37,228 bases of DNA from a virus: IMG/VR virus record IMGVR_UViG_3300031758_000223, positions 1 to 37,228 of that record; one strand, written 5' to 3'. Under the pieces are notes generated by a model, which was given only the letters and a program-made list of their open reading frames with translations, was not told the DNA's origin and did not search any database. Every line of letters begins with the position of its first letter. Position 1 is the stretch's first letter. Below, one piece after another: positions 1 through 37,228 of the stretch. The position numbers and the translations under genes were made by a program.

Positions 1-145
1 GCTTCTAGAGGGTGCAGTGCTGGCGTGCCAAACGGGATTTCAATCTCTTGACCCTTGTACACCATTATTCTTCCACCGGAACTGGTTGTTGATGCAGTCG
101 GCTCAGGTACTTTTGGCGGAGCGGGTGCTTCGGCCGCTGGCTTCT
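1..145. repeat. Left copy of 145-bp terminal direct repeat
   Basis: Bases 1-145 match bases 37084-37228, with one difference (G at 19, C at 37102). The repeat lies inside an open reading frame that continues in frame across the join, so it is most simply the overlap of a circular assembly and not a T7-style terminal repeat. The unit genome is 37,083 bp. In the minus-strand protein the mismatch changes GCA (Ala) to GGA (Gly). Confidence 0.95.
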
Positions 146-2420
146 GTCGTCCGGTTCCACGCGTCGTGGTATCAGAAGGACGTGTGGGCTCAACCGGCGT
201 TGACCTTACAGATGCAGACGGTGCCTCGGGCAGGACGGAAGAAGTCATCTGGCTTTCTGGAATCTGAGTCGCCTCCGTAACGGCCTCTCGTGCAGAAACG
301 ACGACTTCCTGGGCGGTCTGGGGAGCAGGGGCGGAAGCGGCTTCTGCGGCACGCTGGGCCTGACGCTCCCTCTTGGCCGTAAACCAAGACGGATTGCTTT
401 GTCCGGCAGCAGCACGTGCCTGTTCAGTCTCTGACAACGCTTCGGTAACGCCAGTAGTTGGTGCCTGTTGAGCCGCCTCATCTGCCGCCTTCTGCGCAGC
501 CTCCTTGGCCGCCTTGCGCTCCTCCGCCTTCTTTGCCCTATCCAGGCGCTTGCGCTCTGCATCCTTGGCACGCGACTCCACCTTGCGGGCTTCGAGTTCC
601 TCGGGCGTCAGATCGGCTCGACGAGTAGGAGTACGAAGTTCGGGATTCTGGCGAGCGGCCCTGCTGTTTGGCGAACGCTCCGCCGCCCTACGGGCCGCAT
701 CGTCCGCTGCCTGACGGCGGGCCTGGAACTCAGGGCCGAACAAACTGCCAAGGTCGCCCTCGGGTGCCGCCGCCGCCGGGGGCCTGGGCGTCGGAGTGGG
801 AATCTGAGCGGTCGCCTCTTGAATGCCCTCGCTGACGTCCTGGAACAGGGCTTTCAGCGACCTGCCAACCTCGGTGGTCGGCTCCGGGCGATCAGGACCC
901 AACTGCAAGACAGGCCTCGACGACGCTGCAGGGGGGGCAGTGGGGGGCGGGGTGGTCTGTGCCGGAGGCGGCGTGGTCCGCTGGGTCTGCGGCTCGGGCG
1001 CACGAGGAGCACGTGCCTCGGGGATTACCTGCGTGGTCTGGGCCGGAGGAGGAGTTGTCTGTGCCGGTGGCAGAGTCTCATCCCCCCAACGAGACGCTGT
1101 TGGCTTGGGCGCATCGCGCATCCAATCACTGATGTCGGCGGCTTCCTCCAACTCCTCTGTCGTGACATCCGCCGAGTACCTCGGAGCCTCGACCGTCTCC
1201 TCAATGTCAAAGCCCGTACGCGTGAAGGCGTCGTCGCCAGCCTCGTTCACGACGTTGCCGACACGGCCGGGGCCGAACAGATCGGTGACGTCCTCGGGCT
1301 CAAAGTCAAGAATGTCCTCGGCGTCGATCTGCTCAGTAGCGCGGATGCGATCGGTCCTGGTTCCTTGCCATGTATGGCTCCTGCCACCGGCCTTGGGTGG
1401 CTTGACAGTTGCTACGCCTTCACGCAGTTGCCGGTACTGGAACGGCGTAACCATCTCGTCGATCTTCGACGCCACAGCCTTGATCTTCTGGCCGCCAGGG
1501 ATTCTGTCGACGACGCGCTGACCAACCTGCGAAGCAATCCGGCTTCCGCCAGAGGCGATCTGGCCACCGACGGCGCGCCCACTGATGCCCGCGATTCCAG
1601 CACCACGTACGGTTGTTCGAGCAGCGGTTTCGCCCACCAAGGCACCGATGGTTCGCGTGATGCCCGGGGTTGAAGCGCGTAGTCCGGTGGTGGCTGCCCG
1701 TGACGCGCCAGCCGTAAAAATGTCGGCAATCGTGAGAACGGTATTGGTCGCTGCCTCCATCGGTCCGGCAACCCGAAGGTTCGGGTTCTGCCCAAACAAC
1801 CTGCCAACCTCGTTGACAAGCGGGTTGGTGAACGTCGCAGCCATGCTCTCCGCCGACTGATACGCAATGTTGTGAGCGCCCTTCACAACCTTCGTGGCGG
1901 CCCTATCAATCTTGTCGATTGCGCCAGCAATCTGCTTATTTGGCCACGATTCCTGCCAAGGCGTAATCTTCTCAGGTTCCTTTGTCGCTGCCAACTTTGT
2001 TGGTGTCGGAACCAGCGACTGCGTTCCCGGTCCGATCCTTGTTGAAACTCCGCGGATCATGGCATTATCGCCCAGGGGGCCGGTCTCGGGGGCAGTTACC
2101 CCTGTAGCCGGAGGATTACCTGTCGAGCCCGTACCAGTCTCACCGGTGCGGGTTGCGTTCAGCGCGGCGCGGCGGCGTGCTCCGGCCTGAATATCGCCAG
2201 GGGTATAGAACCCGACGCGTGTGACTCCACCCGTCTGGAACTTTTGACGGAGAGCCTTGCGGTCTACCGTCTTACCCTGCGCCTCTAGTTCGGCTGCTCG
2301 GGTCTGGACGTAGTACCTGGTGCGCGCTTCTTCCGGAGCAAGGTCCGGGTTTGCTTGAACGAACGCAATGCGCTCGTCAATCCGTCTTTGTTCCTCCGGA
2401 GTGCGTGGTTTCTTCGCCAT
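1..2420 (-). CDS. Junction-spanning large virion-region protein, N-terminal part (about 806 of 1126 aa)
   Basis: This minus-strand frame opens at ATG 2418-2420, 39 bp after the terminase stop, with an AGGA-type ribosome site 8 nt upstream. It has no stop down to base 1. Joined at the terminal repeat it continues in the same frame to a stop at 36123, giving about 1126 codons. The protein begins MAKKPRTPEEQRRIDERIAF. A GTR/TGE-rich linker follows, then an Ala/Gly-rich stretch, an acidic segment (EDILDFEPEDVTDLF), a Pro/Thr-rich region repeating TTPPPAQTT, and a Lys/Arg/Ala/Glu-rich probable coiled coil (KAEERKAAKEAAQKAADE). I recognise no enzymatic motif. It lies between terminase and portal in the late operon, so a virion or ejection role is inferred. 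Any annotation that treats the contig as linear will split this gene. Confidence 0.85.
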   Translation of the reverse strand, partial: MAKKPRTPEEQRRIDERIAFVQANPDLAPEEARTRYYVQTRAAELEAQGKTVDRKALRQKFQTGGVTRVGFYTPGDIQAGARRRAALNATRTGETGTGSTGNPPATGVTAPETGPLGDNAMIRGVSTRIGPGTQSLVPTPTKLAATKEPEKITPWQESWPNKQIAGAIDKIDRAATKVVKGAHNIAYQSAESMAATFTNPLVNEVGRLFGQNPNLRVAGPMEAATNTVLTIADIFTAGASRAATTGLRASTPGITRTIGALVGETAARTTVRGAGIAGISGRAVGGQIASGGSRIASQVGQRVVDRIPGGQKIKAVASKIDEMVTPFQYRQLREGVATVKPPKAGGRSHTWQGTRTDRIRATEQIDAEDILDFEPEDVTDLFGPGRVGNVVNEAGDDAFTRTGFDIEETVEAPRYSADVTTEELEEAADISDWMRDAPKPTASRWGDETLPPAQTTPPPAQTTQVIPEARAPRAPEPQTQRTTPPPAQTTPPPTAPPAASSRPVLQLGPDRPEPTTEVGRSLKALFQDVSEGIQEATAQIPTPTPRPPAAAAPEGDLGSLFGPEFQARRQAADDAARRAAERSPNSRAARQNPELRTPTRRADLTPEELEARKVESRAKDAERKRLDRAKKAEERKAAKEAAQKAADEAAQQAPTTGVTEALSETEQARAAAGQSNPSWFTAKRERQAQRAAEAASAPAPQTAQEVVVSAREAVTEATQIPESQMTSSVLPEAPSASVRSTPVEPTRPSDTTTRGTGRQKPAAEAPAPPKVPEPTASTTSSGGRIMVYKGQEIEIPFGTPALHPLE

Positions 2421-2459
2421 CCCCGTCCTGCGCTTAGGTTGCGCGCAGAAAGTAGCACA

Positions 2460-4430
2460 TCACGATGCTAACCACGACGGTCGCCACATGCGCGGGGGTG
2501 CGTGCGTGGGTCTCAACTGCGGCATGTGCAGTTCCGCGAACCAGTGCGCCATGACCAAGTCGGTGCCGTTCTTCTTTCCACGGGTCCACGTAGCCATCTC
2601 GTCGATGAAGGCGAGCGTCTTCCAGTTGTCACGCATCGTCGGCAACCGGACTTGACCGGTGCGCCACAGCGGGGGAAGCAGAGCCTCGATTCCCAGGTTC
2701 TCGTCCAACTTGTTCCTGCCCGTGTGGTGGGCGATCACATTCACGCCACGCTTTGCCTGCCACCTACGGACGAAGTCGTGGGCTAGTAGAAACCGCTGGG
2801 CTGCGTTGACCTCGACCACCCAGTGGGTGATCTTGCAGCCCATGTCGTCGGACCGGGTCTGCCAGTCCTCCATCAGACCCCAGTACGAACCGGTGCCCGT
2901 GTCGTACCCAAGAAGTTCCTCGGCGGTCAACTTGCACCGCTCGACGTCAATTAGGTACCGCAGGTTCGTCTCCGGTTGATACACCCACCACTGGACGGCC
3001 CAGAACATTGTCGGGGAGGGGTCGACCGTGGCAATGGAGATCAGTGGCTGCGCCAGACCCGGCGGCAGATAGCCAGGACGGCGATGCTGGTCAATGCACC
3101 CAGGGTAAAGAACGCCGTCGTTGCCCATTCCCCCAGTTGCCCACGTCCTCTCAATGAGGTAGTGACCATCCGCCATGTCCTGCTGCTGATAGACCACCTC
3201 GAACTTCGACGGCGAGTTGTGCCGGATGTAGGAAAGGTCCTTCCAAGAGAGTCGAAACGGTTCCAAGAGGGGGCCGTTTGGCCACGGAGCCGCATCTTGT
3301 CTTCGTGATTTGGGTCCATCATCCAACTCCTCGTAGTAGGCCTTGTACACCATGTGGTGGTACTTACTGTGTTTGATCGGCTCGACGTTCTCGGAGATAT
3401 CCAGGACATCGTTTCCGTCGTACTCCTCGACTTCTTCGTAGGAGATCTTGGAAAGGCAGTGGGCATACAGGTCGCCCGGTCCGAGGCGCTGACCAATGAC
3501 GGCGAGTAGGCCGCCCGGATCAACGCGGGCCTCGGCCATGGAGTCCCAGCGCTCGATCAACTTGTCGCGGGCTACCGATTCCTTGGAGTTCTCCGGACCG
3601 GCGACGTCGTCAAAGAGACACAGTTCTGCACGGTGTCCGATGAACTCGGACTCGATGCCGTAGGCCGAAACGGTGGGCTCCTTGTTGTCGAGCCCCATGT
3701 TCCCCTGCTGCTCGACGATGAACTCCTCGGCGCGCCACAGGGCTCCCTGGTTCTGCGGCTTGAACCTTCCGTAGTCCAGCGACAGGCAGGCTTCGGCGTT
3801 GATGGCCAGTCCACGAGCCACCATCTCCGGGTCCGGGTGCATAGGGACGGTGCGCTCAAGGGTGTCCCTGATTCGACGGCTGTACATCTTCGCCAAAGTC
3901 TGGCTGATCGATCCGATCATCACGCGGATAGCCCGGTTGCGGACAATGCACCACACGGCTACGTCGTGGAAGAGGGTGGACTTGCCCACGCCAGGCGGGC
4001 AGTTGAGAACGAGGAACTGCTTCTCTGGATGCTCCAACCATTCGACGATCTTGTAGGCGGCATCAACCTGCCAGGGAGAGGGGACTCTTCCTAGGTAGAC
4101 AGTCCTGAAGTAGTCAAAGTCTTCAAGTCCTCGTTGTGCTCGCGCCGACAGGCGCGAAGTTGGTATTACGGGGGGCATGTCCGGCGAAAGTGCGCGGTCC
4201 CTCGCAACCTTCGACGAGCCACCCCCATCCAGGATGGCGGCCTTTGCCCCGAGGACTTTGGCTGCCTCGATCTCGGCGCTGGTCTGGTCTGCCCGTGCGC
4301 GCCACTTCAGCGCTGTGTTGTACGCAATGCCACCCATACGGGCGGCTTCTCTCAGCGTTGTGCCCGACTGCAGCGCCTGCCAGAACAGTGCGCGGTCTTC
4401 TGCGGAAACCGTACGTCTTCCCTTTGGCAT
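2460..4430 (-). CDS. terL: Terminase large subunit with N-terminal HTH
   Basis: This is the 656-aa DNA-packaging motor, which cuts concatemeric DNA and translocates it through the portal. The ATPase domain has Walker A CPPGVGKST (about 144-152) and Walker B LCLFDD (about 270-275). The RNase-H-like nuclease domain shows the expected acidic residues: D470 in IATVDPS, E540 in WVVEVNAAQ and D624 in NGTDLVMAHWF. The first 60 residues form a helix-turn-helix-like segment (TTLREAARMGGIAYNTALKW), of the kind often found in small terminase subunits. No separate small terminase is obvious, so the DNA-recognition function may be fused here (inference). The ATG at 4430 has no strong ribosome site but gives the whole HTH. 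It is the first gene of the late operon, downstream of a 485-bp structured gap. Confidence 0.95.
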   Translation of the reverse strand: MPKGRRTVSAEDRALFWQALQSGTTLREAARMGGIAYNTALKWRARADQTSAEIEAAKVLGAKAAILDGGGSSKVARDRALSPDMPPVIPTSRLSARAQRGLEDFDYFRTVYLGRVPSPWQVDAAYKIVEWLEHPEKQFLVLNCPPGVGKSTLFHDVAVWCIVRNRAIRVMIGSISQTLAKMYSRRIRDTLERTVPMHPDPEMVARGLAINAEACLSLDYGRFKPQNQGALWRAEEFIVEQQGNMGLDNKEPTVSAYGIESEFIGHRAELCLFDDVAGPENSKESVARDKLIERWDSMAEARVDPGGLLAVIGQRLGPGDLYAHCLSKISYEEVEEYDGNDVLDISENVEPIKHSKYHHMVYKAYYEELDDGPKSRRQDAAPWPNGPLLEPFRLSWKDLSYIRHNSPSKFEVVYQQQDMADGHYLIERTWATGGMGNDGVLYPGCIDQHRRPGYLPPGLAQPLISIATVDPSPTMFWAVQWWVYQPETNLRYLIDVERCKLTAEELLGYDTGTGSYWGLMEDWQTRSDDMGCKITHWVVEVNAAQRFLLAHDFVRRWQAKRGVNVIAHHTGRNKLDENLGIEALLPPLWRTGQVRLPTMRDNWKTLAFIDEMATWTRGKKNGTDLVMAHWFAELHMPQLRPTHAPPRMWRPSWLAS

Positions 4431-4530
4431 GTGCGTTGAAATCGTACACGCGTGCTGCTATCCTGCGCGCACAACGAAGTTGTGACCGTCGGGATGACGG
4501 GCACCGGCCGCGCTGGACCCCGGATGAAAT

Positions 4531-4586
4531 GACAATGGGCCGGGAATGCGCTACGTGACCGGAAACGGGGTTCGTTCCCCATTGTC
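4531..4586. repeat. 9-bp inverted repeat with nested hairpin in terminase leader
   Basis: GACAATGGG (4531-4539) is the exact reverse complement of CCCATTGTC (4578-4586). Between them GGGG-TTCGTT-CCCC (4567-4580) forms an alternative hairpin sharing the C-run, so two exclusive folds are possible. It lies about 100-155 nt upstream of the terminase start, inside the inferred late leader. It is 56 nt across, too short for a tRNA. Confidence 0.6.
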
Positions 4587-4609
4587 AAACAGAGCCGCTC
4601 TTGGGCAGA

Positions 4610-4638
4610 GCGATACTCACGGGGAACAACAACAGCAA
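4610..4638 (-). promoter_or_regulatory. Candidate late promoter for the virion operon
   Basis: On the minus strand TTGCTG (4633-4638), a 17-bp spacer and TATCGC (4610-4615) resemble the early-region promoter TTGCAA-17-TATCGT. It would start transcription near 4603, about 170 nt before terminase. Neither hexamer is a strong consensus match, so this is tentative. Confidence 0.35.
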
Positions 4639-4824
4639 TGACGGGTGTCGGCTAGAAGACTGGCTACGGCCACCCGCTACTTCGGGTAGCAAAGCGTGGG
4701 GGGAGGCCCACATATCCCTTTTTCTGGTGGCCGAATGCCATCTTGAGTCACATTTGTACGTGTGTCTTATACACACATGTCGAGGAACGCTAGTTACTGT
4801 AGATCGGTGCCGGTGCCGCGGCAG

Positions 4825-4848
4825 ACCCCCGTCCGTTAGGACGGGGGT
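4825..4848. terminator. 10-bp perfect hairpin, terminator-like
   Basis: ACCCCCGTCC (4825-4834) and GGACGGGGGT (4839-4848) pair perfectly around a GTTA loop. There is no U-tract on either side, which is common for actinobacterial terminators. It lies about 70 nt beyond the stop of the last early gene and directly abuts a second hairpin. Confidence 0.6.
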
Positions 4849-4890
4849 AGTGGGCTAGGTCGCTCCGTGGCTCACTCAACCTAGCCCACT
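4849..4890. terminator. 12-bp perfect hairpin abutting the first, terminator-like
   Basis: AGTGGGCTAGGT (4849-4860) pairs perfectly with ACCTAGCCCACT (4879-4890), with an 18-nt loop. On the minus strand it begins 26 nt after the stop of the gene ending at 4916, and no base separates it from the 4825-4848 hairpin. The tandem arrangement suggests termination of the early operon or protection of the transcript's 3' end. Confidence 0.6.
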
Positions 4891-4915
4891 TGCCCGCTTT
4901 CCTGTCTCCGGCTGC

Positions 4916-5263
4916 CTAGCCCTGTTCTGCTGCGAGAACTGCTGCTAGGTACGCCTGCTGCAACTTCACTGTCTTCGTCGTGTCCTTCACGGCTTCGGTC
5001 TTCCAAAGGTTACGCACCTTCGGTTCTCCGTCGTCGGTCTGGTAGTGCTGGGTTCCGACGATCTCTACGAGTAGGTGGGTGGAGTAGGTCACTCCACGAC
5101 CCCTATCTGCGGTAATCGCCAAAACCTCGTCACCGGCCTCGGCGACTCCAGCACCGACGGCGAGTGCGTAGGCTTTCTGGGTGATTGTCTCACCGTCTGC
5201 CGTCTTGCCACTCTTCGTACCGTGCTGTTGCCACCGGAACCCTCTACCGAGGATCAGTGCCAT
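4916..5263 (-). CDS. Small early protein of unknown function (115 aa)
   Basis: Not recognised. The ATG at 5261-5263 is chosen because GGAGA precedes it by 6-7 nt. The frame is open further upstream, but that stretch is the promoter and palindrome island. The protein starts MALILGRGFRWQQHG and contains a likely beta-rich middle (DEVLAITADRGRGVTYSTHL, VEIVGTQHYQTDDGEPKVR) and an Ala/Lys-rich C-terminal helix. It has no Cys, no membrane segment and no catalytic motif. It is the last gene of the early half and has its own promoter, with two LexA-like palindromes upstream. The isolated promoter suggests separately timed expression (inference). Confidence 0.75.
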   Translation of the reverse strand: MALILGRGFRWQQHGTKSGKTADGETITQKAYALAVGAGVAEAGDEVLAITADRGRGVTYSTHLLVEIVGTQHYQTDDGEPKVRNLWKTEAVKDTTKTVKLQQAYLAAVLAAEQG

Positions 5264-5323
5264 TGCTGTCTCCGTTTCTGCCACGGAGTAGCCGTCGGGG
5301 ACTGTCCCCAACGGCGTCCCCCC

Positions 5324-5352
5324 ACCATAAGCCGTCCGAAGCCGTCCGTCAA
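5324..5352 (-). promoter_or_regulatory. Early promoter, island A
   Basis: On the minus strand TTGACG (5347-5352), a 17-bp spacer and TATGGT (5324-5329) match the sigma70/SigA consensus well. The core TTGACGGACGG and a TGG-rich -10 recur in islands B and C. It would start transcription about 50 nt before the gene at 5263. Confidence 0.7.
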
Positions 5353-5353
5353 A

Positions 5354-5367
5354 CGAACACCTGTTCG
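5354..5367. promoter_or_regulatory. LexA/SOS-box-like palindrome, copy 1
   Basis: CGAACACCTGTTCG is a 6+2+6 perfect palindrome matching the actinobacterial LexA core CGAAC-N4-GTTCG. One base separates it from the -35 of the island A promoter. The binding protein is inferred and could instead be a phage regulator. Confidence 0.65.
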
Positions 5368-5368
5368 G

Positions 5369-5382
5369 CGAACACCTGTTCG
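5369..5382. promoter_or_regulatory. LexA/SOS-box-like palindrome, copy 2
   Basis: A second identical 14-bp palindrome lies 1 bp from copy 1, a centre-to-centre distance of 15 bp. Tandem boxes of this kind suggest paired operator occupancy. Confidence 0.65.
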
Positions 5383-5459
5383 CCACTTAGCCCCTGAGGG
5401 CCCAGAGTAGCCCTGATAGCGGTCGCGGCGGTAGCCCTTAGTAGCACCTTTGGCGGTAG

Positions 5460-5490
5460 CACCGGTAGGGGTTGCTAGCCCCCACCGGTG
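5460..5490. terminator. Hairpin after the 5498-5554 mini-ORF
   Basis: CACCGGT-A-GGGG (5460-5471) pairs with CCCC-C-ACCGGTG (5479-5490): an 11-bp stem with one mismatch and a 7-nt loop. It lies just downstream, on the minus strand, of the 18-aa ORF and has no U-tract. Confidence 0.5.
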
Positions 5491-5497
5491 CCATTAC

Positions 5498-5554
5498 TCA
5501 CCAGAAGTGAACGATGAGCCAGACGATGGCGATCCATATGCCGATGGTCGCCAT
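5498..5554 (-). CDS. Possible 18-aa hydrophobic peptide
   Basis: The ATG at 5552-5554 begins 7 nt after the stop of the gene ending at 5562. It encodes MATIGIWIAIVWLIVHFW and ends with TGA at 5498-5500. The composition is that of a single membrane-spanning helix with four Trp residues. A strong hairpin follows 7 nt later. The ribosome site is weak (GCGGA, 4 nt from the ATG), so translation is unproven. It could be a membrane micropeptide or chance. Confidence 0.35.
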   Translation of the reverse strand: MATIGIWIAIVWLIVHFW

Positions 5555-5561
5555 AGTTCCG

Positions 5562-6212
5562 CTACTCACTGAGCAACGCTTCACGGTCGATGCCCAGCGC
5601 CTCCATAAACTCATCGTCTTCGGCAATCTCTTGGAGCATGGCACGGTAGAGGTGCTTGTGCTGCTTGCTGCCGATGACTGGCATCATGTACGCCTTGAGT
5701 AGGGCGATGATGAGTTCGCCTTCCTCCTCTGACTTGGGCTCTGGTGGGTCTTGCGAGTAGTCACAGCGCCTGAACCCGTCAGCGTCGCTGATGCTCAAGC
5801 CGTCGTTGTCTACCCAGCCGTGCCACAGAGTGCCATCGGAGAGTGTCGTACGGATGATGTACCCAGTGGGCTCTAGCAACTTGTGGAACGCAGTGGTAGC
5901 CCGTGGGTCGCCAAGCATCTCCATCAGTAGTTCGTGCCGGTCAGGAGTAGCCAGAGGGCGTACGGTCGCTGGGGACAGTGACTCGTCTGCGTGGTCTCTG
6001 GGCTCAAACAGAGCAACCCTGTTCTCGCCCTCTTCTGGGTGTCCCTTGATCACTACCCACAGAGAGTGGGCGTACTCATCGTGCCTGCCGAACTCCTCAA
6101 TGAGAGACCCGAATACACCCTTGTGGTGCTCTGCCGCCTCGTCCTTGAGTTGCTGGTGTGCGCCGTCAAGCACATCACGCAGCGAGTCCATTAGTTCCTT
6201 GTCTGTGTCCAT
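5562..6212 (-). CDS. Acidic early protein of unknown function (216 aa)
   Basis: Not recognised. The second of two in-frame ATGs (6210-6212) is chosen because GGAGGAC sits 4 nt before it; the first ATG overlaps that ribosome site. The protein is acidic, with a helical N-terminus (KELMDSLRDVLDGAHQQLKD), a central beta-rich part containing TLWHGWVDNDGLSISDADGF, and an acidic helical C-terminus (EIAEDDEFMEALGIDREALL). It has no membrane segment or metal motif. It follows the VWA gene by 17 nt, in the same orientation as the MoxR-VWA pair, so it may belong to that system (inference). Confidence 0.8.
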   Translation of the reverse strand: MDTDKELMDSLRDVLDGAHQQLKDEAAEHHKGVFGSLIEEFGRHDEYAHSLWVVIKGHPEEGENRVALFEPRDHADESLSPATVRPLATPDRHELLMEMLGDPRATTAFHKLLEPTGYIIRTTLSDGTLWHGWVDNDGLSISDADGFRRCDYSQDPPEPKSEEEGELIIALLKAYMMPVIGSKQHKHLYRAMLQEIAEDDEFMEALGIDREALLSE

Positions 6213-6229
6213 GTTGTCCTCCATGTTGG

Positions 6230-7639
6230 TTACCGTGTCTTTCCCTGTAGGCGCTTGACCAGCCTGATGGCTGATGGCGCGTCTTCCGCCACAAGTACGC
6301 CGTACTTCTGGCAGATTTGCTTGACCTCACGGCGCAGTTCTGCGCTTGATGAGTCGTACTTGCCCGTCACTTGTCCGTCAGAAACCCAGATGACTGGGCT
6401 GCTGCTGGAGTAGCGCAGGTTCCTGATTGCCCACATAAGGGCTGGCCCGTCTACGCCGTTACCGCCTGGGAAGTCAGGTAGGTGCCTGACTCGCTGGTTG
6501 CGCTTGGCTACCACCCAAGCATTGGGCGTAGTGGGGCTGCGGTCTGACGAGTAAGCGAAGACTGTGGCACCAGCACACACGCTGATGAGTTGGTCTAGTT
6601 GCTCGTCGTCCCAGCCCATTGAGCCTGAGCAGTCCAGCACCACGACGGCACCAAGCGACCTAGTTCGGCGCGTAAACATACGCCTCTCTGGGTCAGTCAC
6701 GAGCCTGTCGATGTAGCGTGGATGCTTGCCCTCGTTAGAGCGCACTGTACGCCTACCCAACTTGCCGGTATGGCTTACCGTCAGTTGAGGCTTGGCAACA
6801 ATGAGCGTCTCCCATCTATCGCTGTGAACGATGCTGGCTACACGCTGTGGTACCTCTGGCTTCTCCTTGCGCTCCTGCTCAGTGCGCCGTTCGTCGGCGT
6901 ACCTAGCAGCCCAAGAAGCCAGACTCTCTGAGTACATATCTAGTTCACGGGCTAGCCTGTTGAACTCCTTGATGCCCTCTCTGCGCTCCCATCTGTGCTT
7001 GGGCTTGTTCATATGCTCCAAGCGCTTGATGTTGTCGATGCCCAGCCTGTAACCAGTCAGCCGCTCTGAGTGCCTGCTCAGAATGCTGGTCAAGCGCTCT
7101 GCGACAGTCTCGTACTCAGTACCTTTGTGGTGCTGTCTTACTGCCTCAAGCACGCTGGATACGAACTCCTCATCAGTGGACATAGACAGTAGGTCGACCA
7201 TCGCCGCCTTGCTGCCACTGCCCGTAGTGATAAAGGCGTTCAGGGCATTGGTGAACTGGACACCTGAGAGCACATCAGTAGTCAGCCCATCGCCGAATGC
7301 GTGCCGGTAAGCACCAGCAGCAGCAGCCCTAGAAGCAGCCCTGATTGTGGTGGCTGGTAGCCCCAACTTACGCGCCTTGTCGCCCACATCTGGTAGTGCG
7401 AACCTAGACAGAGACAAGCCGAAGCGACGCAACTTGCGTGCCAACGGTGTGTTCTCCGTAGGAGCGTTGATGGTGTGGCTGCCCTTGCTTGAGTAAGCAA
7501 TAGATACGCCAAACAGGTCGTAAGCAGGCTCGCCGTGCTTGTACTTAGCGTGAGCCAAGTCAGCGCGTGAACCTATGAGTTCCGGCATAGCGTGGCTCTT
7601 CCCAGAGCCACGCTTGCCAGCCTTGTTCGTTGGTGCCAT
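6230..7639 (-). CDS. VWA-domain protein, partner of the MoxR-type ATPase (469 aa)
   Basis: The C-terminal third is a von Willebrand A fold. Its MIDAS metal site reads VVLDCSGSMG (about 334-342), with later DGPALMWAIRNL and VIWVSDGQVTG supplying the usual Thr/Asp region. The first 300 residues are helical and charged, with no motif I recognise. The gene starts 2 nt after the ATPase stop, with GGAG 9 nt upstream, so the two are translationally coupled. MoxR AAA+/VWA pairs are known as chaperone or metal-insertion machines, including CobS/CobT-type chelatase parts, in which the VWA protein binds the target and the ATPase remodels it. The substrate here is unknown. No porphyrin or cobalamin gene lies nearby, so a chelatase role is not supported. 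Confidence 0.85.
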   Translation of the reverse strand: MAPTNKAGKRGSGKSHAMPELIGSRADLAHAKYKHGEPAYDLFGVSIAYSSKGSHTINAPTENTPLARKLRRFGLSLSRFALPDVGDKARKLGLPATTIRAASRAAAAGAYRHAFGDGLTTDVLSGVQFTNALNAFITTGSGSKAAMVDLLSMSTDEEFVSSVLEAVRQHHKGTEYETVAERLTSILSRHSERLTGYRLGIDNIKRLEHMNKPKHRWERREGIKEFNRLARELDMYSESLASWAARYADERRTEQERKEKPEVPQRVASIVHSDRWETLIVAKPQLTVSHTGKLGRRTVRSNEGKHPRYIDRLVTDPERRMFTRRTRSLGAVVVLDCSGSMGWDDEQLDQLISVCAGATVFAYSSDRSPTTPNAWVVAKRNQRVRHLPDFPGGNGVDGPALMWAIRNLRYSSSSPVIWVSDGQVTGKYDSSSAELRREVKQICQKYGVLVAEDAPSAIRLVKRLQGKTR

Positions 7640-7641
7640 AA

Positions 7642-8373
7642 CTAGGCTCCGACGACCTGCTTGAGGGCGACACTGTCCACCAACTGCTCTACCAGAGAGG
7701 GCAGAGTGACCATCGCTGAGCGAGTAGCGTCCTTGCTGTGCTCGTAGAGCCTTGCGAACTCTACGAACGACCGGATGCTGTACCTGTCCTCGTCAGTACG
7801 GGCAGTCACGGTTGTTGCGAGTTCACGCAGGTACTCAGGCAGCGCCTTGATGGCGTCAGCGTGGGGCTCCGTGATGTTGACTCGCACCACAAGGCGGTCA
7901 AGGATCGCTTGACCGAGGTCCTCAGGTTCACCGTTCATTGTCGCAACCACTGAGAAGTTGGCGTGTGGCTTGACTACTTCGCCAGTGTATTGGTTCTCCC
8001 ACGACGACGACTCAGTGCTGTCGATGAGTGCCATCAGTCTGGACTCAACGTCGCTGTTGACGCGGTTGATTTCGTCAACAACCAGCCTTGCGCCTTGACG
8101 CCAAGCCTTGATGCCAACGCCCTCACGGAAGCGCCAGATGCCGTCGTTGCTCTGAGTCATACCGCCAATGAGGTCGGTGTCCGTCATCTCCTCCGTACAG
8201 ATCAGCCGGTAAGCAGCCTGTCCGTCAGTGTGGTAGTTCATTCCGAAGTAAGTCTTTCCGGTGCCAGGAGGCCCGTAAAGAAGTACCCTGCCCAGTTTGT
8301 TGGAAAGGGCGAACGACGCCATATCCCAACCGGTCATAGTGACCGGCTCGTTGCTGATTGTGATGCTGTCCAT
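7642..8373 (-). CDS. MoxR-type AAA+ ATPase (243 aa)
   Basis: A single AAA+ domain. Walker A is GPPGTGKT (about 34-41), Walker B is RLVVDEINR, and sensor 1 lies in FSVVATMNGEPEDLGQAILDR. The latter contains the DLGQAILDRLVVR arginine-finger-type segment typical of MoxR/CobS proteins. The second ATG (8371-8373) is chosen because GGAGGA lies 7 nt upstream; an earlier ATG overlaps the ribosome site. It is coupled to the VWA gene 2 nt downstream. The upstream leader is CA-rich (AACCAACCAAACAAACA) and should be unstructured. The likely role is ATP-driven remodelling of a host or phage complex bound by the VWA partner; the target cannot be told from sequence. Confidence 0.9.
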   Translation of the reverse strand: MDSITISNEPVTMTGWDMASFALSNKLGRVLLYGPPGTGKTYFGMNYHTDGQAAYRLICTEEMTDTDLIGGMTQSNDGIWRFREGVGIKAWRQGARLVVDEINRVNSDVESRLMALIDSTESSSWENQYTGEVVKPHANFSVVATMNGEPEDLGQAILDRLVVRVNITEPHADAIKALPEYLRELATTVTARTDEDRYSIRSFVEFARLYEHSKDATRSAMVTLPSLVEQLVDSVALKQVVGA

Positions 8374-8445
8374 TGTCTTGTCCTCCATTGTTTGTTTGGT
8401 TGGTTGCTTACTTGCCCGTGCTACTGGCTACGAACCTGATGACCT

Positions 8446-8673
8446 CTACTTGACCTCCTTGACGCCTACCTCGTGGATGTCGTCAGCAGCGATGCCAATA
8501 GCGCTGAGTTGGTTGACCAGCGCCTGCTGTGCCTCAGTAGCGAGGACAACAAGCGAGCATTCGTGCTTACGAAGCATCTCTGGTTCGTCGTCTCCAGCCT
8601 CTGGCATTACCTCAGTCCTGATGACTTGGGTCACCACATAGGCGACCTCCCAGTGCTTGTACTTCTTCTCCAT
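8446..8673 (-). CDS. Small protein of unknown function (75 aa)
   Basis: The start is the ATG at 8671-8673, with GGAGG 7 nt upstream. The frame is open above this, but that region is a CAA repeat coding a run of Asn and is unlikely to be translated. The protein begins MEKKYKHWEVAYVVTQVIRT and has an acidic middle (EAGDDEPEM) and a hydrophobic strand-helix (ECSLVVLATEAQQALVNQL), suggesting a small alpha/beta fold. It lies 72 nt upstream of the MoxR gene, in the same direction. No function is assigned. Confidence 0.75.
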   Translation of the reverse strand: MEKKYKHWEVAYVVTQVIRTEVMPEAGDDEPEMLRKHECSLVVLATEAQQALVNQLSAIGIAADDIHEVGVKEVK

Positions 8674-8685
8674 TGTGTTTCCTCC

Positions 8686-8705
8686 GTTGTTGTTGTTGTT
8701 GTTGT
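8686..8705 (-). repeat. (CAA)n leader repeat before the ribosome site
   Basis: Twenty bases of GTT repeat on the plus strand read as ACAACA... on the minus strand and run straight into GGAGG. With the hairpin at 8708-8743 just upstream, the layout is terminator, unstructured CAA tract, ribosome site, ATG. CA-rich leaders can keep a ribosome site open. Confidence 0.7.
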
Positions 8706-8707
8706 CC

Positions 8708-8743
8708 CCCACCCCAGCCGCAGGGGGATACGGCTGGGGTGGG
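8708..8743. terminator. 13-bp perfect hairpin after the gene ending at 8757
   Basis: CCCACCCCAGCCG (8708-8720) pairs perfectly with CGGCTGGGGTGGG (8731-8743) around a 10-nt loop. It lies 13 nt beyond the stop of the upstream gene and just before the CAA leader. It has no U-tract and may attenuate rather than end transcription. Confidence 0.65.
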
Positions 8744-8756
8744 AAGCCTTGCTGGG

Positions 8757-9008
8757 TTAGTGCTTGCGGTCTGCCTTGAGAAAGTCATCTTCCCAGATGC
8801 GCTCAAAGCCCTTGTCACGAAGAGTCTCGCAACTCTCGCACAGGCACTTCTGGCTGTGGCAGTAAGCCCACTGCGAAGTGGTCGTCCACCACCAGCCAAG
8901 CCACGAACGCTGGCGTATGGCACTTGGCACGACGCAAGCGATGCGCCAAGCCGCCCTCGTGGCAGGGTTGCCGATGTAGCGAACCCTCGCTCGGTGTGTT
9001 GTCTTGAT
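8757..9008 (-). CDS. Small Cys-rich protein, start uncertain (about 83 aa)
   Basis: The frame ends with DDFLKADRKH and carries a compact cysteine cluster, CHSQKCLCESC, spaced CX4CXCX2C, suggesting zinc or iron-sulfur binding. No ATG, GTG or TTG follows the strong ribosome site AAGGAGGGGG (9011-9020) at a usable distance. The codon 5 nt after GGAGG is AUC (9006-9008), in frame and used here as the start. An in-frame TTG at 9087-9089 is the promoter's own -35, and a GTG lies deeper in the gene. A 9-codon upstream ORF (9019-9048) ends at the ribosome site. The promoter with a LexA-like box lies upstream. The cysteine cluster supports a real gene; the start is a guess. Confidence 0.55.
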   Translation of the reverse strand: MKTTHRARVRYIGNPATRAAWRIACVVPSAIRQRSWLGWWWTTTSQWAYCHSQKCLCESCETLRDKGFERIWEDDFLKADRKH

Positions 9009-9018
9009 AGCCCCCTCC

Positions 9019-9048
9019 TTAGTCGGGTTGGTTGAGGCGATGCTCCAT
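9019..9048 (-). other. Possible 9-codon leader ORF ending at the ribosome site
   Basis: ATG at 9046-9048 encodes MEHRLNQPD and stops at TAA 9019-9021, whose last two bases are the start of the AAGGAGG ribosome site of the Cys-rich gene. It has no ribosome site of its own, but it begins close to the predicted transcription start (-10 at 9060-9065). It could couple or gate translation of the next gene. Confidence 0.35.
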
Positions 9049-9059
9049 CGCCGACCACC

Positions 9060-9089
9060 ACCATCGCCCGTCCGACCGCCGTCCGTCAA
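9060..9089 (-). promoter_or_regulatory. Early promoter, island B
   Basis: TTGACG (9084-9089), an 18-bp spacer and GATGGT (9060-9065) on the minus strand. The core TTGACGGACGGC and the GGACGGG spacer end are shared with islands A and C. The -10 is weaker than in island A. Confidence 0.55.
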
Positions 9090-9090
9090 G

Positions 9091-9104
9091 CGAACACCTG
9101 TTCG
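9091..9104. promoter_or_regulatory. LexA/SOS-box-like palindrome, copy 3
   Basis: CGAACACCTGTTCG, identical to the two island A copies and again separated from the -35 by exactly one base. The conserved sequence and spacing at two loci argue against chance. Confidence 0.65.
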
Positions 9105-9147
9105 CCCGTCCGGCGTCCGCCGCCGCCCCGCCCCGCTTAGCCCTTGT

Positions 9148-9176
9148 GGCGGTGGCGGTAGCGGTAGCGGCGGTAG
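9148..9176. repeat. GGCGGT/AGCGGT short repeats, island B
   Basis: About five imperfect 6-bp units (GGCGGT GGCGGT AGCGGT AGCGGC GGTAGG) lie just beyond the stop of the gene ending at 9183. Similar GGCGGTAGC units lie at the same place in islands A and C. Confidence 0.6.
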
Positions 9177-9182
9177 GAGTAC

Positions 9183-9815
9183 CTACTTCACGTGCTTGAT
9201 GATCTCCGCATAGAGATCAGGCTTGTTCTGCTTCAGCAGCGGTGGCACCACGTAAGAGAGGATCATCTGATCCGCCAGTTTGCCCATGCCACTGAGGCCA
9301 TCGACACTGTCGTCGTCCATCCTCCTGTCGTAGATGTGGTCGAGGCGCTCCGACGAGCGGACAATCTCGTCCTTGTCGATGAGCCTGGTCACCGCGAAGA
9401 TCCCAGTGCCGCAGACCAAGACGCTGAGTGCAACGTTGTCGCCTTCTGCTTCCAGGTTGTCTTTGTCCTTGGCCTTGCCCCCACAACGGAGAATCAAACC
9501 AAGTGTGTTGTTCTCGGCGATCTCTTTGCAGAGAGCCGGGTCTTTGAGCATGGTGTAGACGTTTTCCCCAATCGTCCCGAACGGGGTGATGACAAGGCCT
9601 GCAGTGTCCGTGCTATCGACCATCTCGTAGACCACGTAGAGTTGGGCGTCCCCGTCGGGGTCTCCCTCTGACTCCCACATAGTGGCTTCGATCTTTTCGA
9701 AGTCCTGTCCAATCTGGTCGTATGCCTCTTTAGTGATGCCAGACTCAGCCGACTTCATGATCGAGGTGAGATCGGGATGGATTTCGTCCAGCCCTCTGAA
9801 CCTATCTGCTTCCAT
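9183..9815 (-). CDS. Early protein of unknown function (210 aa)
   Basis: Not recognised. ATG at 9813-9815 with AGGAG 7 nt upstream, and the island C promoter about 40 nt further. The protein is acidic and soluble, begins MEADRFRGLDEIHPDLTSIM, and has a beta-rich centre (AQLYVVYEMVDSTDTAGLVI, NVALSVLVCGTGIFAVTRLI) and a helical C-terminal part ending AEIIKHVK. There are no Cys clusters, membrane segments or nucleotide motifs. It is flanked on both sides by promoter islands, so it is probably its own transcription unit. Confidence 0.8.
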   Translation of the reverse strand: MEADRFRGLDEIHPDLTSIMKSAESGITKEAYDQIGQDFEKIEATMWESEGDPDGDAQLYVVYEMVDSTDTAGLVITPFGTIGENVYTMLKDPALCKEIAENNTLGLILRCGGKAKDKDNLEAEGDNVALSVLVCGTGIFAVTRLIDKDEIVRSSERLDHIYDRRMDDDSVDGLSGMGKLADQMILSYVVPPLLKQNKPDLYAEIIKHVK

Positions 9816-9855
9816 GTTTTTTCTCCTGTGTTATGGCGGCGGTCGCCGCTCCCAC

Positions 9856-9885
9856 ACCATCGCCCGTCCGGCGTCCGTCCGTCAA
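9856..9885 (-). promoter_or_regulatory. Early promoter, island C
   Basis: TTGACG (9880-9885), an 18-bp spacer and GATGGT (9856-9861) on the minus strand. The core matches islands A and B, but no CGAACA-CC-TGTTCG palindrome lies upstream. It serves the gene starting at 9815. Confidence 0.55.
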
Positions 9886-9909
9886 ACCGTCCGCCCGTCC
9901 GCCCTCCCC

Positions 9910-9931
9910 CGCGCGCACGCGCGTGCGCACA
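9910..9931. repeat. Alternating purine-pyrimidine tract with 16-bp palindrome
   Basis: Bases 9910-9931 alternate pyrimidine and purine without a break and are nearly all G/C. They contain the perfect palindrome GCGCACGCGCGTGCGC (9913-9928). Such DNA readily forms Z-DNA or a cruciform. It lies between the 3' repeats and the promoter of island C. Confidence 0.7.
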
Positions 9932-9933
9932 GA

Positions 9934-9966
9934 GGCGGTAGCAGCGGCGGTAGCAGCGGCGGTAGC
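9934..9966. repeat. 12-bp tandem repeat, island C
   Basis: GGCGGTAGCAGC occurs at 9934-9945 and 9946-9957, followed by a partial third unit GGCGGTAGC (9958-9966). The stop of the gene ending at 9969 follows directly. Confidence 0.75.
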
Positions 9967-9968
9967 GG

Positions 9969-10166
9969 TTACTGGTTCTTGAATCTGTACGTGGCGTACT
10001 CTTTGGCACGCATCACGTTGTCACCCGGCAAGGCGTTGGCAATGCCGACTGCAATCTCCGTGATCCATGTAGAGATGTGCGGCGGGCACTTCATTGCCAG
10101 CACGAGCACCTCAACGAGCACGTTCTCCAGCGTCTCTCTGTCCTTGTCTGTCAGTAGTTCATGCAT
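9969..10166 (-). CDS. Small protein of unknown function (65 aa)
   Basis: Begins MHELLTDKDRETLENVLVEV. The start overlaps the end of the upstream gene by 8 nt, consistent with coupled translation. It is predicted helical, with a central CPPHISTWITEIAVGIANAL segment that is amphipathic and not clearly transmembrane. No motif is recognised. It is the last gene before island C. Confidence 0.75.
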   Translation of the reverse strand: MHELLTDKDRETLENVLVEVLVLAMKCPPHISTWITEIAVGIANALPGDNVMRAKEYATYRFKNQ

Positions 10167-10539
10167 TGACCCATTCCTCTCTCATTGTCTCCGGATTTGT
10201 GTGTCCACCGCTGCATGTGCAACGGCTGACCTGTCGATAGACGGTGCCGTACTGCTCCAGCGGGGCGACATACACCCAGCCTGACAGACACTTGCCGCAG
10301 CCACCATCGGGGACACGGCTTGCCTGCCACTGTCTGAGCACCTGCTTGACGCGCGCAAGGTTAGGGAACTTGGCGTCGTTCTGCAAGACGTTGAGTGCCA
10401 GGTGACCATCGTGCTCACTGGCATCCAGCAGTACATCTTCTTTGCACCACGCTGCCTTGACTGTGTTCCTCGCAATCGAGTCAGTCGGGAAGAACCCGCA
10501 CAGTCGGTCGACGAACAGTTCGATATTGGTTGGTGTCAT
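10159..10539 (-). CDS. Small protein with Cys-rich C-terminus (126 aa)
   Basis: The first 75 residues look helical (NIELFVDRLCGFF, FPNLARVKQVLRQWQ). The C-terminal part contains GGCGKCLSGWVYV and SRCTCSGGH, a split CX2C...CXC...H pattern likely to bind zinc. The start overlaps the WhiB stop (ATGA), and the WhiB C-terminal codons supply its GGAGG ribosome site, so the two are coupled. Function unknown; zinc binding is inferred from the Cys/His spacing. Confidence 0.8.
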   Translation of the reverse strand: MTPTNIELFVDRLCGFFPTDSIARNTVKAAWCKEDVLLDASEHDGHLALNVLQNDAKFPNLARVKQVLRQWQASRVPDGGCGKCLSGWVYVAPLEQYGTVYRQVSRCTCSGGHTNPETMREEWVNA

Positions 10540-10901
10540 TGCATTTCCTCCCTAATGATGATGCCTCTGCTGCGTGCCACGATACGGCGCTCACGCTCTG
10601 ACTTGCCACCCCAGATCCCATGAGTGACGTGGTTGTTGATTGCCCAGTCAAGGCATCGCTTCTTGACAGGACATGTGTTGCACACCGCAACTGCGGCTGC
10701 TTTCCTTTGCGGTGATCCACCGATTGGCAAGAAGAAGGTATCCGATGGGAGACCTTTGCATGCCGCTTCGTCGTGCCACTGGAAGTCATTGTCCTCCAGT
10801 CGCATCAGTTCCTTTAGTTCCTCCAAGGCCTGCGCCCTCCTTTGTTCTTCCCTGTTGAATACGCGATTGCGCCTTACTTCTCCCGCTTTATGGGCGTCCA
10901 T
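10536..10901 (-). CDS. whiB: WhiB-family iron-sulfur transcription regulator (121 aa)
   Basis: WhiB-like (Wbl) proteins are restricted to actinobacteria and their phages. They bind a 4Fe-4S cluster and act on SigA-dependent transcription. All hallmarks are present: four cysteines (C48 in AACKG, then C74, C77 and C83 in VCNTCPVKKRC), the turn motif GIWGG (95-99), and a basic C-terminus (KSERERRIVARSRG). The ATG at 10899-10901 is chosen over a GTG three codons earlier; both overlap the upstream gene. It sits mid-operon and is coupled to the Cys-rich gene downstream. Phage WhiBs in mycobacteriophages can interfere with host WhiB regulators and superinfection (family knowledge). Here it may switch early and late SigA promoters (inference). 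Confidence 0.93.
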   Translation of the reverse strand: MDAHKAGEVRRNRVFNREEQRRAQALEELKELMRLEDNDFQWHDEAACKGLPSDTFFLPIGGSPQRKAAAVAVCNTCPVKKRCLDWAINNHVTHGIWGGKSERERRIVARSRGIIIREEMQ

Positions 10902-11419
10902 GGCGACCACCCTGCGACGTCGTATAGCAGTTTGCCTGCCTTGAGATTGATGAGTGGGTCAAGGAGTTCCTCCTGTGTGCAGACACCCATCTTTTTGCAG
11001 ACGAGTCCTACGTATTCGGGGTGGTCTTGCTTCCAATGTACGCCGTTGATCTGCAGCAACCCGGTATCACTGCGGTGGTACCAGACGACCACCTTTCTGA
11101 GGCTGCAGTCGGGGTTGACCCTGTCGCCACCAATCCTGCCCGGGCAACCACCTGACTCACGCAAGATGATGTGAGCCAACTTCTCCCACGTATCTTCTGG
11201 CCAGCCAGCCTCGGCTGCAAGTGTCGGCAGCCACGAGATGTCGCCGTGCTTGAACACGATCGCCGTCTCCGCCACGACTGTCTCCGGACCCGTGCGTGGT
11301 GGATAACTGGGCGTCGTTGAATAGACCCCCGTATTTGGTGCTGATACGGATTCGGTTAGGAACACCGTTCCAATCAAGCCCATCGTAAGTGCGGCAATAG
11401 ACCGCAGTGCTACGAGCAT
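10874..11419 (-). CDS. Secreted lysozyme-like/lytic transglycosylase protein (181 aa)
   Basis: An N-terminal signal sequence (residues 1-27: LRSIAALTMGLIGTVFLTES then VSA-P) suggests export. The rest resembles the SLT/lysozyme-like fold: catalytic Glu88 in HIILRESGG, the SDTGLLQINGVHW motif (about 117-129), and a closing INLKAGKLLYDVAGWSPW helix. Such enzymes cut the glycan strands of peptidoglycan. The start has a strong GGAGG 6 nt upstream and follows two hairpins. It lies in the early half, far from the M15 peptidase and holins, so it may act on the wall before lysis or affect superinfection (inference). It could also be a lysis accessory. Confidence 0.85.
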   Translation of the reverse strand: MLVALRSIAALTMGLIGTVFLTESVSAPNTGVYSTTPSYPPRTGPETVVAETAIVFKHGDISWLPTLAAEAGWPEDTWEKLAHIILRESGGCPGRIGGDRVNPDCSLRKVVVWYHRSDTGLLQINGVHWKQDHPEYVGLVCKKMGVCTQEELLDPLINLKAGKLLYDVAGWSPWTPIKREK

Positions 11420-11456
11420 TTGCTACCTCCAGTGTAGTTGTTGACCCAGGGTTTCG

Positions 11457-11490
11457 CCCCCGCCCACAGCCATCACAATGTGGGTGGGGG
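11457..11490. terminator. Strong hairpin upstream of the lysozyme-like gene
   Basis: CCCCC-G-CCCACA (11457-11468) pairs with TGTGGG-T-GGGGG (11479-11490), a G-T wobble included, around a 10-nt loop. It forms a stem of about 12 bp between the nuclease stop and the ribosome site of the lysozyme-like gene, so it may act as a terminator or attenuator. Confidence 0.55.
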
Positions 11491-11491
11491 A

Positions 11492-11537
11492 CGACCGGTC
11501 CGCAGAAATGGAGAACTGCGGCACCCTGGTCCGGTCG
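11492..11537. terminator. Two-part hairpin directly after the nuclease stop
   Basis: CGACCGG (11492-11498) pairs with CCGGTCG (11531-11537), with an internal CGCAG/CTGCG stem. It begins at the base next to the stop codon of the gene ending at 11538 and is followed at once by the 11457-11490 hairpin. Confidence 0.5.
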
Positions 11538-11996
11538 TTACGCCTGTGACTCCATGACGATGGTAACGAGTTCGGCGAACTCTTCCAAATCCATCAGCAC
11601 AATTCCTCGATTTGTTCCGTCAGGCATGGCGACCATTACGAATGGACGAATGTCACCCGCCGCTTTCGCCGCATCACTCTGTGCTTTTGCGTCTTCGAAT
11701 CGTGTGCGAATCGGACCGACTTGCGCGCCTGCTTTGATCTCGGTACGAAAAGCGCCACCCCAGTTTTCCTCGTGACGGGTAAGGTAACCACCCAGCCCAA
11801 GTTTCTTACGGGCTCGACGCGCCTTCGAGTCACCTTTGGCCCGGTTCCTCTTGCCACGAGCCGCAGGGTCACCGCAACCTCGAACGCGACGGCGACCGTC
11901 ACGGCTTGGACGTCCGAGGAGTCCGAACTTGGGGCAACCTTCCACGTTGCACTTCTCTTGGTTTCCTTCACACTCGCCCTTTCTTTCGTCAGCCAC
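11538..11996 (-). CDS. Putative PD-(D/E)XK-type nuclease (152 aa)
   Basis: The core RHEENWGGAFRTEIKAGAQ (about 74-92) has the acidic residue, strand and E-X-K pattern (E86, K88) of the restriction-endonuclease-like fold. That fold is used by phage Holliday-junction resolvases and Vsr-like enzymes. The N-terminal part is very basic, with Cys pairs (GECEGNQEKCNVEGCPKF, RGCGDPAARGKR) that may bind zinc. The start is GTG at 11994-11996, with GGAG 6 nt upstream, overlapping the previous gene by 8 nt. Its place after the exonuclease/annealing pair fits a role in recombination or branch resolution (inference). The nuclease call rests on this one motif. Confidence 0.6.
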   Translation of the reverse strand: MADERKGECEGNQEKCNVEGCPKFGLLGRPSRDGRRRVRGCGDPAARGKRNRAKGDSKARRARKKLGLGGYLTRHEENWGGAFRTEIKAGAQVGPIRTRFEDAKAQSDAAKAAGDIRPFVMVAMPDGTNRGIVLMDLEEFAELVTIVMESQA

Positions 11997-12156
11997 GTTT
12001 GACTCCTGCCCTGACCACCACAACTCTGCCCTTCAGGTTGTCGGGCAGGTTTGTAGTGAGTTCGTCGCACACCTCGGTTGGTGTATCTAGCGGAACGTTG
12101 ATCACGAGCACGTCCTCGGGACGCAGGGCAAACGACCCTGCAGTGTGGTCACTCAC
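11989..12156 (-). CDS. Small protein of unknown function (55 aa)
   Basis: GTG at 12154-12156, overlapping the DUF6378-like stop by 8 nt; its own stop overlaps the nuclease start by 8 nt. It encodes MSDHTAGSFALRPEDVLVIN and continues with a VPLDTPTEVCDELTTNLP helix and a KGRVVVVRAGV strand, a plausible small alpha/beta fold. The double overlap in a tight operon supports it as real. Function unknown. Confidence 0.65.
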   Translation of the reverse strand: MSDHTAGSFALRPEDVLVINVPLDTPTEVCDELTTNLPDNLKGRVVVVRAGVKRG

Positions 12157-12439
12157 CTGGAATCCCCAGGATGTCGTGGATCATCTCCATGCACCCGAGG
12201 TATCCGCAAGCATCGACTGCGCTGTCTCGGTGAAGGATGCCCTTCTCTAGGTTGGTGCGTAGCCGTGCCATCTTCACGGACACCATGAACAAGAGCGCCT
12301 GGTCGAGCGTCAACCGGACGCCGGTCAGTGCCTTGAATATCTCGATGACCTTGGTGTAGTCATCAAGCGGGTGCGAGTACGCCTTCTGCCGTGCACCTGT
12401 AATAAGGCGCTGCGCTTCCTGGAGGATGCTCTCCCTCAT
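12149..12439 (-). CDS. DUF6378-like phage protein (96 aa)
   Basis: The sequence MRESILQEAQRLITGARQ, then KAYSHPLDDYTKVIEIFKAL, LTLDQALLFMVSVKMARL and HRDSAVDACGYLGCMEM follows the all-helical pattern of DUF6378 proteins. These are common in phages and resemble MazG-type folds. The family's biochemical role is not established; nucleotide pyrophosphohydrolase activity would be a guess. The ATG at 12437-12439 overlaps the stop of the 35-aa membrane protein upstream (ATGA). An open frame extends further upstream, but it merely shadows that gene. Confidence 0.8.
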   Translation of the reverse strand: MRESILQEAQRLITGARQKAYSHPLDDYTKVIEIFKALTGVRLTLDQALLFMVSVKMARLRTNLEKGILHRDSAVDACGYLGCMEMIHDILGIPGE

Positions 12440-12543
12440 AGCGCGAACACCTGACCCAGGAAGAACATGGCAAACATGCCCATCACGATGCCAACAAGCA
12501 GACCGCCCACGAATACGGATACGAGTTCGTCGTCGATGTTCAT
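12436..12543 (-). CDS. 35-aa single-span membrane protein
   Basis: ATG at 12541-12543, stop TGA at 12436-12438, with 4-nt ATGA overlaps at both ends. The sequence is MNIDDELVSVFVGGLLVGIV followed by MGMFAMFFLGQVFAL, one long hydrophobic helix after a short acidic N-terminus. Function unknown; perhaps a membrane anchor or early host-modulating peptide. Confidence 0.75.
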   Translation of the reverse strand: MNIDDELVSVFVGGLLVGIVMGMFAMFFLGQVFAL

Positions 12544-12701
12544 GACGAGTAGTACCCATTGTCGGCAAGAGCGTCCTCGATGAACTCACGGATGAGAACG
12601 GAGCGTGTTGACTTGCGATCCTTGGCCATCCTCCCCAACGACTTGATGATGCCGTTAGGTAGGCGCAAAGTGATGACCGTCATCGCCTTCTTTTCGCTCA
12701 T
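12540..12701 (-). CDS. Ribbon-helix-helix DNA-binding protein (53 aa)
   Basis: ATG at 12699-12701 overlaps the stop of the annealing-protein gene (ATGA). MTVITLRLPNGIIKSLGRMA forms the basic beta strand and first helix of a CopG/Arc-type fold, and KSTRSVLIREFIEDAL is the second helix. Members dimerise and insert the paired strands into operator DNA. It is the only small repressor-like protein visible. A perfect 20-bp dyad in front of this operon (14320-14339) is a natural candidate site (inference). Confidence 0.82.
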   Translation of the reverse strand: MSEKKAMTVITLRLPNGIIKSLGRMAKDRKSTRSVLIREFIEDALADNGYYSS

Positions 12702-13357
12702 GACTTCAACGCCGTAATGACAGCCGACGCCTCGCCCTTGTTCATCTCGTCAAACTTGCTGATCTCTCTGCCGATGATGCCGATCACTGCGTTGAGTTGA
12801 GCCTCCTTGGTGGTGGCACCATCCTGCGCCAGCAGTGCACGGATCATGCCGAACTGCTTGACCGACGCCGGTTCGCTGGGGTTCTTGATCTCCATGCTGC
12901 CCGACTGACGTGGTGCCTGCTGCACCGTGCCGTTGAACTGGTCGGCAAGAACCTCTGCCAACTCCTGTGGCGTGGGCTCGTCATCCCAGCCCTGGTTCTG
13001 GGCGACCGGGCGCTGTGGTTGCGGAGTCATGCGCTGCACCTTCTGCATCTCTTGCGCAGACGGACGAGCACCTGGCTTGTGCACTCCGAGCGGGCTATTG
13101 GCAATCATCCTGCCGATGGCCGACGTCTCACAGTTCTCGACGAACGACGTCTTGTTCACTGGGCTAGACCCAAGCACCTCTTCGGCGTAGCCGGTGGCAA
13201 TGATCTTGCCGTCGACCAAACCTTCGGCGCGGAACACTACGGTCTTGGCGTCGTAGTGCACCATCGTCGTGGTGATCTGTGCGTTCGGATACTGCTCCCA
13301 CCAGCGGACAAGGCGCTCCTCGACCGTCTCGTAGTTCTCTGGGTTGAAGAACCCCAT
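12698..13357 (-). CDS. Putative single-strand annealing protein (219 aa)
   Basis: The N-terminal half reads MGFFNPENYETVEERLVRWW, then QYPNAQITTTMVHYDAKTVV, GYAEEVLGSS and NKTSFVENCETSAIGRMIAN. This matches the pattern of phage proteins that accompany exonucleases and bind or anneal ssDNA; the NCETSAIGR element recalls ERF-type GR motifs. A Pro/Gln-rich linker follows. The C-terminus (PASVKQFGMIRALL... EASAVITAL) is a short helical module common in such proteins. The ATG at 13355-13357 with GGAGG 8 nt upstream is chosen; it starts 2 nt after the exonuclease stop. Assignment rests on family resemblance and the exonuclease partner. Confidence 0.65.
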   Translation of the reverse strand: MGFFNPENYETVEERLVRWWEQYPNAQITTTMVHYDAKTVVFRAEGLVDGKIIATGYAEEVLGSSPVNKTSFVENCETSAIGRMIANSPLGVHKPGARPSAQEMQKVQRMTPQPQRPVAQNQGWDDEPTPQELAEVLADQFNGTVQQAPRQSGSMEIKNPSEPASVKQFGMIRALLAQDGATTKEAQLNAVIGIIGREISKFDEMNKGEASAVITALKS

Positions 13358-13359
13358 GG

Positions 13360-14304
13360 CTACTTCCTCCTTGCGTGCTTCATCACGCGGTAAGACCCCG
13401 TCTTCTGGTACTTCTCGTACAGGGCGGGGTGCTGCTCCCTGAACGAATCCTTGTCGAACGACTTGCGTTCTTGCGTCTTCCATGTCATGAGCGTCTCGCC
13501 GCCCATGTCCACGACCGTATCGGCGTCGCCCATCAGGCGTCCAATCATGCCCTTGATCTCGGACTCCTCTTTCTCCAGGCGGGCAATCTGGCTGCGAACC
13601 TCGTGTAGGTGGTCGACCAACTGAACGTCTTCCTCGTTGAACGCCACGGACACGGCCTGTGACTGCGGGTGCATGCGCTGCACATGGTCATAGTCAAACG
13701 ACACGATCTCCGGCAGTTCCCCGTTCTCCACTTCGCGCAGGAACTGGGCACAGGCTGCGATGTGCAACTGCTTCTCGTCGCTGCTGACGTACTGACTGTA
13801 ACGGTGCAGAGTCAGGTCACTGTCAAAGATCGCCCACTCGATGCGACTGGCACCAGCGCAGATGGCCTGCTGCACGCCCTGCCAGTACCAGTGGCGGGGG
13901 AGTTCCCCGGTCCACCGCTTGCGGGTGGTCTTCACCTCGTACGGGATTCCGTCCGGCGAGATAGCGTCGAGCGTGGCGATGAGATGAGCGTCGCCGTCGA
14001 CGTGCACATACATTACGTCTGGCGTGGCGAGGTCGACCCCGTCGCGGTCTGCCGCCCACTGGATAAGGACGGGTTCGAGGCGGTTGCCCCGGTCCATGTC
14101 GGCGGTGGATTCCATCGGGACCGGCGGCTGGTCCGCCGCAAGTTCGGCGTACAGATCGGCAGCCGAGATGTATGGGTGCTCGGCGTAGACCGCCGCCGCT
14201 GCGGATGCACTGATCCTGCGGTTACCCTCTTCGTCTGCCCAACGGGCAGTAAGCCAATCCTGAGAGCCGTGCTCCGGCTTCTGGATAGTCGACCAGTTCT
14301 TCAT
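13360..14304 (-). CDS. YqaJ-type/RecB-like exonuclease (314 aa)
   Basis: PD-(D/E)XK exonuclease of the lambda Exo/YqaJ type, which resects DNA ends to give substrate for an annealing protein. Visible motifs are QDWLTARW near the N-terminus, SASAAAAVYAEHPYIS, DRGNRLEPVLIQWA (the conserved Glu), HLIATLDAISPDGIPYEVKT (catalytic Asp, then E-X-K), and WYWQGVQQAICAG (the conserved Gln helix). The C-terminal third holds a coiled coil (SQIARLEKEESEIKGMIGRL). The ATG has GGAGG 5 nt upstream. A candidate promoter with an operator dyad lies directly in front. Confidence 0.9.
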   Translation of the reverse strand: MKNWSTIQKPEHGSQDWLTARWADEEGNRRISASAAAAVYAEHPYISAADLYAELAADQPPVPMESTADMDRGNRLEPVLIQWAADRDGVDLATPDVMYVHVDGDAHLIATLDAISPDGIPYEVKTTRKRWTGELPRHWYWQGVQQAICAGASRIEWAIFDSDLTLHRYSQYVSSDEKQLHIAACAQFLREVENGELPEIVSFDYDHVQRMHPQSQAVSVAFNEEDVQLVDHLHEVRSQIARLEKEESEIKGMIGRLMGDADTVVDMGGETLMTWKTQERKSFDKDSFREQHPALYEKYQKTGSYRVMKHARRK

Positions 14305-14319
14305 TCCAACCTCCTGTGT

Positions 14320-14339
14320 TGTGATACGAATGTATCACA
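14320..14339. promoter_or_regulatory. 20-bp perfect dyad, operator candidate
   Basis: TGTGATACGAATGTATCACA has 8-bp perfect arms around GAAT. It contains a candidate -10 element and overlaps the stop codon of the preceding gene. Its half-site GATACA resembles the arms of the early control region (ACGATACAC). It could bind the operon's own ribbon-helix-helix protein or form a short terminator hairpin. Confidence 0.6.
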
Positions 14340-14357
14340 CCCAGGTCGGTTCGACAA
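14329..14357 (-). promoter_or_regulatory. Candidate promoter for recombination genes
   Basis: On the minus strand TTGTCG (14352-14357), a 17-bp spacer and TACATT (14329-14334). The -10 lies within the dyad 14320-14339, a layout expected for repression. Transcription would start just ahead of the exonuclease ribosome site. Confidence 0.45.
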
Positions 14358-14631
14358 CTTTCCCAGGAAAGAAATCTGGCTGGTCAAGCGTGACCATTCT
14401 TTCCACCATCCCGACAGGAATGTGGACGGGCATCCCCACGGTGTCGATCGACGGGAGTTCGTCGGGGAAGTAGGAGTTGACGACGGTGACGTAGCCGTCG
14501 AGGCAGTCGGGCCACAGCCACCCAACGGTGGCTACCATCGCCGGGGAGGGGTGGTACTCGGACGTATCTGTCCACCCATTCTCCCCGTCGAAGGCGTCTT
14601 TCCAGTACACAACTACAAGGGCCCACTGCAT
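14335..14631 (-). CDS. Early protein of unknown function (98 aa)
   Basis: Begins MQWALVVVYWKDAFDGENGW and has beta-rich, Trp-containing segments (VATVGWLWPDCLDGYVTVVN). It is probably a small soluble beta protein. It starts 11 nt after the metallophosphoesterase stop, without a clear ribosome site, so coupling is likely. Its stop lies within the operator dyad in front of the exonuclease. No family recognised. Confidence 0.7.
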   Translation of the reverse strand: MQWALVVVYWKDAFDGENGWTDTSEYHPSPAMVATVGWLWPDCLDGYVTVVNSYFPDELPSIDTVGMPVHIPVGMVERMVTLDQPDFFPGKVVEPTWV

Positions 14632-14642
14632 AGGCCGGGAGG

Positions 14643-15650
14643 TTAGTCCAGCCAGATGGTGTACTCGGCTGTGACCCGCCCCTTCTCAGGATCGATGTAA
14701 TGCAGCCGCTGCGACGGCTTGCCCACGGCAGCGACGAACACACGGGCGTACTCGTTGTGCGACTCGGGAGAGCCGGACACGAAGACGCGACCGCCATTCG
14801 CCATGGTCAGTGTCATCGGTGTGTGGAAGTGACCCATGTACACGTCTTGGAAGTCGTCGACCACGCCGGTTGCCCAGGCGTTGCACTTGCGCAGGATGCC
14901 GAAGGCCGGGACGTTGCCGCCGTACGAGTTGATCTCGTCACCGTGGACGAGCATCGCCTTGTAGTTTCCGATCGTAAAGATCTGGTGCCAGTCACCCGAC
15001 TGCTGCCAAGTCACGTTCTTCATCTCGGACAAACGCTCCGATGCAATCCGGTACGCAAACCTGTCGATGTTGTCGCCGCCGGGCATGTCACCCTTGCGAC
15101 CCAACCGACCGTGATTACCGAACTCACACACGACGTGGACCTTGTCAAAGTACAGGGCGAGGCGAGCGATTGCTTCCTGGATCACGGACACGACGGTGAA
15201 GAGTTGCTCAAACAGGTGAGCCTCCACCTCGTATGCCTGACCCGGGAAGATGCCGATGCCCTCGACCATGTCTCCACCCAGCAGTACAACGCACTCCCTG
15301 ACAGGATGGTGTGCGCGCTGGATGTCGGTCAGGGTCATGACCTTGTCGATCATCTTCCTGATCCGCTCAGCGAGCGTCTCCATGCCGTAGGACACGGTCT
15401 TCTTGCCAGCCTGCCAGTCGGTTAGGTGAACGAGCGCCACCTCTGACTTCGCCTTGCGTGTGTCCTTAGCCGGGGGCTTCAGGATGATGCGAGGTGCAGC
15501 CAACTGTGCGTCACGCGCAGCCTGATACACAGCCTCGACGAGGTCTTCGGTCTTGCGCTTGGCCCTGGCTTCACCAGCCAGGGCACGCTTTAGTGCAGAC
15601 CTGTACTCCTCGATAGCCGTCTCGGTGTTGATTGCGTCAGAAAAGTTCAT
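14643..15650 (-). CDS. Calcineurin-like metallophosphoesterase (335 aa)
   Basis: All metal-site motifs of the family are present in order: HLTDWQAG (the D-X-H-like first motif, here D-W-Q), VLLGGDMVEG (GD), CEFGNHGR (GNH), MLVHGDE (the later His) and MGHFHTP (GHXH). About 70 N-terminal residues are helical and charged. Enzymes of this type include SbcD/Mre11 nucleases and other phosphodiesterases; next to an exonuclease and annealing protein, a DNA-end role is plausible but unproven. The ATG at 15648-15650 with GGAG 4 nt upstream is chosen; it overlaps the previous gene by 14 nt. The first motif lacks the usual His. Confidence 0.85.
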   Translation of the reverse strand: MNFSDAINTETAIEEYRSALKRALAGEARAKRKTEDLVEAVYQAARDAQLAAPRIILKPPAKDTRKAKSEVALVHLTDWQAGKKTVSYGMETLAERIRKMIDKVMTLTDIQRAHHPVRECVVLLGGDMVEGIGIFPGQAYEVEAHLFEQLFTVVSVIQEAIARLALYFDKVHVVCEFGNHGRLGRKGDMPGGDNIDRFAYRIASERLSEMKNVTWQQSGDWHQIFTIGNYKAMLVHGDEINSYGGNVPAFGILRKCNAWATGVVDDFQDVYMGHFHTPMTLTMANGGRVFVSGSPESHNEYARVFVAAVGKPSQRLHYIDPEKGRVTAEYTIWLD

Positions 15651-15909
15651 TGTTCTCCTGGTACTCCTCACGCTTGCGGTGAATGGTCATCACCGACAAG
15701 TCCACGTCGAACTGCTTCAGCGCACGCATGATTGCGGCGGTACTGACGCTCTTGTCTGCCATTGCCTTCTCGAAGGCGGCGAAAGACTCGGGGTCCATCG
15801 CTGCCCTGATACGGTCGAGTGCACCCTTGCGATGCGACTGTCCGAGCGCCCTCTCAAAGACGCTCACTTCCCCCGCTGGGGACTCCGGCTTGAACTGCTT
15901 CGTTGCCAT
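15637..15909 (-). CDS. Small HTH-like protein, first early gene (90 aa)
   Basis: ATG at 15907-15909 with GGAGG 4 nt upstream. The basic N-terminus (MATKQFKPESPAGEVSVFER) is followed by helices. VSTAAIMRALKQFDVDLSVM then TIHRKREEY resembles a helix-turn-helix. It is the first gene after the symmetric early promoter, a typical position for a DNA-binding regulator. The fold is inferred from helix pattern only. Confidence 0.75.
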   Translation of the reverse strand: MATKQFKPESPAGEVSVFERALGQSHRKGALDRIRAAMDPESFAAFEKAMADKSVSTAAIMRALKQFDVDLSVMTIHRKREEYQENNELF

Positions 15910-15941
15910 GTTTCCTCCTCTGCGGTACTTCCGCGACACAG

Positions 15942-15993
15942 ACGATACACCCTGGGTCCGGTAGTTGCAACCATCCGGTCGGGCGTGTATCGT
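15942..15993. promoter_or_regulatory. Mirror-symmetric divergent promoter sharing one -35
   Basis: The palindromic hexamer TTGCAA (15965-15970) is flanked on each side by exactly 17 bp and then TATCGT: reading minus at 15942-15947 and plus at 15988-15993. The outer arms ACGATACAC and GTGTATCGT form a 9-bp perfect inverted repeat centred on the same point (15967.5). Each half is a reasonable SigA promoter (TTG-17-TANNNT). The minus half leads into the early operon. The plus half points toward the lysis genes, where no plus gene exists, so it would make an antisense or non-coding RNA. Alternatively the dyad is an operator and only the minus promoter is used. Confidence 0.65.
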
Positions 15994-16026
15994 GACCCGC
16001 ACAACCGGTCAGTAACCACGAGGTCG

Positions 16027-16073
16027 TACCCCTGTCGCACGGGGCGGGACATGAACACCTGGGAACAGGGGTA
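16027..16073. repeat. 9-bp inverted repeat in the early control region
   Basis: TACCCCTGT (16027-16035) and ACAGGGGTA (16065-16073) are exact reverse complements, 29 nt apart. It may form part of the late terminator or fold in a plus-strand transcript from the divergent promoter. Confidence 0.55.
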
Positions 16074-16153
16074 GATCGTGCTGTCATGGCACGAGGCGGG
16101 CAGCGGCAACGCGCTTACGAAATCAGGGTGTTCGGGTGAGGCAACCGGACGGG

Positions 16154-16175
16154 CGGGCATTCAGGGTTCTGCCCG
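16154..16175. terminator. Hairpin after the last lysis gene
   Basis: CGGGCA (16154-16159) pairs with TGCCCG (16170-16175) around a 10-nt loop, 9 nt beyond the stop at 16185. It is a candidate late terminator without a U-tract. Confidence 0.45.
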
Positions 16176-16184
16176 TGAACAACT

Positions 16185-16412
16185 TCAGTGCTTGTGTGTA
16201 CGCACCTCGTCACGCAGCGAGTCGACTTCCCCGGAGATCCTGTCCAACTTCGTCTCGTTGCGCTGGAGCCCCTTGTAGACGAGGGTCAGCATGGCACTCA
16301 CATACTGGTGGTCTTGCTTGTTTTCTTTCTTTACCTTGCTCAGCAAGGCGACGATGACTCCACCTACGGCTGTAACCAACGACGCAAGGAGGACTGCCCA
16401 CGCCTGAGACAC
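16185..16412 (-). CDS. Holin-like membrane protein with coiled coil (75 aa)
   Basis: One N-terminal membrane span (AWAVLLASLVTAVGGVIVAL) is followed by a basic stretch (SKVKKENKQ) and a probable coiled coil (RNETKLDRISGEVDSLRDEV). This fits a small holin or a spanin/antiholin-like accessory protein. GTG at 16410-16412 starts 1 nt after the M15 peptidase stop. It is the last gene of the late operon. Confidence 0.7.
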   Translation of the reverse strand: MSQAWAVLLASLVTAVGGVIVALLSKVKKENKQDHQYVSAMLTLVYKGLQRNETKLDRISGEVDSLRDEVRTHKH

Positions 16413-16413
16413 A

Positions 16414-16887
16414 TCAGTGTCCGTTCTCCATGAAGACCAAGTTCACCTGGAGCGGCTTCTTCTTGCCGTCCACCTCAATGTGAATCCAGTCCCCGACGCC
16501 GCCCATCTCCACGGTCGGCTTGTCGTACACAACCCAGGAGTTGCGATCGCAGCGCCAGGCACGACCGTACGGCTTGTAGCCGTAGTCGATAATCATCTCC
16601 ATCCCGAGGTCGTCGGCGTTCGCCACGAGGAAGTCCATGGCCCGGACAGCCTGACGACGCCCGCCAAAGCGGACGCCCTTCGTCTTCATAAAGCGGTACG
16701 ACAGGTCAGCCGCCGTGCCCTTGGCGTGGACAGACGTCTCCTTCTTGCCGCGCTTGTTACGGATTCCCCATGTGCCGTTGTCCCACAGGGCGGGGAACAT
16801 CATGCACAGGTTATCCACAAGTGCGCGGAGGTGTGGGGTCTCCTTGCGCGCAACTGGCCTGGAGTCCCCCGTGTAGGGGCGAGTCAC
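16414..16887 (-). CDS. M15-family (VanY-like) peptidase endolysin (157 aa)
   Basis: The zinc-peptidase motif SVHAKGTAADLSYRF supplies His54 and Asp61 (S-X-H-X2-G-X-A-X-D), and GDWIHIEV supplies the second His (about 136). This is the signature of M15 D,D-/L,D-carboxypeptidases, used by phages as endolysins to cut peptide stems of peptidoglycan. There is no signal peptide, consistent with holin-dependent release. The start is GTG at 16885-16887, overlapping the holin stop by 4 nt; the longer upstream frame merely shadows the holin gene. It is flanked by a holin and a holin-like gene. Confidence 0.88.
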   Translation of the reverse strand: MTRPYTGDSRPVARKETPHLRALVDNLCMMFPALWDNGTWGIRNKRGKKETSVHAKGTAADLSYRFMKTKGVRFGGRRQAVRAMDFLVANADDLGMEMIIDYGYKPYGRAWRCDRNSWVVYDKPTVEMGGVGDWIHIEVDGKKKPLQVNLVFMENGH

Positions 16888-17090
16888 TTGGACTTCTTGA
16901 ACTTGCCGAACCGCAGGTCGTTGGGGTCGAGCCACGTATAGACGAGGGGCAGGACGCTGATAGCGGCAGACCAGAGCAGGGCAACTACGTCACGCTCGCC
17001 CGCTGCGTACAGGGACAGGACGGAGGCCACGAAGACCTTGCACCAGGACTTCAGCATTTCCTTCTGTTCAGTGGTCATAGCGTGAACCAT
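16884..17090 (-). CDS. Holin (68 aa)
   Basis: Two membrane spans (VFVASVLSLYAAG and LLWSAAISVLPLVYTWL) separated by a short acidic turn (ERD), and the C-terminal WLDPNDLRFGKFKKSK. This fits a class of small actinophage holins beginning TEQKEMLKSW. It would form lesions in the cytoplasmic membrane and let the M15 peptidase reach the wall. The ATG at 17090 and another five codons in are both possible; neither has a clear ribosome site. Confidence 0.85.
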   Translation of the reverse strand: MVHAMTTEQKEMLKSWCKVFVASVLSLYAAGERDVVALLWSAAISVLPLVYTWLDPNDLRFGKFKKSK

Positions 17091-17120
17091 ATCAGAGGTG
17101 CGGAAGTACCTAATCCGGTC

Positions 17121-18293
17121 TTAGAGCGCCACTATTACGATGTTGCGGTTTTGGAAAGACGCAGTGCCAGCACTGACCTTGTACTTCATCGTAAATACGT
17201 TGCTACCAGCAGTAAGCCCAGTGATAACCACAGCGCGACTGTAGGTTCCGAACGGGTCGGAAGTGCTGATAGCAGCACCAGAAGCAACCAACGCCTCGTT
17301 GTCAGAAGCCGCTCGGGTCGTGGCACCAGAGACAGCAAACGACGCACGGATAAACCCAGCCGTGTTTGCTGGATCACCCAAGTCCGCAGTAATCAACACG
17401 ATCACAGACGTTCCAGTTGTAATCGTGACTGCTGGCCCGGCAGTCGCCAGGTCGGTGTAACTGGCGCTTGTGGTCGTCTGATTGGTCAGCACCTCAGCCC
17501 CGCCGACAGCCGTAACCGCTTGTGTTGCAGAAGCCCACTTCAACCCGGTAGCCGTTGAAGAGTCAGCAGTGAGCACCGTGTTATTGGCACCCACGGCAAG
17601 ACGGGCCACCGTGTCTGCCGCAGTAGCAGCGATCAAGTCGCCCTTCGCATCGACGATGGTCGGCGGTATGGCAGCAGCAGCGTCCAACTTGGCAGCGGTT
17701 ACGGCACCGTTCTGGATCTTGACCGTCGTGACCGCATCGGTGGCGATCTTGTCGGCAGTCACCGCACTGCTTGCCAGATCGTCGGCAACGATTGTTCCGT
17801 TGGCAATCTTGGCGGAAGTTACAGCGGAGTCCTCGATACCTGCCGTAGCAACCTGACCCCACTTGACGCCGTTAGTCGCCGTAGAATCCGCAATAAGAGC
17901 AAGGGCATTGGTTCCGACTCCGAGGCGGTTGATATCCGACCCGTTCGTCGTCAGCAGGTCGCCCTTGGTCGTCATCTTCGACGCAATCAGGTTTGCCTCG
18001 TCCGCGTCGTCCGCTGTGAACACCGGGTAGATCGTCGAGCCCGAGGCGTGGGTCTGGGCGGTCGTGTCGTCCTGGGCCCTGGTCAGGGTCAGGCTCGTTC
18101 CAGAGATAGTTGCTAGGCACTTTTCCTCATTGGAGGTACCAGGTGAAATCACCACGTAGAAAGGAACACCCGCAGCCGCTGGCCACCCCGTATTGGAAGC
18201 AATCGTAACGGCGGTGTCGGCGGTGAGAAGGTTGATCGTCGTCGTCGTGGATACGGACGAGCCCTTGTACTGACGCCTTGTAGGGAGGGGCAT
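17121..18293 (-). CDS. Tail fibre-type protein with repeats (390 aa)
   Basis: The N-terminal 120 residues (INLLTADTAVTIASNTGWPA and following) look like a particle-binding beta domain. The middle carries typical trimeric-fibre repeats (DSAVTSAKIANGTI, SSAVTADKIATDAV, QNGAVTAAKLDAAA). Two longer units follow the pattern KGDL-RL-VG-N-L-ADS-TG-KW: KGDLLTTNGSDINRLGVGTN and KGDLIAATAADTVARLAVGA. The C-terminal 140 residues are a beta domain that may contact the host. A TAAGG element lies 8 nt before the ATG. It sits between the hub protein and lysis genes, the usual place for a host-range fibre. Confidence 0.82.
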   Translation of the reverse strand: MPLPTRRQYKGSSVSTTTTINLLTADTAVTIASNTGWPAAAGVPFYVVISPGTSNEEKCLATISGTSLTLTRAQDDTTAQTHASGSTIYPVFTADDADEANLIASKMTTKGDLLTTNGSDINRLGVGTNALALIADSTATNGVKWGQVATAGIEDSAVTSAKIANGTIVADDLASSAVTADKIATDAVTTVKIQNGAVTAAKLDAAAAIPPTIVDAKGDLIAATAADTVARLAVGANNTVLTADSSTATGLKWASATQAVTAVGGAEVLTNQTTTSASYTDLATAGPAVTITTGTSVIVLITADLGDPANTAGFIRASFAVSGATTRAASDNEALVASGAAISTSDPFGTYSRAVVITGLTAGSNVFTMKYKVSAGTASFQNRNIVIVAL

Positions 18294-18298
18294 ACGTT

Positions 18299-20176
18299 TT
18301 ACCTTACACTACGCATGATTACGGTACAGGTGCCGTCCCAGTCCCACGGCTTGTGCAAGTCGTACGGTCGGAACGGAGCCCACCGGACATCTTCGACGAT
18401 GACGGAGTACGACCGCTCGCCTTCCTGATACTGGACGACACGCGGGTTCAACACCAGGTCATCCAGCAGGACGCGCTCGCTTTCCACGTCAACCCAGTAA
18501 TCCCTGCCATTAGATGGCGTGACCACGTGGTGCAGGAGCAAAGGCACGCTAAAGATCTGGGAGCGCAAAGGTGCTGCGTATGCGCGGGCCATCCACCTTG
18601 TAAGGGTTGGTCCAAGCGCTGAGTTGATCGCTGACCTGGTCATGGTCAGTCGTGCCTCGACCTCGAAGACCTTGAGTTCGGCACCGTCAAATGTTGCCTC
18701 CAAGGATGACGGGGACGTCATGGTTCCGATGACGTTGAAACTTGAGTCCGAAGCGTCGTCACCAGTGTTGTATGCAGCGGATACGGTCAACGTTCCGTTG
18801 AGGGGCTCAGTGCGTATGTCCCACTTGGGTACGAACTTAGCGTCCGGAACACCCCACCGGTAAACGCCTGAATCCAGATAGCCGCTTGGAACCACGTCGG
18901 TTGCGTGCTGGCGGTATGCCCCCAACCCAGACACGGTAAACACCGGGGTGCCTTGGTATTCGTGAATGTCCAGAATGGTTCCCTGGCCTGTTGCCATCAA
19001 GTCAGAGGCATACGCAGGTTGATTGGTAGCCACCTGATCGGCAACGCTGATCCGACCTAGCCCGGTCGAGGTCCCGTCAAAGTTGGTCCAGCCAAAGTAG
19101 ATGTACGGCCCAATACCAGCAAACGCAGTTGTGGAAGTGCCGAGGTCAATGAGGGGCCCAACTACAAGGTTGCCGTCGTTGTCTGACGAGCAAAAGCGCC
19201 AGCCCGTCGTCAAGCCAATCAGCACAAAGCCCAGATATCCGTCGATTGTTGTGACGATCTCACCCAACGGCAACTCAGCGGCGACGGTAGGAATGTCTAG
19301 CGCCGTACCGTCTGCCTTGATCTGTGTCTTGTAGACCAAGGACTTGTTGCCAGAGTATCCGGCACAGTAGATATGGTTTTGACCAGCAGCGAACCCAACC
19401 CACTGGAAGTTGGTATTCGGATGCGTGTAAAGCGCGGGCGGGTTATTCGCAGACGAACCAGCGGTCGTCGTAATGTTCCAAATCTTCCGCTGATCCACGC
19501 CCTGTCCGGCGACCATAAGGCGTCCCTTGACGTAGCGAAGAATGCCAGCCTCAATACCGGTGATGTACGCAGACGACGTGGAGATGCCAGCGTTGGTCTG
19601 GTCAATCTCGCCATTCGCATACGAGTAAAAGACGTTGAACCCGTCAGAAGCAATCGAGTAAAGATTGGATGCCTGTGTCCCAGTCACCGTTGGGAACGAA
19701 ACAAAGTCCGTTGTGTATTTGAGGCTCTGCCCATCAGTCCCATACAGGCGGCCGTCAGCAGTGGTCATGTACAGGTTTGTGTTGGCCGACGAGTAGGACT
19801 GGGTCGTGTCCGGGAGCATGGTCAACTGTCCGCGGTCCCAGACGTTTATGCCCTTGGATTTGTGGAACCTGTAGGGCTCGGCGTCAGCAGTGTCAGAGAA
19901 CGTTTGCCCAGCCCCATAGTGCCACGACGACTGGCTGCGACGCCAAAGGCCCTGTGGGTTGATGGCAGACTCGCCTGGCTCAGCCGACTGGTCTACCGAG
20001 TCACGTACGCGGGCATCAAACTGGCGGACAAAGTCGCCGGACTTGGTGTCCAGCATGTACGGGCGTCCATTGATGGCAACGGGAAAGACGTGTGGGACGA
20101 GTTCAGTGGAACCCGTGCCGCTATAGAAGACGGCTTCGCCGTCAAACCTCGTAGTGAAATCAATCAGCGTGGCCAC
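18299..20176 (-). CDS. Tail tubular/hub protein, gp12-like (625 aa)
   Basis: A beta-rich protein with repeating blades (NLYMTTADGRLYGTDGQSLK, GFNVFYSYANG, NHIYCAGYSGNKSLVYKTQ, YIYFGWTNFDG), suggesting a beta-propeller. The C-terminal part is less repetitive. Size and position directly after the adaptor fit the T7 tail tubular protein B (gp12) role, forming the tail nozzle. The start is GTG at 20174-20176 with AGGA 5 nt upstream. Assigned by layout and fold impression, not a sequence signature. Confidence 0.7.
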   Translation of the reverse strand: MATLIDFTTRFDGEAVFYSGTGSTELVPHVFPVAINGRPYMLDTKSGDFVRQFDARVRDSVDQSAEPGESAINPQGLWRRSQSSWHYGAGQTFSDTADAEPYRFHKSKGINVWDRGQLTMLPDTTQSYSSANTNLYMTTADGRLYGTDGQSLKYTTDFVSFPTVTGTQASNLYSIASDGFNVFYSYANGEIDQTNAGISTSSAYITGIEAGILRYVKGRLMVAGQGVDQRKIWNITTTAGSSANNPPALYTHPNTNFQWVGFAAGQNHIYCAGYSGNKSLVYKTQIKADGTALDIPTVAAELPLGEIVTTIDGYLGFVLIGLTTGWRFCSSDNDGNLVVGPLIDLGTSTTAFAGIGPYIYFGWTNFDGTSTGLGRISVADQVATNQPAYASDLMATGQGTILDIHEYQGTPVFTVSGLGAYRQHATDVVPSGYLDSGVYRWGVPDAKFVPKWDIRTEPLNGTLTVSAAYNTGDDASDSSFNVIGTMTSPSSLEATFDGAELKVFEVEARLTMTRSAINSALGPTLTRWMARAYAAPLRSQIFSVPLLLHHVVTPSNGRDYWVDVESERVLLDDLVLNPRVVQYQEGERSYSVIVEDVRWAPFRPYDLHKPWDWDGTCTVIMRSVR

Positions 20177-21061
20177 TTAGGTCCTGATTGTCAGCGGGTA
20201 CTGCCTCGCAAGTTTCGCCTTCTCAGCAATGATCCTGTCCCGGCGCAGACGCATGATGTTTGCCATGGAGCCAAGCACAGCGCCAGGAGGTACTTCCTCC
20301 GCACGCCTCGTGTCGCCCTGAACGTCAGTAAAGTTGCGCTTGATCTCACGCGGTCCGACCATCCGGATCATGACACCCATCTCCAGGATGTCTTCCATTT
20401 CCAAAGGGATTTTGCACAAGGACTGGATGTCGGAAGAAAGAGACGCAGCGCGGGTGAATGGCGTCTTGTACCGGACGACCAAGTTTCCAGCCATGCAGTC
20501 CTCGTCAAACACAATCGCGTAGCCAGACGGGAAGTCGGCGACCGGCAGGTCCCGCTGCAGGCGGGTCTGGTGAATCACCGGGTAATCGTCGGCCGTGTAC
20601 CTCAGGCGCACATCAAGCAGGTCGACAACATTGGTTGCCCCGGTTAGGTTGACCTGTCTGTCGGAGCCGTTGTAGGTGACGTCAGCAACTACTACCTGGA
20701 ACAATCCGTTGGCAGGTGACGATAGATCGTCAATGTCCGCATTCAAGGCATCAAGCATGGTCTGCTTCGGGAACCTTGGATTGATAGTCATGATTGCGCC
20801 AGAAGAGTGCGACGCCGGGGTTGTCCCCAAGTACCCGCGTTCTACAACAAGGGTCTTGGTCCCCGACGTCGCCTCCCAGACGTACATGAGTTCCGAGTCA
20901 ACCTCAATGACGATGCCAGCACGAAAGCCACCCAGTTCATAGGTGGTAACCACGGACGTGGCCGTGTCATTGACGGTGGAGGCCAACTTGTTCCGTTCCT
21001 CCACTGTCCCGGAAAGCAGTTGGCGCGACACCCGATTGAGGAGCGCGCCAGCGGTTGACAT
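20177..21061 (-). CDS. Head-tail adaptor, gp11-like (294 aa)
   Basis: The pattern of an N-terminal part (MSTAGALLNRVSRQLLSGTV), beta-rich centre (AGIVIEVDSELMYVWEATSG, TKTLVVERGYLGTTPASHSS), then helices and a C-terminal basic helix (NIMRLRRDRIIAEKAKLARQ) matches podoviral connector/tail tubular A proteins. It follows the 40-aa gene with no gap (TAG-ATG) and precedes the 625-aa hub protein. It probably joins the portal vertex to the tail nozzle. Confidence 0.72.
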   Translation of the reverse strand: MSTAGALLNRVSRQLLSGTVEERNKLASTVNDTATSVVTTYELGGFRAGIVIEVDSELMYVWEATSGTKTLVVERGYLGTTPASHSSGAIMTINPRFPKQTMLDALNADIDDLSSPANGLFQVVVADVTYNGSDRQVNLTGATNVVDLLDVRLRYTADDYPVIHQTRLQRDLPVADFPSGYAIVFDEDCMAGNLVVRYKTPFTRAASLSSDIQSLCKIPLEMEDILEMGVMIRMVGPREIKRNFTDVQGDTRRAEEVPPGAVLGSMANIMRLRRDRIIAEKAKLARQYPLTIRT

Positions 21062-21184
21062 CTACTTCTTCGTCTTGCCCTTCTTCATCACCTTCTTGCC
21101 AGCACGCTTACCGGCAGGCTGGGCGGAGGCGGGCATCTTCGCGTCCTGGATCTTGCCCATGGACTTGTAACCCTGCTTCTTCAT
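21062..21184 (-). CDS. Very basic 40-aa protein
   Basis: ATG at 21182-21184, stop at 21062-21064. MKKQGYKSMGKIQDAKMPAS is followed by a Lys tail (GKRAGKKVMKKGKTKK). Start and stop abut both neighbours. The histone-tail-like composition suggests nucleic acid or acidic-surface binding; a virion role is inferred from the location. Confidence 0.7.
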   Translation of the reverse strand: MKKQGYKSMGKIQDAKMPASAQPAGKRAGKKVMKKGKTKK

Positions 21185-21309
21185 CACTTCTTCTTCGCCT
21201 TCTTCGCTGCTGCCTTCTTCATCGGCTTACCCTTCTTCTTGGCCTCTTCCTTGGCCATCTCCATCCCCTTCTTGGTGTAGGGGAACTCCTTCTTTCCAAC
21301 CTTGGGCAT
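21184..21309 (-). CDS. Very basic 41-aa protein
   Basis: ATG at 21307-21309 with AAGGAG 5 nt upstream. It encodes MPKVGKKEFPYTKKGMEMAK and ends in a Lys/Ala-rich tail (KKAAAKKAKKK). A similar short gene with the core VGKKEFPYTKKG occurs in many aquatic phage neighbourhoods (from memory). It overlaps the next gene by 1 nt. Confidence 0.75.
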   Translation of the reverse strand: MPKVGKKEFPYTKKGMEMAKEEAKKKGKPMKKAAAKKAKKK

Positions 21310-21334
21310 ATTGACTCCTTCCGTCAGGCGGAGA

Positions 21335-21607
21335 TTACCACTTGACCTTGTCCGCCCAGTACGCCGCTGACATCTTGCCCTTGGCGATGTTCTTGGCGTG
21401 GCGCGCTTTGAAAGACTCACGGCGCTTGCGGTACGCCTCAGACTCCCCGGACTTCTTTGGGGAGCCTGATACGCCCTGCTGGCCGAACCGAATCAACTTG
21501 ACCTCAGAGCCAACCTTTGCCAGAACGGCATGGGACTTCTTGGCACCAGGCGTCTTCTTTGGCTTGTTGTATCCGGCGAACTTCTCGCCCCTGTACTCGA
21601 TGCTCAC
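21335..21607 (-). CDS. Basic phage protein, DUF6321-like (90 aa)
   Basis: Sequence elements GEKFAGYNKPKKTPGAKKSH, VKLIRFGQQGVSG, KKSGESEAYRKRRESFKARH and KMSAAYWADKVKW match a small phage family that I believe is DUF6321. Function unknown. It overlaps the 132-aa gene by 4 nt. Confidence 0.75.
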   Translation of the reverse strand: MSIEYRGEKFAGYNKPKKTPGAKKSHAVLAKVGSEVKLIRFGQQGVSGSPKKSGESEAYRKRRESFKARHAKNIAKGKMSAAYWADKVKW

Positions 21608-22002
21608 TTGCCCTTCCTCGCTTCCTTCCCGGCCTTCTTGGCCGCCGGGGTATTAGCCACGAACTGCTTTCCCTTGCGGGAACCCTCCTGCTTCTTCTTG
21701 TTTGTCGCTGCCTTCTCTGCTGGACTCAACTTGTCCCATGCCTTCTTGGGCAAGTAGCGGGTGGTGCCGCCCTTGCGCTCTGCAGGCTTCTTGTCAGAGG
21801 TCTGCCACTTCTCCTTGGACCACTTCGACAGGCTCTTCTGCGACGGGGTCTTTTCACCCTCGTACCCGCCGCCGGACTTCTCGTACTGCTGGGCAAGCAA
21901 CTGAGCCTTACGCGCAGACCACTGACCTGGCTTGCCGCCTTTGGAGCCAGCCATAATGCGGTCTTTGATCCGCTCTCTGAGTTCAGGTTTTGTGTAAGCC
22001 AT
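21604..22002 (-). CDS. Basic phage protein, DUF5872-like (132 aa)
   Basis: MAYTKPELRERIKDRIMAGS, then KGGKPGQWSARKAQLLAQQY, GGTTRYLPKKAWDKLSP and a Lys-rich C-terminus (AAKKAGKEARKGK). The pattern resembles DUF5872. Function unknown. It overlaps the glycosyltransferase stop by 1 nt and is the first of four basic genes. Confidence 0.75.
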   Translation of the reverse strand: MAYTKPELRERIKDRIMAGSKGGKPGQWSARKAQLLAQQYEKSGGGYEGEKTPSQKSLSKWSKEKWQTSDKKPAERKGGTTRYLPKKAWDKLSPAEKAATNKKKQEGSRKGKQFVANTPAAKKAGKEARKGK

Positions 22003-23090
22003 CAGCGCTCCAAGTACCCGGCTTCAGCCAGGATGTCGAGGGTGTTTTCGGTAACAGAGTAATCTGTGTTTGGCAGGAACTGCTGTGCCTTTGCGTTCAC
22101 CTCAACGGTGCAGGACTCTTTTACCCGGCAAACAAACGTCCCCGATGGTTCTTCTAGCGGTCCGGACTCCAGCAAGCGCCCTTCCGGTAGCGCATTGGCA
22201 AGGGCTTCCGCAGCCTTTGCCCACGAGAACTCCTCGCCAGCCAAGTGAGCACGACTCTGCGCGATCCGGTCAGCCTTGTCGCGGTTCTCGTAGACCCACA
22301 GCATTTGCTGCGCCAAGTAATCCACATCCGCTTCATCCCAGTATCCAACCTGTGTTGCCGCTTTGTGATGAGGGGTAACCGCTAAGGCCAGATGAGCAAA
22401 CTCAGCCTGCCCGGATGTGTCGGTCAGAATGGTCGGTATCCCCAGGGAGATGTTCTGAAGGGGAATCAACCCAAACCCTTCGCCACGGGCTGGGGCAACA
22501 AAGCAGTTGGAACTGGAGTAAAACAAACGCTCTGTTTCTGGGTCCATCCATGACCTGAACATGCGTACGTTCTTGGCGTTGAAATCCTTTGGCACGTCCT
22601 GGGCATGTGGCGCTGCCTTGATCCACAACTGGGCGTCTGGGAGCCGGAGACGGGTGAATGCCTCGACCGCAATGTCCAGTCCCTTCCTCTTCCACAGCGA
22701 CCCACCGCAGGTAAAGATGAACATGCCGCGGTCTTTGCGCGGCTGCGGTGTCCAGAATGCCGCGTCCACACCAAGCGGCACGACGGTCACGTCCCTGTGA
22801 TGCGGGCTGAACACCTCATAGTTGTGCTGGCACGGAACAAGAACCTGGTCGTATTGGGACATCCAACGTGAGAACCGTGACGGCAACGTATCGGTTTCCC
22901 ACATAGTGAAGGACACCCTGTGCGTTCCATGCAACCAGCCTTTGATGGCGAATGGAACCGTCATGTTCACATCAACCGATGCGTCCTCGGAAATCTGGAC
23001 TCCGTCCGGAACTGCTGACAGGAAACCGTTCAGCATCGAGCCGTAGCCAAATCGGCCGTCTGTAAAACCGTGCCAGTTCTGATAGTTCAT
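22002..23090 (-). CDS. GT-B glycosyltransferase, family 4-like (362 aa)
   Basis: Two Rossmann-like halves. The C-terminal donor-binding half includes FTCGGSLWKRKGLDIAVEAF (the usual G-X-KG-D turn) and VAPARGEGFGLIPLQNISLG. In that last motif the second Glu of the common E-X7-E pattern is Gln (LQN), which could alter activity. The C-terminal 60 residues (from GTFVCRVKESC) are an extra domain beyond the transferase core. It overlaps the second glycosyltransferase by 4 nt. It would glycosylate a virion or host component; the acceptor is unknown. Confidence 0.88.
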   Translation of the reverse strand: MNYQNWHGFTDGRFGYGSMLNGFLSAVPDGVQISEDASVDVNMTVPFAIKGWLHGTHRVSFTMWETDTLPSRFSRWMSQYDQVLVPCQHNYEVFSPHHRDVTVVPLGVDAAFWTPQPRKDRGMFIFTCGGSLWKRKGLDIAVEAFTRLRLPDAQLWIKAAPHAQDVPKDFNAKNVRMFRSWMDPETERLFYSSSNCFVAPARGEGFGLIPLQNISLGIPTILTDTSGQAEFAHLALAVTPHHKAATQVGYWDEADVDYLAQQMLWVYENRDKADRIAQSRAHLAGEEFSWAKAAEALANALPEGRLLESGPLEEPSGTFVCRVKESCTVEVNAKAQQFLPNTDYSVTENTLDILAEAGYLER

Positions 23091-23794
23091 AGCGACACGT
23101 TCACGAAGTTCCAGCGCATGGCGCTCAATACATTGATTTTCGGCAGTTTGTGATGGGCCATAAGCGCCTTCAGGTACTCATCGATGACCTTGTTGAAGAA
23201 CCCGAACACATTGGTGTGGACATGCCCGACCGTGATCGTCGGGTGCGGCATGACCTTGACGGTCTCGCAACCAAGCCCGGCCCAGAACAACGGGTACTTG
23301 GTGTCAACTTTCTCCAGTCCCAGGGGAATGTTCATTACGGCTCTGCGCCAAACGTTGGCGGTTATGAGCGTCGAGGCAACAAGAATCGACTTGTCATCAA
23401 GGCTTTGGATGTAGTCGGACATTTGCCCATGGAATCCCGGGTTGGTTTCCAAGGAGTTAGGAGACCAGTGGATAACCCGATCGACCCCATCGAGCATTGG
23501 GATCAACGCCTTGATGGTTCCGGGCAGCATGGTGTCGTCGTCGCCAAACACCCATACATATTCCCCTGACCCGCAGGCCAACCCTCGGACTACGTTCGGA
23601 TCACCTTCGATATTGAAATACCGACGCGTGTACTTTGCCCTGGGGTATTTGGAGGCAATCTCTTTGGCAAATCCGTCCGGGTCATTGTCGCTGATGATGA
23701 CCTCAACACCTTCAACCAACTGAGGGATTATTGATTCCAGACAGGCTTCAAGTTCTACACGCCTAAACGTGGGAATGTAGATAGTGAGTTTCAC
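23087..23794 (-). CDS. GT-A glycosyltransferase, family 2-like (235 aa)
   Basis: MKLTIYIPTFRRVELEACLE is the classic GT2 opening, VEVIISDNDPDG binds the nucleotide, and YVWVFGDDDTMLPGTIKALI contains the DXD metal motif (GDDD). The C-terminal part is shorter than in many GT2 enzymes. It is paired with the GT-B enzyme, between capsid and tail genes, which fits virion glycosylation (inference). Confidence 0.88.
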   Translation of the reverse strand: MKLTIYIPTFRRVELEACLESIIPQLVEGVEVIISDNDPDGFAKEIASKYPRAKYTRRYFNIEGDPNVVRGLACGSGEYVWVFGDDDTMLPGTIKALIPMLDGVDRVIHWSPNSLETNPGFHGQMSDYIQSLDDKSILVASTLITANVWRRAVMNIPLGLEKVDTKYPLFWAGLGCETVKVMPHPTITVGHVHTNVFGFFNKVIDEYLKALMAHHKLPKINVLSAMRWNFVNVSL

Positions 23795-24069
23795 TTGATG
23801 CCGAGACCGGTTTCAACCTGCCAGGCATATTCGGCGCGCTTCTCTACTTCGGCAGAACCGTCAATCGCCTTGGGCTGGAGACCCTCGGTTCTCAGACGCT
23901 TGTACGCGTCGAGATCCTTCTCCAACTTCTTGTCCTTCTGGTTGATCGTCGCAGCCCTCGACCCACCACGGCGACTCGGGGTCGCGGAGGCCGCAATCGA
24001 CAGGCCGGAAACCTTGCACCCGAAGCAACCCTCTACATCCAGGTGTGGATGAACCCTCCGGTGAATCAT
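23791..24069 (-). CDS. Small protein with CFGCK motif (92 aa)
   Basis: HPHLDVEGCFGCKVSGLSIA near the N-terminus is a Cys/His motif (H-X-H...C-X2-C) common in phage proteins just after the capsid gene (from memory), and probably binds zinc. The rest is charged and helical (KDKKLEKDLDAYKRLRTEGL). Starts and stops overlap both neighbours. Function unknown. Confidence 0.78.
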   Translation of the reverse strand: MIHRRVHPHLDVEGCFGCKVSGLSIAASATPSRRGGSRAATINQKDKKLEKDLDAYKRLRTEGLQPKAIDGSAEVEKRAEYAWQVETGLGIK

Positions 24070-24335
24070 TAGGAGATGTAAGCCCCGTATCCAGCGGCAG
24101 TAAGAGACGCGACTTCACCAGCGTCCACAGGGTGGATGTGTCCACCCTGATAAATCTTGACAACCTGACCGACATCGCGCTGGTCTACCTCGCTGTAAGT
24201 GCCGTCGTTGAGCAGGTACACGTTGCGCCCGCGCGCCTCAGGCTTGTAGAACCGCCATAGTCGGGCTGCTGGTCCATAGGCAAGACCATCTCCGTACCGG
24301 ACGAAGTCGTCAGTGGGTGGTGAAAAAACAGACAT
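24069..24335 (-). CDS. Small neck-region protein of unknown function (88 aa)
   Basis: Begins MSVFSPPTDDFVRYGDGLAY and has beta-rich RNVYLLNDGTYSEVDQRDVG, VVKIYQGGHIHPV and a C-terminal TAAGYGAYIS. It lies after the capsid hairpin, the position of head-completion or decoration proteins. No ribosome site is clear. Function unassigned. Confidence 0.72.
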   Translation of the reverse strand: MSVFSPPTDDFVRYGDGLAYGPAARLWRFYKPEARGRNVYLLNDGTYSEVDQRDVGQVVKIYQGGHIHPVDAGEVASLTAAGYGAYIS

Positions 24336-24340
24336 CGAGA

Positions 24341-24386
24341 GTAGGTGGGGGACGGCGGTGGAGGTAGCCGCCGCCCCCCTTCCTAC
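24341..24386. terminator. Strong hairpin after the capsid gene
   Basis: GTAGG-T-GGGGG-A-CGGCGG (24341-24358) pairs with CCGCCG-CCCCC, then CCTAC (24368-24386). The stem has up to 16 bp with small bulges and a 9-nt loop. There is no U-tract. It probably attenuates readthrough so that capsid mRNA is more abundant than downstream mRNA (inference). Confidence 0.65.
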
Positions 24387-24398
24387 TGTAGCAATCGG

Positions 24399-25376
24399 CT
24401 AGTTCGAGCCGATGCTGGACGACGACTCGATGCGTCCGAGCGACTCCTCACGGAATCGACCGTAGCCACCAAGCCAGTGCCAACCGGTCGGGTTGAACCG
24501 ACGCAGCACGTCGACGACTGGGCCCTCGATGACGCGCGGGAACGGACCGTTTCCGTCCACCATCGAGTAGGCCTTTGCCAGCGACTGGCGACCCATCACG
24601 TGGGTGCAGTAGACGTCAACCGTGGCGGTCGAACCGGTCGACGAACCCGAGCCGTTCGAGGCATCCTCGAACACCTTGGCGCGCGGCGTCTCAATGAAGC
24701 GAACCGACTCGAACGTGCCGATCTCGCCCATGTAGATGTTCGCGGTGTCGACGGCTACGTGCGGGGCGTTCCACGACGCGTTGCCGGTCTCGCGGCGCAG
24801 GTCGTAGGAAACGTCCGGGTGGATGAACCCGATGTAGTAGCCGTTGAACGTGACCACGTTCTTCTTGCGCAGCGAGGCCGTCATCTTGCGGATGTCGTTC
24901 GCCGTGATGATGTCGTCCGAACCCACCGTCGCCCGGGTCGTCGGCAGCGAAGCGCCACCCGAACCGTAGAAGATGTTCTGGGTACCGGCAGCGAGTACGT
25001 CACGGATGATCTTGTCGACCGAGTCACCAGCGTTGTAGCCAATGATGTTCGCCGCTGCCATGTCAACGTCAAGGAACGACGTGCCACGCAACTTTGCGGT
25101 CGTGTTGATCGCGTTACCGTACTCAGCCAAGGTCACCGTGACCTGCGAGTCGCTCATCGCAACCGGGGTTACGTCGAGGATCTCGTTGAGCGGCGTCGTT
25201 GCAGCGTCAAGGTCCGCGTACTTCGTGAAGATGACCGATGAACCGGGCATCGACTGAGCCGTGGGCTGGACGTCAGCAACCTGATCGAAGAGCAGTTCCG
25301 AGCGGAGTGCGAAGTACGCAACCTGCTCGTATGCAGCCTGACTTACGTCAAGCGAACTGACCTGTGTATATGCCAT
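24399..25376 (-). CDS. Major capsid protein, N4-gp56 family-like (325 aa)
   Basis: The HK97-fold subunit of the N4-gp56 type: an N-terminal VSQAAYEQVAYFALRSELLF, the PLNEILDVTPVAMSDSQVTV segment, LAEYGNAINTTAKLRG, IGFIHPDVSYDLRRETGNAS, and a C-terminal MVDGNGPFPRVIEGPVVDVL. A good ribosome site (GGAAGGA, 8 nt) precedes the ATG. It is followed by a strong hairpin and preceded by the scaffold, the standard order. Confidence 0.92.
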   Translation of the reverse strand: MAYTQVSSLDVSQAAYEQVAYFALRSELLFDQVADVQPTAQSMPGSSVIFTKYADLDAATTPLNEILDVTPVAMSDSQVTVTLAEYGNAINTTAKLRGTSFLDVDMAAANIIGYNAGDSVDKIIRDVLAAGTQNIFYGSGGASLPTTRATVGSDDIITANDIRKMTASLRKKNVVTFNGYYIGFIHPDVSYDLRRETGNASWNAPHVAVDTANIYMGEIGTFESVRFIETPRAKVFEDASNGSGSSTGSTATVDVYCTHVMGRQSLAKAYSMVDGNGPFPRVIEGPVVDVLRRFNPTGWHWLGGYGRFREESLGRIESSSSIGSN

Positions 25377-25421
25377 GTCTTACTTTCCTTCCGGATATCC
25401 CGGAGGGCTTACCCGCCGGGG

Positions 25422-25889
25422 TTAGAGGTGTTCTGCTTCTTGCCTGGCCTGGGCCAGCAGTTGCATAACCTCGTCCGGAGACTTGGCTTTCTTGATCCGT
25501 TCCACGTAGTCGACGGGTGCTTCACTCGTCTCGTTAGCCGTCACCGCTGCACCAATCCGAGACCAGGCATTCCGTTCCTGGCTTACGACCTGCTGCACCT
25601 GCTGTGTCTGCTGCTGGATGAGATTCGCTTCTTGCGCCGCCTTACGAATAGCCTCGGTTTCCAACTCCCCGTCATAGGCCTTGATGAAGTACTTAGCCAT
25701 CGGGTTCTCGGAGTTGACTCCGGCCTTCAGGAAAGCAAGTTCACGTTGGGCCTGGGAAGCCTGCGCAAGGAGTTCGTCCTTCCGCTTGTTCTCGGCCTCC
25801 AGTTCACGCATTCTGGCGCGTACCGGATTCTTCGTATGTGGTTGGTCCTCGACTGCCTCGTCTTCGAAATCGAAGTTCGCGTCTGTCAT
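25422..25889 (-). CDS. Scaffolding protein (155 aa)
   Basis: Acidic N-terminus (MTDANFDFEDEAVEDQP), then a coiled coil (RMRELEAENKRKDELLAQAS and following) and a Gln-rich helix (ANLIQQQTQQVQQVV). These are typical of scaffolds, which guide procapsid assembly and then leave. The ATG at 25887-25889 with AAGGAG 6 nt upstream is chosen. It lies directly upstream of the major capsid gene. Confidence 0.85.
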   Translation of the reverse strand: MTDANFDFEDEAVEDQPHTKNPVRARMRELEAENKRKDELLAQASQAQRELAFLKAGVNSENPMAKYFIKAYDGELETEAIRKAAQEANLIQQQTQQVQQVVSQERNAWSRIGAAVTANETSEAPVDYVERIKKAKSPDEVMQLLAQARQEAEHL

Positions 25890-25985
25890 GACCCACTCCT
25901 TCTGCCCACATCCAGGGTGGAGGTTCCCTAGATGGCTGCGAATCTCACCCTTGTACACACAGAAGGTCGGGGCTTCTCCTGTGGT

Positions 25986-26007
25986 GTCCCTCTTGGAACG
26001 AGGGGAC
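25986..26007. terminator. Hairpin upstream of scaffold and capsid
   Basis: GTCCCTC (25986-25992) pairs with GAGGGGAC (26000-26007) with a one-base bulge and a 7-nt loop. It begins 10 nt after the stop at 26017, so it may attenuate or protect the separate scaffold-capsid mRNA. Confidence 0.4.
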
Positions 26008-26016
26008 TATATCAAA

Positions 26017-27177
26017 CTACTGCGCTTTGCCGACGCCAAACCGCAGTGCGCCAGAGGTGTCGCCGGTTGTAGCGGTGAATCCACCACCACCGGTGAACTC
26101 CCCTATGCGCGTCTTCTTTCGGCGCTCCAGCGCCTCCTTGGCGGCAACATCGGCACCGAACTGGGCTCGGGCAATGGCCTCATCGCCAATCGCTTCCTCG
26201 CCAGAGAACTGCTGACGCAACTCCCCCAAGGCTCCGATCTGGGAAAAGCCGGTTTCGGCTTCTTCGGCGGTTACTCCACGTCTGGCCAGTTCCTCTGCGA
26301 GGTTGCCAGTGATCGTCATGCCACCCTGCTCTTGGGCTCGGGCGGCAATCTGTGATGCCCTGGCCTGCCGCTTGTAATCAGCCGCCATGAGAAGTGGCTT
26401 AGCCCGTTCTGGGTCAATGAAGTACGCAGCCAACTGGGACTCACTGACCCCGTACAGACGCATCATCTGGTCCTTGACCACCTGGTCGGCGTCCGCCACG
26501 ACGCGGTACCCGTCCTTCAGGCGATCGTTCAACTCTGCTGCCGACACGTCGCCCTCAATAAACATCTTGAAATCGTCGGTTGAGTCGTAGAACCCGGCGG
26601 GCATTCCGTTGCTGCGGAGGGTTAGACGGTATGCGTCTTCCATCTCCAGGTACTCACGTGGGCTCAGTTCCGCCAACCCCTGCGCTATGCGCGCAGAGTT
26701 AGCGCCAAACCTCTTTTTGTACGCATCTTCATCTTTGATGGAAAAGATGATGGCGTCTTCATTTGAGAAGTCAAAGTACTGCTCCGTGTACTTGTTCCAC
26801 AACGGTTCAGCAAGAGAGTCCAACTGGTACTGAGCAAGAACACGGCGAATGGCATCACGGGCGTCACGGTTCTGACGCTCCTGGGTCTGTTGCTGCTGCT
26901 GGCGGATGCGGCGCACTTCCTCTTCGAGGAAGGCAATGCGGGGGTCAACCTCTTCTTCCGGCGCGCCTTCTTCCGGAGCGCCGCCCTCGTCACCTGGGCG
27001 CTGGCTACCCGGTGCGTAGGACGGGCCACCCCCCTGTGGTGGACCAAATGCGTCTGCGCCACCCGGTGCCGACGGGGCCATGCCACGGATTCTTGCTTCG
27101 ATCTCTTCCATCGACGGCATACCGGCGAAGAGCGATGGATCAACATTTTCGCCCCAGTTGGGGTTGAAATCCGTCAT
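26017..27177 (-). CDS. Virion-region protein with coiled coil (386 aa)
   Basis: Gly/Pro-rich N-terminal 60 residues, a coiled coil (RIAFLEEEVRRIRQQQQQTQ), then an all-helical body and a Gly-rich tail (FTGGGGFTATTGDT). No enzymatic motif. It overlaps the upstream gene by 1 nt. Its position in the string of large helical proteins between portal and scaffold suggests an internal virion or ejection protein (inference). Confidence 0.75.
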   Translation of the reverse strand: MTDFNPNWGENVDPSLFAGMPSMEEIEARIRGMAPSAPGGADAFGPPQGGGPSYAPGSQRPGDEGGAPEEGAPEEEVDPRIAFLEEEVRRIRQQQQQTQERQNRDARDAIRRVLAQYQLDSLAEPLWNKYTEQYFDFSNEDAIIFSIKDEDAYKKRFGANSARIAQGLAELSPREYLEMEDAYRLTLRSNGMPAGFYDSTDDFKMFIEGDVSAAELNDRLKDGYRVVADADQVVKDQMMRLYGVSESQLAAYFIDPERAKPLLMAADYKRQARASQIAARAQEQGGMTITGNLAEELARRGVTAEEAETGFSQIGALGELRQQFSGEEAIGDEAIARAQFGADVAAKEALERRKKTRIGEFTGGGGFTATTGDTSGALRFGVGKAQ

Positions 27178-28121
27178 TACTTGTACCCGCCAAATGCCCT
27201 GGCAATTGCCAGTCCTAGGTTCGTCGCCGCCTGGTTGGCAGCCGTTGTGTACTGATATCCGTACCTTGAGTCGCTACGGACCATCCTTGCCCACTCGCCC
27301 AGGCTCATCTGCCTGTTGTCGACAGGGGTGAGAGCCGCGCTGTAGAGCGGGTCATCCAGGCTGATCTGCTCAGGCGAACGCTCTAGTGTCCTCGCAGCGA
27401 TTTCCCTGTACGGCTCAAAGATTTCGTCGAGCGTCAAGCCGGAATCAATCTGCTCTGACAGGTGGTAGTAGCCCGCCTTGGCTATCCGCTTTGCCTTTTC
27501 TCTGATGGAGTCAGCGGTAAGGATCGAACCCGTCGGTGCGTAGACGGTGCCTGTCACGGCCGAGATGATCTGGTCGTTCAGGTCCTGCGGCTTATAGTTG
27601 TACTGGCGGGCGATCTTCTGGATCTCCGATGCCTCACTCGTAAACAGAAGGTCGTCGCGTCCGCGCTTGCGGGTACCGATGCGCTGGGCCACGTAGTACT
27701 GGCGCGCCTTGCCGTCGAGACCAGACCTAGCCAGGTCAGTGGCAAGTGAATCAAGTTCCTTGACGGTCAGGTAGTAGTCGCCATACGCAGCAGCCAACTC
27801 AACCCGGGTCTTCTCAATGTTGGCCTGCTTGTCGCCTGCCGTCATCGCGTCAAACGCTTTGCGCTTGCCGTCCACTGTCTGGTAATAGGACGTCGCCATT
27901 ACCAGCGTGTCGAATGCCTGAACGCCCTCGTCGCTGGTGAAGTCGTACTTGTTGGGATTGGTTGCCAAGTCCCTGATGAGGCTGTATAGGTCATCGCCAA
28001 ACGTCGTCCTCGCATCCGCCTCTGCTTGGCCGCCCTCAAAGAAGGCGCGGAACTGCGGGAACCTGGCAAGAAAGTACGGCAGCCAGTTCTGGTTCTGCTT
28101 TGGGGTAGGGGTTGTTGCCAT
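27177..28121 (-). CDS. Virion-region helical protein (314 aa)
   Basis: Begins MATTPTPKQNQNWLPYFLAR and is helical throughout, with GYYHLSEQIDSGLTLDEIFE near the middle and a Tyr/Ala-rich C-terminus ending IARAFGGYK. No recognised motif. It overlaps both neighbours by 1 nt. It is an internal virion protein candidate by position only. Confidence 0.75.
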   Translation of the reverse strand: MATTPTPKQNQNWLPYFLARFPQFRAFFEGGQAEADARTTFGDDLYSLIRDLATNPNKYDFTSDEGVQAFDTLVMATSYYQTVDGKRKAFDAMTAGDKQANIEKTRVELAAAYGDYYLTVKELDSLATDLARSGLDGKARQYYVAQRIGTRKRGRDDLLFTSEASEIQKIARQYNYKPQDLNDQIISAVTGTVYAPTGSILTADSIREKAKRIAKAGYYHLSEQIDSGLTLDEIFEPYREIAARTLERSPEQISLDDPLYSAALTPVDNRQMSLGEWARMVRSDSRYGYQYTTAANQAATNLGLAIARAFGGYK

Positions 28122-28996
28122 TACCTACCGCCCAACAATGCCATGATTCTCTGAAGCCCCGTACCAACGGTCTGTGCCGTTGCTTCGTCCGGTGCTGACT
28201 GCTCTGCACGCGCCAGAGCCGCAGTCTGAAGTGACGGGGCATCCTGGCTGGAAGAAGCCCGCTGCCGCTGCTGCTGTTGGATGTAGCGGATGGAAGCATC
28301 CATCTCCTGTGCGGTTGGCACACGACCCAGGATTCTCAGCGACGCCTGCTTGTACATGCGCCCAGCGTCTTCGGCGGAAACCACGCGCACTCCGGAACCA
28401 CCAGCACCAAAGGAGAATGATGAGCCGCCGGTCTTGAGAATCTGGAGATATCCACTGGCCGTCTTCCCTATTGATTGAGCAGCGTCCAGGAACCTGTTGA
28501 TTGCGGCGAGGTCCTCGTTCATAAGCGCGTTTCCGCTCAGGGCCTGATTGCTTGGCTTGTCATTCCCGTACATACCCGAACCGCGGAGGGTGTTCAGAAA
28601 GGTTGCCCGCGCGTCAGGGGTCCGATAGTCGCGCCACACCGCGTACGCATCATCTGGTCCGTAACTATCCCTGTTGGAAATATTCCCGTTTTCGTCAACA
28701 AGGTTCTTGCCGTAATAGAGAACCGACGCCTGCGATGGATCAGACGTTGGCAGAACCTTTCCAAAGTCACGCTGATCAAAAGACGTCGCCCGGTTCTGAG
28801 CAGTGTTAGCAACGACCCGCGCATTGCGAGCGGGTTGATACGGCGGCTGCGGTGCTGAGTTTGTTTTCGTCCCGTCGGCAACAACATCACCAGCCTCGTC
28901 TGGCGTAAAGTTGCCAGGGCTGTTTGAGTCCGGGGGCGGCGTCGTATCACGCGGCTTGGACGTTTGCCTGTTCTTGGTTACGCGTCGTGACGCCAT
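28121..28996 (-). CDS. Virion-region protein (291 aa)
   Basis: The N-terminal 60 residues are Pro/Thr-rich and disordered (KPRDTTPPPDSNSPGNF). The rest is mixed helix, with a Gly/Ser-rich hinge (GGSSFSFGAGGSGVRVV) and a Gln-rich helix (RYIQQQQRQRASSSQ). It overlaps the 1661-aa gene by 1 nt. Function unknown; a structural or ejection role is inferred. Confidence 0.75.
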   Translation of the reverse strand: MASRRVTKNRQTSKPRDTTPPPDSNSPGNFTPDEAGDVVADGTKTNSAPQPPYQPARNARVVANTAQNRATSFDQRDFGKVLPTSDPSQASVLYYGKNLVDENGNISNRDSYGPDDAYAVWRDYRTPDARATFLNTLRGSGMYGNDKPSNQALSGNALMNEDLAAINRFLDAAQSIGKTASGYLQILKTGGSSFSFGAGGSGVRVVSAEDAGRMYKQASLRILGRVPTAQEMDASIRYIQQQQRQRASSSQDAPSLQTAALARAEQSAPDEATAQTVGTGLQRIMALLGGR

Positions 28997-31900
28997 TACT
29001 CATCCACCTCTTGAACGAGCATTCTATTCCAAATGCGGTCAAACTCTGGACTCTGCGTCGCCAGCCACTGTCCATACTCCTGCAGTGACTGACGTTCGCG
29101 CAACTTTGCTTTGCCGGAAAGAGTAGACGTATTGAGTCTTGCCAGCACACTGTCGCGCCTAGTCAAGTAATCAGTCAGCGGCTGAGCAAGGGGCTCGTTG
29201 CTGACGCGTCCGCTTGCCAAGAGGTCCTGCAGCGACTGAATATTGTTCTGCAGTTCGTTAGTCGTGAACTGCACGTACCTCGGGAATCCAGGGTATTCCT
29301 GATGCAGGTATACGCGGTAGTCGCGGAGGATCTTGGACTGCTCCTCTGTCCGGTAGGGGCCGTACATGCGCCGGGCGTCGGCGTACAAAGCCGACCCAAC
29401 GCGGTTCTGTGCCGACTCAACGATCTCTGAAAACGTCAGCCGTTCGCGTAGCCCCTTCTTGATCTGAGACGTCCATACGCTGAAGTTCAGTTCCGATCCC
29501 TTAGGTCCGAAGTACGCACCGACGTTCTTGTACTGGCCCGTTAGAAGGTCCTCGTTGGCGTCTTGCCAGCGGCCAAACTCCTCCGAACCCTCAAGACCTC
29601 CGGCCAGTGCGCGGGTCTTGGAACCCACGTACAGGGTCAGGTCATCGCCCATGATCTCAAGAAAGCGCTGCACCGCTGTCTCGTAGTCCTGCTCCTGCAA
29701 CTTCTGAAATAGGTTGATGACGACACCAGCAACGGCATCGCCCTGCTTGGTGGGGACGACGAACTCGCTGCGCCCAGCAGTTGGGCCCGTGAACTGGCTG
29801 AGTGCGCGCATTGCCGTGATGGCCCTTGCGTCTGCACGGGCATCCTCGACCAGTTGCTGATACTGGGCAGGGTCATTCAAGTCGTACTTGCCAGTCGCCG
29901 ACTTTGCGCGCAGAGTTTCGACAAACGTCTGGGCAAAGACAGTGCTCGTTGCGTTTACGTCTCCGTCGACTGCCTGCGCCAACTTCTGAATCCAGCCCGG
30001 AGTTGGGTTGAAAATCTCCTGGCCCTTGTCGCCGTATGGGAGGAAGAACTCCCGAATCGCGCGGAAGTCGTCGTTGCGCGGGATTACCTCAGACGCCGCG
30101 AACTGTGCCATCGGTCCAAGAGCAGGGAAGACCGAGAGTCCCTGCGACAACTGCTTGACCGGGGCATTCATGAACGTATTCACCGGGTCTCCGCCACCAG
30201 GAGACATCCTCAGGGCAATGTCCATGATTGAGTGGGAGAACGGAAAGTTGAACATCAGGGTTCCGGTCTGCGGGTCTTCGTAGAAGAACCCGAGCCCGTC
30301 TTGGTCCGGGTCTGCTTCTGAAAGGCCCGTGTATACGCGCTGGGCGGAGCGATAGACGCGGGCAGAGTCGGCAGCAAACTGCGTCAGGTACGTGCCAATG
30401 ACTTCCTTCCATGCGTTAGCAAACGGCATGATGACTCGAACCATGTCAACCAAGTTGTTCCGCTCGGTTGCGTCGTACAACAACGCCTTGGTTCTGGCTA
30501 CGGCACTGATACGGGCATACGTGTCAATGTCCTCAAGGTCGTATCCGTTTTTGCGTCCAGATGCCGCTGCTTTCTCTAGCCGTGCTTCAATGCTCTTCCT
30601 CTTAGTGGCACCAAGGAACTCGTCAACAGATAGTTTTTCCCGTGCTGCGGCTTGGCGCAGGTCAGCAAGAAGCGTCTGGGCTGACTCCGCATTAGCGCGA
30701 CCAACGGTTTCGTCTATGGCTTCGTAGTAAAACTGCCGCCACGTAGGGTTGCGCTCCAGAGTCTTGGCCCACTTCTTGTCGACAAACTCAGTAAAGAACT
30801 TATTGGTCGCCTGGTCATACCCGTCTCTTAGCGACGCCCACAAGCCCTCATCCTTGGAGTCACCGAGAATGATTTCGCGGCGTACCATTGCCGGAAGACC
30901 AGGAGCCTGGGTTGCCTCGTCATAGATCGGGGCCTTGTTGATGAGGCGGCTTGCCTCTTTCATGCCAAACAATCCTTCAAAAGCGTCGCCCTCAAGAAGT
31001 GGCGTAATGGTCACTTCGCCCGAGTACTCAATCGGCTTACCTTTGCCGCCGGTTACCTTGAGACCTGACGTACTGGAAATAACAACATCAGTTCCGTCGG
31101 CCAGTTTTACAACGTCGCCGTGGACCAACTTCTGTCCGGGCCCACGCGGAATCAGGCTGACGTCAATCTCTTTACGGTTAGCCAGATCCGGCACACGGCC
31201 ATATCCGGCCATGTATGCCATCTCCTCAAGCCCACCAATGTTGACGTCTACGTTGCCCTTGAGGTACGTGTCGTACACGGTTTCCAAGTACTTGTCGAAC
31301 TGGTCGGCATCCATGTCTTCCAGGTCGAATCCAAGCGTCCGCCCCTTGACTCCCTTGACATCCTTGAACGGAAAACCCTGGAGGGCTTGCACACGCAACT
31401 CCGACGCGGCCTCCGGGTTTTTCTGGACATAACCCTTGAACATGTCAAAAATCTCAGAGTCGGTCTTGCCAACTGCGCGACCCCTAGCAATGATTGACTG
31501 GAGTGGATCTTGCGAAATCTGACGCAACATCTGGACCACGCCCTGCGTGTGGAGCCCGTCGCCCATGCCCCTGGTTACAGGTGCCCAGTTGTTGGTCGCC
31601 CTGTAGTGACCGAGCACGTCTCCAATGTCCATGCCAGCGCGCGTGTAGTCCTGCATGAATAGTTCGCGTTCTTCCTTGCGGAGAGCGTCTAGACCCGCCT
31701 GCCCCCTAGCCATGAGGTCCTCGCCAAGAATGGACTTGTTCTTCTTGTTCCCGAGGAGTAGTTGCATGTACTGCCATGGGTGGAACAATCCGGTGTTTGC
31801 GCCGAAGTGCATGCGGATCTGAGCGTCGATTGAGTTCCGGATGACATACCCGCCAGTCGCCAGGGCCAAGGGCTTCCAGATGACGTTCTGCGCAAACTCA

Positions 31901-33981
31901 ACGGCCTGTAGATAGCGCTGTTGTTTGCCTGTAAGAACGCGCTTCTTGGACTCAACAAGCAGGGCATTGCGTCGGGCAACCAGATCGTCCAGATCCCTGC
32001 CATCCTGGGGCGTCATTCTCGAAGACCCGATGCGCGTCCTAATGTCAACAATCTCGTCAGACAACTGGTTGTACGCCGCCCGGTTTTCCTTAGGCACAAC
32101 CTTTGTGTCGATCTTCTGGCTGCGCGTGACGAGCGACCTGCCGCCCACGCCCTTGCCCGCTCGAACCAAGCCGTCGTCGTCGGATAGCAACCTACGCATC
32201 AAAGGACTGCGAGTAAGACGCCGCAACTGGCGCGGGTCAGGAAGCGACTGCACGCGCCCAAGTAGTTCGACAAGCATCAACGGACGATCAATGGAAACCG
32301 CGCCGCTCATCTTGCTGTACTGCTGGTGGAAGTCGGCCCAAAACTGCGGAGGGAAGTCGTCCTTGAACCGGTGATAAAGCGCCTTCATGAACCCATGGTC
32401 GACCTCTATGCCAGACCGGTCCATTAGGTACGAACGCATCTTCCCGATACGGGCGTCTCCGCCATTTATAACGGTGCCAATAACCGTTTCATCAACGCGG
32501 TTCTTGCGCATTACCGTAGCGATCGTTTCCTTGTAGGCCTCAAGTGCGTTCTTTTCGAGGTCCGATGACAACCCTCCACGCATCATGGGGATGATTTTGT
32601 CGCCCAACGCAGCGACCTCGTCCTTGGTGCCGCCTGCAGCGCGCAACGAGTTGAGCATGTTCCGGATTCCGGCAATGCGATCGCGCCTGTCACCAGCAAT
32701 TACAAGTGATCCGGCTGGCATAGTTGCAAAAGCCCGCGTGCCACGAAGAACCTTGAGTGGTGTGCGCTCTACCGCGCTGGAGACTGCGGCGTTGCGGGCG
32801 TAGCGGAACAACTGCGGGTCGGCAATCTGTGACGTATCGCCCACTGTGAATCCGCGGGTCATTACGCTGAGTACTTCTTCAGTGGTTTTCGCTTGAGCCA
32901 GGTCGTCCGCAAATGCCGGATCGATCTTGTACTCAAAGATGTCGTCCATGATCTTCGTCGCGCTCGTTTCATTGACGAGACGATCAACGAGTTTTCTAGG
33001 AGCCGTGCTCTTGGTCATCAAGTCAACCCACTTGCGACCCTCGATGGATACTCCCTGCAAGCCCTGCGACAAACCACCCTGCACGCGCAGTAGGGCCTTG
33101 ATCTCTGTTGCGTCAGAGACAGACAACTTGGGGGCGGCAAGACCAGCGCGACCAATGACCCTGGCACCCTTGCTTACCAACTTCGTTGGGTCTGGGGCCA
33201 TCAAGTTGACGACTGCATCAATGATTCCCGACGCGTTCCGATATGCCTCGGAGTTTGGAGTGAACACCAGGTTCGCGGCACCACGGCCCACCGTCCAACC
33301 CTGTCCATTGATCTCGCCACGGAAGTCGCGTGCGCGACGGCCCTGCTCCTCAAGGATGGCGTTATTCACAAGGTAACCAGTGCCCTGCAACTCAGGGTTA
33401 TCCAGAAGCGTGGCGATGGTCAGCGAGTCCCAGAAGCCACCGAGCGTCATATTCCGGCCATCCTGAGTGTTGAAAAGCATGGCAGCAACGTTGTTGATTG
33501 ACTCCGGGATTGCCTCAAGTGCGGCAACTCCATACCGAGTGATTGGCTTGATGGCTGGAGCCAGGTAATCGGAGGCTGCTTCGACGGTGTTCTCAGCCAG
33601 TTCCAGTGCGCCTGGCACAACACCGAGACCTTGCGCGATGCGATCCTTTGCCCAACCGCCAGCGTCCAGCACGGACTTGATGACGCGCCCGACGCCAGCC
33701 ATGAATCCGGTTTGATCCGGCGGGTTGTCGGCTGTATCCATCGCCGTCATGCGCGCAACTTCGTAGATTGCTGCTGGCGACGCACCGGCTTGCGCTAGCG
33801 ACATCTGCGTATTGGCATTCAAATACGGGTAGTTCTGGTTGATGTACTCCAGACTTGCCGCGATCTGAGCGCTTGCCTCGCCTTTGCCCATGCCCGACAT
33901 CATCTTGCGGTTCTGGGCGAGCATGTCCTCAGACATGAAGTTGCCCATCGAGTTGGCGTCGATGAACTTTTCGAACGACAT
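28996..33981 (-). CDS. Giant internal virion/ejection-type protein (1661 aa)
   Basis: This is the largest single ORF, about 13% of the genome. It is helix-rich and largely soluble. Segments VIWKPLALATGGYVIRNSID and MVRVIMPFANAWKEVIGTYL are amphipathic or membrane-active candidates, as seen in proteins that form a channel through the cell envelope during DNA ejection. I see no polymerase or lysozyme motif, so it is not an N4-type virion RNA polymerase. It lies two genes downstream of the portal, like T7 internal core proteins. Start and stop overlap both neighbours. The assignment is by size, composition and position. Confidence 0.75.
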   Translation of the reverse strand: MSFEKFIDANSMGNFMSEDMLAQNRKMMSGMGKGEASAQIAASLEYINQNYPYLNANTQMSLAQAGASPAAIYEVARMTAMDTADNPPDQTGFMAGVGRVIKSVLDAGGWAKDRIAQGLGVVPGALELAENTVEAASDYLAPAIKPITRYGVAALEAIPESINNVAAMLFNTQDGRNMTLGGFWDSLTIATLLDNPELQGTGYLVNNAILEEQGRRARDFRGEINGQGWTVGRGAANLVFTPNSEAYRNASGIIDAVVNLMAPDPTKLVSKGARVIGRAGLAAPKLSVSDATEIKALLRVQGGLSQGLQGVSIEGRKWVDLMTKSTAPRKLVDRLVNETSATKIMDDIFEYKIDPAFADDLAQAKTTEEVLSVMTRGFTVGDTSQIADPQLFRYARNAAVSSAVERTPLKVLRGTRAFATMPAGSLVIAGDRRDRIAGIRNMLNSLRAAGGTKDEVAALGDKIIPMMRGGLSSDLEKNALEAYKETIATVMRKNRVDETVIGTVINGGDARIGKMRSYLMDRSGIEVDHGFMKALYHRFKDDFPPQFWADFHQQYSKMSGAVSIDRPLMLVELLGRVQSLPDPRQLRRLTRSPLMRRLLSDDDGLVRAGKGVGGRSLVTRSQKIDTKVVPKENRAAYNQLSDEIVDIRTRIGSSRMTPQDGRDLDDLVARRNALLVESKKRVLTGKQQRYLQAVEFAQNVIWKPLALATGGYVIRNSIDAQIRMHFGANTGLFHPWQYMQLLLGNKKNKSILGEDLMARGQAGLDALRKEERELFMQDYTRAGMDIGDVLGHYRATNNWAPVTRGMGDGLHTQGVVQMLRQISQDPLQSIIARGRAVGKTDSEIFDMFKGYVQKNPEAASELRVQALQGFPFKDVKGVKGRTLGFDLEDMDADQFDKYLETVYDTYLKGNVDVNIGGLEEMAYMAGYGRVPDLANRKEIDVSLIPRGPGQKLVHGDVVKLADGTDVVISSTSGLKVTGGKGKPIEYSGEVTITPLLEGDAFEGLFGMKEASRLINKAPIYDEATQAPGLPAMVRREIILGDSKDEGLWASLRDGYDQATNKFFTEFVDKKWAKTLERNPTWRQFYYEAIDETVGRANAESAQTLLADLRQAAAREKLSVDEFLGATKRKSIEARLEKAAASGRKNGYDLEDIDTYARISAVARTKALLYDATERNNLVDMVRVIMPFANAWKEVIGTYLTQFAADSARVYRSAQRVYTGLSEADPDQDGLGFFYEDPQTGTLMFNFPFSHSIMDIALRMSPGGGDPVNTFMNAPVKQLSQGLSVFPALGPMAQFAASEVIPRNDDFRAIREFFLPYGDKGQEIFNPTPGWIQKLAQAVDGDVNATSTVFAQTFVETLRAKSATGKYDLNDPAQYQQLVEDARADARAITAMRALSQFTGPTAGRSEFVVPTKQGDAVAGVVINLFQKLQEQDYETAVQRFLEIMGDDLTLYVGSKTRALAGGLEGSEEFGRWQDANEDLLTGQYKNVGAYFGPKGSELNFSVWTSQIKKGLRERLTFSEIVESAQNRVGSALYADARRMYGPYRTEEQSKILRDYRVYLHQEYPGFPRYVQFTTNELQNNIQSLQDLLASGRVSNEPLAQPLTDYLTRRDSVLARLNTSTLSGKAKLRERQSLQEYGQWLATQSPEFDRIWNRMLVQEVDE

Positions 33982-34367
33982 CAGGAGTTGCCGTACTTGT
34001 CGAGTAGATCAAGAATGCCGGAATCTGGGAACATCATTCCCAGTGACCTAAGTTCATCCTTGACTATCGACTGTGGGCCTACGGGCATGATTCCCGCCTG
34101 CATTGGACCAGGACCAGCACCAAACGGTGCGCCCGCAGTAAGCGGTTCAGATGGGCGGTCAGTAGAACGAGTGAGTGGAGGCATCGAACCAGGACGGGCA
34201 GTTGATGCCTCGACGTCCTTAGCGGCAATAGACCGACGCGCACTGACGTCTGTCGGTGCCTGACCCATGGGAACGGCACGTTGCCGTTGCTTTAGCAACT
34301 CTGCCTCGCCGTAATAAGCGGCCTTACCTGCGCTGATGGGCATGCGCCCAGTCGTGTTTTCTGCCAT
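33981..34367 (-). CDS. Small virion-region protein (128 aa)
   Basis: Mostly disordered: Pro/Gly/Ala-rich with TRSTDRPSEPLTAGAPFGAG, and a short C-terminal helix (DSGILDLLDKYGNS). It lies between portal and the 1661-aa gene, 1 nt after the portal stop. Function unknown; it may be a minor virion or assembly factor. Confidence 0.7.
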   Translation of the reverse strand: MAENTTGRMPISAGKAAYYGEAELLKQRQRAVPMGQAPTDVSARRSIAAKDVEASTARPGSMPPLTRSTDRPSEPLTAGAPFGAGPGPMQAGIMPVGPQSIVKDELRSLGMMFPDSGILDLLDKYGNS

Positions 34368-34368
34368 G

Positions 34369-36123
34369 TCAGCCTCCCAACTGTGCTAGTAGACCCGCGA
34401 GCCCCCCACCACCGGGCGGGGCCGCCGGAGTTTCGGCCCCCATTCCTGGGGTAGCAAGGCCCGGCATCGTCTCCGGAGAGCCCATCGGTGCCATTGCGGC
34501 TTGCCTATCGCGTGCACGTTGGTCCGTACGCCGCACAGCCTCAAACAATGGAACGTCCTGCTCGACAACCAACTTGGTCAGATAAGCAAGATCTTCTGGC
34601 TGGTATGGGCCATTGGGATCGACTGCCTGCTGCTGGATCGAGGACAACAGCGCAGCCTCAATTCCCTCGGCGATGATCCGGTCATGCTCGAAGTCTGGGT
34701 CAGAGATCAGCGGATCTGCTTCACGCGCAGACTCCTTGCTGATGAGTCCAGTACCAAGGCGCTGGCCAAGTCCGACAACAAGGCTGTTGACATCGCTTCC
34801 AGCCGCCGAGTACGTAACGTAGTGGAAGTCGTTTACCCACAACTGGTTGGGCACATACACAGACTTGCCAGCAGCAGAGCGTCCTGGCATATAGAAGGAC
34901 TTAGTTACGTCGCCCCAGTACGCCCGCTCAATTGCAATGGCAATCTTGTCTTCCTCTACGAGCGACTGCTCGAAGCACGTCTGCGCTTCCTGCACTCGGT
35001 AGTCGATGGTGGCGGACATAATGGCGTCGCCCCGGCGTCCTGTGCGGATGGACGTGGTGGATTCACCGCCGAACTCAGCAGGAATCGCACCCTCCAAGCG
35101 CTCCTGACGCTCAAGCCGGTCAAGTGCTGTGTCGGTCTTGTAGCCGGGGTTGACCTGCAACTGCCTAAGGTCTCCGCCCTTGACGATACCGACCACGCCT
35201 GACTTGCCGTTTGCAACCTGCAGCACCTCGGGGTTCTCGCCGGGGCGCGCAATCAGGTACTCATCGGGGAAAATACCGCGCTCAATGGCAATCTCGTTCA
35301 GAGCCTGAAGGCGTGCGCGCGTGTAGTACATGCCGAGTACACCATCGAACTGGCCACGAGGCTTGTCAAGGGTGATCCGGTTCGCCATAACGGCAAGCGG
35401 CATACCTGTTCTGTTGGGAATGGCCTCAAGCATCAGGGTTTCGAGACCGGCACGCTCGGCAGGGCTGTAGTCAGCGCTGTCTTCCGCACCGATAACCACC
35501 AACTGAATGGACTCGGGCGAGACGTATTCGAGCAGGGTGTACTTGGAATCCGCTTCAATACGTCCCATGCGCAGCATCGAGGACACCTGGGGTCCATAGT
35601 TGCGCAGAAGGTACGAGGCTGTCGTCTTGTACGAGAAGATGCAGTCGTAGGGGACCGGATCGTCCGGGTCTTCAGTCGGTGCCGGATACGTGTCGAGGGG
35701 GTTGCGCACCGTCCACTTCGGCGTCAACGTACGGAAATCAGGCTTGAGGACAACGGCAGACTGCGCATAAGCCAGGTAGTGCCTGGCGCGACGGCGCATC
35801 TTTAGTCCCATACGGTTGTTGTCCCACATGGAAAGCACCGCGTTCTTGCGTTGCCGTGAGTTGCTCTTACTGCGCTCTGAGCCCTCCTTGGTCGGGGGGA
35901 AGTACACGGTCGGCATGGTCGACGCAACACGCATCGACATCTGCTCCAGGCCCTGAATAAGCAGGTTTGCAACCGAAGTCTTGGCGTTCTTGTCTAGTTC
36001 ATTGAGGGGAACCACCACGTCGCCGTTAGCCAGTTCCCTGACCCTGCGCATCTGCTCCTTGATAGGGCCCATGGTCCTCTTGCGCTGCAAATACAGCGCG
36101 ACGATTTCTTCAGCAGGAAGCAT
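34369..36123 (-). CDS. Portal protein (584 aa)
   Basis: Forms the dodecameric ring through which DNA is packaged. Supporting features are size, position in the terminase-portal-scaffold-capsid order, an N-terminal helical stretch (IVALYLQRKRTMGPIKEQMR), the central body containing PKWTVRNPLDTYPAPTEDPD and DGVLGMYYTRARLQALNEIA, a long C-terminal helix region (LLSSIQQQAVDPN), and a Gly/Pro-rich tail ending LLAQLGG. The ATG overlaps the stop of the junction gene by 1 nt. Confidence 0.85.
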   Translation of the reverse strand: MLPAEEIVALYLQRKRTMGPIKEQMRRVRELANGDVVVPLNELDKNAKTSVANLLIQGLEQMSMRVASTMPTVYFPPTKEGSERSKSNSRQRKNAVLSMWDNNRMGLKMRRRARHYLAYAQSAVVLKPDFRTLTPKWTVRNPLDTYPAPTEDPDDPVPYDCIFSYKTTASYLLRNYGPQVSSMLRMGRIEADSKYTLLEYVSPESIQLVVIGAEDSADYSPAERAGLETLMLEAIPNRTGMPLAVMANRITLDKPRGQFDGVLGMYYTRARLQALNEIAIERGIFPDEYLIARPGENPEVLQVANGKSGVVGIVKGGDLRQLQVNPGYKTDTALDRLERQERLEGAIPAEFGGESTTSIRTGRRGDAIMSATIDYRVQEAQTCFEQSLVEEDKIAIAIERAYWGDVTKSFYMPGRSAAGKSVYVPNQLWVNDFHYVTYSAAGSDVNSLVVGLGQRLGTGLISKESAREADPLISDPDFEHDRIIAEGIEAALLSSIQQQAVDPNGPYQPEDLAYLTKLVVEQDVPLFEAVRRTDQRARDRQAAMAPMGSPETMPGLATPGMGAETPAAPPGGGGLAGLLAQLGG

Positions 36124-37228
36124 TAGTAAGAGGGCTCGTCGAACAAGTCGATGTCGTCAGGGTTTACCTCTTGCTCGAAGTCCGGATCTGATGTGCGGCG
36201 CTGGGTTCCACGCGACTCGACTGCCTGCAACTCAGATTCAACGTCAGAGGAAAGTCCAGGAAGGCTTTCATCTACAGTCTCGGACACCGGCTTGCCCGCT
36301 GCCTTCTGCTTCGCCATGCGCGCAAGACGCGCGTTTTCTGTAGCGCTCATGGGCCTGGCCTTCGGCACAACACTGGCAATGTACTCCTGGTTGAACTCAA
36401 GCATGACCCGGCGCGATTCTTCGATTTGCCTCTCCAGGGCGGCAATGTTGGCCGACTCCACTTCGGTACGCGCACCACCACGGAGATCGGTGAGTTCCAT
36501 CAGGCGCGTGCGCTGATTCTCAAGCGCCCCGATCGTCTTATCAAGTGCGGTTCTTTCCGCGGTAGACGTCGGCTTTACCGGCGGCTCGAAGGTCATCGGA
36601 CTGCTCAACTCTTCGGGTATGGTCACACCACGACGGTTGAACCTCGTCTGCGTGCCTTCGTTTGACACTGCCTTCATCTGGCCGGGAACCTTGGTTCCCG
36701 AGGACGTAGCAGCCTGCTTGACCGGATTCTTCTCAAGGAATGCCTGAATGTTTGGATTTGCCTTGACTGTTGCTACGAAATCCTGGATGGGCATGTCGTT
36801 GAGCAACTGACGTCCACCCTGCTTGTTCATAAACTCATCAAAGCGCTCTTGGGTCTTGATGGCGCTCAGGTCCATCGGTTTTCCTGCTGTAGCAGATGCA
36901 GGAGCAACCGGTGCACGACCAGTACCGGTATTGCGCGCAGTATTACTTGCTGCAGCCTGGGCTCTTGCTGCACCCTCGGCCATTATCGCCTCGGCTCTTG
37001 CTGCAGACTCGGCTGCAGCCTCGGCTATTGCCTCCGACGTTGGAGCACGACCAGTTGCTTTAGCCGGAGAAATTCCAGCCCGCGCTTCTAGAGGGTGCAG
37101 TCCTGGCGTGCCAAACGGGATTTCAATCTCTTGACCCTTGTACACCATTATTCTTCCACCGGAACTGGTTGTTGATGCAGTCGGCTCAGGTACTTTTGGC
37201 GGAGCGGGTGCTTCGGCCGCTGGCTTCT
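36123..37228 (-). CDS. Junction-spanning large virion-region protein, C-terminal part
   Basis: This is the C-terminal continuation of the gene at 1-2420; the frame is open to the contig end, and 37084-37228 repeats 1-145. An internal ATG at 37146-37148 (MVYKGQEIEIPFG) is not the start, since codons before it (IRGGSSTTSATPEPVKPP read backwards) are open into the left end. This part has a compact start (GQEIEIPFGTPGLHPLEARA), an Ala-rich helix (AEAAAESAARAEAIMAEGAA), a globular middle (ERFDEFMNKQGGRQLLNDMP), a coiled coil (ESANIAALERQIEESRRVML) and an acidic C-terminus (DPDFEQEVNPDDIDLFDEPS). Its stop overlaps the portal start by 1 nt. Confidence 0.88.
   Translation of the reverse strand, partial: KPAAEAPAPPKVPEPTASTTSSGGRIMVYKGQEIEIPFGTPGLHPLEARAGISPAKATGRAPTSEAIAEAAAESAARAEAIMAEGAARAQAAASNTARNTGTGRAPVAPASATAGKPMDLSAIKTQERFDEFMNKQGGRQLLNDMPIQDFVATVKANPNIQAFLEKNPVKQAATSSGTKVPGQMKAVSNEGTQTRFNRRGVTIPEELSSPMTFEPPVKPTSTAERTALDKTIGALENQRTRLMELTDLRGGARTEVESANIAALERQIEESRRVMLEFNQEYIASVVPKARPMSATENARLARMAKQKAAGKPVSETVDESLPGLSSDVESELQAVESRGTQRRTSDPDFEQEVNPDDIDLFDEPSY
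37084..37228. repeat. Right copy of 145-bp terminal direct repeat
   Basis: Repeats bases 1-145 with C at 37102 where the left copy has G at 19. It should be counted once in the circular genome of 37,083 bp. Confidence 0.95.

Follow-up and report, generated by a model that had tools for sequence, protein, structure and literature searches.

Divergent phage promoters on a common palindromic -35 element and a conserved structured RNA predicted from the plus arm

The DNA that was analysed, referred to as the window, was the whole 37,228-nt stretch of the IMG/VR virus record IMGVR_UViG_3300031758_000223. A terminal direct repeat of 145 bp (99% identical) was present at 1-145 and 37084-37228, and the window probably represents the whole genome of a phage, ~37.1 kb in size and either circular or terminally redundant. 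The genes and promoter elements concerned are listed below.

2460..4430, minus strand: terminase large subunit (phrog_38, 2.7e-59), divergent from RNA-B
14643..15671, minus strand: exonuclease of the early operon (phrog_284)
15637..15909, minus strand: first early-operon protein, 90 aa, with no significant family match
15942..15947, minus strand: TATCGT -10 (ACGATA on the plus strand) of the leftward early-operon promoter, predicted start near 15935
15965..15970, no strand: palindromic TTGCAA -35 common to both arms, from the sequence read and relatives
15988..15993, plus strand: TATCGT -10 of the rightward RNA-A promoter, predicted start 16000-16001, TAnnnT kept in 17/17 loci
16185..16412, minus strand: 75-aa protein, possibly membrane/holin-like (phrog_32850, unknown function; weak match to a membrane-protein family)

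The early operon was found to run from the small protein (start 15909, after the RBS-like AGAGGAGG) through the phrog_284 exonuclease to a RecE-like protein, and this order supports the sequence-only reading in which the minus arm feeds the early operon. The positional counterpart of 15637..15909 in phage DSL-LC01 carries the label 'terminase small subunit' by annotation only. The gene at 16185..16412 is the final lysis-side gene before RNA-A and lies on the opposite strand.

The site at 15942-15993 was borne out by the sequence in every described element and coordinate. The TTGCAA hexamer is separated from each TATCGT -10 by 17 bp and forms the core of the palindrome GTTGCAAC (15964-15971), and a 9-bp inverted repeat, ACGATACAC (15942-15950) and GTGTATCGT (15985-15993), is centred on it as well. 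The pattern ANNNTA-N17-TTGCAA-N17-TANNNT gave 1 match in 37,228 bp against a mean of 0.00 in 100 dinucleotide shuffles (none in any); since the pattern was composed after the site had been seen, this test exaggerates the surprise, and conservation is the better test. The TTGCAA hexamer by itself was not enriched in the window (5 seen vs 7.9 expected). A sigma-70 scan of 15942-15993 that demands 9/12 consensus matches reported no promoter, and the case for promoters leans on conservation instead.

Related loci were collected from viral contigs as relatives of the neighbouring exonuclease, and further ones by a core-sequence pattern. A rightward promoter, TTGnnn-16..18-TAnnnT, was recorded in all 17 RNA-A loci, 5-7 nt upstream of the 5' motif ACAAY. 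The script accepted any TTGnnn and TAnnnT, which is a loose definition of a promoter, so the argument was built on constant placement. The leftward promoter used exactly the same palindromic TTGCAA (offset 0) in 7/17 loci, and in 5/17 its -35 overlapped the rightward one, displaced by 1, 3 or 8 bp. A common or overlapping -35 was thus found in 12/17 loci, as is expected of divergent promoters with overlapping -35 elements. In the other 5/17 the leftward promoter was not found by the script criteria, so competition between the arms is no universal feature. Divergence of the right arm, set beforehand as the outcome that would count against the reading, was not seen; the plus promoter was the better conserved of the two arms. 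The symmetry itself fared unevenly among the relatives: both hexamers and their spacing persisted, but the 9-bp inverted repeat decayed, with 7 bp left in locus L002 and none in L003. The proposal of divergent promoters on one common -35 is therefore supported by the hexamers and spacing, with the exact palindromic -35 retained in only 7/17 loci.

The sequence-only reading had stated that the plus direction has no gene. This was found to be wrong, as a conserved structured RNA is encoded there, with the following predicted features.

16001 to ~16160, plus strand: RNA-A, structured non-coding RNA of ~160 nt (homologue model, covariation)
16023-16025/16048-16050, plus strand: helix P1b
16029-16032/16041-16044, plus strand: helix P2
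16058-16061/16066-16069, plus strand: helix P3, with a GGAA loop
16076-16081/16089-16094, plus strand: helix P4
16131-16135/16145-16149, plus strand: helix P6, the 3' hairpin, with the loop GGCA(A/C) in the family

We infer the 5' end, ~7 nt past the -10, from the promoter geometry, and the 3' end, ~16160, from the point where conservation stops. The model R1 was built from 24 other sequences with the window left out, and its MAFFT alignment was made without structure. It matched the window at 16000-16074 (plus strand) with 57.9 bits and E 1.2e-20, and all helix cells of the 24-sequence alignment were standard pairs. Among 66 distinct homologues, 99.9% of helix cells were paired, the covariation score was 0.541 (0.141 when shuffled and <=0.08 with the partners slid), and two-sided changes were counted in 128 cells vs 33.5 in shuffles. 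The 66-sequence alignment was fitted to the structure and is biased towards it; the structure-free MAFFT alignment agrees with it. Helix P4 showed pairing in 66/66 cells, variation at all six pairs and 11 different stems. When read in the plus sense, the 66 homologues had 39 G-U cells vs 0 A-C cells, and the P3 loop was GNRA in 66/66; these counts identify the plus strand as the RNA strand. Covariation thus supports helices on one strand, as is expected of a structured non-coding RNA. Three helices and the GNRA loop make up the family core together with unpaired segments that do not vary, GGUAG among them. The RNA groups are separated by 1- or 2-base indels, which makes a coding sequence unlikely. 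Folding of single sequences was uninformative (z 0.07 and 0.46), and no terminator was recognised 3' of RNA-A. By these comparisons, the plus arm is predicted to start a previously unrecognised, strongly conserved structured RNA gene.

A diverged second copy, RNA-B, was located beside the terminase gene.

4436..4464, plus strand: RNA-B promoter, TTGAAA-17-TATCCT
4471 to ~4705, plus strand: RNA-B, diverged second copy, divergent from the terminase gene; 3' domain matched at 4612-4703

A search of the window with R1 missed RNA-B, the core of which has diverged. The model R2, built from RNA-B 3' domains of other phages with the window left out, matched 4612-4703 (plus strand) with 55.5 bits and E 2.5e-10. 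In several window-type phages, searches of whole records revealed two RNA copies with ~10.8 kb between them: RNA-A, which diverges from the exonuclease operon, and RNA-B, which diverges from the terminase. The window genes with family support lie on the minus strand, so transcription of both RNAs, at the junctions of the two operons, would run opposite to that of the genes. Loci L173-L177 carry a further conserved element 3' of RNA-B, roughly ACACACATATCGAGGACGGGTATT followed by C-rich/G-rich arms, and a possible counterpart lies near 4770 of the window. The record IMGVR_UViG_3300044655_000670 holds two equal-scoring RNA copies 14,975 bp apart (L151 and L153), and it probably arose by tandem assembly of a single ~15-kb genome.

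The RNA core pattern was matched in 110 viral stretches, and homologues were found in ~100 uncultured viral contigs, where they often adjoin terminase or HNH genes. Phages other than the window type carry a single copy. Some more distant relatives were without the RNA, and it was not present in the stretch around the exonuclease of the named relative DSL-LC01. The terminases belong to different families, phrog_38 in window-type phages and phrog_9 in group C, and the RNA core is nearly identical in both.

In group C, whose contigs often measure 14-15 kb, the RNA directly follows a stop codon ~300 nt upstream of an HNH-terminase gene and shares the direction of transcription of its neighbours. 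No promoter of its own was visible there, and together with its position after a stop codon this means that it may also act within mRNA in that group. Furthermore, 13 of 55 whole group C contigs end 600-640 nt past the RNA core, against a chance expectation of 0.26. The right ends read ...ATATGAC(CCCGACCCAA) and the matching left ends CTCAGTTC..., so that these ends look like a cos site. A homologous end point is shared by L169, L065, L138, L106 and other group C contigs, several of them ~14.3-14.6 kb long. The ends suggest, from contig sequence, cohesive ends of unusually small complete tailed-phage genomes. At L115:1104-2837 an HNH endonuclease and a terminase large subunit are fused in one reading frame, and the position of the presumed cos site in relatives appears to lie within this fusion.

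No relevant match was obtained in Rfam 15 (pRNA, 6S, put, GOLLD and ROOL included) at gathering or permissive thresholds. When five versions of the RNA were compared by blastn with 50,697 records of named phages, only weak or chance-level matches were obtained, and a pattern scan of the genomes of 84,980 prokaryote species gave one match, in the bacterial MAG L171, which was judged to be due to chance. A literature search found no description of the RNA-A/RNA-B family; all these results apply to the collections and patterns searched. No protein partner common and exclusive to all RNA-bearing phages was found. The best candidate, the protein at 12698-13483 of the window with weak RecT-like and GemA-like matches, is common to window-type and group C/D phages, yet it was absent from some RNA-bearing contigs and not exclusive to RNA bearers.

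Conservation of the promoter geometry and of the plus-strand RNA structure, and the presence of two loci, are demonstrated here at the sequence level. The symmetric site was proposed to consist of two sigma-70-type promoters that overlap; the minus arm would initiate the early (recombination) operon and the plus arm RNA-A. Because the -35 is common, one polymerase would be bound at a time and initiation of the early operon would compete with that of RNA-A; a switch by polymerase exclusion is plausible. The RNA would act in trans, and its core could be the landing platform for one common partner of RNA-A and RNA-B. The favoured reading is an RNA that acts in trans and is bound by a conserved partner. 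The RNA can lie on the same strand as its neighbours or on the opposite one, and it accompanies various terminases. These observations speak against a function as antisense RNA or leader and suggest either a partner encoded by the host, for instance RNA polymerase, or a role in packaging at the terminase end. We hold with good confidence the joint proposal of an overlapping promoter pair, with the minus arm feeding the early operon, the plus arm feeding the discrete structured RNA-A, and a trans-acting family with a common partner. It is suggested only tentatively, and with more doubt than belief, that the family is an undescribed class of trans-acting phage RNA with two paralogues at operon junctions and with various terminases, an essential partner of the host RNA polymerase or the packaging motor.

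Two narrower functions were considered. The RNA could regulate the host RNA polymerase or the transcription of the phage, either in trans as 6S does or, like put, on the transcribing polymerase, and so time the early-to-late switch at the two operon junctions. Both window copies lie at minus-strand operon junctions, each with its own promoter, the conservation across different terminases is what a host partner would predict, and HK022 putRNA is a precedent for an RNA acting on polymerase (PMC9378689). However, a put-like element needs same-strand downstream genes, none of which were recognised in the window, and similarity to Rfam families, 6S and put included, is absent; this function is possible but doubtful. 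A packaging RNA, part of the terminase motor like phi29 pRNA or of the cos-cutting machinery, would fit the adjacency of RNA-B to the terminase gene, the group C copy just upstream of the HNH/terminase gene with contig ends that fit a cos end, and the HNH-terminase fusion. It is nevertheless rather unlikely: RNA-A lies ~11.5 kb away from the terminase in the window, a pRNA should change along with its motor, yet this core is near-constant across phrog_38 and phrog_9 terminases, a match in Rfam is absent, and the adjacency may merely reflect the start of the late operon.

Three further explanations were weighed. The sequence-only reading held that the plus transcript may be antisense to the lysis operon, and plus transcripts would indeed head to 16185 and the lysis-side genes. 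This purpose was not supported and is quite improbable, as the conserved RNA stops ~25 nt short of the last lysis-side stop codon (16185), the conserved feature is an RNA structure with compensatory changes, and RNA-B and the group C copies, the latter co-directional with their neighbours, have different neighbours and orientations. The palindrome inside the inverted repeat could also be the operator of a dimeric repressor, with the plus promoter incidental, but the persistence of the promoter positions alone in L002 and L003 argues for two promoters with a common -35, and an operator is highly improbable. Finally, the position at the end of the late operon would suit a minus-strand 3' UTR or terminator, or a DNA element, with no plus-strand RNA; given the plus-sense G-U excess and GNRA loops and a promoter at a near-fixed distance, this is extremely improbable.

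To our knowledge, few phage-encoded structured RNAs have a known function. The trans-acting RNA family proposed here is common in environmental phages, is represented by two paralogues per genome in one group, and keeps its core across different packaging genes. The apparently empty side of a divergent promoter thereby gains a predicted product, and in a phage genome with its genes on one strand, a signal on the plus strand can turn out to be an RNA gene. With its common -35, the site offers a compact natural example of a geometry that would force two polymerases to compete.

Among known systems, phi29 pRNA is likewise a small structured phage-encoded RNA, and the RNA described here often lies beside packaging genes; it differs in having two copies per genome in window-type phages and in matching no Rfam family. 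The ornate RNAs GOLLD, ROOL and OLE are also structured, were found by comparative genomics and are of unclear function, but they are far larger (PMC12286853), and no Rfam match was obtained here. HK022 put, also a structured RNA element of a phage, acts on RNA polymerase in cis while early phage genes are transcribed (PMC9378689). The window RNAs fall outside this class of cis elements upstream of same-strand genes, since the family-supported genes are on the minus strand, RNA-A and RNA-B are on the plus strand, and no gene was recognised downstream on that strand; the group C RNA does precede a same-strand HNH-terminase gene. The bidirectional promoters of E. coli and Salmonella have a common -10 and opposite-strand starts 7-25 bp apart, commonly 18 (PMC12825309, PMC10268837). 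The present site lies outside that class as defined in PMC10268837, because it is the -35 that is common, with the -10 elements flanking it and the predicted starts ~65 bp apart. As in those promoters, one symmetric element would serve both strands, and competition between polymerases is expected.
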